NCBI RefSeq assembly: GCF_900199205.1
Contig: NZ_OBMJ01000001.1
Coordinates: 3,475,001 to 3,539,000 of the forward strand
Direction: 5' to 3'
DNA from: Streptomyces sp. 1331.2
GTDB lineage: Bacteria; Actinomycetota; Actinomycetes; Streptomycetales; Streptomycetaceae
Length of the DNA stretch: 64,000 nt
Under the pieces are notes generated by a model. It worked only from the letters and a program-made list of their open reading frames with translations, was not told the origin of the DNA and did not search any database. Below, piece by piece: positions 1-64,000 of the stretch. The first letter of the stretch is position 1. Every line of letters starts with the position of its first letter. Made by a program: the position numbers and the translations under genes.

Positions 1-540
1 GGTGACGGTGCGGCCCGAGGCCCACTGCTGGTCGCCGCTGCCGAGGTGGGTCCAGCCGAGGTGGCGGTAGAGGGCGACGGCCGCGGTGTCGGTGGCGAGG
101 ACGTCCAGGACGGGGTGCAGGCCGAGCGCCCGCGCGTGGAGGACGGCGCGGGCGAGCAGCCGGGCGCCGATGTGTTGGCCGCGCGCCCCGGGGGCGACGT
201 AGAGGCGGCCGATCACGGCGGAGAGCGCCGGCGGGCCTCCGGTGCGGTGGCTCCACAGGGCGGGGGCGAGGTCGCCCGGGGCGCTGCGGGCGAGGCCGAC
301 GTGGCCGGCGAGCCGGCCCTGCGATTCGGCGATCCAGGCGGCGAGCAGGCCGTCCGGGGTGAGCCAGGCGGCGGGGCGGTCGGGCCAGTCGGCGGGGTAG
401 CCGTCGGCGGTGTGGACGTCGCCCAGCACCCGGACGCAGTCGGCGAGGTCGTCGCCGCGGCGAGGTCGGACCACCACCCCTGCCCCGGTCTGCCGTGAGC
501 CGGACGCGACGTCATCGGCGCGTTCTTCAAGGTCTGCCAT
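1..540 (-). CDS. GNAT-family N-acetyltransferase, 3' end outside window
   Basis: The frame is open from an ATG at 540 down to base 1, giving 180 visible residues; the C-terminus lies beyond the window. The acetyl-CoA loop ARGQHIG is at residues 119-125, followed by the typical helix ARLLARAVLHAR and, near residue 156, ALYRHLGWTHLG, the usual GNAT strand-6/7 signature. The family moves an acetyl group from acetyl-CoA to an amine; the acceptor cannot be told. No Shine-Dalgarno sequence is visible, but TAACGT lies 6 nt before the ATG, so the mRNA may be leaderless. A palindrome (541-557) overlaps this putative promoter. The gene follows the imine-reductase-like gene on the same strand, with 23 bp between them. 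Confidence 0.85.
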   Translation of the reverse strand, partial: MADLEERADDVASGSRQTGAGVVVRPRRGDDLADCVRVLGDVHTADGYPADWPDRPAAWLTPDGLLAAWIAESQGRLAGHVGLARSAPGDLAPALWSHRTGGPPALSAVIGRLYVAPGARGQHIGARLLARAVLHARALGLHPVLDVLATDTAAVALYRHLGWTHLGSGDQQWASGRTVT

Positions 541-557
541 GCCGGTACGTTACCGGC
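541..557. promoter_or_regulatory. Palindrome over the start of the GNAT gene
   Basis: GCCGGTA-CGT-TACCGGC is a perfect 7-3-7 palindrome filling the gap between the imine-reductase-like stop codon and the GNAT start. It overlaps the putative -10 box of the GNAT gene, so it could be an operator. The stem is too short for a convincing terminator. Confidence 0.3.
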
Positions 558-563
558 CGGCCC

Positions 564-1472
564 TCACCGTCGCAGCAGGTCGACGACCCCGGCCAGGTCC
601 TCCTCGCCGCTGCCGACCTCCAGCCTGCGCTCCATCAGCCGGAAGTACGGCTCCAGCAGTTCGGCGCTCACCCCCTGCTCCTCGGCGGTGCCCAGCAGGG
701 TGCGCTTGCCGGCCACCTGCATCGCCAGGTTGGACACCACGCCCTTGGTGTAGTCGCCGCTCTCCAACTGCTCCGCGGTGACGGGGATGGTCTGACTCAT
801 CGCGGTGACGTAGTCGCTGAGCATCGGCGCGAGGTCGCCCGGGGCGACGGCCTCCCCGCGGACCAGCGCGAAGGCGTGCGCGACCCCGGCGAGCATGCCG
901 TACATCGCGCTGAGCAGCGCCACGTCGTGCAGGGCCGCGTACCCGGCGTCCTCGCCGACGTACCGGGTGTCGGCCGGCGCGGCGAGCGCCGCCCGGTGCT
1001 CCTCGAACAGCTCGGTCGAACCGCTGTAGAAGACGTACGGCCCGGCCGCCGGGACGCCGATCATCGGCGGGACGGCCATGATCCCGCCGTCCAGGTAGCG
1101 GGCGCCGCACCGCTCGGCCCAGGCGGCGCGGGCGCGGGCCTGCCCGGGGGTGCTGGTGACCAGGTTGACCAGGTCCTTGCCGGTCAGGTCGACGCCGGCC
1201 AGCGCCTCCTCCACGGAGGCGTCGTCCAGCAGGCAGACGACGACCAGGCGGTTCGCCGCGACGGCCTCGGCCACGGTGGGGGCGACGACGGCGCCGCGGA
1301 CGGCGAGCGCGTCGGCCCGGGCGGCGGTGCGGTTCCAGACGGTCAGCGGGTGGCCGGCGGTGAGCCAGGCCTCGGCGAGCGCGGTGCCCATCGCGCCGAG
1401 GCCGAGCAGGGTGAGCGGAGTGAGCGGGGTGAGCGGGGTCTTGGAGGCGCTCTCAACGAGCTTGTTCGTCAT
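564..1472 (-). CDS. NAD(P)-binding imine-reductase-like oxidoreductase
   Basis: 302 residues. The Rossmann loop GLGAMG is at 24-29 and the NADPH-selecting NRT at 48-50. The C-terminal helical domain matches the reductive-aminase/imine-reductase fold rather than a beta-hydroxyacid dehydrogenase. ALHDVALL places Asp183 where many Streptomyces imine reductases keep their proton donor. The likely reaction is NADPH-dependent reduction of a C=N bond, but the natural substrate of such enzymes is usually unknown. The N-terminus contains a TPL triplet repeat (12-20) from a short DNA tandem repeat, so the true start could be slightly downstream. It is divergent from an HxlR regulator with a palindrome between them, suggesting local control. 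Confidence 0.85.
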   Translation of the reverse strand: MTNKLVESASKTPLTPLTPLTLLGLGAMGTALAEAWLTAGHPLTVWNRTAARADALAVRGAVVAPTVAEAVAANRLVVVCLLDDASVEEALAGVDLTGKDLVNLVTSTPGQARARAAWAERCGARYLDGGIMAVPPMIGVPAAGPYVFYSGSTELFEEHRAALAAPADTRYVGEDAGYAALHDVALLSAMYGMLAGVAHAFALVRGEAVAPGDLAPMLSDYVTAMSQTIPVTAEQLESGDYTKGVVSNLAMQVAGKRTLLGTAEEQGVSAELLEPYFRLMERRLEVGSGEEDLAGVVDLLRR

Positions 1473-1507
1473 GGGAGTCAGCCTCCGCGCCGCACCCGGA
1501 AACGATC

Positions 1508-1526
1508 AAGTACGCACTTCGGAGTG
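1508..1526. promoter_or_regulatory. Putative HxlR operator between divergent genes
   Basis: AAGTACGCACTT (1508-1519) matches its own reverse complement at 10 of 12 positions, and an overlapping dyad CACT-TCGG-AGTG lies at 1515-1526. Both fall in the 97-bp gap between the imine-reductase-like gene and the HxlR regulator. HxlR/YodB-type repressors commonly bind such short dyads between themselves and the gene they control. Confidence 0.5.
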
Positions 1527-1569
1527 GGTGGTTACCCTGGGGTCAGTATCCAGGTCGGAAGGGGTGGGC

Positions 1570-1917
1570 ATGGCAACCGTGCCGAGGCCGGGGACGTACG
1601 TCTGCGGGATCGACGCCGCGATGGCCGTGATCGGCGGCAAGTGGAAGGTGCTGATCCTCTGGGCGCTGGACCACCACGGGAGCTGCCGCTTCGGCGAACT
1701 GCGCCGCCTGGTGCCGGGGATCACCGAGAAGGTGCTGGCCGCGCACCTGCGCGAACTGGAGGCGGACGGCATCGTGCGCCGGGAGGCGTACGACGAGGTG
1801 CCGCCCCGGGTCGAGTACGAGCTGACCGAGGTGGGGCGGCGCCTCAACACGGCGCTGCTGCCGCTGGGCGCGTGGGGCCGGGAGCACGTCCTGGACGATG
1901 CGCCCCACCGGGTGTGA
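1570..1917 (+). CDS. HxlR-family winged-helix transcriptional regulator
   Basis: 115 residues, the normal length for a single-domain HxlR protein. The family core VIGGKWKVLILWAL is at about 20-33, and the recognition-helix region PGITEKVLAAHLRELEADG follows. Cys12, just before the DNA-binding domain, occupies the position of the redox-sensing cysteine in some relatives such as YodB and HypR, so sensing of a reactive electrophile or oxidant is possible (inference). It is transcribed away from the imine-reductase-like gene and most likely represses or activates it through the dyads at 1508-1526. The ATG was chosen because the conserved region begins within 15 residues. Confidence 0.9.
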   Translation: MATVPRPGTYVCGIDAAMAVIGGKWKVLILWALDHHGSCRFGELRRLVPGITEKVLAAHLRELEADGIVRREAYDEVPPRVEYELTEVGRRLNTALLPLGAWGREHVLDDAPHRV

Positions 1918-1996
1918 CGCGCCTGGAGTGACGTACCCGGAGTGACACGCCCGGAGTGACGCATCTGGCGTGAGACGCCGTCACCCCGACCCGCCG

Positions 1997-2419
1997 CTAC
2001 GCGATCGCGGCCGACACCACCGCCGCCACCGCGAGGTTGCAGCTGGCCGACACCCACACCGCCGGGTGCGGCTCCGGCTCGACCAGGATCGCCCCGAGCC
2101 GCCCGGGCGTCAGCAGGTCCACCAGCCAGAACGCGACGGCCATCAGCACCAGCCCGAGCACGCCGTAACAGGCCGTCGAGACCAGGCCCTTGGCGAAGTC
2201 GGCGTAGGTGTACAGGATCGCGGTGAAGACGATGCCGCCGATGCCGAGCAACGCGGAGCTGAGCAGGACCGCGGCGTTGCGGTTGCGCTCGACCCAGATC
2301 TGGTGGCCGAGCCGGCCGGGCGTGAGCAGGTCCACCAGGCCGACGCCGAGGAGCAGCAGCACCACCCCGAGGACACCGTAGGCCGCCGCCGCGCCGAGCC
2401 CGTGCAGGATGTCGTTCAT
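1997..2419 (-). CDS. DUF350 family four-helix membrane protein
   Basis: 140 residues with four hydrophobic segments in two similar halves. Each half contains YGVLG followed by a hydrophobic stretch and VDLLTPGRLG (around residues 31-37 and 97-106), the internal duplication typical of DUF350. Function is unknown; these proteins sit in the cytoplasmic membrane. The ATG at 2419 was chosen over an upstream in-frame start because it begins right before the first membrane helix. The next gene upstream on the same strand encodes a LURP-one protein, 117 bp away. Confidence 0.85.
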   Translation of the reverse strand: MNDILHGLGAAAAYGVLGVVLLLLGVGLVDLLTPGRLGHQIWVERNRNAAVLLSSALLGIGGIVFTAILYTYADFAKGLVSTACYGVLGLVLMAVAFWLVDLLTPGRLGAILVEPEPHPAVWVSASCNLAVAAVVSAAIA

Positions 2420-2536
2420 CGTGGTTCCAGCCCCCGGTCCGCTCTCGCCTACGCCCCGACCGACCTGGTCAAGGGTTGGCAAAAGATACCCCACGCAGAT
2501 GAGGCTCGGACCGGGGATCCGGGAACCGGGGACGGC

Positions 2537-3025
2537 TCAGTCCTCCTCGTGCACCAGGTGGTCCACGCAGGCCGCGACGGCCAGCAGCAGGCCGGTGTCC
2601 GCGCCGTCGGCGATCTCCACCCCGTAGGTGTCGCGGATCCGGAACCACTTGCGGCTGATCCGGGCCAGCTCGTCGCCGTGCTGGTTCTCGATCCGGTAGT
2701 CCTTGTCGATCAGGTCGCCGTGGATCTTCAGCTCGCCCCCGGAGGCCAGCTCCACCAGGTACTTGTCGCGGAACGGGGTGAACAGCTTCTCCCGTACGGT
2801 CGCGATCACCTCGCCGTCGGCGTCCTCGATCTTCATCGCGTCGCGGACGGTCAGCATCTTCTCCTTCACCACCGCGACCACCCGGCCGTGCGCGTCCTTC
2901 AGCTCGAAGGTGTGCCGCAGCCGCAGCACCTTGCCGTCGACCAGGTACGCCTTGTGGCCCCGGTCATCCTCGATCCAGTAGTCGTCGCCGACCGCGAACA
3001 GCTTCTCCCTGACCAGGTACCGCAC
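2537..3025 (-). CDS. LURP-one-related protein
   Basis: 162 residues in the beta-strand-rich pattern of the LURP-one/Tubby-like fold, with repeats such as REKLFAVGDDYWIEDDRG, REKLFTPFRDKYLVE and RKWFRIRDTYGVEI. Bacterial members are small cytosolic or membrane-associated proteins of unknown role; lipid or membrane binding is only inferred from the scramblase-like fold. The GTG at 3025 is supported by AGGAGG about 9 bases upstream; the longer frame upstream is GC-rich shadow. The C-terminal DHLVHEED is acidic. Confidence 0.85.
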   Translation of the reverse strand: MRYLVREKLFAVGDDYWIEDDRGHKAYLVDGKVLRLRHTFELKDAHGRVVAVVKEKMLTVRDAMKIEDADGEVIATVREKLFTPFRDKYLVELASGGELKIHGDLIDKDYRIENQHGDELARISRKWFRIRDTYGVEIADGADTGLLLAVAACVDHLVHEED

Positions 3026-3167
3026 CGTGGGCCTCCTCCGTGTGGACGTCCCCGTGTGGACGTCGGCCCATTCGACCCCGAGCGCCACCCCGCCGAAAAG
3101 CACCGCCACGAAGCACCCGCGGGAAACCCCGTCGCACCGCGCGGCCCCGATCGCCTTCAATGGCGCC

Positions 3168-3677
3168 ATGCGCCCCGACCTCACCGCCGTCCCGCTGCGC
3201 AGCGAGCGCCTCGACCTGCTGCCGATCGCCCCCGAGCACGCCGAGGAGCTGGCGGCAGCGCTCGCCGACCCGGCCCTGCACGCCTTCACCGGCGGCCGCC
3301 CCGCCACCGTCGAGGAGATGCGCGCCCGCTGCGCCCGGCTCGCCGCCGGCTCCCCCGACCCGGCCGAGGCCTGGGGCAACTGGGTCCTGCGGCTGCGCGC
3401 CGACGGCGCCCTCACCGGCTACGTCCAGGCCACGATCCGCCCCGCCCTGGCCGAACTCGCCTGGGTGGTCGGCACCCCCTGGCAGGGCCGCGGCCTGGCC
3501 ACCGAGGCCGCCCGCACCCTCCTCGCCCACCTCACCGCCGCCGGCACCCCCACCGCCGTCGCCCACATCCACCCCGACCACCACGCCTCCGCCGCCATCG
3601 CCCGCGCCCTCGGCCTCCACCCCACCGCCGACCAGAACGACGGCGAAACCCGCTGGCAGGCTGACCTCAGCCGGTGA
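3168..3677 (+). CDS. GNAT-family N-acetyltransferase (RimJ/RimL-like)
   Basis: 169 residues. The N-terminus RSERLDLLPIAPEHAEEL is the RimJ/RimL-type opening, and WVVGTPWQGRGLATEAARTLL (around 103-123) holds the acetyl-CoA loop Q-G-R-G-L-A. A late ALGLHP motif completes the fold. The acceptor is unknown; relatives acetylate protein N-termini, amino acids or antibiotics. It is a single gene divergent from the LURP-one gene. The ATG at 3168 directly precedes the conserved domain. Confidence 0.85.
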   Translation: MRPDLTAVPLRSERLDLLPIAPEHAEELAAALADPALHAFTGGRPATVEEMRARCARLAAGSPDPAEAWGNWVLRLRADGALTGYVQATIRPALAELAWVVGTPWQGRGLATEAARTLLAHLTAAGTPTAVAHIHPDHHASAAIARALGLHPTADQNDGETRWQADLSR

Positions 3678-3726
3678 ACCCGGGACGCCCGGAATGCGGA
3701 CAGCGGGCGTGCGGTTTCATTGGGGC

Positions 3727-5541
3727 ATGGCATCTCGTGCACGCGTACGCGCCCCCCAACTGGTCGGGGCTGGCGGTTGGCTGAACACCGGCGGCAAGGA
3801 GCTCACGCTCGCCGACTTCCGGGGCAAGATCACCATCCTGGACTTCTGGACCTTCTGCTGCATCAACTGTCTGCACGTCCTGGACGAGCTGCGGGAGCTG
3901 GAGGAGAAGCACCGCGACACCGTGGTGATCGTCGGGGTGCATTCGCCGAAGTTCGTGCACGAGGCCGACCACCAGGCCGTGGTGGACGCCGTCGACCGGT
4001 ACGAGGTGCACCACCCGGTGCTGGACGACCCGGAGCTGGCCACCTGGAAGCAGTACGCCGTCCGGGCCTGGCCGACGCTGGTGGTGATCGACCCGGAGGG
4101 TTACGTCGTCGCCCAGCACGCCGGTGAGGGCCACGCCCATGCGATCGCCCGGCTGGTCGAGGAGCTGGAGGCCGAGCACGCCGCGAAGGGCACGCTGCGC
4201 CGCGGCGACGGCCCGTACGTGGCGCCCGAGCCGACCGCGGGGGACCTGAAGTTCCCCGGCAAGGCGGTCCGGCTGCCGAACGGCCACTTCCTGGTCGCGG
4301 ACTCCGGTCACCACTCGCTGGTCGAGCTGGCCGAGGACGGCGAGACGGTGGTGCGCCGGATCGGTGACGGGCAGCGCGGCCTGGTGGACGGCACCAGCCC
4401 CCGGTTCAGTGAGCCGCAGGGCCTGGCGCTGCTGCCGGAGGGCTCGGCGTACGACGTGGTCGTCGCCGACACCGTCAACCACGCCCTGCGCGGCCTGCGG
4501 CTGGCCGACGGCAGCGTCACCACGCTGGCCGGCACGGGCCGCCAGTGGTGGCAGGGCTCGGCCACCGAGGGCCCGGCCCGCGAGGTGGACCTGTCCTCGC
4601 CGTGGGACGTCGCCTGGTTCGACGGCCGGGTGTGGATCGCGATGGCGGGCGTGCACCAGCTGTGGGCGTACGACCCGGCCACCGGCACGGTCGGCGTCGC
4701 GGCGGGCACCACCAACGAGGGCCTGGTGGACGGGCCCGCCGCCGAGGCCTGGTTCGCCCAGCCCTCCGGCCTCGCGGTCTCGGCGGACGGCGGGAAGCTC
4801 TGGGTCGCCGACTCCGAGACCTCCGCGCTGCGCCTGGTTTCACGTGAAACAGGGAGGGTCGAAACCGCCGTCGGCACCGGCCTGTTCGACTTCGGCCACC
4901 GCGACGGCGCCGCCGACCAGGCCCTGCTCCAGCACCCGCTGGGCGTCACCGTGCTGCCGGACGGCTCGGTGGCCGTCAGCGACACCTACAACCACGCGCT
5001 GCGCCGCTACGACCCGGCGACCGGCGAGGTCAGCACGCTGGCCACCGACCTGCGCGAGCCCTCCGGGGCGGTGCTGGTGGACGGCGACATCGTGGTGGTC
5101 GAGTCGGCCCGGCACCGGCTGACCAGGCTGCGGCTGCCGGAGGAGGCGGTGCGGGTCGACGCGGTGGCGCACCGCACCCAGCGCGCGGCCACCGAGGTCG
5201 CGCCGGGCGCCTTCCGGCTGGACGTGGTCTTCTCGGCGCCGAGCGGCCAGAAGCTGGACGAGCGCTACGGGCCGTCCACGCGGCTGCTGGTCAGCTCGAC
5301 CCCGCCCGAGCTGTTGGTCTCCGGCGCGGGCGCGGACAGCGACCTCTCGCGCGAGCTGGTGCTCTCCGACGAGGTCACCGAGGGCGTGCTGCACGTCTCG
5401 GCGATGGCCGCCTCCTGCGACGACGCCCCGGAGATCGAGTTCCCGGCCTGCCACGTCCACCAGCAGGACTGGGGCGTGCCGGTGAAGCTGGTCGCCGACG
5501 GCGCCCGCCGCCTCCCGCTGGTGCTGGCCGGGATGGAGTAG
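3727..5541 (+). CDS. Thioredoxin-like / NHL-repeat protein (NHLRC2-like)
   Basis: 604 residues. An N-terminal thioredoxin-fold domain (about 1-165) has FWTFCCINC, with Cys45-x-x-Cys48 as the redox pair. It is followed by a six-bladed NHL beta-propeller (about 185-480; repeats such as HFLVADSGHHSLVEL, YDVVVADTVNHALRG and GSVAVSDTYNHALRR) and a C-terminal beta domain (about 490-604). This is the arrangement of the NHLRC2 family, whose bacterial role is not established; a cytosolic thiol-disulfide function is likely, as no signal peptide is visible. A perfect parS sequence is embedded in the coding region at 4837-4850. A strong bidirectional terminator follows. Confidence 0.9.
   Translation: MASRARVRAPQLVGAGGWLNTGGKELTLADFRGKITILDFWTFCCINCLHVLDELRELEEKHRDTVVIVGVHSPKFVHEADHQAVVDAVDRYEVHHPVLDDPELATWKQYAVRAWPTLVVIDPEGYVVAQHAGEGHAHAIARLVEELEAEHAAKGTLRRGDGPYVAPEPTAGDLKFPGKAVRLPNGHFLVADSGHHSLVELAEDGETVVRRIGDGQRGLVDGTSPRFSEPQGLALLPEGSAYDVVVADTVNHALRGLRLADGSVTTLAGTGRQWWQGSATEGPAREVDLSSPWDVAWFDGRVWIAMAGVHQLWAYDPATGTVGVAAGTTNEGLVDGPAAEAWFAQPSGLAVSADGGKLWVADSETSALRLVSRETGRVETAVGTGLFDFGHRDGAADQALLQHPLGVTVLPDGSVAVSDTYNHALRRYDPATGEVSTLATDLREPSGAVLVDGDIVVVESARHRLTRLRLPEEAVRVDAVAHRTQRAATEVAPGAFRLDVVFSAPSGQKLDERYGPSTRLLVSSTPPELLVSGAGADSDLSRELVLSDEVTEGVLHVSAMAASCDDAPEIEFPACHVHQQDWGVPVKLVADGARRLPLVLAGME
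4837..4850. other. parS centromere-like site
   Basis: GTTTCACGTGAAAC is a perfect 14-bp palindrome identical to the consensus parS site bound by ParB in Streptomyces and many other bacteria. It lies inside the thioredoxin/NHL gene, where it encodes parts of LVSRETG. Streptomyces chromosomes carry many parS sites clustered around oriC, so this implies the window is origin-proximal. I found no second copy in the window. Confidence 0.85.
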
Positions 5542-5571
5542 CGAGCAGCCCGGGGAGTCCCCTCCCACAGA

Positions 5572-5616
5572 CGCCGGGGCCCGGCGGACGACCGAATCGT
5601 CCGCCGGGCCCCGGCG
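5572..5616. terminator. Bidirectional intrinsic terminator
   Basis: A perfect 20-bp stem (5572-5591 with 5597-5616) and a 5-nt loop lie between the convergent thioredoxin/NHL gene and the M18 aminopeptidase gene. It has no strong U-tract, which is usual for Streptomyces terminators. Confidence 0.8.
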
Positions 5617-5633
5617 CATGCGAGGGAGGGGGC

Positions 5634-6941
5634 TCAGCCCTCCAGGAAGGCCTTGATCGCGCTCGCCAGCAGGTACGGGTCCTCCGCGCCGCACAGCTCG
5701 CGCGCCGAGTGCATGGACAGCGCCGCGATGCCGCAGTCCACCGTCTTGATGCCCAGCCGCGCCGCCGTGATCGGGCCGATCGTCGTACCGCAGGGCATCG
5801 CGTTGTTGGAGACGAAGGACTGCCACGGCACCCCCGCCTTCTCGCAGGCGGCCGCGAACACCGCCCGGCCGACACCGTCGGTCGCGTAGCGGTTGTTGAC
5901 GTTGACCTTGAGGATCGGCCCGCCGTTCGGCATCGGGTGGTGCCCCGGCTCGTGCCGCTCGCTGTAGTTCGGGTGGACGGCGTGGCCCATGTCCGAGGAG
6001 AGGCAGACGGTGCCGGCGAGCGCCCGGGCGCGGTCCTCCGGGGTGCCGCCGCGCGAGTGGATCGAACGGTCCAGGACGTTGCCGAGCAGCGGGCTCTGCG
6101 CGCCGGTGTCGGACTCGCTGCCGGTCTCCTCGTGGTCGAAGGCGGCCAGCACCGGGATGTACGGCAGCTCGGCGGCACCGTCGGCGGTGGCGACGGCGGC
6201 GAGCGCGGCGGTGGCCGCGTGCACCGAGAGCAGGTTGTCCAGGCGCGGGCCGGCCAGCAGCTCGCGGTCCCGGCCCAGGTAGGAGGCGGGCTGGACGTCG
6301 TGCGTCATGAGGTCCCAGCCGACCACGTCGGCGGCGGCCACCCCGGCCCGCTCGGCGACGTAGGAGATCAGCGCGCCCTCGTCGACCGGGCCGAGGCCCC
6401 AGATCGGGGTGAGGTGGCGCTGCTTGTCGAGCTTCATGCCCTCGTTGACCTGGCGGTCCAGGTGGATGGCGAGCTGCGGCACGCGCAGCAGCGGCTCGTC
6501 CAGCTGGACCAGGCGGACGGTGCCGTCCTTGAGCGCGAGTCTGCCGGAGATGCCGAGGTCGCGGTCCAGCCAGGTGTTCAGCGGGACGCCGCCGTAGATC
6601 TCCACCGCGACCTGCCGCCAGCCCGCCGAGCCGGTGTCCGGCAGCGGCTTGACGCGCAGGTTGGGCGAGTCGGTGTGGGTGCCGACGATCCGGAACGGGG
6701 TCTCCGGGCCCGCACCCTCCGGCAGGTACCAGGCGATCAGCGCACCGCCGCGGATCAGGTAGCGCCCGCCGGCGGAGCCGTCCCAGGCGTCCGTCTCGGC
6801 GACCTGCCGGAAGCCCGCCTTCTCCAGCCGCTCCGCGGCGCTCGCGACCGCGTGGTACGGGGACGGCGAGGTGCCGAGGAACGCGATCAGATCGTCGCTG
6901 TGCGTCCGGTCGAAGAATGCCTGGCGGGCGGCGGTCGACAT
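5634..6941 (-). CDS. M18-family aminopeptidase (aspartyl aminopeptidase type)
   Basis: 435 residues, family length. Metal-site motifs are in order: GTHTDSPNLRVKP (His), the Asp-containing PRLDNLLS, DHEETGSESDTGAQSPLL (Glu and Asp), SSDMGHAVHPNY (Asp) and CGIAALSMHSARE (His). It removes N-terminal residues, probably acidic ones, from peptides in the cytosol using a two-metal centre. The ATG at 6941 is preceded by AGGAGCAGT and begins right before the conserved region. It is transcribed alone, convergent with the thioredoxin/NHL gene. Confidence 0.92.
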   Translation of the reverse strand: MSTAARQAFFDRTHSDDLIAFLGTSPSPYHAVASAAERLEKAGFRQVAETDAWDGSAGGRYLIRGGALIAWYLPEGAGPETPFRIVGTHTDSPNLRVKPLPDTGSAGWRQVAVEIYGGVPLNTWLDRDLGISGRLALKDGTVRLVQLDEPLLRVPQLAIHLDRQVNEGMKLDKQRHLTPIWGLGPVDEGALISYVAERAGVAAADVVGWDLMTHDVQPASYLGRDRELLAGPRLDNLLSVHAATAALAAVATADGAAELPYIPVLAAFDHEETGSESDTGAQSPLLGNVLDRSIHSRGGTPEDRARALAGTVCLSSDMGHAVHPNYSERHEPGHHPMPNGGPILKVNVNNRYATDGVGRAVFAAACEKAGVPWQSFVSNNAMPCGTTIGPITAARLGIKTVDCGIAALSMHSARELCGAEDPYLLASAIKAFLEG

Positions 6942-7061
6942 ACTGCTCCTGAGTCGAGGGAGGGCCGAAGCCGGAGGGGGAGTCGGCTTCGCACGTTGAG
7001 CATATGCCCGTACACGGACAGGGCATTCGGTACCGGCAAGGGCACGAAGCCGGGAACGCGC

Positions 7062-7102
7062 CGGGCACGGAGGCGGAAAAGCAGCGGGCACGGAGGCGGA
7101 AA
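7062..7102. repeat. Two-copy 18-bp direct repeat, 23-bp period
   Basis: CGGGCACGGAGGCGGAAA occurs at 7062-7079 and 7085-7102, just before the terminator stem at 7102. It looks like slippage-type duplication in a noncoding region and no role is evident. Confidence 0.6.
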
Positions 7103-7139
7103 CACCGAAGGGCCCGGTGGCAGCCGGGCCCTTCGGTGT
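7102..7139. terminator. Intrinsic terminator after the acyl-CoA dehydrogenase gene
   Basis: A 16-bp perfect stem (7102-7117 with 7124-7139) and a 6-nt loop lie 85 bases past the acyl-CoA dehydrogenase stop codon. On the plus strand it is followed by GGGTTTTCG, so it may also stop readthrough in that direction. Confidence 0.65.
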
Positions 7140-7223
7140 GAGGGTTTTCGTCAGGCGGTCAGAGAGGTGTCACCCGCCGCGTCCCAGGAAGGGTGGTGGC
7201 GGGTGACGGGTGGGAGGCGTGCC

Positions 7224-9053
7224 TTAGAAGGCCTCCTCCGCCAGCTCCATGATCTCGTTGTCGATGCCCTCGGCGATCACCCGCTGGGGGGCGACGGTCG
7301 GGAGGACGTTCTTGGCGAAGAAGCGGGCCGCCGCGACCTTGCCCTGGTAGAACGGGACGTCCTTCTCGGAGGCGCCGGCCTCCAGCTTGGCCAGGGCCAC
7401 CGCGGCCTGGCGCAGCAGCAGCCAGCCGACGACGACGTCGCCGGAGACCATCAGCAGGCGGGTGGTGTTGAGGCCCACCTTGTACATGTTCTTGACGTCC
7501 TGCTCGACCGAGGAGAGGTCGGCCAGCAGCTTGCCGATGATGGCCTCCAGGTCGCCGGCGGCCTTGGCGAGCAGGTCGCGCTCGGCGGCCAGGGCGTCGC
7601 CGCCGGCGGCGGAGCCGATGAACTTCTGGATCTGCTCGGACAGCGCGGTGAGCGCCTGGCCGCCGTCCTTGACGATCTTGCGGAAGAAGAAGTCCTGGCC
7701 CTGGATGGCGGTGGTGCCCTCGTACAGGGTGTCGATCTTGGCGTCCCGGATGTACTGCTCGATCGGGTACTCCTGCAGGTAGCCGGAGCCACCGAAGGTC
7801 TGCAGGGACTGGGCGAGCTGCTCGTAGGACTTCTCCGAGCCGTAGCCCTTGACGATCGGCAGGAGCAGGTCGTTCAGGCGCTCGGCGGCCTCGTCGCGCT
7901 CGCCGCGCAGCTTGGCGGCCAGCATGTCGTCCTGGGTGGACGCGGTGAACAGGACCAGCGCGCGCATGCCCTCGGCGTAGGCCTTCTGGGTCAGCAGCGA
8001 GCGGCGCACGTCCGGGTGGTGGGTGATGGTGACGCGCGGGGCGGTCTTGTCCAGGAACTGCGAGATGTCGGCGCCCTGCACGCGCTCCTTGGCGTACTCC
8101 AGGGCGTTCAGGTAGCCGGTGGAGAGGGTGGCGATGGCCTTCGTGCCGACCATCATGCGGGCGAACTCGATGATCTTGAACATCTGGCGGATGCCGTCGA
8201 CCTTCTCGCCCAGCAGCCAGCCCTTGGCCGGGTGCTTGGCACCGAAGGTCATCTCGCAGGTGTTCGAGGCCTTGAGGCCCATCTTGTGCTCGACGTTGGT
8301 GGCGTAGACGCCGTTGCGCTCGCCCAGCTCGCCGGTCTCCCAGTCGAAGTCGAACTTGGGGACGATGAACAGGCCCAGGCCCTTGGTGCCCGGCTTACCG
8401 CCCTCGGGGCGGGCCAGCACCATGTGGATGATGTTCTCGGACATGTCGTGCTCGCCCGAGGTGATGAAGCGCTTCACACCCTCGATGTGCCAGGAGCCGT
8501 CCTCCTGCTGGATCGCCTTGGTGCGGCCGGCGCCCACGTCGGAGCCCGCGTCGGGCTCGGTGAGGACCATGGTGGAGCCCCACAGGCGGTCGGTCATCCG
8601 CTTGGCGACCTCCAGCTGCTCCTCGGTGCCCTCCTCGGCGATGACGCCGGCGAAGGCCGGGCCGGAGGAGTACATCCAGATGGCCGGGTTGGAGCCCAGG
8701 ATCTGCTCGGCGAAGGCCCAGATCAGCGAGTTCGGGGTGACCTGGCCACCGATCGACTCCGGGATGCCCAGGCGCCACCACTCGGCGTCCATGAAGGTCT
8801 GGTAGCTCTTCTTGAAGGACGCCGGGATCGGGGCGGTGTTGGTCTCCGGGTCGAAGACCGGCGGGTTGCGGTCGGCATCGACGAAGGACGCTGCGAGGTC
8901 GTTCTCGGCGAGGCGCGAGATCTCGCTGAGGATGTTCTTCGCGGTCTCGACGTCCATGTCCGCGAACGGTCCGGTGCCGTAGACCTGCTCGCGGCCGAAC
9001 ACCTCGAAGAGGTTGAACTCCACGTCACGCAGGTTGGACTTGTAGTGACCCAT
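7224..9053 (-). CDS. Acyl-CoA dehydrogenase (FadE-like, long form)
   Basis: 609 residues, the length of the actinobacterial long FadE-type enzymes with an extra C-terminal domain (about 460-609). [20 protein letters not shown] is the FAD/substrate signature. [13 protein letters not shown] places the catalytic Glu at about 445, the base that removes the C2 proton. The reaction is FAD-dependent 2,3-desaturation of an acyl-CoA in beta-oxidation, passing electrons to ETF. The start [18 protein letters not shown] is characteristic of the subfamily. It is monocistronic and divergent from the SseB-like gene, with 214 bp between them. Confidence 0.92.
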
Positions 9054-9267
9054 GGCCGTTATCTCCGGTTCGTCGCTTCCGGGAGACCGCCGCGTTCCGG
9101 CGTCCCGTACCCACCAGTAGGCGTAATGATGCTACCCAGCGGTAACTTGGGCAAGCCCCCGACGGTTAATCCGCTATGAACGTGGTCACGTCCCACAAGC
9201 CGGGACGGCCACTCCTTGTCAGGATCTGCGCCAGCGCGGGCGGGTGCGCTCCCGCTAGCCTGTCCGT

Positions 9268-9771
9268 GTGTACGGATATGACCAGAACGCATACCCGGGC
9301 GACCCCTACCAGCAGCAGGCGGGACCGCAGCCGGGCATGAACGGCATGCCCGGACCCGACGCCTACGGCGCGCAGCCGCAGGGCGACCAGCAGTCGCTCT
9401 ACCCGGAGCCGTCCCCGCCCTCGCTGGCGGACGCCGTTCGCGCCTTCACCACCGGCTCGATGGCGGTCGAGGACTTCCAGGCGATCTTCATCACCTCGAA
9501 GGTGCACTGCCCGCGCGGCGACCGCCCCGGCTTCCTCGCGCTGCACAACACCCCGACGCCGGTGATCCCGATGTTCAGCTCCCTGAAGGAGCTGCGCCGC
9601 TACGCCGGCAAGGACTCCAAGCACTTCACCGTCACCGGCGCCGAGGTCCTGGACCTGCTGCCGACCGGCTACGGCTTCGCGCTGGACATGGAGGGCGAGC
9701 ACCGGATGGTGTTCGACGCCAAGGCCGTCGAGCAGATGGTCGACTTCACCATGCGCCGGATGTATGGCTGA
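9268..9771 (+). CDS. SseB-family protein
   Basis: 167 residues. The first 50 are Gln/Pro/Gly-rich and disordered. From about 50 onward is the SseB N-terminal fold (SLADAVRAFTTGSMAVEDFQAIF... PVIPMFSSLKELRRYAG), ending in FTMRRMYG. SseB-like proteins are common in actinobacteria and their role is unclear. The GTG start has no Shine-Dalgarno sequence, but TAGCCT lies 6 nt upstream, so the transcript is probably leaderless. A pirin gene follows 192 bp downstream with its own putative operator. Confidence 0.8.
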   Translation: MYGYDQNAYPGDPYQQQAGPQPGMNGMPGPDAYGAQPQGDQQSLYPEPSPPSLADAVRAFTTGSMAVEDFQAIFITSKVHCPRGDRPGFLALHNTPTPVIPMFSSLKELRRYAGKDSKHFTVTGAEVLDLLPTGYGFALDMEGEHRMVFDAKAVEQMVDFTMRRMYG

Positions 9772-9878
9772 CGACCGTTGCGCGGCCGTCGGCCATTGCT
9801 TCGCAGATGGCTGACGAGCGGCCCACCGACGGCTGACCCATCCTGGACGAGGAGCCCCGCGCTCCTCCGTCCACACAT

Positions 9879-9917
9879 AGTTCAATTTTCAACTTGCTTG
9901 TTGTTGAGGATTGAACT
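9879..9917. promoter_or_regulatory. Inverted-repeat operator/promoter of the pirin gene
   Basis: AGTTCAAT (9879-9886) and ATTGAACT (9910-9917) form perfect outer arms, and TCAAC (9889-9893) and GTTGA (9903-9907) form inner arms. TAACCT just downstream could serve as the -10 box. The AT-rich TTCAA/TTGAA dyad is typical of MarR-family sites near pirin genes in Streptomyces. No MarR gene is present in the window, so a regulator elsewhere would have to act here (inference). Confidence 0.6.
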
Positions 9918-9963
9918 AACCTGAGGGACGTAGGCCGCAGAACCCCCCTCGAAGGAGGCCGAC

Positions 9964-10923
9964 ATGCCCGCCGTGACCGTCGACAACCCGCTGACCCTCC
10001 CCCGCGTCACCACCCCGGACGCCGCCGTCACGAACGCCCGGCCGGTCCTCACCGTGGTCACCGCCCCCGAGGGCTACGAGGGCGAGGGCTTCCCCGTCCG
10101 CCGCGCCTTCGCCAAGATCAACACCAAGCACCTCGACCCGTTCATCATGATGGACCAGATGGGCGAGGTGGACTACGCGGCCGGCGAGCCCAAGGGCACC
10201 CCCTGGCACCCGCACCGCGGCTTCGAGACCGTCACCTACATCATCGACGGCACCTTCGTGCACCAGGACTCGCACGGCGGCGGCGGCGTCATCACCGACG
10301 GCGACACCCAGTGGATGACGGCCGGCTCCGGCCTGCTGCACATCGAGACCCCGCCGGAGTCGCTGGTGATGTCCGGCGGCCTCTTCCACGGCCTCCAGCT
10401 CTGGGTGAACCTGCCCGCCTCGGACAAGATGATCGCCCCGAAGTACCAGGACATCCGCGGCGGCAGCGTCAAGCTCCTCAGCACCGAGGACGGCGGCGCC
10501 CTGCTCCGGGTGATCGCCGGCGAACTCGACGGCCACCAGGGGCCCGGGGCCACCCACACCCCGATCACCATGATCCACGCTTCGGTCAGCCCCGGCGCCC
10601 AGGTCACCCTGCCCTGGCGCTCCGACTTCAACGCCCTCGCCTACGGTCTCGCGGGCAAGGGCTCGGCCGGCCCCGAGCGCCGCCCGTTCGGCATGGGCCA
10701 GGCGGTCCTGTTCGGCGACGGCGACTCGATCACCATCCGCGCCGACGAGAACCAGGACTCCCGCAGCGCCAACTTCGAGGTCGTCCTGCTCGGCGGACAG
10801 CCGATCCGCGAGCCGGTCGCCTGGTACGGACCGTTCGTGATGAACAGCCACCGCGAACTCCAGCAGGCCATGGAGGACTTCCAGGCCGGCCGCCTCGGCA
10901 CCGTCCCGACCGACGCCCACTGA
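9964..10923 (+). CDS. Pirin-family bicupin protein
   Basis: 319 residues. WHPHRGFETVTYIIDG supplies His82 and His84, and GSGLLHIE supplies His126 and Glu128; these are the four metal ligands of pirins. The N-terminal cupin (about 45-165) and C-terminal cupin (about 215-305) are both present. Some bacterial pirins have quercetinase activity and others modulate enzymes; this one is unassigned. GAAGGAGG lies 6 bases before the ATG. The upstream dyad and the terminator at 10939-10980 mark a single-gene unit, probably induced by a MarR ligand. Confidence 0.9.
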   Translation: MPAVTVDNPLTLPRVTTPDAAVTNARPVLTVVTAPEGYEGEGFPVRRAFAKINTKHLDPFIMMDQMGEVDYAAGEPKGTPWHPHRGFETVTYIIDGTFVHQDSHGGGGVITDGDTQWMTAGSGLLHIETPPESLVMSGGLFHGLQLWVNLPASDKMIAPKYQDIRGGSVKLLSTEDGGALLRVIAGELDGHQGPGATHTPITMIHASVSPGAQVTLPWRSDFNALAYGLAGKGSAGPERRPFGMGQAVLFGDGDSITIRADENQDSRSANFEVVLLGGQPIREPVAWYGPFVMNSHRELQQAMEDFQAGRLGTVPTDAH

Positions 10924-10938
10924 GAACCGTCCCCCACC

Positions 10939-10980
10939 CGGCGGGGCGGCCGCAGGTTCCCACCTGCGGCTGCCCCGCCG
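10939..10980. terminator. Bidirectional intrinsic terminator
   Basis: A 19-bp stem with one G-U type mismatch (10939-10957 with 10962-10980) and a 4-nt loop, followed by TTTCCC on the plus strand, lies between the convergent pirin and PP2C-like genes. Confidence 0.8.
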
Positions 10981-11002
10981 TTTCCCATCCCCGCGGCAGG
11001 CT

Positions 11003-11824
11003 TCAGACCAGCGCGTAGAGGGCCGAGGCGTCGTCGTGCGTCTTGCCCCGCGGCCAGCGCTCGCAGGTGGCGTCCGCCCGCTCCACGGCCCGCACCTGGG
11101 CGATCAGTTCGGCCGGGCCCGACTCCGCCAGCAGCCGCAGCACGTCGCCCCAACTGCCCAGCCCGAAGCGCTCGGTGTAGCGCGAGGCGCCGTCGGTGAG
11201 GGCGGCCAGCGCGTGCAGCCGGTTCAGCCGGACGAAGCCGGTCTCGGCGTGCTCGGCGGCGCGCGGGCTGGCGGCGGCGATCCACGGCCCGGCGCCCCGG
11301 TTGCGGGCGGCGCGGACGGCCAGCGCGTACTCCAGGTGCAGCGCCGCCCGCTCGGCCGAGCCGGGCACGGTCGCCCACACCTGGCGGCGCAGCTCCTCCC
11401 CGCCGGGGAAGCGCTGGTTGTCCCCGATGACCTTCGGCGGGCCGTCCTTGAACTCCAGCACCAGCAGCGAGTCGCCGAGCACCAGGTACTCCAGCGACTC
11501 GCCGTGCCGCCGGGCCGCGACCACCATCGCGGCGGGCGTGTTGGCGTGGGCCAGGTCGCAGCGGCCGCCGTGCAGCGCGGCCGTCTCCACGATGGCGTCG
11601 GCCAGGCACTCGGCGATCGAGCGATCCGACCGGTCGGTGAGCCGGGCGAGCAGGTGCACGCCCAACCGCCGTACGTACCAAGCCGTTCCGTGCCGGCACC
11701 CGGACTCCAGGCCGGCCGGCGAACTCGCGCCGTCCAGCAGGACCAGCGCCTCCGGCGAGGCCACCGCGAAGTCCTCGCTCTCGCGGTCGGGCCGCCGTGC
11801 TTCCCCTGCGAGCTGTAGCTGCAT
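11003..11824 (-). CDS. PP2C-like phosphatase-fold protein
   Basis: 273 residues. VLLDGASS (31-35) and a second ALTDGAS near 215 are the Asp-Gly motifs that hold metal in PP2C/PPM phosphatases, and THDDAS near the C-terminus (about 262-266) supplies the last metal Asp. It is shorter than typical PPM proteins and the metal site may be incomplete. A role in reversing Ser/Thr phosphorylation is likely but unproven. The ATG at 11824 begins MQLQLAGEARRPDRESED; the longer upstream frame is GC-rich noise. Confidence 0.75.
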   Translation of the reverse strand: MQLQLAGEARRPDRESEDFAVASPEALVLLDGASSPAGLESGCRHGTAWYVRRLGVHLLARLTDRSDRSIAECLADAIVETAALHGGRCDLAHANTPAAMVVAARRHGESLEYLVLGDSLLVLEFKDGPPKVIGDNQRFPGGEELRRQVWATVPGSAERAALHLEYALAVRAARNRGAGPWIAAASPRAAEHAETGFVRLNRLHALAALTDGASRYTERFGLGSWGDVLRLLAESGPAELIAQVRAVERADATCERWPRGKTHDDASALYALV

Positions 11825-12028
11825 CCCGACAGTGTGGCCGCCGTCCCAGGCCCGCGCCCAGCCCCGTGCGCCGGTGTGGCGCGGGCCCGCTCCGCGGCGC
11901 CCGGTGGCAGCCGGGCCGATTCGGCCATACCGTCGGAAGGTGACCGGACAATTCGGCCAATCGGGGCGGGTCAGGTTTGGCAGCACCTTCGGGTGGCCCA
12001 GCGGCCCGCGACTGACGAGGAGCAGAAG

Positions 12029-12142
12029 ATGTTCTGGCAGTTCATCGTGGTACTGGCCGCCTCACTCGGCTTTCCGACCGCCGCCCTGCTCTTCCTGATC
12101 GGCGGCCCGCGCTTCCCCGACGAGCAGCGCGACCGGACCTGA
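12029..12142 (+). CDS. Small single-span membrane peptide, 37 residues
   Basis: The product starts MFWQFIVVLAASLGFPTAAL, forming one hydrophobic helix, then GGPRFPDEQRDRT as a charged tail. A Shine-Dalgarno-like GACGAGGAG lies 8-9 bases before the ATG. It ends 2 bp from the convergent stop codon of the TIGR03086 gene. I do not recognise it; the evidence is the ribosome site, membrane segment and tight packing. Confidence 0.45.
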   Translation: MFWQFIVVLAASLGFPTAALLFLIGGPRFPDEQRDRT

Positions 12143-12143
12143 C

Positions 12144-12749
12144 CTACGTCCAGGCCGGGTCGCGGCCGAGCAGCGCCAGGACGCGCGCGAACCGGCCCGC
12201 GACGGCGTCCGACCGCACGCCCGGGCGGAAGGCCCTGCCGGGAGCCCGGGCCTCCGGCGTGTCCGGGACGGCCTCGGCCACCGCCACCAGCGTGGCGATC
12301 AGTGCCTCGTCGCGCTCCACGGCCGCGCCGATGCCCGCCGGGTCGCCGAGCGCGGTGGCGACGTCCCAGCCGTGCACCAGGGTGTCGAGCAGGTGGAAGC
12401 CGACCGCGCGGTCGAGCGGGAAGGGGCCGCCGTCGCGGATCTCCGGCAGCCACAGCGCCCGACCCGCCCCGGCCGCCTCCCGGAACGCGTCGGTGAGTTC
12501 GGCGCCGGCCCGGCCGAGGGCGCCGACCGGGTCCGTGCCGAGCGGGGCAGGCGCGAACAGCGCGAGGTCCGGTCCGGCCCCGCGGGCGGCCGCCGCGAAG
12601 CCGTGACGCTGCCCGAGTTCGTGCTCCAGCAGCTGCCGCAGCGTCCAGTCCGCGCACGGGGTCGCCAGGTCCAGCTGCTCCGGCCGGACGGTGTCCACCA
12701 CCTCGCCCGCCAACTTCAGTGAGCGTGCGTGCAGTTCGATGAGGTCCAT
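12144..12749 (-). CDS. TIGR03086-family (DinB-like) metal-binding protein
   Basis: 201 residues. TPCADWTLRQLLEHELGQRHGF (about 30-51) and FHLLDTLVHGWDVATALG (about 118-135) carry the His residues of the mycothiol-dependent maleylpyruvate isomerase/DinB four-helix fold. Actinobacterial TIGR03086 proteins are thought to bind metal and perhaps act on mycothiol adducts; the substrate is unknown. The ATG at 12749 directly starts the conserved MDLIELHARSL. It is a single gene. Confidence 0.85.
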   Translation of the reverse strand: MDLIELHARSLKLAGEVVDTVRPEQLDLATPCADWTLRQLLEHELGQRHGFAAAARGAGPDLALFAPAPLGTDPVGALGRAGAELTDAFREAAGAGRALWLPEIRDGGPFPLDRAVGFHLLDTLVHGWDVATALGDPAGIGAAVERDEALIATLVAVAEAVPDTPEARAPGRAFRPGVRSDAVAGRFARVLALLGRDPAWT

Positions 12750-12833
12750 CCGACCGACAGTACTCGCCCGGCCGCGCCTCGCGGGCCCGCGCCGAGAAAC
12801 TCGATCATCCACTCTCGGCCGACGAGCGCCCCC

Positions 12834-14141
12834 CTAACGTCCGGTCAATACCCGCTCCAGCACAGCGGCCTGGGCCAGCAGGCGCTCGTCGTCGCCCGCC
12901 GCACCGACCACCTGGAGCCCCAACGGCAGCCCCTCCCGGGTACGCCCGGCCGGCAGGCTCAACGCCGGCCGCCCGAGGAAGCTCCACGGCAGCGACATCG
13001 CCCCGTCCCCGGTGCTGTGCAGGCCCTCCGGCGCCCCACCGGTCGCCGAGGGCGCGAGCCAGAGGTCCACCCCGGCCGCCGCGCCCGCCGCCGCGACGCG
13101 GTCGCGCAGCCGCTCCCGGAACCGCAGCGCCGCCGCCCGGTCCTCGGCCGCGACGGCCTGACCGACCCTGATGCTCGCCACCGTCTCCGGCCGGTAGAGG
13201 CCGCCGAAGCGGGCGAACCAGTCGGCGTGGCTGCGGGCCAGCTCGAAACGGTTGACGAACTGCAACTGCCGTACGAGCTCGGCGAAGTCGGGGAACAGCC
13301 CGACCCGGCGCACCGCCAGCCCGGCCGCCGCCAGCCGCTCCAGCTGCTCCTCGAAGGCGCGCAGTGCGGCCGGCTCCGCCCGCTCCAGGTACGGCCCGTC
13401 CGGCACCCCCAGCACCGGCTCCGGGCCCTCCGCCACCGGGCGCCAGTCGTCGCACAGCACCGAGGCCGCCAGGGCCGCGCCGGCCAGGTCGGCGGTGAAC
13501 ACCCCCAGGGTGTCGAGGCTCGGCGCGTTCGGGATCACCCCGTCCACCGGGATCCGCCCGTACGTCGGCCGGAAGCCCACCACTCCGCAGTACGCGGCCG
13601 GGCGGATCACCGAGCCGACGGTCTGGGTGCCGACGGCCAGCGGCACCAGCCCCGCGGCGACCGCCGCCGCGGAACCGCTGCTGGAGCCGCCCGGGGTGTG
13701 CCCCGGGTGGTGCGGATTGCGAGTCGGGCCGGGGGCGGTCGCCGCGAACTCGGCGGTCACCGTCTTGCCCGCGACCAGCGCCCCCGCCGCCCGCAGCCGG
13801 TCCACCACCGCGGCCTGCGGCCCGGCCAGCACGCCGGGCGGCAGCGCCGAACCGCCGTGCGTGGGCAGCTCGTCCACGTGCACGATGTCCTTGACGCCCA
13901 CCGCCACCCCGTACAGCGGCGGCCGCCCGGCCGGCGCCGGGTACCGTGCGGCCAACTCCCGTGCCTGCGCCCGCAGTCGGCCGTGCCGCCCGGGCTCCGG
14001 AACGAACGCGTGGATCAGCGGGTCCACCCGCTCGACCAGCGCGCAGAGGCGGTCGACGTACTCGGGCAGCCCGGGCGTCCCGGCCCGCAGCCCGGCGGCC
14101 TCACGGGTCAACGACGTCGGTCGGACGAGAGGTTCCTCCAT
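12834..14141 (-). CDS. Amidase-signature family amidohydrolase
   Basis: 435 residues from the ATG at 14141 (an in-frame GTG at 14165 is possible). The Ser-cisSer-Lys triad is visible: VGVKDIV (Lys84), the Ser-rich loop TPGGSSSGSAAAVAAG (around 151-157) and GTQTVGSVIRPAAYCG (nucleophile about Ser177). The enzyme hydrolyses an amide such as an aryl or alkyl amide; specificity cannot be read. C-terminal GLPLGLQVVG is the usual family ending. A short zinc-ribbon-like gene lies just upstream on the same strand, 36 bp away. Confidence 0.9.
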   Translation of the reverse strand: MEEPLVRPTSLTREAAGLRAGTPGLPEYVDRLCALVERVDPLIHAFVPEPGRHGRLRAQARELAARYPAPAGRPPLYGVAVGVKDIVHVDELPTHGGSALPPGVLAGPQAAVVDRLRAAGALVAGKTVTAEFAATAPGPTRNPHHPGHTPGGSSSGSAAAVAAGLVPLAVGTQTVGSVIRPAAYCGVVGFRPTYGRIPVDGVIPNAPSLDTLGVFTADLAGAALAASVLCDDWRPVAEGPEPVLGVPDGPYLERAEPAALRAFEEQLERLAAAGLAVRRVGLFPDFAELVRQLQFVNRFELARSHADWFARFGGLYRPETVASIRVGQAVAAEDRAAALRFRERLRDRVAAAGAAAGVDLWLAPSATGGAPEGLHSTGDGAMSLPWSFLGRPALSLPAGRTREGLPLGLQVVGAAGDDERLLAQAAVLERVLTGR

Positions 14142-14177
14142 GCCGATCACGGTAGACCGGATCACGGCGGACCGGAC

Positions 14178-14408
14178 TCACTGGTGCTCGGCCGCCAGGT
14201 ACGGCGCCTCGCGCAGGAAGTACGCCCCGCAGGTGTGGCAGCACAGCTCCGGGGTCTTGCCCCAGTCCACCGCGGACCGCAGCTGCGCCTGCGGGTCGAG
14301 CTCCCGCCCGCACATCGCGGCGCTCTCCTCGCCCCGGACCACGTGCCACAGCCGCACCCCCTCGGCCGCACCGCCGGCGCCGTACTCGGCTCGCATCTGG
14401 TGCATCAT
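14178..14408 (-). CDS. Small Cys-containing hypothetical protein
   Basis: 76 residues beginning MMHQMRAEYGAGG. It holds CGREL in the middle and CCHTCGAYFL near the C-terminus, so a single zinc-ribbon-like knuckle is possible. I do not recognise a named family. Codon third positions are strongly G/C, and a GGGGGG stretch precedes the double ATG. It probably shares a transcript with the downstream amidase gene. Confidence 0.65.
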   Translation of the reverse strand: MMHQMRAEYGAGGAAEGVRLWHVVRGEESAAMCGRELDPQAQLRSAVDWGKTPELCCHTCGAYFLREAPYLAAEHQ

Positions 14409-14487
14409 CCCCCCATCGTCCGACCCCCTCGTCCCCCGGCAACCGGACCCCGGCCCGCCCCCGCTCAAGACGCACCGACCCTCACGA

Positions 14488-14526
14488 CGCCTGCAGCAGC
14501 GCCCCGTCCTGCCACTTGAGGATCTT
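14488..14526. repeat. attL: left 39-bp att repeat
   Basis: Identical over 39 bp to 18714-18752. Read on the minus strand it encodes the last codons of the ATP-binding protein, continuing into GCG TCG TGA. The pre-insertion C-terminus would therefore have been LLQAS, versus LLQAAS supplied by the element. Confidence 0.85.
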
Positions 14527-14564
14527 TTGACCCCCGCAAGCCCGTGACCTGCGGGTTCAACCAG

Positions 14565-14625
14565 AAAAGTGCCGCTGACCAGGCGAAACTACCTTCAGTG
14601 GTTCGCACTGGTCAGCGGCACTTTT
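14565..14625. repeat. Long hairpin next to attL
   Basis: Perfect 18-bp arms (14565-14582 with 14608-14625) are extended inward by GCGAA/TTCGC with one bulge. A nested dyad CAGTG-GTTCG-CACTG lies at 14596-14610. It could be a terminator, or secondary structure linked to recombination at the adjacent att site. Confidence 0.7.
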
Positions 14626-14631
14626 GACCCT

Positions 14632-14652
14632 CATGTGCCCCAGGTGTGCCCT
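14632..14652. promoter_or_regulatory. Putative integrase arm-type site, left
   Basis: A 21-bp sequence built from GTGCCC units matches 18603-18623 at 20 of 21 positions. The left copy is 105 bp inside attL and the right copy 90 bp inside attR. This near-symmetry is what paired arm-type binding sites of a tyrosine integrase would give. Confidence 0.45.
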
Positions 14653-14707
14653 CGTTTCGCACCGCTTCGGCGCCTTGCAGGGAGGCTGGGGGCTGCTAAT
14701 CAGCAGG

Positions 14708-15376
14708 TCAGCCGGCGGAGGGCGAACCGCTACTGCTGCGGTCGTCGAGGACGATGTGCGGCTGCTGCAGGCGGTCGTTGCCGACCTCGCCGTCGGCGGG
14801 TCGGGTGCTGTTGATGACGGCGGCGATGCGCTCGTAGCTGGTGACGGCGAGGGTCCAAGTCTCGATGCCGGTGTCCTTGCCAAGGCCGCTGCACACGGTT
14901 TCCCGGAGCGCGTTGAGAAGGGCGAGGGTGCTCCGGCCGGACAAGACCGTGTCCTCATTGCTGTCGTTGACCGGCTTCGAGAAGTGGTCGGTGCCTTCGA
15001 CCTGCGCGGCCAGGAAGTCCCACGTCTCGGGGTGGCAGGAGATCGAGACGGTCTTCACCACGGCGGCCTTGCGGAGAGTGCTGACGTGGTTCTCCCAGGC
15101 GAAGGGCTCCGGGATCAGGCCGGACACGTCGTCGGCGCACCCACTCGGGAGATCGTCGAATGAGACCTGCTCCTGTGCGGCTGCTTCCGTGCGCTCGGGT
15201 TCGACCTCCGCGTCCTGCGCCGCAGCCGCGGAGGGGCGCAGGAGATCTGCGAGCTGGGCCGCGACCTCGGTGGGCGTCGCGGAGCTGGTGCACTTGGCCC
15301 GGACCGGGCAGGGCTGGCACTGGCTCTTGGTGAAGCGCCAAGGGTGTGGCCCGGACGGTCGAAGCGTCTGGGCCAC
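14708..15376 (-). CDS. Hypothetical protein with Cys-rich N-terminus
   Basis: 222 residues. The start region has C-x2-C-P-x-R-x2-C-T (SQCQPCPVRAKCTSS), the same spacing as the C-terminal knuckle of some DDE transposases, but the remaining 180 residues match nothing I recognise. The body is an Ala/Glu-rich linker then a compact C-terminal domain. The only in-frame start (GTG at 15376) lies inside the hairpin at 15338-15384 and in the same frame just after the stop codon of the upstream membrane-protein gene. Translation is therefore either coupled or the N-terminus is a remnant. It lies within the integrative element. Confidence 0.5.
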   Translation of the reverse strand: MAQTLRPSGPHPWRFTKSQCQPCPVRAKCTSSATPTEVAAQLADLLRPSAAAAQDAEVEPERTEAAAQEQVSFDDLPSGCADDVSGLIPEPFAWENHVSTLRKAAVVKTVSISCHPETWDFLAAQVEGTDHFSKPVNDSNEDTVLSGRSTLALLNALRETVCSGLGKDTGIETWTLAVTSYERIAAVINSTRPADGEVGNDRLQQPHIVLDDRSSSGSPSAG

Positions 15377-15384
15377 ACCCTTGG
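15338..15384. terminator. Hairpin terminator after the small membrane-protein gene
   Basis: A 15-bp perfect stem (15338-15352 with 15370-15384) and 17-nt loop start 7 bases past the stop codon of the 15392-15664 gene. It also overlaps the beginning of the next frame on that strand. Confidence 0.6.
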
Positions 15385-15391
15385 ATGAGCG

Positions 15392-15664
15392 TCAGCGAGG
15401 GGAACCGTAGCGGAGGTCCACGAAGGCACCCGCCAGCCCGCCGAGCGCGACGGCGGGTACGACCGCCGCCCAGAGCTGGCCGGCCATCGCCCCGGAGACC
15501 ACCGCCAGGGCAATCACGACTGCCGCGACCGCCCAGGCCTGCGGCGATCGCGGCAGCAGCGGAACGGGCTTACCGTTCCGTCGCCGCCGGGCCCACTTCA
15601 CAGCAAGCAAAACTACCGCCACCACAACGAGCGGCGGTGCAATCACGTGCGCGGATATCCCCAT
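15392..15664 (-). CDS. Small three-helix membrane protein
   Basis: 90 residues with hydrophobic segments at about 5-22, 43-60 and 64-82, and a basic loop VKWARRRRNGKPVP between the first two. No family recognised. It lies 21 bp downstream of the secreted-protein reading frame in the integrative element and probably shares its transcript. The ATG at 15664 begins MGISAHVIAPPLVV. Confidence 0.6.
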   Translation of the reverse strand: MGISAHVIAPPLVVVAVVLLAVKWARRRRNGKPVPLLPRSPQAWAVAAVVIALAVVSGAMAGQLWAAVVPAVALGGLAGAFVDLRYGSPR

Positions 15665-15685
15665 AGCCTTCGCCCTTCTGGACTG

Positions 15686-16634
15686 CTAGTTGCAGTACCC
15701 GCCACTGTACTCGTAGGCCTGGAAGGTCGGAATCTTGATTTCCACGCACTGGTTGTCGTTCTGGGCGTTCCAGGCTACGCGCGAAATGTTCGCGGCGTTC
15801 AGGACACCGTAAACGTCGAACGGCGGCGGGGCGAAAGCGAAGACAGCCGCCACGAACGCGGAATCCGCTGCCGTGTGGCCGGTCTCGTTCTTGTCGAAGT
15901 ACACGGTCCCGGTGACCCAGCCCCAGGTCCACTTGGGGTCCGCGACGACGGGGTATGCCGTGTTCTTGTCGGTCTCAACGGACTGGACGAGGGTGTTGCC
16001 GTCCAGACGGTAGCTGGTGTGCAGGGACTTGCCGGTGGCGTCCTTGGCCCACGGCGCGTCGATGTGGCCCATTGCAAAGGCGCCTCCGGAGGCACCCGTC
16101 TGCACGATGTCGTAGCCGCCCTCGGCCGGGACGAGGCGGGTGTTGTCAGGCAGCCCGAGGTCGAAGCGCTGCTCGGTGGAGGCGCTGGAATCCTTCAGGG
16201 TGACGAGAGCACGGGCGCCGCCGTCGGTGGTGGCCTGGACCGCCAGGTCGGTACCCCGGGCCGCGCCCGGGTAGACGGTGGTGCCCTCGGCCGTGGTGAC
16301 ACCGGCCGCGCCGGTCGTGGCCGGCAGCGCGACCGTCACCGTGCTGCCGTTCGCGGCGGTGACCGCGACGTTCCCGGAGGCCGTGGTCGGCGCCGTCACC
16401 ACGACGGTGCCACCGGACTTCGAGACCTGAGCCTTGGCGCCCCCCGCGCCGGCGGTGCTACGGGCGACGTCCGCGGTCCCAGTGGCCCGCTGGACGACAT
16501 CGGCCGCCCCGGGACGCCTGGCCGGCCGACCCCGTCTGCGGAGCGGCCTGGGCGCCGGTGGCGCCCACCAGGCCGGCGAGCGTGAGTGCGAGTGCCGTGG
16601 CGCTGACAGCAGCCACGGAACGGCGTGTACGCAT
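15686..16634 (-). pseudogene. Secreted protein gene with an internal frameshift
   Basis: From the ATG at 16634 a clear signal peptide is encoded (MRTRRSVAAVSATALALTLA then GLVGATGAQAA), but this frame stops near 16457. The mature part, including AYPVVADPKWTWGWVTGTV and YFDKNETGHTAADSAF, is open in another frame from about 16520 to 15686. A one-base indel around 16505-16530 would join them; third-codon bias switches at the same place. The mature part resembles a broad group of Streptomyces exported proteins of unknown function with a PVVADP motif. Either the gene is broken or the sequence has an error there. Confidence 0.7.
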
Positions 16635-16962
16635 TGAGCTGTAACCCCCTCTTGGCCGCGAAAAATCTGAGGCCCCCTGCCTCAAGTGCGGCGAATGATT
16701 CGAACGTACACGCCAGAGGAGTGATTGGCACGAACTTTTTGATCTGCAGGACGTTAATAACCGGTCGACCATGCTCCGATTGTCCAGATTTTCTTGGGGG
16801 ACTCTTTGATTCCACATGATCGCGCATGCTCGAATAATTCCGCCATCGCCCCTCAAAAGAGGTTTCGTACCGGACCCAATAACGGGATATTCCGGCACGG
16901 GGCACCCGGCCGGCCACAGGGCCACACGAACCTTCCCCCGAAGCGGAGCCTGCACCTCTGTC
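16635..16962. other. Noncoding, AT-richer stretch inside the element
   Basis: About 330 bp with visibly lower GC than its surroundings, for example GTTAATAACC near 16754. It should contain the promoter of the secreted-protein gene: GAGGGGG lies about 11 bases before the ATG at 16634. I see no gene, repeat or strong hairpin here. Confidence 0.6.
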
Positions 16963-17470
16963 TCAAAGGAAAGACATGCCCCTACGGCTCCCCGTCCCCC
17001 GTCGAACCTGCGCTCGGCGCCCGTCCGGTGGGGGGTCTCTACGGTCATCGTTGGAGTCAGCGTCGGCGCGTGGGCGGTCGAAGACATGCTGCAGGTGGGG
17101 CGGAGGTGTGCAGCCGACCCACAGGTTGTGGGCGATCTGGTTGAGGTTGTTGCCGATGGCGGCGGCCCTGCCGGTCGGCCTCCATCAGTTCCTCCAACAG
17201 GCGGCGGATGTCGGCGACGGCGGCCTCGGGGTTGTCGCTGCGGGCTGCGGCCACGGTGACGGCGGCGGCGTAGCCGCCGGGCTTGAGGTCGCTCGCGGAG
17301 GCGGCGGCCTGGACGTCGGCCCATTCCTCGTCGCTGAAGACCGGATGGCAGCGGTTACGGCGGCGAATCTTCAGGTACTGGCGGTGCAGTGGGGAGGTGG
17401 TCGGGGTGCCGCCCCGGGCCTGCTCGGAGGCCAGGGCGGCGGTACGGCGGACCGGTTGCACTCGTCGCAC
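16963..17470 (-). pseudogene. MobC-like mobilisation protein, frameshifted
   Basis: The N-terminal part reads YLKIRRRNRCHPVFSDEEW and continues ASDLKPGGYAAAV to RRLLEELMEADRQ, the ribbon-helix-helix and helical region of MobC-type relaxosome accessory proteins. Near 17160 the frame changes: the expected continuation AIGNNLNQIAHNLWVG is encoded one frame away and runs to a stop at 16963. MobC proteins help the relaxase open DNA at oriT for conjugative mobilisation. No relaxase gene remains in the element. The upstream start is uncertain because the N-terminus is low complexity. Confidence 0.65.
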
Positions 17471-17544
17471 TCGTCCCCGGGCAGGCCGGACGGGCGCGAG
17501 AGCGCAGAGGGTGGGACGAGTGGGACGGGCTCAGCGGGGCTGGG

Positions 17545-18006
17545 TCAGGCCGCGCTGTCGCCTTCGGCCTGCGGCGGTGCGGGCTCGGGGCAGTAGCGAC
17601 GCCACGGGTCGAGGAAGTCGTTCCGGACGAAGCCCTTGGCCTGCCGGGAGTCGGGGAAGCGGATGTTGGACGAGGAGACGCCGAAGTCCTTGAGCAGGAG
17701 CTGCAGTCCGCGGGCGGTCAGACCACTGACGCCGAACTCCGCCCATGGCGCCTCCTCCAGCGCCCTCAGCTGGGCGAGGAGTGTGGCGGTGGCGAGCGCG
17801 GGCGGATCGCCGAGGGTGCCGAACACGGTCCGGATGTCCTGCAGGATCCGGATCTTGGCGCCGTCCCCGTCGTCGTCCAGACCGGCCTCGTGGGCGCACA
17901 TCGCCGCGCACGCGGCGCGTGCGGTGGCAGGCCAGTGTCCGCCGGCCAGGTCGGCGACGATCGCCAGCGGTTCCCACGTGTCGGCAGCGCGGTCGCTCAC
18001 CGGCAT
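17545..18006 (-). pseudogene. DUF3631 protein, C-terminal fragment
   Basis: About 153 residues beginning PVSDRAADTWEPLAIVADLA, then GGHWPATARAACAAM, the C-terminal part of the DUF3631 proteins carried by actinomycete plasmids and integrative elements, where it follows a primase/helicase region. The N-terminal ATPase part is absent. At about 18001-18006 the homology stops and runs head-on into integrase sequence on the other strand. This indicates a deletion or inversion that removed the middle of the element. Confidence 0.7.
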
Positions 18007-18633
18007 GACGTCTTCGCACTCTCCGTCGACGGCACCGACTTCCGCCGCCACATGGTGACGGTACGTCGACAGGTGCGCTTCGTGGCCAAGACGATGGTGT
18101 TCGCGCTGCCGAAGGGCGGCAAGGTCCGGCAGGTCCCGCTGCCCGATGGGCTGGCGAGGGCCTTGAAGGCCCACATGAAGAAGTTCCCGCCGACTCGGGT
18201 CACGCTCCCCTGGCGTCTCGCCGATGGCGACGACCACAAGACGAACCTGCTCTTCACCGACGACAGTTCCAAGCCGTACCACCGCAGCGTCTTCAACGCG
18301 GGCGACTGGAAGCTGGCGCTCGTCGCGTCCGGGGTGATCCCGCCGCGCGAGAAGGGGGCGAAGTACTCCCAAGCGGCCCCGGACGACGGCATGCACGCCC
18401 TGCGGCATGCCTACGCCTCGGTGCTGTTGGATGCCGGCGAGCCGATCAAGGCGCTCGCGGCCTACCTCGGCCACAGCGACCCTGGCTTCACGCTCCGGAC
18501 CTACACCCACCTGATGCCGACGAGCGAGTCGCGGACCCGCTCGGCGATCGACCGGGTGCTTCCTGGTGCGAAGGCGGGGCACAGCGCGCCGAAATCCGAG
18601 GGCATGTGCCCCACGTGTGCCCTGGCGGCCTGA
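18001..18633 (+). pseudogene. Tyrosine integrase, C-terminal catalytic fragment
   Basis: Homology begins at about RHDVFALSVDGTDF, just after the position of the first catalytic Arg, and runs to MCPTCALAA. HALRHAYAS gives the His-x-x-Arg pair, LGHSDPGF the second His and RTYTHLM the nucleophilic Tyr. The N-terminal arm-binding and core-binding domains and the first catalytic Arg are missing, so the protein cannot be active. It ends 80 bp from attR, the usual int-att arrangement. The open frame continues upstream, but that part is DUF3631 antisense. Confidence 0.8.
18603..18623. promoter_or_regulatory. Putative integrase arm-type site, right
   Basis: This 21-bp copy differs at one base from 14632-14652 and overlaps the last codons of the integrase gene. 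See the left copy for the reasoning. Confidence 0.45.
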
Positions 18634-18704
18634 TTCCGGCCTCGCGTTCTCCGCGACCTGGGCCCAGGAAGAGGCCATTCGTACAGGTCAGAGAGCTGCA
18701 AGCC

Positions 18705-19337
18705 CTACGAAGCCGCCTGCAGCAGCGCCCCGTCCTGCCACTTGAGGATCTTGTCGAAGCTGACGATCGCCCCCCGCAGGGGGTGGTTGCGGAGCTGGAC
18801 GTGGTCGGTGAGGGCGTGGATCAGGAAGAGGCCGCGGCCGGATTCGGCGGTGAGGTCGGGGAGGGTGTCGAGGTCGACCGGGCGCAGGGTGGGGGCAGTG
18901 GGGCGACAGGGGAGGACGTGGGTGTCGTACGGGTGGCCGTCGCGGCGGGCCCGGTGGGCGGTGAGGACGCGGGCCGGGACGGTGGCGCGGCCGCGGCGGG
19001 AGCGGCCGGGCCCGTGGCCGCTCGCGGCGGGGCGGGTGGGGGCCGCGGCGGCCGGGCGCCGGACCGGTGCGGCGGCGGGCAGGCCCGGGCCGGAGTCGGT
19101 GACCTCGATCCGCAGCCGGTCGCCGCTGATCGAGGCGGTGACCTGGAAGCCGTCGTCGGGCCGCCCGGTGGCGCCGTGCTCGACGGCGTTGGCGCAGGCC
19201 TCACTGAGGGCGACGCCGAGGTCGTCGGCGATCTGCGGGTCGACGCCCGCCGTCGCCATGGCACCGAGCAGGATGCGCCGGGCCAGCGGAACGCTGGCCG
19301 GGTCGCGCTTGAGGTGCAGAGTCCACCAGATGTCCAC
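18705..19337 (-). CDS. ATP-binding anti-sigma-type protein (RsbW/SpoIIAB-like); integration target
   Basis: 210 residues of the GHKL fold. The N box SEACANAVEHG is near 50-60, the G1 box DSGPGLP near 85, and the G2 box ESGRGLFLIHALTD near 167-180. A long Ala/Pro/Arg-rich insert (about 90-140) replaces the ATP lid. Streptomycetes encode many such single-domain kinases, which bind or phosphorylate anti-anti-sigma factors; the partner is unknown. The GTG at 19337 follows GGAGGGACCTCCC. The last 13 codons lie in the attR repeat, and the integrated element supplies the present C-terminus. Confidence 0.85.
   Translation of the reverse strand: MDIWWTLHLKRDPASVPLARRILLGAMATAGVDPQIADDLGVALSEACANAVEHGATGRPDDGFQVTASISGDRLRIEVTDSGPGLPAAAPVRRPAAAAPTRPAASGHGPGRSRRGRATVPARVLTAHRARRDGHPYDTHVLPCRPTAPTLRPVDLDTLPDLTAESGRGLFLIHALTDHVQLRNHPLRGAIVSFDKILKWQDGALLQAAS
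18714..18752. repeat. attR: right 39-bp att repeat
   Basis: Identical over 39 bp to 14488-14526 and part of the coding region for FDKILKWQDGALLQAAS at the C-terminus of the ATP-binding protein. Confidence 0.85.
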
Positions 19338-19567
19338 GGGAGGTCCCTCCTGGCTGCGGCTCCACATACAACTAGGTATCTCCGGGCGATTCGGTGGTGA
19401 ACCGTGCGCGGGGGCCGGTACCGCCCGTTCGGCGGATGGACTGGGGGACGGGGTCTGTGCCGGGCAGCGCGCACCCGGACCCGCACGCCGCTGCCGAAAG
19501 GGGCATTCGTAGGGATTTCCCACCCTGCCCGTGTCCGCGGCGTACGCAATGAGAGGATGGCCCGGCC

Positions 19568-20412
19568 ATGATTGCCCTCGCTGCCGCCCCGCTCCCGGGC
19601 GCCCCCGGACCGGCCCAGCCGGTGGGGGCCGCCGCCTGGGACCTGCGGCTTGCCCGGGCGGTCCCGTTCGCGCTGGTCTGCACCCTGATCGCGGCGGCCG
19701 GGCACGCCCTGGCCGGAGGCGGCGACGTGCCGCCGACCGCGCTGGCGGTGGGTTTCGTCGCGGTGCTGGGCCTCGCGGCGGCCTGCGGTGGACGGGAGCG
19801 TTCGCTGGCGGGCATCGCCGGGGCGCTGGGCGCGGGGCAGCTCGCGCTGCACTGCCTCTTCCACGGCTTCAACGGCCACGGCCTCGGCGGCTCCATGACC
19901 GGCATGACCGGCATGGCCGGCATGCACGGCGGCTCCGGTCCGCTGACCCTGCCGCAGGTGGCCGGCCGGCTGATCTGCAACGAGGCCCACCCGGGGACGC
20001 TGGTCGGCCTGCCCGGCAGTCCGTCCGCGGAGCAGCTGGTCTCCTCCGCGGGTCTGGATCCGCACGCGTACGCCGCCGCGCCCTGGTGGCAGGGCGGCGT
20101 GTTGGGCATGACGCCGTCGATGCTGGCCGGGCACCTGGCCGCCGCGCTGGTGGCGGGCTGGTGGCTGCGGCGCGGCGAGGCGGCGTTGTGGCGGCTGCTG
20201 CGGGTGGCCGCGTCGGCGGCCCGGGAGCACTGGGCGGCGCCGCTGCGGTCGGCGTTCGCACTGGTGGCCGCGCTGCTGCGCGGTCTGTTCGGCGTGGCCG
20301 GTCCGGCCCGCCGGTTCGGCGCGGGGGCGGGGAGAGCCCGTTCCCGGCGGGTGCCGTGCTGCGGCACAGCGTGGTGCGGCGCGGGCCGCCGTGCGGGGCC
20401 TTCGCGCACTGA
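19568..20412 (+). CDS. Met/His-rich integral membrane protein, probable frameshift near its end
   Basis: About 280 residues with several hydrophobic helices (roughly 32-50, 58-75, 80-98 and 190-210). It has a Met/His-rich loop HGFNGHGLGGSMTGMTGM, continuing AGMHGG (about 98-123), suited to Cu(I) binding. Up to about 20325 third positions are G/C in frame 2; after the G-run at 20325-20340 the bias moves to frame 1, which ends at 20412 with LRHSVVRRGPPCGAFAH. A one-base slip in the G-run is therefore likely. It precedes the YcnI-Sco-PCuAC-CopCD-DyP genes and is presumably part of copper handling. Confidence 0.65.
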
Positions 20413-20615
20413 TCCGCGTTCCCGGCGGCCTGCGGGCCGTACCCGGGCGCGGGTGTGCGCACCGTCCGGGCCGTTCCCCGACCACACCGGGGGCGTTCCC
20501 GAGGCTCTGCCCCCACACATCCCCACGCGCGGCACCACCGGGGCACCGCCGAGGCGCGGCACCGTCCGTCGCCCGGTCCCTGCCTGCCGCCGAGCTCCGA
20601 TCGGAGACCCGCATC

Positions 20616-21392
20616 ATGCGTTCCCTTCCCACCCGCCGTCTCGCCGCCGTCGCCCTGACCGCCGCCGCCTCCGTGGTGGCGCTGGCCGGCCCCGCCTTCG
20701 CGCACGTCACCGTGAACCCGGGTGCGGCCCCGCAGGGCGGCTACACGGCCGTCGACTTCCGGGTGCCGAACGAGAGCGACACCGCGAGCACCGTGAAGCT
20801 GGAGGTCAACCTCCCGCTGGACCACCCGCTGGCCTCCGTCCGCACCCTGCCGATGCCGGGCTGGACCGCCGCGATCGAGAAGTCGAAGCTGGACAAGCCG
20901 ATCAAGGTGCACGGCAGCGACGTCAACGAGGCCGTCTCCAAGATCACCTGGACCGCCGACGCGGGCACCAAGATCGCCCCCGGCCAGTTCCAGGAGTTCC
21001 GGGTCTCGCTCGGCCCGCTGCCGACCGACTCGGACAGCCTGGTCTTCAAGGCCCTGCAGACCTACGACAACGGTGACGTCGTCCGCTGGATCGACGAGTC
21101 CAAGGACGGCCAGCCCGAGCCGGCCAAGCCCGCGCCCGTCCTGAAGCTCACCAAGGCCGAGGGCGGCGACGGCCACGGCGACGGCGACGGCGACAGCCAC
21201 GGCGTCACCGCCTCCCCCGCCGCGGGCGCCCACGGGGACAGCTCGGACCACGCCGCCGGCTCCGACGCCGACGGCAAGAGCAGTGACTCCACCGCCCGCA
21301 CCCTCGGCGTGATCGGCATCGTGGTCGGCGTGCTCGGCACCGCCGTCGGCGTGCTCGGCCTGCGCCGCAAGAACGGCGGCTCCGCCTCCTGA
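20616..21392 (+). CDS. YcnI-family (DUF1775) copper-associated exported protein
   Basis: 258 residues. Signal peptide 1-29 ends in AFA, leaving His30 at the mature N-terminus (HVTVNPGAAPQGGY), the Cu-binding start of YcnI proteins; the partner Trp is in DVVRWIDE. A His/Asp/Gly-rich linker (about 185-225) leads to a C-terminal membrane helix (about 232-250) and RRKNGG, so the protein is anchored facing out. The role is extracytoplasmic copper binding or delivery. It is the first of a run of copper genes on the same strand; a strong hairpin follows. Confidence 0.9.
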   Translation: MRSLPTRRLAAVALTAAASVVALAGPAFAHVTVNPGAAPQGGYTAVDFRVPNESDTASTVKLEVNLPLDHPLASVRTLPMPGWTAAIEKSKLDKPIKVHGSDVNEAVSKITWTADAGTKIAPGQFQEFRVSLGPLPTDSDSLVFKALQTYDNGDVVRWIDESKDGQPEPAKPAPVLKLTKAEGGDGHGDGDGDSHGVTASPAAGAHGDSSDHAAGSDADGKSSDSTARTLGVIGIVVGVLGTAVGVLGLRRKNGGSAS

Positions 21393-21398
21393 CCCCCG

Positions 21399-21443
21399 CG
21401 CCGGCGGGGCCGCACCGAAGCCGACGGTGCGGCCCCGCCGGCG
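21399..21443. terminator. Strong hairpin between the YcnI and Sco genes
   Basis: A 19-bp perfect stem (21399-21417 with 21425-21443) and 7-nt loop. Because the next gene begins 29 bp later on the same strand, it may be a partial terminator or an mRNA-stabilising element that sets the YcnI:Sco ratio. Confidence 0.65.
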
Positions 21444-21471
21444 GTCCCACCGCGCACGATCGGAACTCCCC

Positions 21472-22140
21472 ATGCCCCGCACCACCCGCACCACCCGGCT
21501 GGCCGGCGCCGCCGCCCTCGCGCTGGCCGCCGCCCTGACGCTGTCCGCCTGCGGCTCCTCCGGCGGCGGGTCCACCGCCGCGAAGGTCACCCAGCAGAAG
21601 GAGGACACCCCGTACCAGGGCACCAAGCTGGCCAAGAACTTCGAGAAGCCGGACCTCCAGCTGACCGACACCTCCGGCCAGCCCTTCGACCTGCGGCAGC
21701 AGACCAACGGCAAGGCCACCCTGCTGTTCTTCGGCTACACCAGCTGCCCGGACGTCTGCCCGACCACCATGGGCGACATCGGCGTCGCGATGAAGGCGCT
21801 CCCGGCGGAGGAGCGGCAGAAGATCAACGTCGTCTTCGTCTCCACCGACCCGCAGCGCGACACCCCGAAGGTGCTGCGCACCTGGCTGGACTCGATGGGC
21901 AGTGACTTCATAGGCCTCACCGGCGACCTGGCCAAGGTGAAGACCGCGGCCAAGTCGCTCGGCATCATGATCGAGGACCCGGTGGTCAACGCGGACGGGA
22001 CGGTCACCTCCACCCACGGCGCGCAGGTGCTGGCCTTCCTCCCCTCGGACGACAAGGCGCACGTGCTCTACATGAGCGGCACCGAGGAGAAGACCTACGA
22101 GCACGACCTGCCGCTGCTCGCCAAGGGTGTCGCGGCATGA
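21472..22140 (+). CDS. Sco-family copper chaperone lipoprotein
   Basis: 222 residues. The lipobox LSAC places the lipid Cys at 27. The thioredoxin-fold domain has GYTSCPDVCPTTMG with the Cys92-x3-Cys96 copper pair and a later conserved His in STHGAQV. Sco proteins load the CuA centre of cytochrome oxidase; in Streptomyces lividans the homologue also links copper to development. Its stop codon overlaps the ATG of the PCuAC gene, so the two are translationally coupled. Confidence 0.92.
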   Translation: MPRTTRTTRLAGAAALALAAALTLSACGSSGGGSTAAKVTQQKEDTPYQGTKLAKNFEKPDLQLTDTSGQPFDLRQQTNGKATLLFFGYTSCPDVCPTTMGDIGVAMKALPAEERQKINVVFVSTDPQRDTPKVLRTWLDSMGSDFIGLTGDLAKVKTAAKSLGIMIEDPVVNADGTVTSTHGAQVLAFLPSDDKAHVLYMSGTEEKTYEHDLPLLAKGVAA

Positions 22141-22670
22141 GCGAGCGGAGCGAGGTCAGCGACGGGAGCGTCGCGGTGCCGACCGGGACGCGCCGGTTCC
22201 GCCGCAGCGCGCTGCTGGGCGCCGTGGTCGCGACCGCCCTGGGCGGCGGCGCGATACTGGCCGCCTGCGGGACGGGCGGCCAGGGCGCAGCCGCCGCCGG
22301 CCCGGCCAGGCTCAGCGTCGCCGACTCCTACATCCCGCTGCCCCCGGCGGGCGGGATGGCGGCCGGCTACCTGACCGTCCGCAACGACGGCGGGCAGGAC
22401 CAGCTGGTCAAGGTGACCAGCCCGGGCGCCGAGTCGGTCACCATGCACCGCTCGACCGCGTCCAGCATGGAGCAGGTCGCCAGCCTGGACGTTCCCGCAC
22501 ACGGGTCGCTGCAGTTCGCCCGCGGCGGCGCCCACTTGATGATCATGGGCTGGGAGAAGACCCCGGCGGTCGGCGACGAGCTGGAGCTCGACCTCACCTT
22601 CGCCAAGTCCGGCACCATCTCGGTCAAGGTGCCGGTCAAGGAGCTCACCTACCGCCCCGGCCAGAGTTAA
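22137..22670 (+). CDS. PCuAC-type extracytoplasmic Cu(I) chaperone lipoprotein
   Basis: 177 residues. The lipobox ILAAC puts the lipid Cys at 44. The domain contains SVTMHRSTASSMEQV and GGAHLMIMGW, giving the Met/His ligands (H-x-M type) of the PCuAC Cu(I) site. It passes Cu(I) to Sco and on to oxidase or DyP. The ATG overlaps the Sco stop codon in ATGA. CopC-CopD follows 13 bp downstream. Confidence 0.92.
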   Translation: MSERSEVSDGSVAVPTGTRRFRRSALLGAVVATALGGGAILAACGTGGQGAAAAGPARLSVADSYIPLPPAGGMAAGYLTVRNDGGQDQLVKVTSPGAESVTMHRSTASSMEQVASLDVPAHGSLQFARGGAHLMIMGWEKTPAVGDELELDLTFAKSGTISVKVPVKELTYRPGQS

Positions 22671-22683
22671 GGGGACCGCCAGC

Positions 22684-24720
22684 ATGCAGTCGGCCGGCCT
22701 GGAGAAGGCCTCCCACCGCCGGATCGCCGGGGTGCTCGGAATGCTCGGCGCGCTGCTCGCGCTGATGCTCGCGGGCGCCGGACCGGCCTCCGCGCACGCC
22801 ACCCTGGACTCCACCGATCCCCGGCAGAACGCGGTGGTCGCCACCGCCCCGCAGGCCGTCACGCTGACCTTCAGCGAGGCCGTCTCGCTCTCCTCCGACT
22901 CCGTCCGGGTGCTCGACCCGGCCGGCCAGGCCGTGGACACCGGCAACCCGGCGCACGCCGACGGCCGGGGCAACACCGCCCGGGTCGGCCTGCGGAGCGG
23001 GCTCGCCAACGGCACCTACACGGTGGCCTGGCGGGCCGTCTCGGAGGACTCGCACCCGGTCGGCGGCGCGTTCACCTTCTCCGTCGGCGCGCCCTCGGAC
23101 ACCTCGGTGTCGGCCACCGCCCTGCAGGGCGCCAAGGCCGACGGCCTGGTCGCCGCCCTGTACGGCACCGGGCGCACCGTCGCCTACGCCGCGTTCGCGC
23201 TGCTGGCCGGCGTCGCCGCCTTCGTGCTGGTCTGCTGGCCGGCCGGGACCGCCCGGCGCCCGGTGCAGCGACTGCTGATGACCGGCTGGACGGCGCTGCT
23301 GGTCTCCACCGTCGCGGTGCTGCTGCTGCGCGGCCCGTACGAGCGCGGCTCCGGGGTCGGGCAGGCCTTCGACCTGACGCTGGTGCGCGCCACGCTGGAC
23401 GAGCGGATCGGCACCGCGCTGGCGGCCCGGCTGCTGCTGCTCGCGGCGGGCGGGGTGTTCCTGTCGCTGCTGGTCGGCCAGTTGGGGCAGCCGCCGCGGC
23501 CGGTTCCGGCGAAGCCCCTGGCGGCCGCGGGCGGCACCGCGGGTTCCGGCGCGGACGAGGGCAAGGACGAGAGCGAGGACGCCGAGGCCGCCGAGCTGCG
23601 CGAGCTGGAGCGGCGGGCCGCCGAGCGGCCACAGCGGGAGACGAGGCTGGGGCTCGGTGTGGCCGGGCTGGTCCTGGCGGTCGCCCTCGCCGCGACCTGG
23701 GTCGGCGCCGACCACGCCTCGGTGGGCATCCAGGTCTGGCTGGCGCTGCCGTTCGGCATCCTGCACCTGATCGCGATGGCGCTCTGGCTGGGCGGCCTGG
23801 CCGCGCTGCTGGTCGCGCTGCGCGAGGGCGTCGGCGCCGAGGTGGTGGACCGCTTCTCCAGGATCGCCTTCGGCTCGGTGGCCGTGCTGGCCGGCACCGG
23901 GATCTACCAGTCCTGGCGGGGCCTGGGCAGCTGGGGCGCGCTGACCGGCACCGAGTACGGGCGGCTGCTGCTGGTGAAGAGCGGCTGCGTGGTCGTGATG
24001 CTCGGCGTCGCCTGGATGTCCCGGGCCTGGCTGGCCCGGCTGCGCTCGGCCCCGGCCGAGGCGGCGGAGGTCGAGCGGACCGAGGTGCCGGAGCCGGTCG
24101 CCGTCGCGGCGCACAGCGAGGACCCGGTCCGCCGGGCGCAGCTGGCCCGGCAGAAGGCCGCCCGGGAGAGCGCCGGGCGCGAGCGCGGGCTGACCCCGAC
24201 CCGGGCCGGGCTGCGCCGCTCGGTGCTGGTGGAGGCACTGGTCGCGGTGGCGGTGCTGGTGGTCACCACGATGCTCACCAACTCCCCGCCCGGGCGGGTG
24301 GCGAGCGAGGTCTCGGCCGGTGCGGCGGCTGCCGCCCCCGGCGCGGCCGCGGCGGCCCCGCAGACCGAGCCGGGCCGTACCGTCGAGCTCAAGCTCCCGT
24401 ACGACACCAAGGGCCGGACGCCGAACGCCAGGGGCACCGCGACCGTCACTCTCAACCCGGCCAGGACCGGCCCGAACGAGGTGAAGCTCGCGCTGAACGG
24501 CACGGACGGGCAGCCGGTGGACGTCCCCGAGGTGCAGCTCGCCTTCACCCTGCCGGACCGCGACCTCGGCCCGCTGCCGGTCGCGCTCACCCCGGAGGGC
24601 ACCGGCCGCTGGAGCGGCACCGCGCAGCTGCCGCTGGCGGGCAACTGGGTGGTGTCGGTGCAGGTCCGCTCCTCGGACATCGACCAGACCACGCCGACCC
24701 AGCAGTTCAAGATCGGCTGA
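22684..24720 (+). CDS. CopC-CopD fusion copper protein
   Basis: 678 residues. The signal peptide ends at ASA (37), giving His38 at the mature N-terminus of the CopC domain (38-140, ending in SEDSHPVGGAFTFSVG). Then comes an eight-helix CopD membrane region (about 155-525) with long charged loops, and a C-terminal beta domain (about 560-678) resembling YtkA/FixH. It binds copper outside and probably moves it across the membrane. A GGGACC ribosome site precedes the ATG. It lies within the copper operon, with 5 bp to the DyP gene. Confidence 0.88.
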   Translation: MQSAGLEKASHRRIAGVLGMLGALLALMLAGAGPASAHATLDSTDPRQNAVVATAPQAVTLTFSEAVSLSSDSVRVLDPAGQAVDTGNPAHADGRGNTARVGLRSGLANGTYTVAWRAVSEDSHPVGGAFTFSVGAPSDTSVSATALQGAKADGLVAALYGTGRTVAYAAFALLAGVAAFVLVCWPAGTARRPVQRLLMTGWTALLVSTVAVLLLRGPYERGSGVGQAFDLTLVRATLDERIGTALAARLLLLAAGGVFLSLLVGQLGQPPRPVPAKPLAAAGGTAGSGADEGKDESEDAEAAELRELERRAAERPQRETRLGLGVAGLVLAVALAATWVGADHASVGIQVWLALPFGILHLIAMALWLGGLAALLVALREGVGAEVVDRFSRIAFGSVAVLAGTGIYQSWRGLGSWGALTGTEYGRLLLVKSGCVVVMLGVAWMSRAWLARLRSAPAEAAEVERTEVPEPVAVAAHSEDPVRRAQLARQKAARESAGRERGLTPTRAGLRRSVLVEALVAVAVLVVTTMLTNSPPGRVASEVSAGAAAAAPGAAAAAPQTEPGRTVELKLPYDTKGRTPNARGTATVTLNPARTGPNEVKLALNGTDGQPVDVPEVQLAFTLPDRDLGPLPVALTPEGTGRWSGTAQLPLAGNWVVSVQVRSSDIDQTTPTQQFKIG

Positions 24721-24725
24721 CGGCG

Positions 24726-26003
24726 GTGGACGACGTGACGACCGAGGTTACGACGGTGGAGCAGGGGTCGGCGGACCGCACGGGCTTCACCCGGCGGGCG
24801 CTGCTCGGCACCGCCGGTGCCGGGCTGCTGGTCGGCGCCGGGGCGGTCGCCCTGGGCGGCTCCGACCGCTCCGCCGGGGCGGCGGGCGCGGCCGGCGCGC
24901 TCGGCGCGGCCCGGGTGCCGTTCCGCGGCGAGCACCAGGCCGGGATCCTCGAACCGCAGCAGGCCAGGGTCCAGCTGGCCGCCTTCGACCTGGCCGAGGG
25001 CGCCGGCCGGGACGGCCTGCGCGGCCTGCTGCAGCGCTGGACGAAGGCGGCCGAGCGGCTGACCGCCGGGGAGCCGGCCGAGGAGTTCGACAACCAGATC
25101 GCCCTGGACGCCGGGCCCTGCTCGCTCACCCTCACCCTCGGCTTCGGCGCCGCGCTCTTCGACAAGGCCGCCCTGGCCGACCGCCGCCCGCCCGGGCTCG
25201 AACCGCTGCCCGCCTTCCCCGGTGACGCGCTCGACCCCGCCCGCGGCGACGGCGACCTGTTCGTCCAGATCGGCGCCGACGACGCGCTGGTGGCGGTGCA
25301 CGCCCTGCGGGTGCTGCAGCGGCTGGCGGCCGGTACGGCGGCGCTGCGCTGGCAGTCGGCCGGCTTCGCCCGCACCCCCGGCGCCGCCGCGCAGCCGGTG
25401 ACCGGCCGCAATCTGATGGGCCAGGTCGACGGCACCAACAACCCCAAGCCCGGCGAGGACGGCTTCGCCGCCAAGGTGTTCTGCGCGGCCGGCGGGGACC
25501 AGCCGGGCTGGCTGGCCGGCGGTTCCTACCTGGTGTTCCGGCGGATCCGGATGCTGCTGGACCACTGGGAGGCGCTGCCGGTGGACCGGCAGGAGCGGGT
25601 GATCGGGCGGCGCAAGTCGGACGGCGCCCCGCTCGGCTCGCCCGCCGGGGCCGGCGAGCACGCCCCCGTCGACCTCTCCGCGCAGGGCCCGGACGGTGCG
25701 CTGGCGGTCCCCGCCGACGCGCACATCCGGGTCGCCGCCCCGGCGGCCAACGGCGGGGCGGCGATGCTGCGGCGCGGCTTCTCGTACCACGACGGGCTGC
25801 TGCCGGACGGCTCGCCGGACGCCGGGCTGCTCTTCCTCGCCTTCCAGGCCGACCCGCGCCGGGGCTTCACCCCGGTGCAGCGCAAGCTCTCCCGGGGCGA
25901 CGGCCTCTCCCGCTTCCTGCGGCACGAGGCGAGCGGGGTGTACGCGCTACCCCCGTCCGCGCCGGCCGGCGGCTACCTCGGGCAGCAGCTGCTGGAGGGG
26001 TAG
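24726..26003 (+). CDS. dtpA: TAT-exported DyP-type heme peroxidase
   Basis: 425 residues. The twin-arginine signal FTRRALLGTAGAGLL is at about 21-35. The DyP motif GQVDGTNNP is present (GxxDG with the distal Asp), with an Arg-rich distal region and DAHIRVAAPAANGG where the proximal His is expected. DyP enzymes oxidise phenolics and dyes with H2O2; the S. lividans homologue DtpA works with Sco and the copper chaperone in morphogenesis, and the gene context here is the same. The GTG start, 5 bp past the CopCD stop codon, implies co-transcription. Confidence 0.9.
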   Translation: MDDVTTEVTTVEQGSADRTGFTRRALLGTAGAGLLVGAGAVALGGSDRSAGAAGAAGALGAARVPFRGEHQAGILEPQQARVQLAAFDLAEGAGRDGLRGLLQRWTKAAERLTAGEPAEEFDNQIALDAGPCSLTLTLGFGAALFDKAALADRRPPGLEPLPAFPGDALDPARGDGDLFVQIGADDALVAVHALRVLQRLAAGTAALRWQSAGFARTPGAAAQPVTGRNLMGQVDGTNNPKPGEDGFAAKVFCAAGGDQPGWLAGGSYLVFRRIRMLLDHWEALPVDRQERVIGRRKSDGAPLGSPAGAGEHAPVDLSAQGPDGALAVPADAHIRVAAPAANGGAAMLRRGFSYHDGLLPDGSPDAGLLFLAFQADPRRGFTPVQRKLSRGDGLSRFLRHEASGVYALPPSAPAGGYLGQQLLEG

Positions 26004-26197
26004 TTCCCCGGCGCCTCCGGCGTGCGGGGCGTTTGCGGCGTTTGAAGACACGCCCTAGCACACACGGTCCCGGCCACTGGGACGCTTTCCTGCCGGGGCC
26101 GCGGAATCGTTAGGGTGGCTGTTTCGGCACCACCCGTTCGCGCGGAACCCGTCCGAGCGGCACCCTGTTCGTGCGGCACCGAGTACCCGGAGGCGTC

Positions 26198-27133
26198 ATG
26201 TCGGCCACCCGCTACACCTATCTCGGCCCGGCCGGCACCTTCACCGAGGCGGCGCTGCACACCCTGCCCGAGGCGGCGACCCGGGAGCTGGTGCCGCTGT
26301 CCTCGGTGGCGCTGGCGCTGGACGCGGTGCGCGGCGGGGAGGCCGCCGGGGCGTTCGTGCCGATCGAGAACTCGGTGGAGGGCGCGGTCACCGCGACCAA
26401 CGACGAACTGGCCGCCGGCACGCCGCTGATGATCTACCGCGAGGTGCTGCTGCCGATCTCCTTCGCGCTGCTGGTGCGCCCCGGCACCGAGCTTTCCGGG
26501 ATCAAGACGGTGACCAGCCACCCGGTGGCCCAGCCGCAGGTGCGCCGCTGGCTGGCGGCCAACCTGCCGGACGCGACCTGGGAGTCGGCCGCCTCCAACG
26601 CCGACGGTGCCCGGCTGGTCGCCGAGGGCCGCTACGACGGGGCGTTCGCGGGCGAGTTCGCGGCGCCGATCTACGGGCTGGACCCGCTGGTCAAGGACAT
26701 CGCGGACGCCAAGAGCGCGGCCACCCGGTTCGTCCTGGTGGGCCGCCCGGGCCGGGTCTCCTCGCCGACCGGCGCGGACAAGACCTCGATGGTGGTCTGG
26801 CTGCCGGACGACCACCCGGGTGCGCTGCTGGAGCTGCTGCAGGAGTTCGCGGTGCGCGGGATCAACCTGATGCGGATCGAGTCCCGCCCGACCGGCGAGG
26901 GCCTGGGGAGCTACTGCTTCCTGATCGACTGCGAGGGCCACCTGTCCGAGCGCCGGGTGGGCGAGGCGATGATGGGCCTGAAGCGGATCTGTCCGCAGGT
27001 GCGCTTCCTCGGCTCCTATCCGCGCGCCGACCGCCAGGTGTCCACCCACCGGCGGCCGGGGACCTCGGACGAGGATTTCTCCTCGGCGGCGGACTGGCTC
27101 TCGCGGGCGCTCGACGGTCGCGGGGAGATCTGA
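26198..27133 (+). CDS. pheA: Prephenate dehydratase
   Basis: 311 residues. The dehydratase domain is at 1-185 (YLGPAGTFTEAAL, VPIENSVEGAV), with the catalytic Thr in SAATRFVLVG. The regulatory ACT domain is at 200-275 (ALLELLQEFAVRGINLMRIE, then SRPTG), whose ESRP motif binds phenylalanine. It converts prephenate to phenylpyruvate in phenylalanine synthesis with feedback inhibition. The ATG is preceded by CGGAGG. The DnaA-box cluster and serS follow, the same order as near oriC in other streptomycetes. Confidence 0.95.
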   Translation: MSATRYTYLGPAGTFTEAALHTLPEAATRELVPLSSVALALDAVRGGEAAGAFVPIENSVEGAVTATNDELAAGTPLMIYREVLLPISFALLVRPGTELSGIKTVTSHPVAQPQVRRWLAANLPDATWESAASNADGARLVAEGRYDGAFAGEFAAPIYGLDPLVKDIADAKSAATRFVLVGRPGRVSSPTGADKTSMVVWLPDDHPGALLELLQEFAVRGINLMRIESRPTGEGLGSYCFLIDCEGHLSERRVGEAMMGLKRICPQVRFLGSYPRADRQVSTHRRPGTSDEDFSSAADWLSRALDGRGEI

Positions 27134-27253
27134 GCCGTACGCGCCTCCCCTGCGGGACAACCTGACGACACCTGTTGTCTTTCTGACCTTTTCCGACCGT
27201 TTCGGACCGGGCTGATCAGACGGATGGGATGCCGGGTCGGGTGACCGCACCCG

Positions 27254-27634
27254 TCGTCCACAGGGCCGCCCGGCGCCGGGGGCCGCTGTCCACAGGCCTC
27301 CCCGCTGTCCACAGCCGGAAGTTATCCACAGGCCTGGGGACGAGTCGACAAACCGGTATAGCCATTACCCAGAACTGGTCGGATCATCGGTTTGCGTCGC
27401 AGAGATGACTAATCGGACCAGAGTCACCCGGTTGCCAGCAAACCACCCGTGCGAGTGCTTCAATTCCCTCACTCGGGAAGGTCGAATGAGGTTTGAAACC
27501 TCAATTCCCTGGTTCGGTCACGCGGAGGGTGATCATCCCCTTCGATCCACAGCCCTGGCCCCGACCCTGTGGATAACCAGCCCCCGGCGGATTCCCCACA
27601 GGAGTTATCCACAGGGCGACGGGAGTTATCCCCA
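27254..27634. other. DnaA-box cluster between pheA and serS
   Basis: The 551-bp gap holds three perfect TTATCCACA boxes (27322-27330 and 27605-27613 on plus, 27568-27576 on minus). It also has two CTGTCCACA (27286-27294, 27305-27313), one TCGTCCACA (27254-27262), one TTATCCCCA (27626-27634) and weaker boxes at 27543-27551 and 27592-27600. The centre (27340-27540) is AT-richer, with a perfect 17-bp palindrome at 27487-27503 and a repeated TCAATTCCCT (27461-27470, 27501-27510). It resembles the DnaA-titrating cluster known near oriC in S. coelicolor; no dnaA or dnaN flanks it, so it is not oriC. Confidence 0.8.
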
Positions 27635-27684
27635 GGGAAAAACCGGTACCGGTGGAGGAACTCCCGCCCGGTACGCTTGGGCCT

Positions 27685-28959
27685 GTGATTGACCTTCGCC
27701 TGCTCCGTGAGGACCCTGACCGAGTGCGCGCCTCGCAGCGCGTCCGTGGCGAGGACGTCGACCTGGTCGACGCCCTCCTCTCCGCCGACGAGCGGCGCCG
27801 GTCCTCGGGCAGCCGCTTCGACGAACTGCGCAGCGAGCAGCGGGTGCTCGGCAAGCAGGTCGCCCAGGCCAAGGGCGACGAGAAGGCCGCCCTGCTGCAG
27901 CGCACCAAGGACCTGGCCGCCGAGGTCAAGGCCGCGGACGCCGAGCAGGGCGCCGCCAAGGAGGAGGCCGACCGCCTGCTCCGCTCGCTGGCGAACCTCA
28001 TCGACCCGGCCGCCCCGGTCGGCGGCGAGGAGGACTTCGTCACCCTGGAGGAGATCGGCACCCCGCGCGACTTCGCCGCCGAGGGCTTCGAGCCGCGCGA
28101 CCACGTCGAGCTGGGCCAGATCCTGGGCGCGATCGACACCGAGCGCGGCGCCAAGGTCGCCGGTGCCCGGTCCTACTACCTGACCGGCGTCGGCGCGCTG
28201 CTGGAGCTCGCCCTGGTCAACATGGCGATCGCCCAGGCCACCGCGGCCGGCTTCACCCCGATGATCACCCCGACCCTGGTCCGCCCGGCCGCCATGGACG
28301 GCACCGGGTTCCTCGGCCAGGCCGCCGAGAACGTGTACCACCTCGCCGAGGACGACCGTTACCTCGTCGGCACCAGCGAGGTCCCGCTCGCGGCGTACCA
28401 CATGGACGAGATCATCGACGCCGAGAAGCTCCCGCTGCGCTACGCCGGCTACTCGTCCTGCTTCCGCCGCGAGGCCGGCACCTACGGCAAGGACACCCGC
28501 GGCATCATCCGCGTCCACCAGTTCGAGAAGGTGGAGATGTTCGTCTACACCACTCCCGAGGACGCCGAGAACGAGCACCGCCGCCTGCTCCAGTGGGAGA
28601 AGGACTTCCTCAACGCGCTGGAGCTGCCGTACCGGGTGATCGACGTCGCCTCCGGCGACCTCGGCGCCTCGGCCGCGCGCAAGTTCGACATCGAGGCCTG
28701 GATCCCCACCCAGGGCAAGTACCGCGAGGTCACCTCGACCTCCAACACCACCGAGTACCAGGCCCGCCGGCTGTCGATCCGGATGCGCGAGGAGGGCAAG
28801 ACCCGCCCGCTCGCCACCCTGAACGGCACCCTGGTCGCGATCCCGCGCACCATCGTGGCGATCCTGGAGAACCACCAGCAGGCCGACGGCTCGGTCGTCG
28901 TGCCCGAGGCGCTGCGGCCGTTCCTCGGCGGACGGACCGTCCTGGAACCGGTCAAGTAA
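27685..28959 (+). CDS. serS: Seryl-tRNA synthetase
   Basis: 424 residues. The N-terminal coiled-coil tRNA-binding arm spans about 30-105. The class II core follows, with motif 2 in [20 protein letters not shown] and motif 3 in [17 protein letters not shown]. It charges tRNA-Ser (and tRNA-Sec where present). The GTG at 27685 begins [18 protein letters not shown], the conserved SerRS opening. TACGCT ends 7 nt before it, so the mRNA is probably leaderless. The DnaA boxes end only 50 bp upstream, so DnaA could influence its promoter. Confidence 0.95.
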
Positions 28960-28967
28960 CACCGGTT

Positions 28968-28992
28968 GCGGCCGTACGACCCGTACGGCCGC
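28968..28992. terminator. Short hairpin after serS
   Basis: A 10-bp stem (28968-28977 with 28983-28992) and 5-nt loop, 8 bases past the serS stop codon. The following HAD gene is 58 bp away on the same strand, so termination may be partial. Confidence 0.5.
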
Positions 28993-29050
28993 GCCACCTG
29001 TTCCACCGCACCACCCGCTCCACCCGCAACTCCCGGGAGACGACCGGCCC

Positions 29051-29908
29051 ATGAGCACCACCAGCCCCAGCCCCGTCTCCCCGGACGACACCCGAAGCGG
29101 TGGCGGCCTGCCCTACCGGCTGGTCGCCACCGACCTCGACGGCACCCTGCTGACCAGCGAGGAGACCGTCTCCGAGCGCACCCGCGCCGCCCTGGCCGCA
29201 GCCACCGGCGCGGGCGCGCTGCACATCATCGTCACCGGCCGCTCGGCCGTCTGGGCCCGCCCGGTCTTCGACGAGATCGGCTACACCGGGATAGCCGTCT
29301 GCGGCCAGGGCGCCCAGGTCTACGACGCCGGCGCGCACAAGCTGCTCACCTCCCTCACCCTGGACCGCCGGCTCGCGGCGCTCGCCATCGAGAAGATCGA
29401 GGCCGAGACCGGCCCGCTCGCCGTCGCCGCCAACCAGGACGGCCTCGACGGCCAGGTGCTGGCCGGCCCCGGCTACGAACTGCTGATCGGCTCCGACCTG
29501 CCGGTCGTCCGGGTCGACCGCGGCGAGCTGTTCGCCTCCCCGCTCGGCAAGCTCTACATCCAGCACCACGCGCTGACCGACGACGCCCTCGCCGAAGCGG
29601 CCCGCCGCGCCGCCGGCGACCTGGTCGGCGTCGTGATGGCCGGCGCCGGCGTGGTCGAGCTGCTGCCGCTGGGCCTGTCCAAGGCCACCGGCCTGGCCGT
29701 CGCCGCCCGCCGCCTCGGGCTGCGCGCCGCCGACACCATCGCCTTCGGCGACATGCCCAACGACGTCCCGATGTTCGGCTGGGCCGCCCACGGCGTCGCC
29801 ATGGCCAACGCCCACGAGGAACTCCTCGCCGTCGCCGACGCCGTCACCGCCAGCAACGACGAGGACGGCGTCGCAGCCGTCCTGGAACGCCTCTACCCCG
29901 CCCGCTGA
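29051..29908 (+). CDS. HAD-superfamily (Cof-type) phosphatase
   Basis: 285 residues. TDLDGTLL holds the nucleophile Asp28 and general acid Asp30, SKATGLAV the motif III Lys, and FGDMPNDVPMFGW the Mg-binding motif IV. The cap is of the type IIB (Cof) kind, so the substrates are likely sugar phosphates or nucleotides; they cannot be specified. It may be co-transcribed with serS. A paralogue lies at 58914-59759. Confidence 0.88.
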   Translation: MSTTSPSPVSPDDTRSGGGLPYRLVATDLDGTLLTSEETVSERTRAALAAATGAGALHIIVTGRSAVWARPVFDEIGYTGIAVCGQGAQVYDAGAHKLLTSLTLDRRLAALAIEKIEAETGPLAVAANQDGLDGQVLAGPGYELLIGSDLPVVRVDRGELFASPLGKLYIQHHALTDDALAEAARRAAGDLVGVVMAGAGVVELLPLGLSKATGLAVAARRLGLRAADTIAFGDMPNDVPMFGWAAHGVAMANAHEELLAVADAVTASNDEDGVAAVLERLYPAR

Positions 29909-29969
29909 CCGGGCCCGACGGCCCTGGGCGACGCGCCGTACCGGATGTTCACGATCGGTTCGCATCCAG

Positions 29970-30021
29970 GGTTGTAGGATGACCGGGCAAGCGGTTGTAG
30001 GATGACCGATGACCGATGACC
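29970..30021. promoter_or_regulatory. Repeats upstream of the GntR gene
   Basis: GGTTGTAGGATGACCG occurs twice (29970-29985 and 29993-30008, 23 bp apart) and runs into three tandem GATGACC units (30001-30021). Two turns of helix between repeats suit binding of a dimeric GntR regulator. The TGTAGGAT element could also be the -10 region. Confidence 0.55.
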
Positions 30022-30055
30022 GGTCGGTGAAGCGGTGTGCGGAGGGAGGCCCGGA

Positions 30056-30787
30056 ATGAGCGGTGACGGCAGCAGCCTGCAGGCGGCCGGGCGGCGGTCC
30101 CTGGTGGACACCGCGATCGACCAGCTGCGCGAGCAGTTGGCCGACGGGGCCTGGCCGGTGGGATCGCAGATCCCGACCGAACACGAGCTGGCCGAACGGC
30201 TGCAGGTCGGGCGGAACACCGTCCGCGAGGCGATCCGGGTGCTGGTGCACGCCGGGATGCTGGTCTCCCGGCAGGGCGAGGGGACCTTCGTCCGCTCCAC
30301 CAGCGACCCGGCGGCCGTACTGCGCGGCGTCCAGCGCTCGGGGATCCGGGACGTCCTGGAGGTCCGCGCGGCGCTGGAGACCGAGGGTGCCCGGCTGGCC
30401 GCGCTGCGGCACACCCCCGAGGACATCCGGCGGATGCGGGCCGCGCTGGCCCGTGAGGCCGAGGTGTTCGCTGCGCACCCCGAGCGGGCGAGCCGCGAGG
30501 CCACCGTCGAGCACGACCTGGAGTTCCACACCGCCGTCGTCGAGGCCGCGCACAACCCCGCACTGGCCGAGGTGTACCGCTACTTCGGCGCCTCCGTCCG
30601 CGAGTCGATGACGTCCGCGTTCGGCGACCACGAGATGCCCGAGGCGGTCGTCGCCACCCACGAGGCGCTGGTCGACGCGATCGAGAGCGGTGACCCGGAG
30701 CGGGCGGAGGCGGCGTGTCGTGCGCTGCTCGCCGGCCCGACCGCGGCCGTCGAGCAGCTGCTCGCGGCCATCGCGGCCCGGAAGTAG
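30056..30787 (+). CDS. GntR/FadR-family transcriptional regulator
   Basis: 243 residues. The N-terminal winged helix spans about 16-80 (SQIPTEHELAERLQVGRNTV, then REAIRVL) and the C-terminal FCD ligand domain about 98-230, with EHDLEFHTAVVEAAHN as the metal/ligand helix. It probably controls itself and the following MFS gene, 63 bp downstream. The ligand is likely a small organic acid. The ATG was chosen because GGAGGGAGG lies 8 bases upstream. Confidence 0.9.
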   Translation: MSGDGSSLQAAGRRSLVDTAIDQLREQLADGAWPVGSQIPTEHELAERLQVGRNTVREAIRVLVHAGMLVSRQGEGTFVRSTSDPAAVLRGVQRSGIRDVLEVRAALETEGARLAALRHTPEDIRRMRAALAREAEVFAAHPERASREATVEHDLEFHTAVVEAAHNPALAEVYRYFGASVRESMTSAFGDHEMPEAVVATHEALVDAIESGDPERAEAACRALLAGPTAAVEQLLAAIAARK

Positions 30788-30850
30788 GACGGCGCGAGCC
30801 TCCGCCTTCCCGCCCGCATCCACGCACATCCAGGAAAGAACAGCACACCC

Positions 30851-32122
30851 ATGGCCGTCACCCGTGCCCAGCAGCCGGTTGTCACCACGCCCGCCCCGCT
30901 CCCCGCCGCCGCCCGGCTGGCCCATCCGCTCCTGCTGCTGACCGGCATCGTGCTGGTCGCGCTGAACATGCGCGCCTGCCTGGCCGCGGTCTCCCCGATG
31001 GTCGGCGACATCCAGCGGACCTTCGGCCTCTCCGCCACCGCGAGCGGCCTGATCACCACCGTGCCGGTGCTGTTCCAGGGCGTCGGCGCCCCGCTCACCC
31101 CCCGGCTGACCCGCCGGTTCGGCGCCGAGCGGGTCGTCCTGGGCGCGGTGCTGGTGCTCGGCGCGGGCGTGCTGCTGCGGGTGCTGCCCTCGGCGGCGGC
31201 GCTGTACGCGGGCTGCGTGGTGATCGGCGTGGCCATCGCGGTGCTGAACGTGTCGATGCCGGGCCTGGTCAAGCGGGAGTTCCCGGACCGCGCGGCCACC
31301 ATGACCGGCGTCTACTCGACCACCATGCTGGTCGGGGCCACCCTCGCGGCCGGCACCTCCGTCCCGCTGGAGCACGCGCTCGGCGGCGGCTGGCGGGCCT
31401 CGCTCGGCGCCTGGTCGCTGCTCGCCGTGGTCGCGGCGGTGGCCTGGCTGCCGCAGGTGCTGCGGGCGCGTCAGGAGCGGGGCGCGGTGACGGGCTCGGC
31501 GGGCGCGGTGACGGGCTCGGCAGCAGCGACGGCCGTGCCGGGCAAGCCGATCGAGGGCATCTGGAAGTCCCCGCTGGCCTGGCAGATCAGCCTCTTCATG
31601 GGGATCTCCTCGCTGCTGGTCTACATCCTGGTCGCCTGGATGCCGACCATCCTGGCGGACCACGGCATGGACCGCGGCCAGGCCGGACTGGTCTTCGCCT
31701 TCTCCAACCTGCTGCAGGTCGCCGGTGCCTTCCTGGTGCCGCTGATGGCGGGCCGGATGACCAGCCAGCGCGCCCTGGCCGTGACCATGGCCGTCCTGAA
31801 CGGGCTCGGCATCGCGATGCTGCTGGTCGCGCCGGTCTCCGCCGCGTGGGCGTCGGCGGCCGTCCTCGGCCTGGCCCAGGGCGGTTCGCTGGGCCTGGGC
31901 CTGGCGTTCATCGTGCTGCGCACCGGCAGCGCGGCCGGCGCCGCCCAGCTGGGCGGGATGTCGCAGGCGATCGGCTATCTGGTCGCGGCGGCCGGCCCGG
32001 TCGGCGCCGGCGCGCTGCACCAGCTCACCGGCGGGTGGGAAGCCACCCTGGCGCTGATGCTGGTGCTGGTCCTGGTGGTCGGCGCGGCCGGCTGGGGCGC
32101 GGGGCGCAACCGTACGCTCTGA
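30851..32122 (+). CDS. MFS transporter, CynX/NimT type
   Basis: 423 residues with 12 predicted helices. The start LLLTGIVLVALNMRACLAAVSP is the CynX/NimT hallmark. The central loop contains a repeat GAVTGSAGAVTGSA (about 214-227) from a DNA duplication. CynX and NimT relatives move cyanate or 2-nitroimidazole; the actual substrate is unknown and is probably tied to the adjacent GntR regulator. It converges on the ABC operon, with 22 bp between stop codons. Confidence 0.88.
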   Translation: MAVTRAQQPVVTTPAPLPAAARLAHPLLLLTGIVLVALNMRACLAAVSPMVGDIQRTFGLSATASGLITTVPVLFQGVGAPLTPRLTRRFGAERVVLGAVLVLGAGVLLRVLPSAAALYAGCVVIGVAIAVLNVSMPGLVKREFPDRAATMTGVYSTTMLVGATLAAGTSVPLEHALGGGWRASLGAWSLLAVVAAVAWLPQVLRARQERGAVTGSAGAVTGSAAATAVPGKPIEGIWKSPLAWQISLFMGISSLLVYILVAWMPTILADHGMDRGQAGLVFAFSNLLQVAGAFLVPLMAGRMTSQRALAVTMAVLNGLGIAMLLVAPVSAAWASAAVLGLAQGGSLGLGLAFIVLRTGSAAGAAQLGGMSQAIGYLVAAAGPVGAGALHQLTGGWEATLALMLVLVLVVGAAGWGAGRNRTL

Positions 32123-32144
32123 GCCCCCGCCGAGGGTTCACGGC

Positions 32145-32864
32145 TCACTCCTCGCCGGCCAGGGTCAGCCCGGCCAGCTTCACCGAGGCGAGCACCGTCG
32201 CCCCGACGGTGACCACCAGCAGCAGCGGGACGGCCGCCCCGAACGAGACGTCGGCGCCGATCGCGGTGTCCCCGGCGACCGCCTCGGCCACCGCCTTGCC
32301 CCACTGCTGGACGCTCAGCGTCCGGGCGCCCTCGACGAAGTTGCCGACCACCGACTCCCAGATCAGGGCGTAGGCCAGCCCGGCCACCACGGCGTGCCGG
32401 GTGACCACGCCGAGCAGCAGGAACAGCGCGCTGTACGCGGCCCCGGCGACCAGCACCGCCACGGTGTAGCCGAGCGCCACGCCGTCCCGGGTGCCGTACA
32501 GCAGCAGCCCGGACAGCAGCGTCGGGACGACCGAGAACAGCCAGGTGACACCGATCGCGACGGCCAGCTTGGTGGTGACGATCTGCCACCGCGGCAGCGG
32601 CTTGGCGAGCAGGTAGACGATCGAGCCGTCGTCGATCTCGGTGGCGATGACCCCGGTGCCGACCACCAGGCCGAGCAGCGGGACCAGGGTGCCGAGGCCG
32701 AGCTGGCCGAGGATCTTGACGGTCAGGCCGTGCGCGTCGGCGCTCGACCCGCTCGCGATGGCGGAGACGAGCAGCAGCAGGGCGGGGACCACCAGCAGCA
32801 GCAGCAGGCCGCGGCGGCGGCCGAGCAGCCCGCGCAGGGTCAGCCGGGCGACGGTGGGGTTCAT
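32145..32864 (-). CDS. ABC transporter permease (ABC-2 type)
   Basis: 239 residues and about six membrane helices, with TEIDDGSIVYLLAKPLPRWQI typical of ABC-2/NosY-like permeases. It is the last gene of a four-gene set and is paired with the ATPase at 32935-33852. The 70-bp gap upstream contains a tandem CCTGGGCACGGT-type repeat. The substrate is unknown; such pairs often export drugs or lipids or act in cell-envelope stress. Confidence 0.85.
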   Translation of the reverse strand: MNPTVARLTLRGLLGRRRGLLLLLVVPALLLLVSAIASGSSADAHGLTVKILGQLGLGTLVPLLGLVVGTGVIATEIDDGSIVYLLAKPLPRWQIVTTKLAVAIGVTWLFSVVPTLLSGLLLYGTRDGVALGYTVAVLVAGAAYSALFLLLGVVTRHAVVAGLAYALIWESVVGNFVEGARTLSVQQWGKAVAEAVAGDTAIGADVSFGAAVPLLLVVTVGATVLASVKLAGLTLAGEE

Positions 32865-32934
32865 GGACGGTCGGCCCCTTCCTGGGCACGGTCGGCCTGG
32901 GCACGGTTGGCCTGGGTCCGGATGATCGGTGGCA

Positions 32935-33852
32935 TCACGCGGAGACCAGGTACGAGAAGACGCTCTCCAGCGACTCGTCGGCCGGGGAGACGGTGTACAG
33001 CCGGATCCCGGCCTCCCGGGCGACCCTGGGCAGCAGGGTGGTGAAGCCCTGGAAGTTCACCGCCTCGATCCGCAGCGCCCGCTCCCGCTCGTCCACCTCG
33101 ATGCCGGTGGTGGAACCGTCGGCGATCAGTGCGGCGGCGAGCCGGCGGTCGTCGCTGGAGCGGACCAGGTAGCGGTGCGGGCGGTCGGTCATCAGCCGAC
33201 GGATCCGGCGGAAGTCGCCGGAGGCCGCGTGCCGGCCGGCCACCACGACCTCGATGTGCCGGGCCAGTTGCTCGACCTCCTCCAGGATGTGCGAGGAGAA
33301 CAGCACGGTGCGGCCGTCCGCGCCGAAGCGGCGCAGCAGCTCCATCAACTGGAGCCGCTGGCGCGGGTCCATGCCGTTGAAGGGCTCGTCCAGCAGCAGC
33401 ACGGCCGGGTCGTGGACCAGCGCGGAGGCCATCTTGACCCGCTGCTTCATGCCCTTGGAGTACGTCCCGGTGCGGCGGTCCTTGGCGTGCGCCATCTCCA
33501 CCAGGTCCAGGGCCCGGCGGGCGGCGGCGCCCGGCTGGGGCAGGCCGTGCAGTTCGGCGTTGGCGAGCACGAACTCCCAGCCCGTCAGGTGGTCGTACAT
33601 CGACTCCCGTTCGGGGACCAGGCCGATCTGCCGGTACACCTGCTGGTTGCGCCAGATCGGCGTGCCGTCCAGGGTGACCGCGCCGCCGGACGGGGCAAGG
33701 AAGCCGCTCATCATGTGGATGAGGGTGGACTTGCCCGCGCCGTTGGGCCCGAGCAGACCGGTGACGCCGGGGCCGATGGCCATGGTGACGTCGTTGACCG
33801 CGACCACGTTCCCGAACCAGCGGGAGACCTTGTCGATGCTGATGGTGGCCAT
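32935..33852 (-). CDS. ABC transporter ATP-binding protein
   Basis: 305 residues. Walker A GPNGAGKST, signature YSKGMKQRVK, Walker B VLLLDEPFNGMD and switch His in SSHILEE are all present. The C-terminal 75 residues form a DUF4162-like tail. It energises the permease at 32145-32864. The ATG follows TGAGAGAGGGCGGC, and the upstream permease stop codon is 11 bp away. Confidence 0.9.
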   Translation of the reverse strand: MATISIDKVSRWFGNVVAVNDVTMAIGPGVTGLLGPNGAGKSTLIHMMSGFLAPSGGAVTLDGTPIWRNQQVYRQIGLVPERESMYDHLTGWEFVLANAELHGLPQPGAAARRALDLVEMAHAKDRRTGTYSKGMKQRVKMASALVHDPAVLLLDEPFNGMDPRQRLQLMELLRRFGADGRTVLFSSHILEEVEQLARHIEVVVAGRHAASGDFRRIRRLMTDRPHRYLVRSSDDRRLAAALIADGSTTGIEVDERERALRIEAVNFQGFTTLLPRVAREAGIRLYTVSPADESLESVFSYLVSA

Positions 33853-33863
33853 GCCGCCCTCTC

Positions 33864-34763
33864 TCAAACCTTCTTGTAGCGGCTCAGCAGCAGCCGGTAC
33901 GAGCCGACCACCATGGCGACCGCGACCAGCGCGAACACCGCCAGGCCGAGGCCGCCCGGCGCGTGCCGGCGGTCGAGTCCGCCGCCGAGGCCGAACAGCT
34001 CGTTGACCAGGGACTCCACCAGGTCGGTGGGCGAGATCAGCGAGGTCCACTGCGCGCTGTCGGAGCCGGTCGTGCCCGGGTTGCCGATGCCGACCGCGAC
34101 GGTGGCCACCGCGGCGCTGACCGCCAGGTAGCCCATGATGGCGGCCACCCCGAAGCCCCGGCGCGGGGTGGCGGCCGCAATCACCAGGGCCACCGAGGTG
34201 GGCACCACGGCGTACAGTGCGGCCGCCGCCAGGCCGTACAGGAACTGCCCGGTGTTGTGCGCGAAATCCATCCCGCCGAGCAGCGCGCCCGCGTACAGCA
34301 CCAGCAACGGGGCTGCCATCAGCAACAGTTGGGCGCAGACCATGGCGGCGAACTTGGCCCGGACGTAGTCGGTGCGGGTGATCGGGCGGGAGAAGTAGAG
34401 CGGCACGGTCTGGTACCGCAGGTCCCGGGAGAGCAGCACCGGCGCCTGGGAGGCGAGGAACACCGAGACCACCAGGCTGAGGCTGGAGAGGTAGCCCGGG
34501 AACTCGACCGGCAGTTCGTCGCGCTTCATCGCGATCGCGATCGCCACGAAGAGCACGGCGGGCACGGTGACCGCGCCCAGCACCAGGAACGGCAGCACCT
34601 TGGACTTGCCGGAGCGGCCGAGGCCGTAGGCGGCGCGCAGGCTCTGGGTGAAGAGCGAGCGGGTCGCGTAGGCGCGGCCGAGCCGGGGGCCGGCGTAGCC
34701 GCGGTAGCCGATGTCGTGGATGACGCCGGTGTCGGCGGGCCCGGTCTCAGGAGGCAGCGACAT
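33864..34763 (-). CDS. ABC transporter permease (ABC-2 type)
   Basis: 299 residues with six hydrophobic helices. The N-terminal cytosolic stretch includes VIHDIGYRGYAGPRLGR, a conserved opening of actinobacterial ABC-2 permeases. QTVPLYFSRPITRTDYVRAKF marks the coupling region. It overlaps the upstream ATPase gene by 17 bp, so the two are translationally coupled. Confidence 0.88.
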   Translation of the reverse strand: MSLPPETGPADTGVIHDIGYRGYAGPRLGRAYATRSLFTQSLRAAYGLGRSGKSKVLPFLVLGAVTVPAVLFVAIAIAMKRDELPVEFPGYLSSLSLVVSVFLASQAPVLLSRDLRYQTVPLYFSRPITRTDYVRAKFAAMVCAQLLLMAAPLLVLYAGALLGGMDFAHNTGQFLYGLAAAALYAVVPTSVALVIAAATPRRGFGVAAIMGYLAVSAAVATVAVGIGNPGTTGSDSAQWTSLISPTDLVESLVNELFGLGGGLDRRHAPGGLGLAVFALVAVAMVVGSYRLLLSRYKKV

Positions 34764-35778
34764 CGTCCGTCCCTCCCCTGCTGTGCTGGGTGTCGCGGCT
34801 GTCGTCGGTGTCGTGGGTGTCGTCGCTGTCGTCGGTGAAGAGTTCGGCGACCCGGTGCCGGCGCTGTTCCAACCGGACCAGGCCGAGGCCCAGTTCGGCG
34901 ACGGTGTCGCGGACGGTGTCGTACGTCGACTCGTCCGCGAGCCGGACCAGCAGCAGGTGGGAGCCCTCGGGCTGGGCCTCGACGCCGGCCGCGGCAAGGC
35001 GCTCCCGGACCGCCGCACCGGGCTCGCGGCCGATCGCGCCGGGCTGCTCGCGGCCGTGGTCCTCCGGGAAGTCGGTGACCTCGACCGCGAGGACGGCCGT
35101 CGCCTCGGTGAAGGAGGCGGTGGAGGAGGAGCGCAGCAGCTTGCCGCCGTCGATGACGACCAGGTGGTCGCAGGTGCGCTCCAGCTCACCGAGCAGGTGG
35201 GTGGTGACCAGCACCGAGATGCCGAAGTCGGAGTGGACCCGGCGGATCAGCGCCAGCATCTCGTCCCGGCCGGCCGGGTCGAGGCCGTTGGTCGGCTCGT
35301 CCAGCAGCACCAACTTCGGGTCGTGGACCAGTGCTTGGGCGAGCTTGACGCGCTGCTTCATGCCGGTCGAGTACCCGCCCATCGGCCGGTACCGCTCCTC
35401 GTAGAGGCCGACGTGCCGCAGGGTGTCCGCGGTGCGCTCGCGGGCCGCGGTGGCGGGCAGGCCCGCCATCCGGGCCATGTGCACCACGAACTCGGTGGCG
35501 GAGACGTCCGGCGGCAGGCAGTCGTGCTCGGGCATGTAGCCGACCCGCTCGCGGATCTCGGAGCCCCGGGTGGCGACGTCCAGGCCGAGCACCTCGCCGC
35601 GGCCGGAGGTCGCCGGGGCGAGCCCGAGCAGGATCTTGATCAGGGTGGACTTGCCCGCGCCGTTGGACCCGACCAGCCCGACCACCCCGGGCCGCACCTC
35701 GACGGTGAGCTGGTCGAGGGCGGTGACCCGGGGGAACCTCTTGGTGAGGCCGTCCGTCTTGATGACAGCTGTGGACAC
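34747..35778 (-). CDS. ABC transporter ATP-binding protein
   Basis: 343 residues. Walker A GSNGAGKST, signature YSTGMKQRVK, Walker B LVLLDEPTNGLD and switch TTHLLGE are present. The last 25 residues are an Asp/Thr/Ser-rich tail (DDSDDTHDTDDSRDTQ) from a short DNA repeat. The GTG at 35778 starts VSTAVIKTDGLTKRF. This is the first of four ABC genes read leftwards; a lipoprotein gene lies 135 bp upstream in the same direction. Confidence 0.9.
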   Translation of the reverse strand: MSTAVIKTDGLTKRFPRVTALDQLTVEVRPGVVGLVGSNGAGKSTLIKILLGLAPATSGRGEVLGLDVATRGSEIRERVGYMPEHDCLPPDVSATEFVVHMARMAGLPATAARERTADTLRHVGLYEERYRPMGGYSTGMKQRVKLAQALVHDPKLVLLDEPTNGLDPAGRDEMLALIRRVHSDFGISVLVTTHLLGELERTCDHLVVIDGGKLLRSSSTASFTEATAVLAVEVTDFPEDHGREQPGAIGREPGAAVRERLAAAGVEAQPEGSHLLLVRLADESTYDTVRDTVAELGLGLVRLEQRRHRVAELFTDDSDDTHDTDDSRDTQHSRGGTDDVAAS

Positions 35779-35913
35779 GCCCTCAACGTAACGGCCTTGC
35801 GCCGCACGGGGCATGAGCCGGGACGACGAGGGCCCGTGCTGCTGCGGTATGACGTCCGGGGCTGCGGCCCCTAGGGGTCGGCAGCGCCCGGACGTGGTGA
35901 ACCGCGCGGCGGA

Positions 35914-36522
35914 TCAGCTGTGCGCGCGCTCCCACAGCTCGGTGACCTTGCCGGAGGCGTCGATCGCCACCTTGTAGTCACCGAGCGAGCACGGGTACGA
36001 GCCCTTCTCGTTGTGCGGCGTGGCGATGCACTCGTTGATGTGCTTCACCAGGTCGGTCACGTTGACGTCCTTCGGCGCGGCCAGCACCGAGCTCAGGTGG
36101 CCCTTGGCGGTGGGCGCGATGGGGGCGGTCTTGTCGGCGCCCACCGGGTCGAAGCCGACGTCGTCGACGCCGCAGACGTCCTTGGTGTCCTTGTACACCA
36201 GGGTCGTCGCGCTGGTGCCCTTCACCGGGTAGATCCACTTCTGCCCGGCGGGCAGCGGCCCGTGGGTGCAGAAGCCCTCGGGCTCGCCGGAGGCGGCCGG
36301 GGTGGCGCTGGGCGCGGTCCTGCCGGGCTGCACGGGCTTGCCGGTGCCGGCCGGGGCGGCGGTGGGCGCGGCGTCCGTCGGGGCGGCGGTCGGCGCGGCG
36401 GTGGCGGTGCTCGACCCGCTTCCCGCACCCTGGTCCGACGAGTCGTCCGGGCCGCAGGCCGCGAGACCGAACGCGGCGGCGGCGACCAGGGCGGTGGCGA
36501 GCAGTCTCCTGGAAACAGGCAT
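35914..36522 (-). CDS. Lipoprotein of unknown function
   Basis: 202 residues. The signal ends with lipobox LAAC, followed by a long Thr/Ala/Pro-rich linker (about 35-85) and a compact domain (about 90-202) with four Cys (FCTHG, DVCGV, NECIA, PCSLG) that could form two disulfides. No family recognised. The ATG at 36522 is preferred because it starts the signal peptide; an in-frame ATG lies nine codons upstream. Confidence 0.75.
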   Translation of the reverse strand: MPVSRRLLATALVAAAAFGLAACGPDDSSDQGAGSGSSTATAAPTAAPTDAAPTAAPAGTGKPVQPGRTAPSATPAASGEPEGFCTHGPLPAGQKWIYPVKGTSATTLVYKDTKDVCGVDDVGFDPVGADKTAPIAPTAKGHLSSVLAAPKDVNVTDLVKHINECIATPHNEKGSYPCSLGDYKVAIDASGKVTELWERAHS

Positions 36523-36637
36523 GACGAAGGAACCCCCGTTGTAACGCATGATCAGATTGGCGGTGCGGCGGACAGACTAGCGCCTCGCCCCGACGCCGCC
36601 GGAGCGCCCGGACCCCGGGCACCCCGGCGGGAGGCGA

Positions 36638-37525
36638 TCAACCCAGCTGGGCCAGGCCCTCGGTGGCGATCCGCTCGAAGACCGCGAGGTCGTTCGCGAA
36701 GATCGAGTCGGGGACCGGCCAGTGGATCACCAACTCGGTGATGCCCAGCTCCCGGTAGGTGCCCGCCCAGTCCACGAAGGCGTCCAGCGACGCCAGCGGC
36801 TTCTCCGCGGTCGAGCCCTGGAGCAGCATCTTCTCCAGTGTGGCCACGTCCCGGCCCTTGACCTCGCAGGCCGCCGTCAGCTTCTCGATCTGCGCGGCGA
36901 TCACCCCGGGCGCCTGCTCGGCCGGCACGTCCGCCGGACCCTTCGGGTCTCCGTACGTGACCCAGCCCTGGCCGTACTCGGCGGCCAGCCGCATCCCGCG
37001 CGGGCCCGCGGCGGCGACGTAGAACGGCACCCGCGGGGTCTGCACGCAGCCGGGGATGTTCCGGGCCTCGACCGCCGAGTAGTACGTGCCCTCGTGCGTC
37101 GTGGCGTCCTGGCGCAGCAGCTCGTCCAGCAGCGGCAGGAACTCCCCGAACCGGTCCGCCCGCTCCTTGGGCGACCACGCCTGCTGCCCCATCGCCGTCG
37201 CGTCGAAGCCGATCCCGCCGGCCCCGATCCCCAGGGTGAGCCGGCCGCCGGACACGTCGTCCAGCGTGATCAGCTCCTTCGCCAGCGTCACCGGGTGGCG
37301 GAAGTTCGGCGAGGTGACGAGCGTCCCCAGCCGCAGCCGCTCGGTGGCCGTCGCGGCGGCGGTCAGCGTGGGCACCGCCCCGAACCAGGGCTCGTCCCGG
37401 AACGACCGCCACGACAGGTGGTCGTAGGTGTACGCGGCGTGGAAACCGAGGTCCTCGGCCCGCCGCCAGATCTTCTGCCCCTCGCTCCACCGGTGGATGG
37501 GGAGGATAACGGTACTCAAGCGCAT
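36638..37525 (-). CDS. LLM-class F420-dependent oxidoreductase
   Basis: 295 residues in a luciferase-like TIM barrel, with TYDHLSWRSF near the N-terminus and GIGAGGIGFDATAMG in the middle, both typical of actinobacterial F420-dependent LLM enzymes. The substrate is unknown. Its first 72 codons (37310-37525) are duplicated at 40369-40584. The last few codons next to the ATG differ between the two copies, mostly silently. The intact gene therefore probably carries a 5' end brought in with, or recombined around, the inserted segment to its right. Confidence 0.88.
   Translation of the reverse strand: MRLSTVILPIHRWSEGQKIWRRAEDLGFHAAYTYDHLSWRSFRDEPWFGAVPTLTAAATATERLRLGTLVTSPNFRHPVTLAKELITLDDVSGGRLTLGIGAGGIGFDATAMGQQAWSPKERADRFGEFLPLLDELLRQDATTHEGTYYSAVEARNIPGCVQTPRVPFYVAAAGPRGMRLAAEYGQGWVTYGDPKGPADVPAEQAPGVIAAQIEKLTAACEVKGRDVATLEKMLLQGSTAEKPLASLDAFVDWAGTYRELGITELVIHWPVPDSIFANDLAVFERIATEGLAQLG
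37310..37525. repeat. 216-bp direct repeat, left copy (5' end of the intact LLM gene)
   Basis: It aligns without gaps to 40369-40584 (offset 3059). The first 170 bp differ at about two positions, and differences concentrate in the last 20 bp near the start codon. Confidence 0.85.
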
Positions 37526-37606
37526 GCTGTGACGATACGCGCGCAAGTCGGCGGGGCTTCGGACCGCTCGCAACCCAGCGGTGAACAGGTCCGCTAGCGT
37601 GGCGCC

Positions 37607-37921
37607 ATGGGCACGCTCAGCAAGCGAGAACTGGCCGCGCTGGTCGATGAGGCGACGGTCGACACCTACGACGAGCACGAGGAGGTGTCGGCGCTGTTCG
37701 CCGCCGTCGAGGAGAACCTGACGATGCCGTTCAGCACGTCGGTGCTGGGCGTCGAGGTGACCGTGCGCGGCGTCGACCTCTCACGGGACGGAAGGATCGT
37801 CGCCCTGTGCACCCACGGTGAGTTCCGGCAGACGATCGGGCTGCTGGACCTTCCGTTGCCGGATCCGGCTCCGGACGGAGCGGAGTGGGTCGAGGCGTAC
37901 CACTACTACTGGGCGCACTGA
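37607..37921 (+). CDS. Small acidic protein, CcbP-like
   Basis: 104 residues, strongly acidic (DEHEEVSALFAAVEENLTMP). EVTVRGVDLSRDGRIVALC followed by LLDLPLPDPAPDGAEWVEAY resembles the CcbP-type calcium-binding proteins annotated in streptomycetes; Ca2+ binding is inferred from that resemblance. TAGCGT lies 7 nt upstream of the ATG, suggesting a leaderless mRNA. It is the first gene of the inserted segment. Confidence 0.6.
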   Translation: MGTLSKRELAALVDEATVDTYDEHEEVSALFAAVEENLTMPFSTSVLGVEVTVRGVDLSRDGRIVALCTHGEFRQTIGLLDLPLPDPAPDGAEWVEAYHYYWAH

Positions 37922-37954
37922 GCGTCGGAACCTTCACGATCGAGAGGGACCCGC

Positions 37955-39187
37955 ATGGGTGTCGTGGTACGGACCGAGAACGAGGCGTCGTTGCGGGGCC
38001 TGATCGAGCGATGCTCCGAGCTGAAGGACGAACTCGTCGCCTTCGCTCAGAGCTCGCGCTTCGACCGATGGCTGACCCCGCTGCTGATGGAGGCCGCCGG
38101 CCCGGAGCGGCAGCTGGAGGAGGGCGATGCGATCCGGATCATCGACAACTTCATCCTGCGGCACCGCCTGCCGGACGGTTCGACCGTGGTGGACCGGTTC
38201 GTCGCCGGACGGCGGGACTTGAACGACGCCGATCGGGAGATGCTGCTCGGCTGGCGTGACCCCGTCGAGGGCATCTTCGAGGTCCGGCGCAAGGACGGGG
38301 ACGCCGTCGTCCTGCTGAACCTGATCGACGACCTGGAGTACCGCACGTACTCGAACGTCGGGCGGGCGGCCTTCCGCGGAGTGTCCAAGGGAGGCTTTCT
38401 CCTCGCCTGCCTGGTTCCCGTCCACTCGGCGGACGGGGTGTGGCTGGTCTCCGGGGCGATGTCGTCGTACCCGAGGTCCAGTTCCACCGAGATCGCCCGC
38501 GCCGCACTCCAACTGGCCACCAGCCGACCCGAACTGGTCTTCCGCAACCCCGAGAAGATCGAGCAGGGATGGGAGTCGATGCGCCAGGACCGGGCCGCGT
38601 TCATCGAGTTCTTCGGCAGCGACGAACTGGTCCTTCCCCCTGCCGAAGCCGAGGACCGGCTCAACGCCTACTACCGGCACCGGCAGGCTGTCGCCGGGCA
38701 GCCTGTCCGGGCCCGGGGCAGTCGGCTGCCCGGCCTTGATTTCCCGGTCTTCGAACTTCCGCGAGGACTCGCGGAATCGGAAATGGTCGGTGCCATTTAT
38801 GACGAAGTCGACGGACTCTACTTCTACCCGGACTACGGGATGCTGCGGGACCTCTTCGCCGATCCGGCCCTCCCTGGCCGCAGGCAGCACCAGGACCTGC
38901 TGCGCGTGTACCTGCGCGAGGAGTCGATTGCACCGCTGCCGCTCCGCCGCCTGGCCGCCGCCCACCCGGAGACCGTCGACGAGGTGTTCCGGAAACTGCT
39001 GCGGAAGCCCGGATTCACCTGGGACGAGCACGGCGAGGAGCTGCTGCTCCGGCGCAAGTCCTGGTACTACGCACGGGAGCCCCGCCCGGGAGTTTCCGTG
39101 ATCGGCGAGCGCCTCAGCGAGCTCGCCGCCGGCACCGGACGGCAGAAGTTCACCAGAGCACGGCGCGTGGCCTCCGATCACTCGTAG
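37955..39187 (+). CDS. Hypothetical protein, 410 residues
   Basis: No signal peptide or membrane segment. LRHRLPDGSTVVDRFVAGRR and DLNDADREMLLGWRDPVEGI (about 69-108) and YDEVDGLYFYPDYGMLRDLF (about 280-299) look like conserved blocks of a widespread Streptomyces family of unknown function. It lies 33 bp after the CcbP-like gene, probably on one transcript. Codon use is slightly less G/C-extreme than in neighbours, in keeping with a transferred segment. Confidence 0.7.
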   Translation: MGVVVRTENEASLRGLIERCSELKDELVAFAQSSRFDRWLTPLLMEAAGPERQLEEGDAIRIIDNFILRHRLPDGSTVVDRFVAGRRDLNDADREMLLGWRDPVEGIFEVRRKDGDAVVLLNLIDDLEYRTYSNVGRAAFRGVSKGGFLLACLVPVHSADGVWLVSGAMSSYPRSSSTEIARAALQLATSRPELVFRNPEKIEQGWESMRQDRAAFIEFFGSDELVLPPAEAEDRLNAYYRHRQAVAGQPVRARGSRLPGLDFPVFELPRGLAESEMVGAIYDEVDGLYFYPDYGMLRDLFADPALPGRRQHQDLLRVYLREESIAPLPLRRLAAAHPETVDEVFRKLLRKPGFTWDEHGEELLLRRKSWYYAREPRPGVSVIGERLSELAAGTGRQKFTRARRVASDHS

Positions 39188-39215
39188 GGATGAATTAGTG
39201 ACCCATCAGGGGCTA

Positions 39216-39253
39216 TTTGCATAAGGTGCAAGGTACTGTGCGGCTTATGCAAA
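39216..39253. promoter_or_regulatory. Operator dyad over the start of the MNT antitoxin gene
   Basis: TTTGCATAAG (39216-39225) and CTTATGCAAA (39244-39253) are perfect 10-bp inverted repeats around 18 bases holding TACTGT, a -10 candidate 7 nt before the ATG at 39247. The right arm contains the start codon, so a bound repressor would block both promoter and start. The encoded winged-helix domain is the obvious candidate for autorepression. Confidence 0.75.
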
Positions 39254-39846
39254 CTCCTCCGCCGGCACTGCTGCCGCTCCTGCGCACCCCGTTCCAGGGG
39301 GAGATGCTGGCCTGGCTGTATCTGCATCCGCAGGAAGAGACCTCACTTGCCGACATTGCCGCACGCTTCGGGGTCTCGACCGCAACCGCCAGCCGCGAGG
39401 CGGACCGGCTGGTTGAGGCCGAACTGATCACAGAGCGACGGCTCGGAAACCTCCGGCTGCTGCGGGCCAACGCCACCGGGCGGCTGGCAGGCCCACTGAC
39501 CGAGCTGTTCGCCCTCACCTACGGTCCGATCGCCGTGCTCGGAGATCTGCTGCTACCGCTCGCCGGCGTAGAGGAAGCCCACATCTACGGCTCCTGGGCC
39601 GCCCGTTACACCGGGGAGGGCGGCGGGGTACCCAACGACGTCGATGTCCTTGTGGTGGGTACCCCCGACGAGGACGAGCTGTACGAGGCTGCACGCAAGG
39701 CGGAACGTCTGCTCGACCGAGACGTCAACGTTCACCGGATCTCGTCGGCCCGCTGGCACGAGCCGGGCACGGACCCGTTCCTCACGGGCGTCAGAAGCCG
39801 GCCGACAGTTCAGCTCGAAGCGTTCGAAAGGAAGCACAAGGGATGA
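39247..39846 (+). CDS. Winged-helix / MNT nucleotidyltransferase antitoxin
   Basis: 199 residues. The N-terminal winged helix spans about 20-85 (TSLADIAARFGVSTATASREAD). The C-terminal minimal nucleotidyltransferase spans about 95-199, with GSWAARY at its start and NDVDVLVVG, the GSx10DxD motif of MNT enzymes. MNT antitoxins of the type VII (HepT-MntA) kind AMPylate and silence a HEPN RNase. Here a DNA-binding domain is fused to it, giving a regulator-antitoxin. Its stop codon overlaps the HEPN start in ATGA. Confidence 0.85.
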   Translation: MQTPPPALLPLLRTPFQGEMLAWLYLHPQEETSLADIAARFGVSTATASREADRLVEAELITERRLGNLRLLRANATGRLAGPLTELFALTYGPIAVLGDLLLPLAGVEEAHIYGSWAARYTGEGGGVPNDVDVLVVGTPDEDELYEAARKAERLLDRDVNVHRISSARWHEPGTDPFLTGVRSRPTVQLEAFERKHKG

Positions 39847-40307
39847 AGTGGCAGCAGGGCCGCGCCGCAGTCGAAAGCATGTTGGCGCGCAAGGAGCTGG
39901 AGCGCGTACCCGCGAGCCGGGAGCAGGCGGACAACCTGCTGGCCCAAGCGTCGAACCACCTCAAGGCAGCAGAGGCGGTCGCTTCCTTCGATGCGATCGG
40001 CGCCTACCAACTGCTGTACGACGCAGCGCGCAAGGCGCTGGTCGCGGTCTTGGAGAACCAGGGGTTGCGACCGACCAGCCGAGGGGGGCACATCGCGGTC
40101 CTGGAAGCGGTCAGTGCACAGCTCGATCCACCTCTTGGGGCGACGCTCAGGCCCTTCGACCGCATGCGCCGACGTCGGAACCAGGCGGAGTACGCGGATC
40201 TGGACGCACCCGAGATCGAAGCCCAGGACGTGGCCAACGATGTCCCGAAGGTGAAGGCGATCACCGAGCTTGCTCAGCGCGTCCTGGACGAGATGAGCCC
40301 TTTCTGA
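39843..40307 (+). CDS. HEPN-domain toxin candidate
   Basis: 154 residues, all helical. DRMRRRRNQAEYADLD carries the HEPN Rx4-6(H/N) motif, but with Asn in place of the usual His, as seen in some actinobacterial members. HEPN toxins cut or bind RNA; whether the Asn form is an active nuclease is uncertain. Gene order and overlap with the MNT gene fit a two-gene toxin-antitoxin unit. Confidence 0.8.
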   Translation: MKWQQGRAAVESMLARKELERVPASREQADNLLAQASNHLKAAEAVASFDAIGAYQLLYDAARKALVAVLENQGLRPTSRGGHIAVLEAVSAQLDPPLGATLRPFDRMRRRRNQAEYADLDAPEIEAQDVANDVPKVKAITELAQRVLDEMSPF

Positions 40308-40338
40308 CGCACTGCGGTGACCGATCGAGTCGATCAGA

Positions 40339-40584
40339 TCAGCACGCGATAGGTGAACGAGGCTTGACCGAGGTGACGAGCGTCCCCAGCCGCAGCCGCT
40401 CGGTGGCCGTCGCGGCGGCGGTCAGCGTGGGCACCGCCCCGAACCAGGGCTCGTCCCGGAACGACCGCCACGACAGGTGGTCGTAGGTGTACGCGGCGTG
40501 GAACCCGAGGTCCTCGGCCCGCCGCCAGATCTTCTGTCCCTCGCTCCACCGGTGGATGGGGAGGATCACCGTGCTCAGACGCAT
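40339..40584 (-). pseudogene. Truncated LLM oxidoreductase 5' fragment
   Basis: This is an 81-codon frame whose first 72 residues equal those of the intact LLM protein at 36638-37525. It then runs into unrelated sequence (SVKPRSPIAC) and stops. It is what remains of the original gene start after the segment 37526-40368 was inserted. Confidence 0.85.
40369..40584. repeat. 216-bp direct repeat, right copy
   Basis: Partner of 37310-37525. It flanks the insert on the side of the native upstream region. Confidence 0.85.
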
Positions 40585-40620
40585 ACCACCGACCCTACGG
40601 GAGGCGGCTCGCTGTCGGAT

Positions 40621-41544
40621 TCAGCGCTGCAGCCAGCTCAGCAGGGTCGTCGCCGTGAACACCGTGCCCGCCGCCAGCCAGACCGCGCGCGGGGTCAGCC
40701 ACCCGGGCCCTTCCCGGACCGGCCCCGGGGGCTGGGACTGCGGGACCGGGGCCAGCAGCGCGTCTGCGAAGGCCTGGGCGGTGGGCGGTCGGTCCGCCGG
40801 CTCGACGGACATCGCGGTCCGGAGCAGCAGGGCGAGGTTCGGTGGGAGCTCCGCTCCGGCCGGGAGCGCCGGCAGCGTCGTGGCGGTCGGCTGGCCGGTC
40901 ATCAGGGCTGTGGCGCGTCCGCCCGAGCCGAACGGCTTCTGCCCGGTCAGCAGCTCGTAGGCCACGACGGCCAGCGCGTACACGTCGGCCCTCCCGTCGA
41001 ACCCGCCGGTCTGGAAGGCCTGTTCCGGTGCCATGTACGCGGGTGTGCCCGTGGTCACCGTCAGCCCGGATGCGTCGGCCAGTTGCTTGGCGCTGCCCAG
41101 GTCCGCCACCAGCACCGCGGCGGGCGCGGAGCCGGTGGAGAGCAGCAGGTTGGACGGCTTGACGTCGCGGTGCACCACGCCCGCCTCGTGCAGGACCTGG
41201 ACCGCGTAGCCCGCCTCCGCCGCCAGCCGCAGCGCCTCCTGCCGGTCGCACTGCCCGACCCGGTCGGCCAGGGTGCCGCCGCGGACGTAGTCCATGACGA
41301 AGTACGGCCGGTCCTCCTGCACGCCGACGTCGTGCACCCGGACCACCCGCGGGCTGGCGATCCGGCGCAGCAGCCTCGCCTCCGCCAGGAACCGCTCGCG
41401 CACATCGGCGTTGGCGGCCCAGTTCTCGGCCAGCACCTTCACCGCGACCTCGGTGTCGAGCTCCGGATCGTAGGCCTTCCAGACCGTCGCGAAGGAGCCG
41501 GCTCCGAGCCGCTCCAGGAGGAGGTAACGGCCGAGCTTGCGCAT
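40621..41544 (-). CDS. Ser/Thr protein kinase with one C-terminal membrane helix
   Basis: 307 residues. Glycine loop GAGSFATV (about 14-21), catalytic Lys36, HRDVKPSN (125-132), DLG in place of DFG (148-150) and YMAPEQ are all present. A Pro-rich juxtamembrane stretch leads to one membrane helix (about 283-303) with almost no outside domain, so it lacks an obvious sensor. It is divergent from an ECF sigma gene across 87 bp; kinase-linked ECF factors are often controlled by phosphorylation. Confidence 0.9.
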   Translation of the reverse strand: MRKLGRYLLLERLGAGSFATVWKAYDPELDTEVAVKVLAENWAANADVRERFLAEARLLRRIASPRVVRVHDVGVQEDRPYFVMDYVRGGTLADRVGQCDRQEALRLAAEAGYAVQVLHEAGVVHRDVKPSNLLLSTGSAPAAVLVADLGSAKQLADASGLTVTTGTPAYMAPEQAFQTGGFDGRADVYALAVVAYELLTGQKPFGSGGRATALMTGQPTATTLPALPAGAELPPNLALLLRTAMSVEPADRPPTAQAFADALLAPVPQSQPPGPVREGPGWLTPRAVWLAAGTVFTATTLLSWLQR

Positions 41545-41631
41545 GTGGCAGCATTCTGCCGGAGTCGGCGGGAGTGTGGAACTCCCGTTCGGCGGGTGGG
41601 GTACCAGGCGGGACGAAACGGGGGAATCCGG

Positions 41632-42177
41632 GTGTTCGAGGAAGCCGAGCTGGAACGGCTCGTGGCGGCTGCTCAGGCGGGCGACCCGGGGGCGCTGGAG
41701 CACCTGCTGGCCAAGCTGCGGCCGGTGGTGCTGCGCCGCTGCTCCCGTTTCCTGCCCCACCACGCCGATGCGGAGGAGGCCGCGCAGGACGCGCTGCTGT
41801 CCATCAGCACGCACCTGGGCGGGTACGGCGGTCACGGCTCCTTCCTGGGCTGGGTGACGGTGATCGCCTCGAACGCCGCCCGGTCCACCTACCGCTCGAT
41901 GCGCCGGCGCGCCGAGGACAGCCACGCCGACCTCCCCGAGTCCGTCGACCCGCGCACCACCAGCGTCATCGCCGGGACCAGGCTCGACCTGATGGAGGCG
42001 CTGGCCGCGCTGGAGCAGCAGCACCCCGCCCTGGTGGAGTCCTTCGTGCTGCGCGACCTGGGGGACCTGACCTACGTCCAGGTGGCCGAGCAGCTGGACG
42101 CCCCGCTGGGCACGGTCAAGGACCGTATCCACCAGGCCCGCCGATTCATGCGCGGGCGCCTGGTCACCGGCCTGTGA
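41632..42177 (+). CDS. ECF-type RNA polymerase sigma factor
   Basis: 181 residues. Region 2 is around 18-88 (HADAEEAAQDALLSISTHL, SFLGWVTVIASNAARS). Region 4 is around 122-175 (LTYVQVAEQLDAPLGTVKDR, then IHQARRFM). No anti-sigma gene is next to it; the Ser/Thr kinase opposite is the likely controller. The GTG at 41632 follows GGGGGAATCCG. Its stop codon overlaps the GTG of the next gene, so it is coupled to the exported protein downstream. Confidence 0.9.
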   Translation: MFEEAELERLVAAAQAGDPGALEHLLAKLRPVVLRRCSRFLPHHADAEEAAQDALLSISTHLGGYGGHGSFLGWVTVIASNAARSTYRSMRRRAEDSHADLPESVDPRTTSVIAGTRLDLMEALAALEQQHPALVESFVLRDLGDLTYVQVAEQLDAPLGTVKDRIHQARRFMRGRLVTGL

Positions 42178-42998
42178 ACCGCGGTCCCGCGGCGGGCGGC
42201 GGCCACACCGTCGTCCGGCTCCGGTCCGCCGTCGCCGCCCTGGTCGCGGCCGCCGCACTCGGGCTGGTGGCCGGCCGGTTCGTCCTGCCGGCGCCCACCG
42301 GCGCCACCGGGCAGGCGGCAGCGCAGTCGGGTGCCGCGGCCGGCGGGGCGTCCCAGGGCGCGTCCTCGGCCTCCGGCTCCGCCGCGCCGACCGCGCCGGC
42401 CGGTGCGACCGGTGCGACCGGGCCGGTGACGATCGCGAACCTTCTGGAACCCGCGGCGTTCAGCCCGGACGTCGGCACCGAGCGGATCCACGTCATCGAC
42501 CGGTACGGCGACGGGGCTTACGCCAACGCGGCCTGCACCGGCGAGAAGACCCTCACTCAGACCCTGGGCGGGCCCGGTGCCCGCTTCCGCGGGCTGATGA
42601 CCAGCACCCGCGCCGACCCGGACGACCGCACGCTGGCCGCCGACAGCGTCGACCAGGTCGCCCGCGAGGTCGCCGCCGAGGCCCAGAGCCCGTCCCTGGC
42701 GCAGAACTTCGCCGAGCGCCTGCTGCTGGAGGCGGTGTCCTGCCAGGAGGAACCTCCAGGGCACTGGGTCTACGGAAGGACCATGACGCTGCAGCTCGCC
42801 CCGGACGTCACCGCGAGCTGGATGGGCTACTACCAGGGATCGCTCAACACCACCGGCAGAGCGCCCGAGGGCAAGGAGACCTGCGGCGGCATCGCCGTGC
42901 TGCGCAGCGGCAACCACTACGGAGTGCTGGAGGTCCACGCCTGCCTGGGCACGGCCGCGATGGACCGCGTCGTCAGGACCGCTCTGTCACAGCTGTGA
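42174..42998 (+). CDS. Membrane-anchored exported protein, paralogue 1
   Basis: 274 residues. An N-terminal signal-anchor (about 16-37) is followed by a Gly/Ala/Ser-rich linker with PTAPAGATGATGP, then an extracytoplasmic domain with paired Cys and the blocks CQEEPPGHWVYG and GGIAVLRSGNHYGVLEVHAC. The second block pattern recurs in the next gene (CQDEPAGHWHYG, GGVAVLRSGTKVAIVE), so the two are paralogues. No named family recognised. It may be the sigma factor's sensor or target in the envelope. Confidence 0.75.
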   Translation: MNRGPAAGGGHTVVRLRSAVAALVAAAALGLVAGRFVLPAPTGATGQAAAQSGAAAGGASQGASSASGSAAPTAPAGATGATGPVTIANLLEPAAFSPDVGTERIHVIDRYGDGAYANAACTGEKTLTQTLGGPGARFRGLMTSTRADPDDRTLAADSVDQVAREVAAEAQSPSLAQNFAERLLLEAVSCQEEPPGHWVYGRTMTLQLAPDVTASWMGYYQGSLNTTGRAPEGKETCGGIAVLRSGNHYGVLEVHACLGTAAMDRVVRTALSQL

Positions 42999-43092
42999 AA
43001 CAGCGGGTCGGGGCTCCAACTTTCCCTCCGTGGGCGGCATCTCCCCGGTTGTACGAGGACGCAACAGGCGTCCCGACCAGCAGGGGGACCAG

Positions 43093-43809
43093 ATGAACGA
43101 GAACCAGACCGTCCAGCAGAAGTCCGTTCGCCGCAACCGGCTCGCCGCCGCGGCCTGCTTCGCCGCCTCGCTGATCACGGTCAGCGTCGTCGGCGCCCAG
43201 TCGGCCACCGCCGACGGGGCCGCGCACACCGCCGCACACCGCCCCGCGGCCGCCGCCCAGTCGACCACCGCCGCCCACCCGGCCGCGGCCGCCGCGCCCG
43301 CACTCGGCTCCGCCCGCCTCGTCCAGAGCGAGGACTTCCGGCAGGGCCTGAACCCGGTCGGCGCGACCGTCGCGCTGACCGGAGGCCAGGCGCTGTCCGC
43401 GTGCTCCGGCGAGGAGACGATGCGCGACCTGACCAAGGGCCAGGCCACCGCGTACGCGTCCGTGAACTGGACCTTCGACACCAAGGGCATGCTGATGGAG
43501 TCGGCCGCGAGCGCCCCCACCGGGACCGCGGCCGACACCTGGGAGAAGCAGCTCGTCGAGCTCGTCCAGGACTGCCAGGACGAGCCCGCCGGCCACTGGC
43601 ACTACGGCGCGGCCCACACCCTGACCGTCACCGGCGGCAATGCCCGCTGGTACCCGGCCTACAACGGCGACGGCACCGCCACCGGCGGGGTCGCGGTCCT
43701 GCGCAGCGGCACCAAGGTCGCCATCGTCGAGCTCAGCGGCCAGCCCACCGACGCCCCGACCTACGTCGAAGGCATCGCCACCGCAGCGCTGAACCGCCTC
43801 TCCTCCTGA
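43093..43809 (+). CDS. Secreted protein, paralogue 2
   Basis: 238 residues with a signal peptide ending around ATA (41), an Ala/His-rich linker and an exported domain homologous to the previous product. An AGCAGGGGGACCAG ribosome site precedes the ATG. The 94-bp gap upstream may carry a promoter for the sigma factor. It is followed by a strong terminator. Confidence 0.75.
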   Translation: MNENQTVQQKSVRRNRLAAAACFAASLITVSVVGAQSATADGAAHTAAHRPAAAAQSTTAAHPAAAAAPALGSARLVQSEDFRQGLNPVGATVALTGGQALSACSGEETMRDLTKGQATAYASVNWTFDTKGMLMESAASAPTGTAADTWEKQLVELVQDCQDEPAGHWHYGAAHTLTVTGGNARWYPAYNGDGTATGGVAVLRSGTKVAIVELSGQPTDAPTYVEGIATAALNRLSS

Positions 43810-43814
43810 ACGGG

Positions 43815-43855
43815 CAGCCCCGCTCCGCCCGGCGGCACCGGGCGGAGCGGGGCTG
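43815..43855. terminator. Intrinsic terminator
   Basis: An 18-bp perfect stem (43815-43832 with 43838-43855) and 5-nt loop close the sigma-factor operon; the convergent xylanase gene ends 58 bp further on. Confidence 0.8.
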
Positions 43856-43912
43856 AACGGGGCCGAACGCCGCCGAGGCGGCCGCGGCTCCCGGTGGTGG
43901 ATCGGGGACTGC

Positions 43913-49199
<5,287 letters not shown>

Positions 49200-49212
49200 T
49201 CCGGACTCCTGT

Positions 49213-49246
49213 GCGGGGCCGCAGGCACTCCTGCCTGCGGCCCCGC
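49213..49246. terminator. Intrinsic terminator after the GH74 gene
   Basis: A 15-bp perfect stem (49213-49227 with 49232-49246) and 4-nt loop, 14 bases past the stop codon. Confidence 0.85.
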
Positions 49247-49388
49247 AGTGCTGTGCTGCCCGGGACTGCCGTGGTACCCCGGGCTTCCCGGGCTTCCCGG
49301 CATCCCGTGGCAGCGGTCACGCGGGTCCGTGACCCGGAGCGCGCCCCCGCGAAGACGTGACTGGGCCGCGGTCCGGCCGTTCGGCAGA

Positions 49389-49409
49389 GTTCCTGGTGTC
49401 GGCAGGAAC
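49389..49409. promoter_or_regulatory. Dyad upstream of the peptide gene
   Basis: GTTCCTG-N7-CAGGAAC is a perfect 7-bp inverted repeat 38 bp before the peptide start codon, with CGGCAG/CTGCCG half-sites overlapping it. It is a candidate operator for the TrmB/LuxR-type regulator at 56647-57705. Confidence 0.45.
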
Positions 49410-49446
49410 GCTGCCGGCGAACGAACCGAGACCGAGGGAGAACGCC

Positions 49447-49578
49447 ATGAGCGAGATCACCAACAACGAGCTGCTGCGCGTCGACGCGATCGTGCAGGAC
49501 CTGGTGGAGCTCGACGCCACCGAGTACGGGACCGAGGCCCTGTCGATGACCCAGGCCACCTTCTCCGACTACATGTGA
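49447..49578 (+). CDS. Putative RiPP precursor peptide, 43 residues
   Basis: The peptide is acidic and Leu/Val-rich in its first half (MSEITNNELLRVDAIVQDLV), as in leader peptides. It ends with a Ser/Thr/Tyr/Phe/Met-containing tail (TEALSMTQATFSDYM) that would be the core. It has no Cys, so a lanthionine or thiazole class is excluded. GAGGGAGAACGCC gives a good ribosome site. A hairpin 14 bases past the stop codon separates it from the operon, the usual way to over-express a precursor. It is too short for homology-free certainty; context is the main evidence. Confidence 0.65.
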   Translation: MSEITNNELLRVDAIVQDLVELDATEYGTEALSMTQATFSDYM

Positions 49579-49591
49579 TCGCGGCTCCGGG

Positions 49592-49617
49592 GGCGGCGCG
49601 GCCCGTGTCGCGCCGCC
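49592..49617. terminator. Attenuator-like hairpin after the peptide gene
   Basis: A 9-bp G/C stem (49592-49600 with 49609-49617) and 8-nt loop. Another 125 bp follow before the next start codon, including a repeated GATCGGCACC. Confidence 0.55.
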
Positions 49618-49741
49618 TCCGGGCTCCCGGCCGAGCCACGAAGGCCGGGCGACCGGAGCCAAGCGATCGGCACCAAGTGAACGGCGCCAAGTGATCGGCA
49701 CCGGGCGTCAGGTGACAGGCGATCAGAGAGAGGTGCGAACG

Positions 49742-50494
49742 ATGCCGGTCCGGTCGGACCCCCATCCGGTGGTGGAGCGCTTCGCCCGGGTGCGCGAGAC
49801 CGCCTCGGCCCGCTACGGGCCCGACTCGCAGGCCATCACCTTCCTGCTGTACGAGGAACTGGTCTCGATGCGGACCCTGCTCGCCCGGGACCTCGGCTGC
49901 GCCCCCGTGCGGAGCCGGATAGCCGAGCTGCTGCCCGCCATCCAGCGCCGCTTCGACGCGGCCGCGGCCCCCGCACCGCCGCAGCAGTGCCACCGGACGG
50001 TGTCCGTGGACCCCACGGTGATCGAGTTCGACCGCCGCTTCTTCGAGGCGCGGTACCGGCCCGCCCTGCAGGCCCTGGGCCGGCGCGCCGTTCGGCTCCG
50101 CGACCGGGACCAGGCGCTCGCGCTGCTCACCACCGGGGCCTCCTACCTCTATGCGGTCGACGACGAGGGTGCCCTGTGGGTGTGGCCGCAGCCCCACCGG
50201 CTGGCGGACGTGATGTTCGGCTGGGCGCCGGGCCGCCCGGTCGGGGAGCCCCGCGTCGTGCACCCCATGCTCGTCCCCGACCGGCTCAGGGTCAGGGCGG
50301 CCGGGGAACTGGTGGTGACGGGCTCGCCGGAGCAGGTCTTCGTCACCGCCAACCTGAAGTCCGGGCACTTCCGGCCGCCGCGCGCCTGCGCGGTGGAGGC
50401 CCGCCGGGCGGTGGTGAGCGCCCTGGAGCTGCCCAGCCCCGCCGACGTCGACGTGTTCACCATGCCGCCACCGACGGCACCCCCGACCTGTTGA
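49742..50494 (+). CDS. Unrecognised protein of the peptide cluster
   Basis: 250 residues, soluble, no signal peptide. The N-terminal half is helical (HPVVERFARVRETASARYG, FLLYEELVSMRTLLARDLG). The C-terminal half is strand-rich with HPMLVPDRLRVRAAGELVV and VFVTANLKSGHFRPPRA. No catalytic motif of a known RiPP enzyme is seen. A GAGAGGTG ribosome site lies 7 bases before the ATG. It is the first large gene of a six-gene run with gaps or overlaps of 46 bp or less, so it is presumably part of the modification machinery or a precursor-binding partner. Confidence 0.7.
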   Translation: MPVRSDPHPVVERFARVRETASARYGPDSQAITFLLYEELVSMRTLLARDLGCAPVRSRIAELLPAIQRRFDAAAAPAPPQQCHRTVSVDPTVIEFDRRFFEARYRPALQALGRRAVRLRDRDQALALLTTGASYLYAVDDEGALWVWPQPHRLADVMFGWAPGRPVGEPRVVHPMLVPDRLRVRAAGELVVTGSPEQVFVTANLKSGHFRPPRACAVEARRAVVSALELPSPADVDVFTMPPPTAPPTC

Positions 50495-50509
50495 AAGGTG
50501 AGTCACCCG

Positions 50510-51298
50510 ATGGAGACGGCAGCCGCGGCCACCGCCCCCTGCGACGACGACATCCGCATCGGCGGCATCCACAGCGACGACATCCACATCGGTGTGGAGC
50601 ACGAGTGCAAGTGGCAGCTCCCGCCGGCCGCCGCCGCGGACCCGGCTGCCTTCGCCCGGACGGCGGTGTTCGCCGGGCTCGTCGCCGCGGCCGCCGAGCC
50701 GCAGGACTACCTGCAGTCGGTGCTGTACCTGGACGACGCCTCCGGCAGCCTCGCCCGCGCCGGCCACTCGCTGAGCATCGTCGTCAACAGTGGCGCCCCG
50801 TCCGATACTTGCGTCGTCGTGTGCAAGCAGACGATCCACCGCCGGGGTTGGCGCGACGGCCTCGAACTGCGCCAGCGGGTACCGCACCGGCAGGTCGGCG
50901 CCCGCCTCCACGACGGCTCGCTGCTGCCCGTCGCCCACGTGCGGAGGCTCGGCCTGGTCACCGGGGCGCTGCAACCGGCCGGTGTAGCCGTCCAGCGCAG
51001 GTACAAGTGGTACGGGCGGACCACCGACGGCACCGAGGTCTGCTGCAGCCTGGACCACGTCGAGTTCGGCGCCCCGACCACCCCCCGCGCCGAACGCCGC
51101 CGCTATGACTGCGTCGAGATCGAGGTCAACTCTTCGCTCCCGGCCGTGCTGGCCGGACTCGACCGGCTGGCACGGGAGTTGGACGTACGGCTCGGCGTGC
51201 CCCGGGACCGCAGCAGCAAGTCCCAGCTCGCTCGGGAAGCCGACCGGGACGGCCGCGAGGCCGACCGGGCCGACCGGGACGGCCGGGCCGATGGGTAG
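50510..51298 (+). CDS. CYTH / triphosphate tunnel metalloenzyme-like protein
   Basis: 262 residues. VEHECKWQLP holds the ExExK signature of the CYTH superfamily. Further tunnel residues fit in CVVVCKQT (Lys), VQRRYKWYGR (Arg/Lys), CVEIEV (Glu-x-Glu) and SSKSQLA. CYTH enzymes act on triphosphates such as ATP, ThTP or polyphosphate with Mg or Mn. One inside a peptide operon suggests nucleotidyl or phosphoryl transfer to the peptide (inference). The ATG at 50510 follows AAAGGTGAG; the C-terminal tail DRDGREADRADRDGRADG is repetitive. It overlaps the MFS gene by 8 bp. Confidence 0.75.
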   Translation: METAAAATAPCDDDIRIGGIHSDDIHIGVEHECKWQLPPAAAADPAAFARTAVFAGLVAAAAEPQDYLQSVLYLDDASGSLARAGHSLSIVVNSGAPSDTCVVVCKQTIHRRGWRDGLELRQRVPHRQVGARLHDGSLLPVAHVRRLGLVTGALQPAGVAVQRRYKWYGRTTDGTEVCCSLDHVEFGAPTTPRAERRRYDCVEIEVNSSLPAVLAGLDRLARELDVRLGVPRDRSSKSQLAREADRDGREADRADRDGRADG

Positions 51299-52559
51299 CG
51301 CCGCCGTCCCCGCGCGGCTGGGCGGCGCCTTCGCGCTGATCTGGACCGGGCGGTCGCTGTCCCTGCTGGGCGGCTACGTCCAGTACCTGGCGCTCCCGCT
51401 GTGGATCCGGCAGGTCTCCGGCTCGACCGTCGCCGGGCTCCTCGCCCTCGGAATGAACTTCGTGCCGCAAATCGTCTGCGCCCCCTTCGCGGGGGTGCTC
51501 GCCGACCGCTTCGACCGCCGCCGCCTGGTGATCGCCGTCGACCTCGCCGCCTTCGCGGTGGCCGCGTCGCTGGCGCTGGGCATCGACCCGCACCGGCTGG
51601 GCTGGGTCTACCCGCACCTCGTCCTGCTCCAGGTGCTCTCCGCACTGAGCGTCCCCGCATTCCTGGGCATGCTCCCCGACGTGGTGCCCGCCGGCCGGCT
51701 GCTCGCCGCGAATTCCCTGCTCAACGTCTCGGCCGGAGCGTCCGTGACCATCGGACCGCTGCTCGGCACCACGCTGCTGACGCACTCCTCGATCACCGTG
51801 GTCGTGTGGATCAACGCGCTCTCCTACCTGGTGGCGGCCGCGTGCATGCTGCCCAAGGCCCCCGGCAGCGCCGCCCACGCGGACGCACCCGGGCTCGGGC
51901 AGGTCCGCACCCAGCTGTGGCAGGGGCTGACCGCGGTCCGCACCGACCCGGTGCTGCGGGCAACCGTGGCCGCCGAGGCGCCCTGGAACCTGTGCTTCGG
52001 CGCAGCGAGCGAACTCGTCCTGATGCACTTCGGCGCGACCGCGCTCAAGCAGGCCCCCGGGCTGTTCGGGCTCGGCGCCGGCCTGGGCAGCCTCTCGGTG
52101 ACCCTGGTGCTCGCCCGGATCCGCCGCGAGGTGCCGGCCGCAACCCTGTTCGTGGTCGCGGTCCTCGGCACCGCGCCGGTGGCCCTGGCGGTGGCCTGGC
52201 TCGCGGCCGACGGCGCCGTGTGGTGCGTGGTCCTCGCCGGACTGCTGCTGGGCGTGCACGCGTACCTGATCGTCATCGGCCCGACCCTGCACTGCCAGCA
52301 GCGCCCCGCGCGGCACTTGCGCGGGCGCGTCACCGCCGTCCGCCGTGCCTGGAAGGCGACGTGGCAGCTCGCCGGCATCGGGGCCGCGGCCCTGCTGACC
52401 CAGTGGCTGCCGGTGCTCGCGGTGGTCGCCGGTGGCGGTGTGCTGGCGACCGCGGCCGCGATCCCGTGGGCCTGGCGGGCACTGCGGGCCGACGGGCCGT
52501 CCCGGACGGCGGGCTCCCCCGGCCGGGTGGCGCTGCCGACCGGGGGAGGTGCCCGGTGA
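51291..52559 (+). CDS. MFS exporter of the peptide cluster
   Basis: 422 residues with 12 predicted helices. ADRFDRRRLVIAVDL between helices 2 and 3 is the MFS motif A region. The overall pattern resembles enterobactin-exporter/MFS-3 family members. The ATG overlaps the CYTH stop codon, and its own stop codon overlaps the next GTG. It is the likely exporter of the finished peptide or a self-resistance pump. Confidence 0.85.
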   Translation: MGSAAVPARLGGAFALIWTGRSLSLLGGYVQYLALPLWIRQVSGSTVAGLLALGMNFVPQIVCAPFAGVLADRFDRRRLVIAVDLAAFAVAASLALGIDPHRLGWVYPHLVLLQVLSALSVPAFLGMLPDVVPAGRLLAANSLLNVSAGASVTIGPLLGTTLLTHSSITVVVWINALSYLVAAACMLPKAPGSAAHADAPGLGQVRTQLWQGLTAVRTDPVLRATVAAEAPWNLCFGAASELVLMHFGATALKQAPGLFGLGAGLGSLSVTLVLARIRREVPAATLFVVAVLGTAPVALAVAWLAADGAVWCVVLAGLLLGVHAYLIVIGPTLHCQQRPARHLRGRVTAVRRAWKATWQLAGIGAAALLTQWLPVLAVVAGGGVLATAAAIPWAWRALRADGPSRTAGSPGRVALPTGGGAR

Positions 52560-53740
52560 GTACGGCCCGGGCTCGTGCCGCGGCCGCCGTCCGTCCCGGT
52601 GGTGCGGTCATCGTGGACCTTCCGGCGGGGCATCTCGACGACCCGCCGGGCCGGGCGGGCCTGGCCGCACTGCTGGCCGCCGTGCTGAACGAACCGCGGT
52701 GCGGCGGTGCCGCGGCGCGCGCCGCCGCCGAAGGCTGGCGCACCCGGCACCACCTGGACGACCACAGCTCGTCCTTCGCGTACTGGTCACCCCGGCCCGC
52801 CGACCTGGCCTCGGTCGTCCACGACCTGCGCGGTACCCGGCTGCCCGCCGGTCCGGCCGGGGAGGACCTGCTCGCCCGCCTGCGGGCCCGGCTGGCGGCG
52901 GCCGACGCGGGACACGGTGCGCCCCTGCTGGCCCTGGTCAGGCGTCAGTTGGAACGGGCTTCCTGGGGGTCCGTCGGGGACGAGCGGGCCGGGGGCGCCG
53001 GGGGCGCCACCACCCGTGGCACCGCGGCCGGCGTGACGCCCGCCGACCTGGCCCGGTCGGTCGACCTGCTGGTGTCCCGGGCGCAGGTGTACGACGCCAC
53101 CACGGCCCCGGACGGCGGCCACCGGCCGTCGCCCGGGCCGGTGCGGCTCGCCGACGGCGACGCACCCCGGTGGCACGGCGGGCTCGACCTCGCCGTCCGT
53201 GCCGACAGCGATGCCCGGGTCGCGGTCCGCCTGCCCGTGCAGGCCCCGCCGCCCGGGGTCCTCGACCTCCTGGTGGAGGTGCTGGGCAACGGCACCGACG
53301 GGCGGCTCCACCGCGAGCTGCGCCACCGCCACCACCTGGCCTACGGATTCACCGCCGCCTGCGCCCGGCAGCACGGCCTGACCTCGATCAGCGCCACCGC
53401 CACGGTGGCGCCGCAGCACGCCGCGGCGGCGCTGCGCGTACTGACGGCGGCCCTCCGCCGGCTGGCGGACGGCGCCGGCTCCGAGGAGACCCGCTCGGCG
53501 CGGTGGCGGTGCCGGGCCGGGCTGCTCGCCGAACTCGACGGCCCGTACGGCCCCGCCGACGAACTCCGCCGACACGCGCTCGGACAGCGCGGCATCCGGG
53601 AGCGGCTGGCGGCGGTGGCGGACCTCGACGTCCTGCCGGGCCTGTCCTTCACCCCGCTGCCCCCAGCGGTCGCGGCGGTCGGCCCCTTCGAGGAGCACCA
53701 CCGCCGGCAACTCGCCGCAGCCTACGAGGAGATCCGGTGA
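52556..53740 (+). CDS. M16 peptidase-like subunit, non-catalytic
   Basis: 394 residues. The C-terminal half has LGNGTDGRLHRELRHRHHLA then YGFTA, the substrate-binding domain signature of M16 proteases (compare R-x5-Y of the beta subunits). The N-terminal half lacks the HxxEH zinc motif. It therefore matches the non-catalytic partner of M16B heterodimers. It starts with GTG inside the MFS stop codon (GTGA) and ends inside the GTG of the catalytic partner. Confidence 0.8.
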   Translation: MSTARARAAAAVRPGGAVIVDLPAGHLDDPPGRAGLAALLAAVLNEPRCGGAAARAAAEGWRTRHHLDDHSSSFAYWSPRPADLASVVHDLRGTRLPAGPAGEDLLARLRARLAAADAGHGAPLLALVRRQLERASWGSVGDERAGGAGGATTRGTAAGVTPADLARSVDLLVSRAQVYDATTAPDGGHRPSPGPVRLADGDAPRWHGGLDLAVRADSDARVAVRLPVQAPPPGVLDLLVEVLGNGTDGRLHRELRHRHHLAYGFTAACARQHGLTSISATATVAPQHAAAALRVLTAALRRLADGAGSEETRSARWRCRAGLLAELDGPYGPADELRRHALGQRGIRERLAAVADLDVLPGLSFTPLPPAVAAVGPFEEHHRRQLAAAYEEIR

Positions 53741-54954
53741 ACGGTACGGAAGCGGCCCCGGCGGTACCGGGGCCCGCGTCGGACTCCGTCGAGTCCTTCG
53801 ACGCCGGCGGGCTCCGCGTCGAGTGGGAGGCCCTGCCGTGGGCCCGCTCGATCGGCGCCGCCCTCGTGGTGGGCTGCGGCTCCCGCGACGACCCGGCGGG
53901 CCGGGAGGGCACCGCCCACCTGGCCGAGCACCTCCAGGTGCTCGCCGACCCTTCGGCCGACGGCCCCGACGGCCCCGACGGCCCCGACGGCTCCGACGAC
54001 CTCGGCGGCATCCCCCTGGACGCGGTGACCGGCATCGACCGGACCACCTTCCGTGGCACGGGCGACCCGGACGACCCGGGACGGCTGGTGCGCCGCCTCC
54101 TCGGCATCGCGTCCGGGCACCGCCCCCGCACCACCCCGGACGTCTTCGAGGGCGAACGGAACGCGGTGCTCCTGGAGACCCGCCGCATGGACCACCGGCC
54201 CGTCCTGCGGCTCGGGCCCGTGCTCGCCGCCGCCGCGGCCGACGAACCGGGGCTGGACGCCATCGGCCGCACCACCACGCGGTCCGTCGGCCGGATCACC
54301 CCGACGGACGTGCACGGGGTGGTCGAGCGGGGGTACTCGGGCGCCAACGCCCGGCTCTTCCTCGCCGGTCCGCCCGACGCGGCCGACGGCGTGCGGGCGG
54401 CCCTCGACCGCCACCGGCCGGCCGGCGGGCCGTCCCGGGCCTCCGGCGGTGCCGTCGCCGTGCCCGACGGGCTCCGCGAGCACGGCGACCTGGACGGCCT
54501 GCACGGACTGGACGGCCTGGTGGCGGTGACCCTGCTGCGCCCGCGCGGCACCCCGTCGCTCGCCCTCGACGCGCTGCTGGACGGCCGGGGTCCGATCGTG
54601 GGCCACCTGGCCGGCGACGGCCTGCGGCCGCTCGGCCGCACCACCGTCGAAGGCCGGGCCGAGCGCGTCGACATGGTCGTGTGGCGCGCCGCCGACCTCG
54701 CCGCCCCGCTCGAACGACACCTGGCCCAGCTGCTCGCGGACGACTGGCGCACCTCCCTGGCGGCGCTCACCAGCCGACTGCGCAGCGCCCGCGAGGCCGC
54801 CCGGCAGTGGCAACTGGCCACCCCCCTCGGCCGGGTGGGCGACGCGGCCGACCGCTGCACCTTCCCTGGGCCCCGGTGCGGCGGGCAACGGATCGCGCTC
54901 TGGCGCGTCACCGACGGCACCCCCGAGTGCCTGGCCCGGCACCCCCTCTCCTAG
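53737..54954 (+). CDS. M16 zinc peptidase, catalytic subunit
   Basis: 405 residues. GREGTAHLAEHLQVL carries the inverted zinc motif HxxEH and VFEGERNAVLLETRRM the distal Glu ligand. An Asp/Gly/Pro repeat (DGPDGPDGPDGSDD, about 69-82) sits in a loop. Together with the preceding gene it forms an M16B protease pair, as found in RiPP clusters where it removes leaders or trims them stepwise. Leader cleavage of the 43-residue peptide is inferred. Confidence 0.82.
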   Translation: MNGTEAAPAVPGPASDSVESFDAGGLRVEWEALPWARSIGAALVVGCGSRDDPAGREGTAHLAEHLQVLADPSADGPDGPDGPDGSDDLGGIPLDAVTGIDRTTFRGTGDPDDPGRLVRRLLGIASGHRPRTTPDVFEGERNAVLLETRRMDHRPVLRLGPVLAAAAADEPGLDAIGRTTTRSVGRITPTDVHGVVERGYSGANARLFLAGPPDAADGVRAALDRHRPAGGPSRASGGAVAVPDGLREHGDLDGLHGLDGLVAVTLLRPRGTPSLALDALLDGRGPIVGHLAGDGLRPLGRTTVEGRAERVDMVVWRAADLAAPLERHLAQLLADDWRTSLAALTSRLRSAREAARQWQLATPLGRVGDAADRCTFPGPRCGGQRIALWRVTDGTPECLARHPLS

Positions 54955-55000
54955 CCGAACCCAAAGCCGAACCCGAAGACGAAGACGAATCGGAGCAACC

Positions 55001-56101
55001 GTGGACTTCCCCAGCACCTTCGACGCCCGCGGGCTGCGTCTGCGTCCCTACCGGGACTCGGACGTGCCGGTCCTCGTGGCCAACGGCAACGACCCCGACA
55101 CCGTGCGCTTCATGTCCGGCACCCCGGGCGCCGCCACCGCCGAGACCATGCGGGCCCTGCTGGCCTCGGCTGCGTCCCGGGCCCGGCAGAACCCCGACCG
55201 GCTCGGTTACGCCGTCGCCGACCCGGACGGCGACGAGTTGCTGGCCGGTGCCGTCGTCCACCTCACCCGCCGCCGCTCCAGCGCCGAACTGGGCTTCTGG
55301 GTCGCCCCGGCCGCCCGGGGCCGCGGCGTGGCGACGACGCTCGCCCGGGCCCTGACCGAGCTGTGCTTCGCCCGGGGCCTCCACCGGGTCGAGCTGTTCA
55401 TCCGGGACGAGAACGTCCGCAGCCAGCGGGTGGCGCTGGCCGCCGGCTTCCGCCGGGAGGGGGAGCTCCGCGCCGTCCTGCCGGGAGCCGGCACCGAGCG
55501 GCACGCCGCCGCACTCTGGTCCCGGCTGCCGACCGACGACGCCCCCACCCCCCGGCGGCTGCCGGACCTGCCGAACGGCGAACTGACCGACACGATGGTC
55601 ACCCTGCGCCCGGTCGGCCCGGACGACGTCGCCGCCCTCGCCGCGCTGCACGGACACACCCCGGTCGGCGCACCGGGCGCGCCGCAGGACCGGGACGACC
55701 TCGCCCGGCACTGCGCCCGGGCACCGGCCCGCTGGCTGGCCGGCGAGCGCGCCGACGTGCTCGTGGTGGGCGCCGCGGGCCAGGTGGCGGCCGAACTGAC
55801 CCTGGAGTACCGGGCCCCCGGGGCCGGTCGCGCCGAGCTGCGGGCCGTCCTCGCCCCGGGCGGGCCGGCTGCGGCGCTCGCGACGCGGGGCGTCGAACTG
55901 CTGGCGCGCTGGGCGTTCGGCATCGGCGTCGAGCTGCTGGTCGCCACCGAGGCGCCCCAGGACGCCCGGCTGCGCGGCGTCCTCACCCAGGCCCGGTTCG
56001 ACCGTCAGGAGCTGTTCGCCGCCCGGGACGACGGCCGCCGGCTCACCGGTGGGCTGCGGGCGGACCGAGCCTGGTCAGCGTCAGCCGTGCATGCGGGGTG
56101 A
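55001..56101 (+). CDS. Tandem GNAT acetyltransferase
   Basis: 366 residues made of two GNAT domains. The first (about 1-175) is complete: ELGFWVAPAARGRGVATTLA and RVELFIRDENVRSQRVALAA then GFRREG. The second (about 190-350) keeps the fold but its acetyl-CoA loop is degenerate. It could acetylate the N-terminus or a side chain of the processed peptide, or act in self-protection (inference). GTG start, 46 bp after the protease gene. Its last 59 bp overlap the convergent cupin-like gene. Confidence 0.8.
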   Translation: MDFPSTFDARGLRLRPYRDSDVPVLVANGNDPDTVRFMSGTPGAATAETMRALLASAASRARQNPDRLGYAVADPDGDELLAGAVVHLTRRRSSAELGFWVAPAARGRGVATTLARALTELCFARGLHRVELFIRDENVRSQRVALAAGFRREGELRAVLPGAGTERHAAALWSRLPTDDAPTPRRLPDLPNGELTDTMVTLRPVGPDDVAALAALHGHTPVGAPGAPQDRDDLARHCARAPARWLAGERADVLVVGAAGQVAAELTLEYRAPGAGRAELRAVLAPGGPAAALATRGVELLARWAFGIGVELLVATEAPQDARLRGVLTQARFDRQELFAARDDGRRLTGGLRADRAWSASAVHAG

Positions 56102-56510
56102 GGTGGGCGTGCCACCGCCAGCCGGGCGGCACGTACAGCACCTCGTCGGACCGCAGGCGGCAGCGGAAGCTGTCCTGTGCGGCCCTGCCGGTTCCGGTGA
56201 GCAGCGTCCAGGACCCGGCCCCGGCGGTGTGGCGCACCAGGAGACGGCCCGCGGACCCGGCCGACATCGGCCGGTTTCCCCCCTCGTCCGCGCGGTGGGT
56301 CTCGATGGTGACCGGTGTGCCGGTCAGCCGTTCGAGCGCGCGGGCCTCCGCCGTGAGGGCGGCGACGGCGTCCGGGCGGCCGTCGGCCGGGCGTTCCTCC
56401 TCGGGCCACAGGATGCCGGGGCCGTCACCGCGGCCCAGTACGTCGAGGAACCCGGCGAGTTCCCGCACGTGGGGCGGGATGTCGCCGGTCGCCGATGGCG
56501 CGGTGTTCAT
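56043..56510 (-). CDS. Cupin-like (JmjC-related) small protein
   Basis: 155 residues. The C-terminal half has RLRSDEVLYVPPGWRWHAHL then TPHARLTLTR, close to the second metal motif of cupin-4/JmjC proteins. The first H-x-D/E motif is not evident, so it may not bind iron in the usual way. It is read towards the peptide operon and overlaps the GNAT gene end to end by 59 bp. Start ATG at 56510. Confidence 0.65.
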   Translation of the reverse strand: MNTAPSATGDIPPHVRELAGFLDVLGRGDGPGILWPEEERPADGRPDAVAALTAEARALERLTGTPVTIETHRADEGGNRPMSAGSAGRLLVRHTAGAGSWTLLTGTGRAAQDSFRCRLRSDEVLYVPPGWRWHAHLTPHARLTLTRLGPPAAHR

Positions 56511-56646
56511 GGGCCCCCCGGTGCGTGTGGTGTCGGCGCGGCCCGGACCGTCCGGGGCTGCGTCGCGTCCGCCCCGAGCATTCCTGTTCCGGCCGGCCGG
56601 GGGCAGTCACGATTATCCGTTCCCGGACCTGGTCGGGTGGGGGTCT

Positions 56647-57705
56647 TCAGGGAGCGGCGGCCAGCTCGGTCGACGTCCCGCCCAACGGAGCCCCGTCCGG
56701 CGGCTCCCTGTCCAGCGGCCCCCGGGCGGCGGCCCGGAAACCGGCCTGGAACCGGCTCCCGGCGCCCAGTTCGTCCATGATGTCGGCGATGTGCCGACGG
56801 GCGGTGCGCAGCGACATGCCCAGGCGGCGGGCCACCGCCTCGTCCTTCAGGCCGGCGGCGAGCAGCCGGACGATCGTCTCGTCGATCTCCCGCGAGACCT
56901 CTTCGAGTTGGCGGCCGGCCGCGGTGGTGAACGGCGTGGCCCGGTCCCAGGTCTGCTCGAAGATCTCGCACAAGTAGGCCACGGTGGACGGCTCGCGGAT
57001 CACCACCGCCCCCCAACTGTCGTCCTGGGCCGGGATGAACGCGATCTCGCGGTCGAAGACGATCAGCCGGCCGAACAGCTCGTGCGCCGTGCGGTACTCC
57101 CCGCCCAGGGCGGAGGCCGCGGCGACGTACGCCTGGCTGGGCCCGTTGAAGCGGGCGGTGTGGTGGTAGAGGGTGCGGAGCCGGATGCCGCGTTCCAGCA
57201 TCGCCCGGTCGCGGCCCAGGGCCTCCTCCATCGCCTCGGGGGCCCGGGAGCCGCCGCCCGGCTGGCTGGTCAGGACCTCCTGGCGGCAGCGCTCCGACGC
57301 CCGGTTGAGGGCGCTGCGCACGAGGTGGACGTTGGCCAGGACTTCCACCGCCCCGAACCGGGAGCGGTGCCGGTCGTAGGACGGTGTGAAGCGGTTCAAC
57401 TCCCGTTCGATGACGTCCAATTGCCGTCGGCAGTCGCGGATCCGCGCCTCCACGGGGGCGCTGAGCTGGGCCGCGGCGGTGTCGGGCGGCACCGCGGTGA
57501 TCCCGTACGGGCCGTCCGGGCTGCCCTGGAGCAGCCGGACGCGCAGCAGGCGGCCGATGCCGGCGACGACGGCCTCCCGGCTGACCCCGGTGGCCGCGGC
57601 GATGGCGGCCGTGTCGGCGGTCTCGTGCTCCAGGACCCAGCCGTAGACGGCTATGTCGGAGTCCTGCAGTTCCTGGACGTCGTCCAGCGTCTCGTTCGGT
57701 CCCAA
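56647..57705 (-). CDS. TrmB-like / LuxR-type transcriptional regulator
   Basis: 352 residues. An N-terminal winged helix (about 18-60: TAAIAAATGVSREAVVAGIG) is followed by a long middle domain and a C-terminal LuxR helix-turn-helix (about 265-325: LAAGLKDEAVARRLGMSLRT then ARRHIADIM). This architecture is common beside actinomycete peptide and polyketide clusters. The first start candidate is TTG at 57705, preceded by GGGGGGC. It reads in the same direction as the cupin-like gene 136 bp downstream and is the probable switch of the cluster. Confidence 0.82.
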   Translation of the reverse strand: MGPNETLDDVQELQDSDIAVYGWVLEHETADTAAIAAATGVSREAVVAGIGRLLRVRLLQGSPDGPYGITAVPPDTAAAQLSAPVEARIRDCRRQLDVIERELNRFTPSYDRHRSRFGAVEVLANVHLVRSALNRASERCRQEVLTSQPGGGSRAPEAMEEALGRDRAMLERGIRLRTLYHHTARFNGPSQAYVAAASALGGEYRTAHELFGRLIVFDREIAFIPAQDDSWGAVVIREPSTVAYLCEIFEQTWDRATPFTTAAGRQLEEVSREIDETIVRLLAAGLKDEAVARRLGMSLRTARRHIADIMDELGAGSRFQAGFRAAARGPLDREPPDGAPLGGTSTELAAAP

Positions 57706-58006
57706 TGGCCTTGCCCCCCACCGATCTGTCAGGCCCCTTGGAGAGCCGTCCGGTTCAGTCGATCAGCCTGCGGCACCGGGGGGCGCGCGGCACGGAGGCG
57801 CGCCGGGCGGTGCCCGTGGGGCAGGCCGCGCGCGGCGGTGCCTCCTCTGTCACGAAGCGCCCCTTATGCGGCCTGGCTTCTTGCTGTCAGGGGGTTTGCT
57901 GACGGGGAGCGTGGCGCCGTACGGGGCCGGGCCGGGGGCAGGCTGTTGTTCGTCCACAGCCGGCGACCCCCGGACGACAGGTCCGGGAGAGAACAGGAGA
58001 ACCACC
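57706..58006. other. Divergent intergenic region between regulator and secreted peptide genes
   Basis: 301 bp. It should hold both promoters. The plus-strand end has AGGAGAACC before the ATG at 58007. There is a GTCCACA (57951-57957) and a weak dyad GGACGACAGGTCC; no gene or repeat is seen. Confidence 0.5.
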
Positions 58007-58240
58007 ATGGCGCGACCGTCCCTTCCCGTCCGACTCGCAGTGGCCGCCGGGCTGCTCCTCCTCTGCCCGGCCGCCCCCGCTGCCGCGGCCGCGCCGGCTC
58101 CGGACGCGGGATCCACCGTCAACCGGGCGGCCGCGGCAGGGACCGCCACCACCGTCGCCGCCGAGCCCGCTCCCGACGGCCAGGACGGCCGGCACCGCCC
58201 CGAGCGCCCTCACCGCAAGGACACTTCCTGGGGCGGCTGA
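58007..58240 (+). CDS. Small secreted protein, 77 residues
   Basis: A signal peptide (MARPSLPVRLAVAAGLLLLC to about residue 28) is followed by a short Ala/Pro/Thr-rich chain and a basic/charged end (DGRHRPERPHRKDTSWGG). No family recognised. The ribosome site AGGAGAACC is well placed. It lies between the cluster regulator and an HTH-only protein and may belong to the same regulon. Confidence 0.6.
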   Translation: MARPSLPVRLAVAAGLLLLCPAAPAAAAAPAPDAGSTVNRAAAAGTATTVAAEPAPDGQDGRHRPERPHRKDTSWGG

Positions 58241-58309
58241 CCCGGCCCGGCCCCGCCCGCCACGTCCGCACGACCCGACCCGGTCCTACCCGACCCCAGG
58301 AGTCCGCTC

Positions 58310-58564
58310 ATGGCCCGCACCACCGAGGCGCCACACGCCTTCACCCCGAGGGAACAGCAGGTACTGGTCCTCCTGTCGGGAGGTGAGACCTACCGGGGCA
58401 TCGCCCGCCGACTGGGCATAAGCCAGCACACCGTCGACACCTACCTGCGGCACCTGCGCACCAAGACCGGCACCGCCAACCGCACCCAACTCGCCGTCCT
58501 CGCCGCCCAACTGGGCTACCGCCCCACTCCGCCCACCACCGCTTCCGGCCACAGGCCGGCGTAG
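58310..58564 (+). CDS. LuxR-type HTH-only protein
   Basis: 84 residues consisting of little more than a LuxR helix-turn-helix (FTPREQQVLVLLSGGETYRG, then IARRLGISQHTVDTYLRHLR). It has no receiver or sensor domain, like GerE. Such small LuxR proteins activate development or secondary-metabolite genes. CCCCAGGAGTCCGCTC precedes the ATG. It follows the secreted peptide by 69 bp. Confidence 0.85.
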   Translation: MARTTEAPHAFTPREQQVLVLLSGGETYRGIARRLGISQHTVDTYLRHLRTKTGTANRTQLAVLAAQLGYRPTPPTTASGHRPA

Positions 58565-58569
58565 GGGCG

Positions 58570-58767
58570 TCACGGGTGGGGGCGGGTGCGTTGGGTGGGG
58601 AGGGCGGGGAGGGTCGGGGGGTCGGTGCGGCGGGCGAGGTCGGCGAGGGTGTGGAAGAGGACGTCGCCGAGCAGCACCGGGTCGCGGGAGGTGTCGGGGG
58701 CGGCCGGGGCCTGGGGGTCGGGGTGGGTGGTCGCGGGCGGCTGGTCGCGGAGCTGGCGTGTGGGCAT
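58570..58767 (-). CDS. Small hypothetical protein, 65 residues
   Basis: The product reads MPTRQLRDQPPATTHPDPQA, then SRDPVLLGDVLFHTLADLAR and a Pro/Arg-rich end. No family recognised. Third codon positions are almost all G/C in this frame and GGAAGAG precedes the ATG, so it is probably a real gene. It converges on the HTH-only gene, 5 bp between stop codons. Confidence 0.55.
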   Translation of the reverse strand: MPTRQLRDQPPATTHPDPQAPAAPDTSRDPVLLGDVLFHTLADLARRTDPPTLPALPTQRTRPHP

Positions 58768-58913
58768 GGCTCTTCCTGCCGACGGGGTTGCCGTGGGAAT
58801 TCCTGCCCGGCGGGGTGGGGCCGGACACCCGGGGCGGGGGTCGATCGGCCGGAATGGGTGCAGGAAGGGCCGGATCGAGCCCCGGACGACCGACCGGTGA
58901 CCCGGGGGCGGCG

Positions 58914-59759
58914 ATGGGCGAAGATGGACCGGTGACCGAACCCCGTACCGCTCCCCGCCTGATCGCCACCGACCTGGACGGCACCCTGCTCTGCTCCGGC
59001 GGCACCGTGACCGACCGCACCGCCGCGGCCCTGGCGGCGGCCGAGGCGGCCGGGGTGCAGGTGGTGTTCGTGACCGGGCGGCCGCCGCGGTGGATGCAGC
59101 AGGTGAGCCCGCACATCGGCGGTCACGGGGTGGCGATCTGCTCGAACGGCGGCGCGGTGGTGGACGTGCGGCGCGGCGAGCTGCTGGAGTCCTTCCCGCT
59201 GCCGGCGGAGACCACCCTGGCGGTGGTCGAGGCGCTGCGGGCCAAGCTGCCCGGCACCGCGTTCGCCTTCGAGTACCCGGACGGCTGGGCCCGCGAGACC
59301 GGCTACGCGGTGCCGATGTGGGGCGACGACCTGGAGCACGCGGTCGGCTCGGCGGAGGAGCTGCTGGGGGCCGGCGGGCCGGTGCGGGGCCTGTTCAAGC
59401 TGCTGGCCAAGCACCCGGACCTGGACCCGGACAAGTTCCTCGTCGAGGCCCGGGAGGCGGCCGGGCACCTGGCCGAGATCACCCGCTCGGCGCCGATCCC
59501 GCTGCTGGAGATCAGCGCGCCCGGCGTCACCAAGGCCAGCACGCTGGCCCGCTGGTGCGCCGGGCACGGGATCGACCGCAGCGAGGTGGTGGCCTTCGGC
59601 GACATGCCGAACGACCTGGAGATGCTGGCCTGGGCCGGCACCGCGTACGCCGTCGCCAACGCGCACCCGCAGGTGCTGGCGGCGGTGTCGCTGCACACGG
59701 TGAGCAACGAGCAGGACGGCGTCGCGGCGGTGGTGGAGGACCTGCTCGGCCTGGCGTGA
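58914..59759 (+). CDS. HAD-superfamily (Cof-type) phosphatase
   Basis: 281 residues from the ATG at 58914 (a GTG at 58932 is equally possible). TDLDGTLL gives the Asp20/Asp22 pair, GVTKASTLARW the Lys and FGDMPNDLEMLAW motif IV. It is a paralogue of the product of 29051-29908. Phosphate release from a small metabolite is likely, the substrate unknown. It converges on the pst operon, with 19 bp between stop codons. Confidence 0.88.
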   Translation: MGEDGPVTEPRTAPRLIATDLDGTLLCSGGTVTDRTAAALAAAEAAGVQVVFVTGRPPRWMQQVSPHIGGHGVAICSNGGAVVDVRRGELLESFPLPAETTLAVVEALRAKLPGTAFAFEYPDGWARETGYAVPMWGDDLEHAVGSAEELLGAGGPVRGLFKLLAKHPDLDPDKFLVEAREAAGHLAEITRSAPIPLLEISAPGVTKASTLARWCAGHGIDRSEVVAFGDMPNDLEMLAWAGTAYAVANAHPQVLAAVSLHTVSNEQDGVAAVVEDLLGLA

Positions 59760-59778
59760 CCGGGGAGACCCAAGCTCC

Positions 59779-60693
<915 letters not shown>

Positions 60694-60716
60694 CGGTACG
60701 GTCCTCCGGGCGCGCG

Positions 60717-61652
60717 TCAGTAGAGGTTGGGCAGCAGGGCGGCGGCGTTCTCGTAGACCGCCCAGAGCAGCGCGCCGACCACCGGCGCGAGGCTCAGGTA
60801 CGCGGCCGAGCGCCGCCAGTGGCGGGACAGCAGCAGCGCGCCGAGCACCGCGCCGAGCAGGGCGAGCGACCACAGCTGCAGCGTGGCCAGCGCGCCCTTG
60901 TCGGCGGCCAGCGCCTTGTCGTACGGGACGGTCGCGGGCCGGCCGCCGGGGTTCTGCTGGGGGTCGCCCTCCAGCCGGGCGCCGATCAGCACGGTGCTGC
61001 CGGGGATCCAGTCGGAGTCGCCGGTGACCAGGACCAGCCGGTTGCGGGCCGGGTCGCTGATCGGGTGGTCGCCGTCGCCGTACGCGTTGACGGTGTAGGT
61101 GAACCTGCCCTGCCCGGTGGTGGCTTCGATCCGGTCGCCGACCCGCAGCCGGGAGAGCTCGGCGAACGGGGCGCCGAAGGTGGCGCCGCGGCCGAAGACC
61201 ACGGCGACGCCGCCCTGGCCGGGCAGCGCGGTGTCCCGGCGGTGGCCGGGGCCGCGCATCAGGTCCCGGCCGGTGGTGCCCTCGACGACCACGGCCTGGT
61301 GCAGGCCGATGGCCGGGATGTCCAGCAGGGCGACCGGGTCGCCGTCGGCGGCCGCGCCGGTCGGGGCGACGGCCCGGGCCAGCTGGTCGCGGAAGGTCTT
61401 GTACGCGGCCGACTGGTAGTGCCGCTGCTGGACGTGCGAGAGCGTGAACAGGTAGCCGACGAAGCCCAGGACGAGGGCGGCGGCCAGGCTGGCCGCCCAG
61501 GCGCCCTGGAGGAACCGCCGCCGCCCGGCCGGAACGGCGGCACGGGCCGGGGCCTCGGCAGCGCCCTCGACGGCAGCGACCTGCTGTGCAGCGGCCTGCG
61601 GAAGCTGCACGGCCGACTGTGGCGTCGGCTTCGCCAGCACCGGGGCGCTCAC
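60717..61652 (-). CDS. Sortase-fold membrane protein lacking catalytic residues
   Basis: 311 residues. Cytosolic 1-50, membrane helix about 51-72, then a class E/F-like sortase domain (about 105-230: [35 protein letters not shown], then [16 protein letters not shown]). Two more membrane helices near 260-300 follow. The active-site His of the GHR motif is replaced ([12 protein letters not shown], Arg155) and the TLVTC Cys is Gly211 (LVLVTGDSD), so transpeptidation should be impossible. Its GTG overlaps the stop codon of the binding-protein gene. It may scaffold or sense rather than cut. Confidence 0.8.
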
Positions 61653-63469
61653 GAGGCGCCGCCCGAGCCGTTGCGGCGGCGCAGCAGGCGCCGGCCGAGC
61701 AGCGGGGGGACGAGCACCACGGCGAGCAGTTCCACCGCGGTGAGGGTGGCCAGCGTCCAGTCCTCGGGTTTGCCGCTGACCTCGACCACGGTGGCCGCGA
61801 CCTCGGTGGCGCCGCCGCGGCCGCGGGCGACGACCTGGCCGGTCTGCGGGTCGATGACCTCCTCGGTGCCGTCCCCGGCGCCGCCGGGCGCGTTCGGGTC
61901 GCCGGCGGCCGCACCGCCGGTGGCGTTCGGGTCGCCGCCCGCTGCGCCCGCGGCGCCGCCCGTACCGGCGCCGCCGGTCGAGGATCCGTTGCCGCCGGAG
62001 CCACTGCCCCCGGCGCTGCCGCTGCTGCCCGCCGTACCTCCGCCACCGCCCGCGCCGCCGGAGCCGGCGCCATTGCCGGTGCCAGAGCCGCCCGAACCGG
62101 CCTGGGTGGCCTTGCCGCCCTGGACGACGCAGTTGAGCGGCGCGCCCTGCTTGTCGCACTCGCTGGGCATCGGGGCGTTCTTGAGGACGGTCAGTTCGCC
62201 GGCCGGGTTGAAGGTCGGGTTGGCGCAGTTGGAGAGGGTGTCCGGGTTGACCGGGCTGGCGTTGCCGGGGATGTTCCTGGTCTGCAGCAGGCCGCCCTTG
62301 ACCAGGCCGCGCGGGATCGGCGAGTACCCGAGGTCGTCGGCCTTGCCCTGGCCCTCGCACAGCACGTAGGAGAGGAAGCGGCTGAGTGCGGAGCCCTTGT
62401 CGTTGTTGAAGCGCGGCGGCGGGGGCTGGGCGGCGCCGGCGCGCGGCACGATCAGGTAGCTGTAGCTGGAGATCGGGTAGGCGCGCGGGTCGTTCATGGT
62501 GTAGACGCCGTCGAGGTTCTGCTGCAGGTAGTTGGGGTCGTCGGGCGGGGTGCTGTCGTCCACGCCGCGGATCCGGGCGGCGGTGAGCGCGACGGCGACG
62601 TTGGAGGCGGTCGGCAGCGCGTAGTAGCCGGCCTGGTTGAGCACCTTCACGACCGGCCAGTTGCTGCGCTTGGCGAAGGCGTACTCGTCGTAGCCGATGG
62701 TGCCCAGGTTGCCCGGGGACTTGATGTACCCGGCGACGACGTCGGAGCCGTTCTGGGCGACCATCCGGCCGGACGGCGGGAAGAACTCGGTGTAGTCGCC
62801 GCAGCTCACGCCGTTGACCGAGGTGCAGTAGGCGTCCCACTGGTCCTTGTGGGTGTGCTCCATCCAGCGGGTGAACTGCGCGGTGGCGCCGGAGCCGTCG
62901 GAGCGGACGACCGGGGTGATCTGCAGATTGGGCAGGGCCCTGCCGTAGTCGGCGGTGACCTTCGGGTCGTTCCAGTTGGTGATCTTGCCGGTGAAGATGT
63001 CCACGATGGTCTGCGGGGAGAGCCGCAGGTCGCGGACCTGCTTGCCGCCGACGACCAGGTTGTACATGAAGGTGGTGCCGCCCGCGGTGATCGGGACGTA
63101 GGAGAAGCCGTAGACCGGGTTCTCCCGGTCGCCACCGCCGCTCGCGTGGCCGTTCTGGCCGAGGCCGGTGTCCGGCGTGGACCGGAACGGCACGTCGGAG
63201 GCGGTGAAGTCGTCCTGCCCGTTGGACCACTGGGTGCGGCCGGCCGCCGAGCCGACCGGGTTGAAGCTGATCTGGATGCCCTGCGGGGACACGTCCTGCC
63301 GCCACTGGTCGATGGCCGGGCCGGCCCAGCTGGAGCCGTCCGCGCTCAGCGACACGGAGGCCGCCTGGGCCGGGGCCTGCCCGAGCAGCAGGGAGGCCGT
63401 GGCGAGCGAGAGGGACAGCGCCCCTGCCAGCAGCCGGGCCATGGAGCGCCTTGCGGCCTCCCGGAACAT
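61649..63469 (-). CDS. PstS-like phosphate-binding protein with Gly-rich stalk and membrane anchor
   Basis: 606 residues, far longer than PstS (about 370). Signal peptide 1-37. The PstS fold (about 40-410) includes [14 protein letters not shown] and [18 protein letters not shown], the phosphate-binding loop. A Gly/Ser/Ala/Asn linker (about 480-555) is followed by a membrane helix (about 572-592) and RRLLRRRNG. The chain is therefore tethered by a C-terminal helix rather than a lipid. The layout resembles a sortase substrate, yet no LPxTG-like motif is seen. ACCAGAGGAG lies just before the ATG at 63469. Confidence 0.85.
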
Positions 63470-63507
63470 GGGAACTCCTCTGGTACGGAGGGTGGTTGAG
63501 CGGGACA

Positions 63508-64000
63508 TCAGTGCTGGGCCCGCGGTCGGAGGACGTACGGGCGGGTGGCCGCGTCGACGGCGGCCGCCTCCAGGCGGCGGGCGTCCCGGTCGATCCGGCG
63601 CTTCTGCGCCCGGGTCAGCTGCCCGGGCCGGCGGCCGCCGAGCAGCCGGGCGGTGACGAAGAGGACCAGCACGACGCCCATCAGGGTCAGGCCGGCCGCG
63701 AAGCCGCGCGCGATCATGCCCTCGTACGGCTGCTTGACGTAGTTCCAGATGTACAGCGGCAGCGACACCTGGTGCCCGTCGAAGGGGTTGCCGTTGAACT
63801 GCGGGGTGAAGCCGGCGGTGAGCAGCACCGGCGAGGTCTCGCCGACGCCGCGCGCCATGCCGAGCACCACCGCGGTCATCAGGCCGGGCCGGGCGGTCGG
63901 CAGCACCACGTTCCACACCGTGCGCCACTGGCTGCCGCCCAGGGCGTACGAGGCCTCCCGCAGGGTGCCGGGCACCAGCCGGATGACCACCTCGGCGGCC
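63508..64000 (-). CDS. pstA: Phosphate ABC transporter permease PstA, C-terminal part
   Basis: The frame is open to the window end; about 164 residues are visible. GTLREASYALGGSQWRTVWN and VVLPTARPGLMTAVVLGMARG form the EAA-type coupling loop of PstA, followed by GETSPVLLTAG and two helices. The long basic cytosolic tail (QLTRAQKRRIDRDARRLEAA) is typical of streptomycetes. pstC should lie outside the window. The binding-protein gene follows 38 bp downstream. Confidence 0.92.
   Translation of the reverse strand, partial: AAEVVIRLVPGTLREASYALGGSQWRTVWNVVLPTARPGLMTAVVLGMARGVGETSPVLLTAGFTPQFNGNPFDGHQVSLPLYIWNYVKQPYEGMIARGFAAGLTLMGVVLVLFVTARLLGGRRPGQLTRAQKRRIDRDARRLEAAAVDAATRPYVLRPRAQH

What the first reader, a model, noticed from the sequence alone, without database searches (positions are those of the whole stretch)
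49447..56510. Candidate undescribed peptide-modification cluster
One transcription unit links a 43-residue leader-like peptide, an unrecognised 250-residue protein, a CYTH-fold protein, an MFS exporter, an M16 protease pair and a tandem GNAT, with a regulator and cupin-like gene beside it. Stops and starts overlap at three junctions. Precursor, processing protease, exporter and regulator are RiPP hallmarks, yet no LanB/C/M/KC, YcaO, radical SAM, ATP-grasp or lasso enzyme is seen. A class whose chemistry depends on the CYTH protein and the unknown protein would be new.
Basis: partly seen in the sequence, partly recalled or inferred. Interest (0 to 1): 0.85.

Follow-up and report, generated by a model that had tools for sequence, protein, structure and literature searches.

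The report
Peptide cluster with CYTH-fold enzyme
A small set of genes that looks like a factory for a chemically altered peptide recurs in ten actinobacterial strains, and the enzymes that would do the altering (a triphosphate-binding "tunnel" protein and a partner related to bacterial toxin domains) are of kinds for which we found no report in such factories; the product itself is unknown.

Summary
A 43-residue peptide gene precedes U250 (unrecognised, 250 residues), a CYTH protein, an MFS exporter, an M16 pair and a tandem GNAT; three junctions overlap. All ten loci found (Kitasatospora, Streptomyces, Couchioplanes, Pilimelia) keep peptide-U250-CYTH-MFS-M16a-M16b, with 1-4 peptide copies (17 in all, 12 distinct). 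The CYTH call is confirmed by fold (best VIA Z 18.9) and profile. U250 matches no library family, but its C-terminal part is homologous to C-terminal domains of RHS/eCIS-type polymorphic toxins. The peptides share a leader ending in an invariant Gln-Ala, then a variable 5-15-residue tail with Ser/Thr always third; none has Cys. One M16 protein has HxxEH in 10 of 10 loci, its partner in none. A strong hairpin follows the peptide gene in every locus.

Best reading: a RiPP-like pathway in which the CYTH/TTM protein and U250 modify the precursor, the M16 pair cleaves near Gln-Ala and MFS exports; GNAT or JmjC enzymes tailor by lineage. The chemistry is unproven. The regulator beside it belongs to a separate module with a putative secreted DTSWGG peptide. 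Rare and, in the papers searched, undescribed.

The parts
49447..49578 (+). precursor peptide gene, 43 aa: leader with R11, V16, L19, A31, L32, Q36, A37 invariant in the family
   Evidence: homologues in 10 of 10 loci, 17 copies, 12 distinct; Shine-Dalgarno-like stretch upstream
49552..49557 (+). codons of invariant Gln36-Ala37, proposed M16 cleavage site (inference)
   Evidence: Q and A in 12 of 12 distinct peptides; a related M16 pair is reported to cut after QAAD (PMC10885120 passage)
49558..49575 (+). proposed core, TFSDYM in the window; its third residue is Ser40, S in 11 and T in 1 of 12 distinct peptides
49579..49741 (+). spacer with a strong GC-rich hairpin between precursor and enzymes
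   Evidence: long stem in this gap in 10 of 10 loci (mononucleotide shuffles only; the L019 and L022 gaps are identical)
49742..50494 (+). U250: N-terminal helical part plus C-terminal domain related to RHS/eCIS toxin C-termini; putative partner enzyme
   Evidence: AF2 pLDDT 82.9; hhalign E 1.2e-6, score 47.4 against a maximum of 19.5 in 40 shuffles; 45 invariant residues in 10 sequences, not counting the start Met
50510..51298 (+). CYTH / triphosphate tunnel metalloenzyme (TTM) fold protein, putative ATP-using modification enzyme
   Evidence: VIA Z 18.9 to E. coli ygiF; hhalign to 30 CYTH-family sequences E 1.1e-5; E30, E32, K34, K106, R115, E119, R164, K166, D182, E203, E205 invariant in 10 of 10
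51291..52559 (+). MFS exporter
   Evidence: Pfam MFS_1 E 7e-28; kept in all 10 loci
52556..53740 (+). M16a, subunit without HxxEH
   Evidence: Pfam M16_C E 1.1e-8; HxxEH in 0 of 10, R/Y-type motif in 9 of 10
53737..54954 (+). M16b, zinc-site subunit
   Evidence: Pfam M16 E 4.2e-5; HxxEH in 10 of 10
55001..56101 (+). tandem GNAT, lineage-specific tailoring candidate
   Evidence: Pfam Acetyltransf_3; homologues of the tandem form in L015 and L017
56043..56510 (-). small cupin-like protein, probably part of the regulatory module
   Evidence: weak Cupin_2; homologues in 4 other cluster loci (L013, L018, L019, L022) and beside the regulator at the unrelated gene set L140
56647..57705 (-). LuxR/GerE regulator with TrmB-like N-terminus, regulatory module
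58007..58240 (+). 77-aa putative secreted propeptide ending DTSWGG, candidate signal for the regulator
   Evidence: present beside the regulator in 4 of 4 cluster loci that have a close copy of it
58310..58564 (+). 84-aa GerE helix-turn-helix protein, regulatory module
   Evidence: Pfam GerE E 1e-14; homologues in 7 of 10 cluster loci, window included, and in L139-L141

Best explanation
A RiPP-type pathway with an unusual pair of modification enzymes. Shown by sequence: a precursor gene family always next to U250, a TTM/CYTH-fold protein, an MFS transporter and an M16 active/inactive pair. Inferred: the leader helix (R11, V16, L19) is read by U250 and/or the TTM protein; the TTM protein, with an intact triphosphate-tunnel residue set, uses ATP to activate the precursor, most likely phosphorylating (or nucleotidylating) the hydroxyl of the invariantly placed Ser/Thr at core position 3; U250 acts with it, by transfer or elimination; the M16 heterodimer cuts at or just after Gln-Ala, releasing a 5-15-residue core; MFS exports it; a GNAT (EYG-type precursors) or a JmjC oxygenase (4 of 5 loci with GEHGE-type precursors) tailors. 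My probabilities: RiPP-like pathway about 0.8; TTM and U250 act on the precursor about 0.6; phospho- or nucleotidyl transfer to the core Ser/Thr about 0.3; cleavage next to Gln-Ala about 0.5.
For: Peptide, U250, TTM, MFS, M16a and M16b kept together in 10 of 10 loci (the L016 contig ends inside M16b, and the L020 M16a was found by position, 26% identity and Pfam M16_C E 4.9e-5) from Streptomycetaceae and Micromonosporaceae. Identity matrices of U250 and each partner correlate: pep r 0.88, TTM 0.96, MFS 0.97, M16a 0.92, M16b 0.93; 2, 0, 0, 0, 0 of 5000 permutations reach this (9 loci, L022 left out). Leader with 7 invariant positions, variable tail, tandem copies, no Cys. Hairpin after the precursor in 10 of 10. 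CYTH fold. M16 pair: as in Bcn-gP1/gP2 and PttP1/P2 (PMC8960859 passages) and LxmP1/P2 (PMC8068269 passage). M16 cleavage after QAAD: PMC10885120 passage. A JmjC gene lies directly behind a second, divergent precursor copy in L018, L019 and L022.
Against: No product, activity or expression data. No recognisable RRE (Pfam) and no precedent for a TTM protein acting on peptides in my paper searches. U250 has no significant fold match, and the toxin domain it resembles has no activity known to me. The conserved Ser could serve the protease rather than be modified. dN/dS of the peptide (first 40 codons, 14 pairs) is only moderately low and in 2 pairs not below 1 (window/L013 0.21/0.21; L018 first against third copy 0.268/0.178). 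The L020 cluster is divergent: its peptide lacks some otherwise conserved residues and its M16a lacks the R/Y-type motif. All members found come from one phylum.
Confidence: 0.6

Rival explanations
1. Dehydropeptide variant: the TTM protein replaces the class V kinase (CaoK/LxmK) and U250 replaces the HopA1-like lyase (CaoY/LxmY), so the core Ser/Thr becomes dehydroalanine/dehydrobutyrine, without thioether rings because there is no Cys.
For: Two separate enzymes plus an M16 pair as in lexapeptide (PMC8068269 passage); separate kinase and lyase in cacaoidin, the lyase being related to an effector (PMC9486802 passages), as U250 is related to a toxin domain; Ser/Thr at position 40 in 12 of 12; invariant K206, H209 and R183 in U250.
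Against: U250 does not match a HopA1 profile (hhalign score 13.15, prob 0.12), and no OspF or HopA1 structure was among the rows shown. The TTM protein is not an APH-type kinase.
Confidence: 0.2
2. Scaffold model, as for PQQ: the peptide is only a carrier from which a small molecule is cut, and the M16 pair destroys the rest.
For: M16-type processing and an MFS exporter; the most conserved part (EALSMTQAxxS) is internal; M16b has a faint PqqF hit (E 0.044).
Against: No radical SAM or other PQQ-type enzyme recognised among the 9 proteins scanned; the invariant internal residues (A, L, Q, A) are not an obvious source of a small molecule.
Confidence: 0.15
3. The peptide is an unmodified bacteriocin or signal, cut by M16 and exported by MFS; TTM and U250 serve immunity or regulation.
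For: Short variable tails; tandem copies; a signalling-type module next door.
Against: TTM and U250 are kept as regularly as the transporter; unmodified 5-15-mers would need no such pair; no immunity family recognised among the 9 proteins scanned.
Confidence: 0.1
4. A defence or toxin system, because U250 shares a domain with RHS/eCIS toxins.
For: Toxin-domain homology of the U250 C-terminus.
Against: No delivery domain found in U250; no PADLOC match for 7 proteins (5 of the window, 2 of relatives); M16 pair, MFS and precursor family do not fit.
Confidence: 0.05

Closest known systems
Class V lanthipeptides (cacaoidin, lexapeptide, pristinin)
   Same: Actinobacterial; separate small enzymes instead of one large synthetase; M16 leader protease, in lexapeptide an inactive/active pair (PMC8068269 passage); LuxR-type regulator in spr (PMC7794033 passage).
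   Different: No APH kinase, HopA1 protein or Cys decarboxylase recognised among the 9 proteins scanned; no Cys in any of the 12 distinct precursors.
M16B heteromeric lanthipeptide proteases (Bcn-gP1/gP2, PttP1/P2)
   Same: One subunit with HxxEH, partner without, R/Y-type motif in the partner; a reported cleavage motif that starts with QA (PMC8960859, PMC10885120 passages).
   Different: The precursors here are not lanthipeptide precursors (no Cys); cleavage not tested.
CYTH / triphosphate tunnel metalloenzymes (ygiF, CyaB, ThTPase, VTC polymerase)
   Same: Fold and tunnel residues ExExK, R-x-K, ExE (motif set recalled).
   Different: Members known to me act on small triphosphates or polyphosphate, not on a RiPP precursor; the window protein is too divergent for the Pfam model.
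C-terminal domains of RHS / eCIS-core polymorphic toxins
   Same: U250 residues about 133-240: H..L, AAGE, N-x-SGH[FY]-x-P pattern (window numbering approximate).
   Different: U250 has its own helical N-terminal part, sits in a biosynthetic-type operon and has no delivery domain that Pfam recognises.
PQQ biosynthesis
   Same: Small precursor and M16-type processing (recalled).
   Different: No PqqE/PqqC/PqqD counterparts recognised.

Membership tests
RiPP pathway (general) | dedicated precursor gene kept with the enzymes | tested here: met
   10 of 10 loci
RiPP pathway (general) | conserved leader, variable core | tested here: met
   7 invariant positions among 1-37; the 2-12 residues after position 40 vary in length and sequence; 12 distinct peptides
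RiPP pathway (general) | dedicated protease and exporter | tested here: met
   M16 pair and MFS in all 10 loci; their action on the peptide not tested
RiPP pathway (general) | enzyme-made modification of the precursor | not testable with these tools
   needs MS
RiPP pathway (general) | RiPP recognition element (not universal) | tested here: inconclusive
   no PqqD-type Pfam hit in the 9 proteins at E<=1; RRE-Finder not available
Class V lanthipeptide | HopA1-like pSer/pThr lyase | tested here: not met
   U250 against a 14-sequence HopA1 profile prob 0.12; own genome without PF17914 hit at E<=0.001
Class V lanthipeptide | APH-type kinase | tested here: not met
   none among the 9 cluster proteins by Pfam; the rest of the genome not searched for it
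Class V lanthipeptide | Cys in the core for thioethers | tested here: not met
   0 of 12 distinct peptides
CYTH/TTM superfamily | tunnel fold | tested here: met
   Foldseek E 2.3e-9 to 5a60; VIA Z 18.9, rmsd 3.1, 199 aligned
CYTH/TTM superfamily | ExExK plus basic and acidic tunnel residues (motif set recalled) | tested here: met
   invariant in 10 of 10
CYTH/TTM superfamily | triphosphate-dependent catalysis | not testable with these tools
   needs assay
M16B heteromeric leader protease | HxxEH in one subunit, none in the partner | tested here: met
   10 of 10 and 0 of 10
M16B heteromeric leader protease | R/Y pair in the inactive subunit | tested here: met
   pattern RL...LR..[LI]AYG in 9 of 10; not in L020; that this is the R/Y region is my reading
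PQQ biosynthesis | radical SAM PqqE | tested here: not met
   no such family among the 9 cluster proteins
Polymorphic toxin | C-terminal toxin domain | tested here: met
   homology of the U250 C-terminus
Polymorphic toxin | N-terminal delivery domain | tested here: not met
   U250 is 250 aa without any Pfam delivery domain
Polyphosphate kinase 1 | N/H domain homology of U250 | tested here: inconclusive
   fold hits at noise level; profile score 15.5 against shuffle mean 15.0, maximum 20.9 of 60

The most novel reading that the evidence does not exclude
A new RiPP class in which a CYTH/triphosphate-tunnel enzyme, with a partner recruited from a polymorphic-toxin domain, phosphorylates, nucleotidylates or otherwise ATP-activates a fixed Ser/Thr in a Cys-free precursor, giving short modified peptides (5-15 residues) released by an M16 heterodimer.
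Probability: 0.35. Interest if true: 0.9.

Novelty: new variant of a known kind. Interest (0 to 1): 0.72.

Why it matters
If right, it would add triphosphate-tunnel (CYTH) proteins to the enzymes that modify ribosomal peptides and would extend the theme, seen with HopA1-like lyases, of effector or toxin domains recruited for peptide maturation. The six-gene core is small, recurs with tandem precursor copies and has predicted short cores, so it can be rebuilt in E. coli or Streptomyces and read out by mass spectrometry. It also shows how a cluster without any known class enzyme can be recognised from precursor conservation and gene neighbourhood.

Tried and rejected
PPK1: the best (insignificant) Foldseek row for U250 was polyphosphate kinase 1 (E 0.25; VIA Z 6.2 and 5.4); a profile test with 19 PPK1 N/H sequences gave 15.5 against a mean of 15.0 and a maximum of 20.9 in 60 shuffles, so I dropped it. 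The first try of that test used wrongly oriented loci and is void. HopA1: no profile match. PDB sequence searches with A3 and A4: no hit for A3, three rows at E 0.41-0.66 for A4, taken as chance; the one hit for the eCIS domain, a designed repeat protein, is an artefact of repeats. PADLOC: 0 matches for 7 proteins. Weak genome-search hits L006, L010, L011, L012 looked like chance reading-frame matches and were dropped before counting. Of the 297-genome family sample, 5 and 6 genomes passed E 0.001, but only 3 (G000, G131, G171) have the cluster. Plasmid tblastn with peptide and CYTH gave only the same record as U250.

Paper searches (10 in all). Nothing on point: CYTH + RiPP + precursor peptide, 0 papers; triphosphate tunnel + RiPP, 0; CYTH domain + biosynthetic gene cluster, 1, unrelated by title; six peptide strings, 0; TSWGG, 5, unrelated by listing; pheromone/LuxR/TrmB, 85 papers of which 15 were listed, none on point by title. 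The other four (3 papers; 76: 2; 77: 8 listed of 9; 106: 15 listed of 92) led to the class V and M16 papers cited; I saw passages of five (PMC7794033, PMC9486802, PMC8068269, PMC10885120, PMC8960859) and read none whole. The library holds open-licence papers only, so 'undescribed' is limited to it. antiSMASH and RRE-Finder could not be run.

Corrected on checking: a small GerE ORF in L020 that my clustering joined to the module has no match to the window's GerE protein, so it is 7 of 10 loci, not counting L020; the window cupin finds no match in L141.
Full report
Observation. The peptide starts with ATG behind a Shine-Dalgarno-like stretch and is followed by a 163-nt gap, then U250. Pfam and NCBIfam give nothing meaningful for the peptide, U250 and the window's CYTH protein.

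Relatives. In a sample of 297 genomes of the family, only the own genome, G131 and G171 carry U250 and the CYTH protein (strong matches). One of 72,556 plasmid records has it, S. sp. NBC_01343 (L022). With the window and G131 (L013) these are ten distinct loci. All ten keep peptide, U250, CYTH, MFS, M16a and M16b in that order; in L020 M16a was not found by the first tblastn but stands at the expected place with 26% identity and a Pfam M16_C match of E 4.9e-5. Couchioplanes and Pilimelia are Micromonosporaceae, Streptomyces is Streptomycetaceae. The Couchioplanes copy is closer to the window (U250 69% identical) than those of the two other Kitasatospora (48 and 47%), which points to horizontal transfer of the whole unit. 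Identity matrices agree between genes (Mantel r 0.88-0.97, at most 2 of 5000 permutations, 9 loci with L022 left out as a near copy of L019).

The peptide family. 17 copies, 12 distinct: four tandem copies in L013 (unit about 213 bp), three copies in L018, two each in L019 and L022, one elsewhere. Over the 12 distinct sequences R11, V16, L19, A31, L32, Q36 and A37 are invariant; position 40 is Ser in 11 and Thr in 1; nothing has Cys. The 2-12 residues after position 40 vary in length and sequence. Two main types: EYG type with ...QATFSD-x (window, L015, L017; L016 has QAASSD) and GEHGE type (L013, L018, L019, L021, L022); L020 is a divergent third, without the E8, L9, D23, A24 and G28 of the others. 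Selection is moderate (first 40 codons, 14 pairs): dN/dS 0.045/0.151 for window/L015, but 0.21/0.21 for window/L013, and 0.268/0.178 between the first and third copies in L018; the other informative pairs are below 1. Every locus has a long GC-rich hairpin between precursor stop and U250 start, mostly of different sequence (the L019 and L022 gaps are identical and L018 shares part; energies against mononucleotide shuffles only, z -2.2 to -6.6), as would be expected of a device that keeps precursor mRNA in excess (inference).

CYTH protein. AF2 model pLDDT 83.1. Foldseek: 65 PDB chains at E<=0.001, best ygiF 5a60 at 2.3e-9; VIA Z 18.9, rmsd 3.1, 199 aligned. Profile-profile against 30 Pfam CYTH proteins of the family: E 1.1e-5, prob 82, 169 columns. 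By sequence alone the Pfam CYTH model is only grazed (best E 0.027, 2 of 8 members). E30, E32, K34, K106, R115, E119, R164, K166, D182, E203 and E205 are invariant in 10 of 10; that these make up the usual tunnel set is recalled. So it is a plausible ATP- or triphosphate-using enzyme, not a relic.

U250. AF2 model pLDDT 82.9, no PDB match at E<=0.001. The first lead, PPK1, failed a profile test. HopA1 failed too. But a weak hit in another Kitasatospora, an eCIS-core protein, is reciprocal (E 1.9e-5 and 7.2e-6); the domain also ends a Janthinobacterium RHS protein and occurs in a Fibrella protein. Profile comparison of U250 with these three gives E 1.2e-6, score 47.4, against a maximum of 19.5 in 40 column shuffles; one of the three is the original hit, the other two were found with that hit and not with U250. 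The shared pattern is H..L, AAGE (AGG in Fibrella), N-x-SGH[FY]-x-P. For the N-terminal helical part I found no relative outside this family in what I searched. This parallels class V lanthipeptides, whose lyase CaoY is related to the effector HopA1 (PMC9486802, passages with the abstract), but it is a parallel only.

M16 pair and cleavage site. M16b has HxxEH in 10 of 10, M16a in 0 of 10; the RL...LR..[LI]AYG pattern, which I read as the R/Y region, is in 9 of 10 M16a. This is the layout of Bcn-gP1/gP2 and PttP1/P2 (PMC8960859 passages) and of LxmP1/LxmP2 (PMC8068269 passage). A review states that PttP1/P2 cut after a QAAD motif (PMC10885120 passage). Every peptide here has QA at 36-37, so a cut there would release cores of 5-15 residues with Ser/Thr at the third position. 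This is a prediction.

Accessory genes. The tandem GNAT goes with EYG-type precursors (window, L015; L017 on the other strand; L016 ends too early); L019 and L022 have only a single-domain GNAT on the other side of the precursor. A JmjC-type oxygenase (Pfam JmjC_2, E 2.6e-11 to 9.6e-14 in L018, L019, L021 and L022) occurs with GEHGE-type precursors in 4 of 5 loci, not in the L013 stretch, and sits directly behind a second, divergent precursor in three of them. Both fit tailoring enzymes. L015 has a further M16-like protein upstream.

Regulatory module. The LuxR/TrmB gene of the window has close homologues (67-73%) in three other cluster loci (L013, L016, L018; L022 has only a more distant, partial one), and in these four, and in no other of the ten fetched stretches, a small ORF with a hydrophobic N-terminus ends in DTSWGG. 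In 70 Kitasatospora genomes the DNA pattern for DTSWGG-stop (TCN serine, TGA stop) occurs 11 times, against 0 for the reversed pattern; 7 of 11 lie within about 1.5 kb of a close homologue of the regulator (an eighth, L138, has only a weak match to the helix-turn-helix end, three have none), and 10 of 11 look like prepeptides by eye. Regulator, DTSWGG propeptide and a GerE protein recur beside other genes in L139, L140 and L141, which have none of the peptide cluster's core genes. The cupin-like protein is with them in L140 (E 2e-9) but not in L139, and in L141 only by eye; at the peptide clusters it is in 5 of 10 loci, two of which (L019, L022) lack the close regulator, so its place in the module is likely but less sure. 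In more distant regulator homologues (L122, L125, L127) the neighbouring prepeptide carries DDRWG repeats instead (30 loci with 1.5 kb flanks scanned, 7 with DTSWGG, 3 with DDRWG). This looks like a peptide-pheromone circuit; I found no report of it.

Verdict. The cluster is real, rare, conserved, mobile as a unit and has RiPP anatomy. It meets the general RiPP features that can be tested by sequence and fails defining features of class V lanthipeptides and PQQ. What the CYTH protein and U250 do is the open question, and it can be tested directly. I rate it a new variant of a known kind (a candidate RiPP class), not categorically new, because the chemistry is not known.

Noticed in passing
window 56647-58564; L139, L140, L141: Regulatory module: LuxR/TrmB regulator, secreted-type propeptide ending DTSWGG and a GerE protein, sometimes a cupin-like protein; recurs beside other gene sets. 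11 DTSWGG-stop sites in 70 Kitasatospora genomes (reversed pattern 0), 7 beside a close regulator homologue; more distant homologues have DDRWG repeats. Looks like an undescribed peptide-pheromone circuit.
   Followed up: partly
L005 742-2406; L096 1-3198; L097 2224-3363: A C-terminal domain (H..L, AAGE, N-x-SGH[FY]-x-P) for which Pfam gave no name in L005, shared by eCIS-core and RHS toxin-like proteins and by U250.
   Followed up: partly
L018 15115-16508; L019 15466-16890; L022 15541-16965: A second, divergent precursor copy directly followed by a JmjC-type oxygenase at the end of the cluster.
   Followed up: partly
L013 (reverse strand) 5509-6293: Four tandem precursor genes in units of about 213 bp, 0-2 nucleotide differences between copies, only I/L changed in the protein.
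   Followed up: yes
L015 8015-9718: Additional M16-like protein (567 aa, HLVEH seen by eye) upstream of the precursor in Couchioplanes.
   Followed up: no
window 43913-46339 and 46653-49199: Divergent pair of secreted carbohydrate-active proteins: GH10-ricin-GH62 and ricin-BNR/sortilin-like; a similar ricin-type protein also lies near the cluster in L018 (17845-19617).
   Followed up: no
window about 49655-49705: Short direct repeats (GCCAAG[CT]GATCGGCACC twice, with a diverged copy between) in the gap before U250, seen by eye.
   Followed up: no
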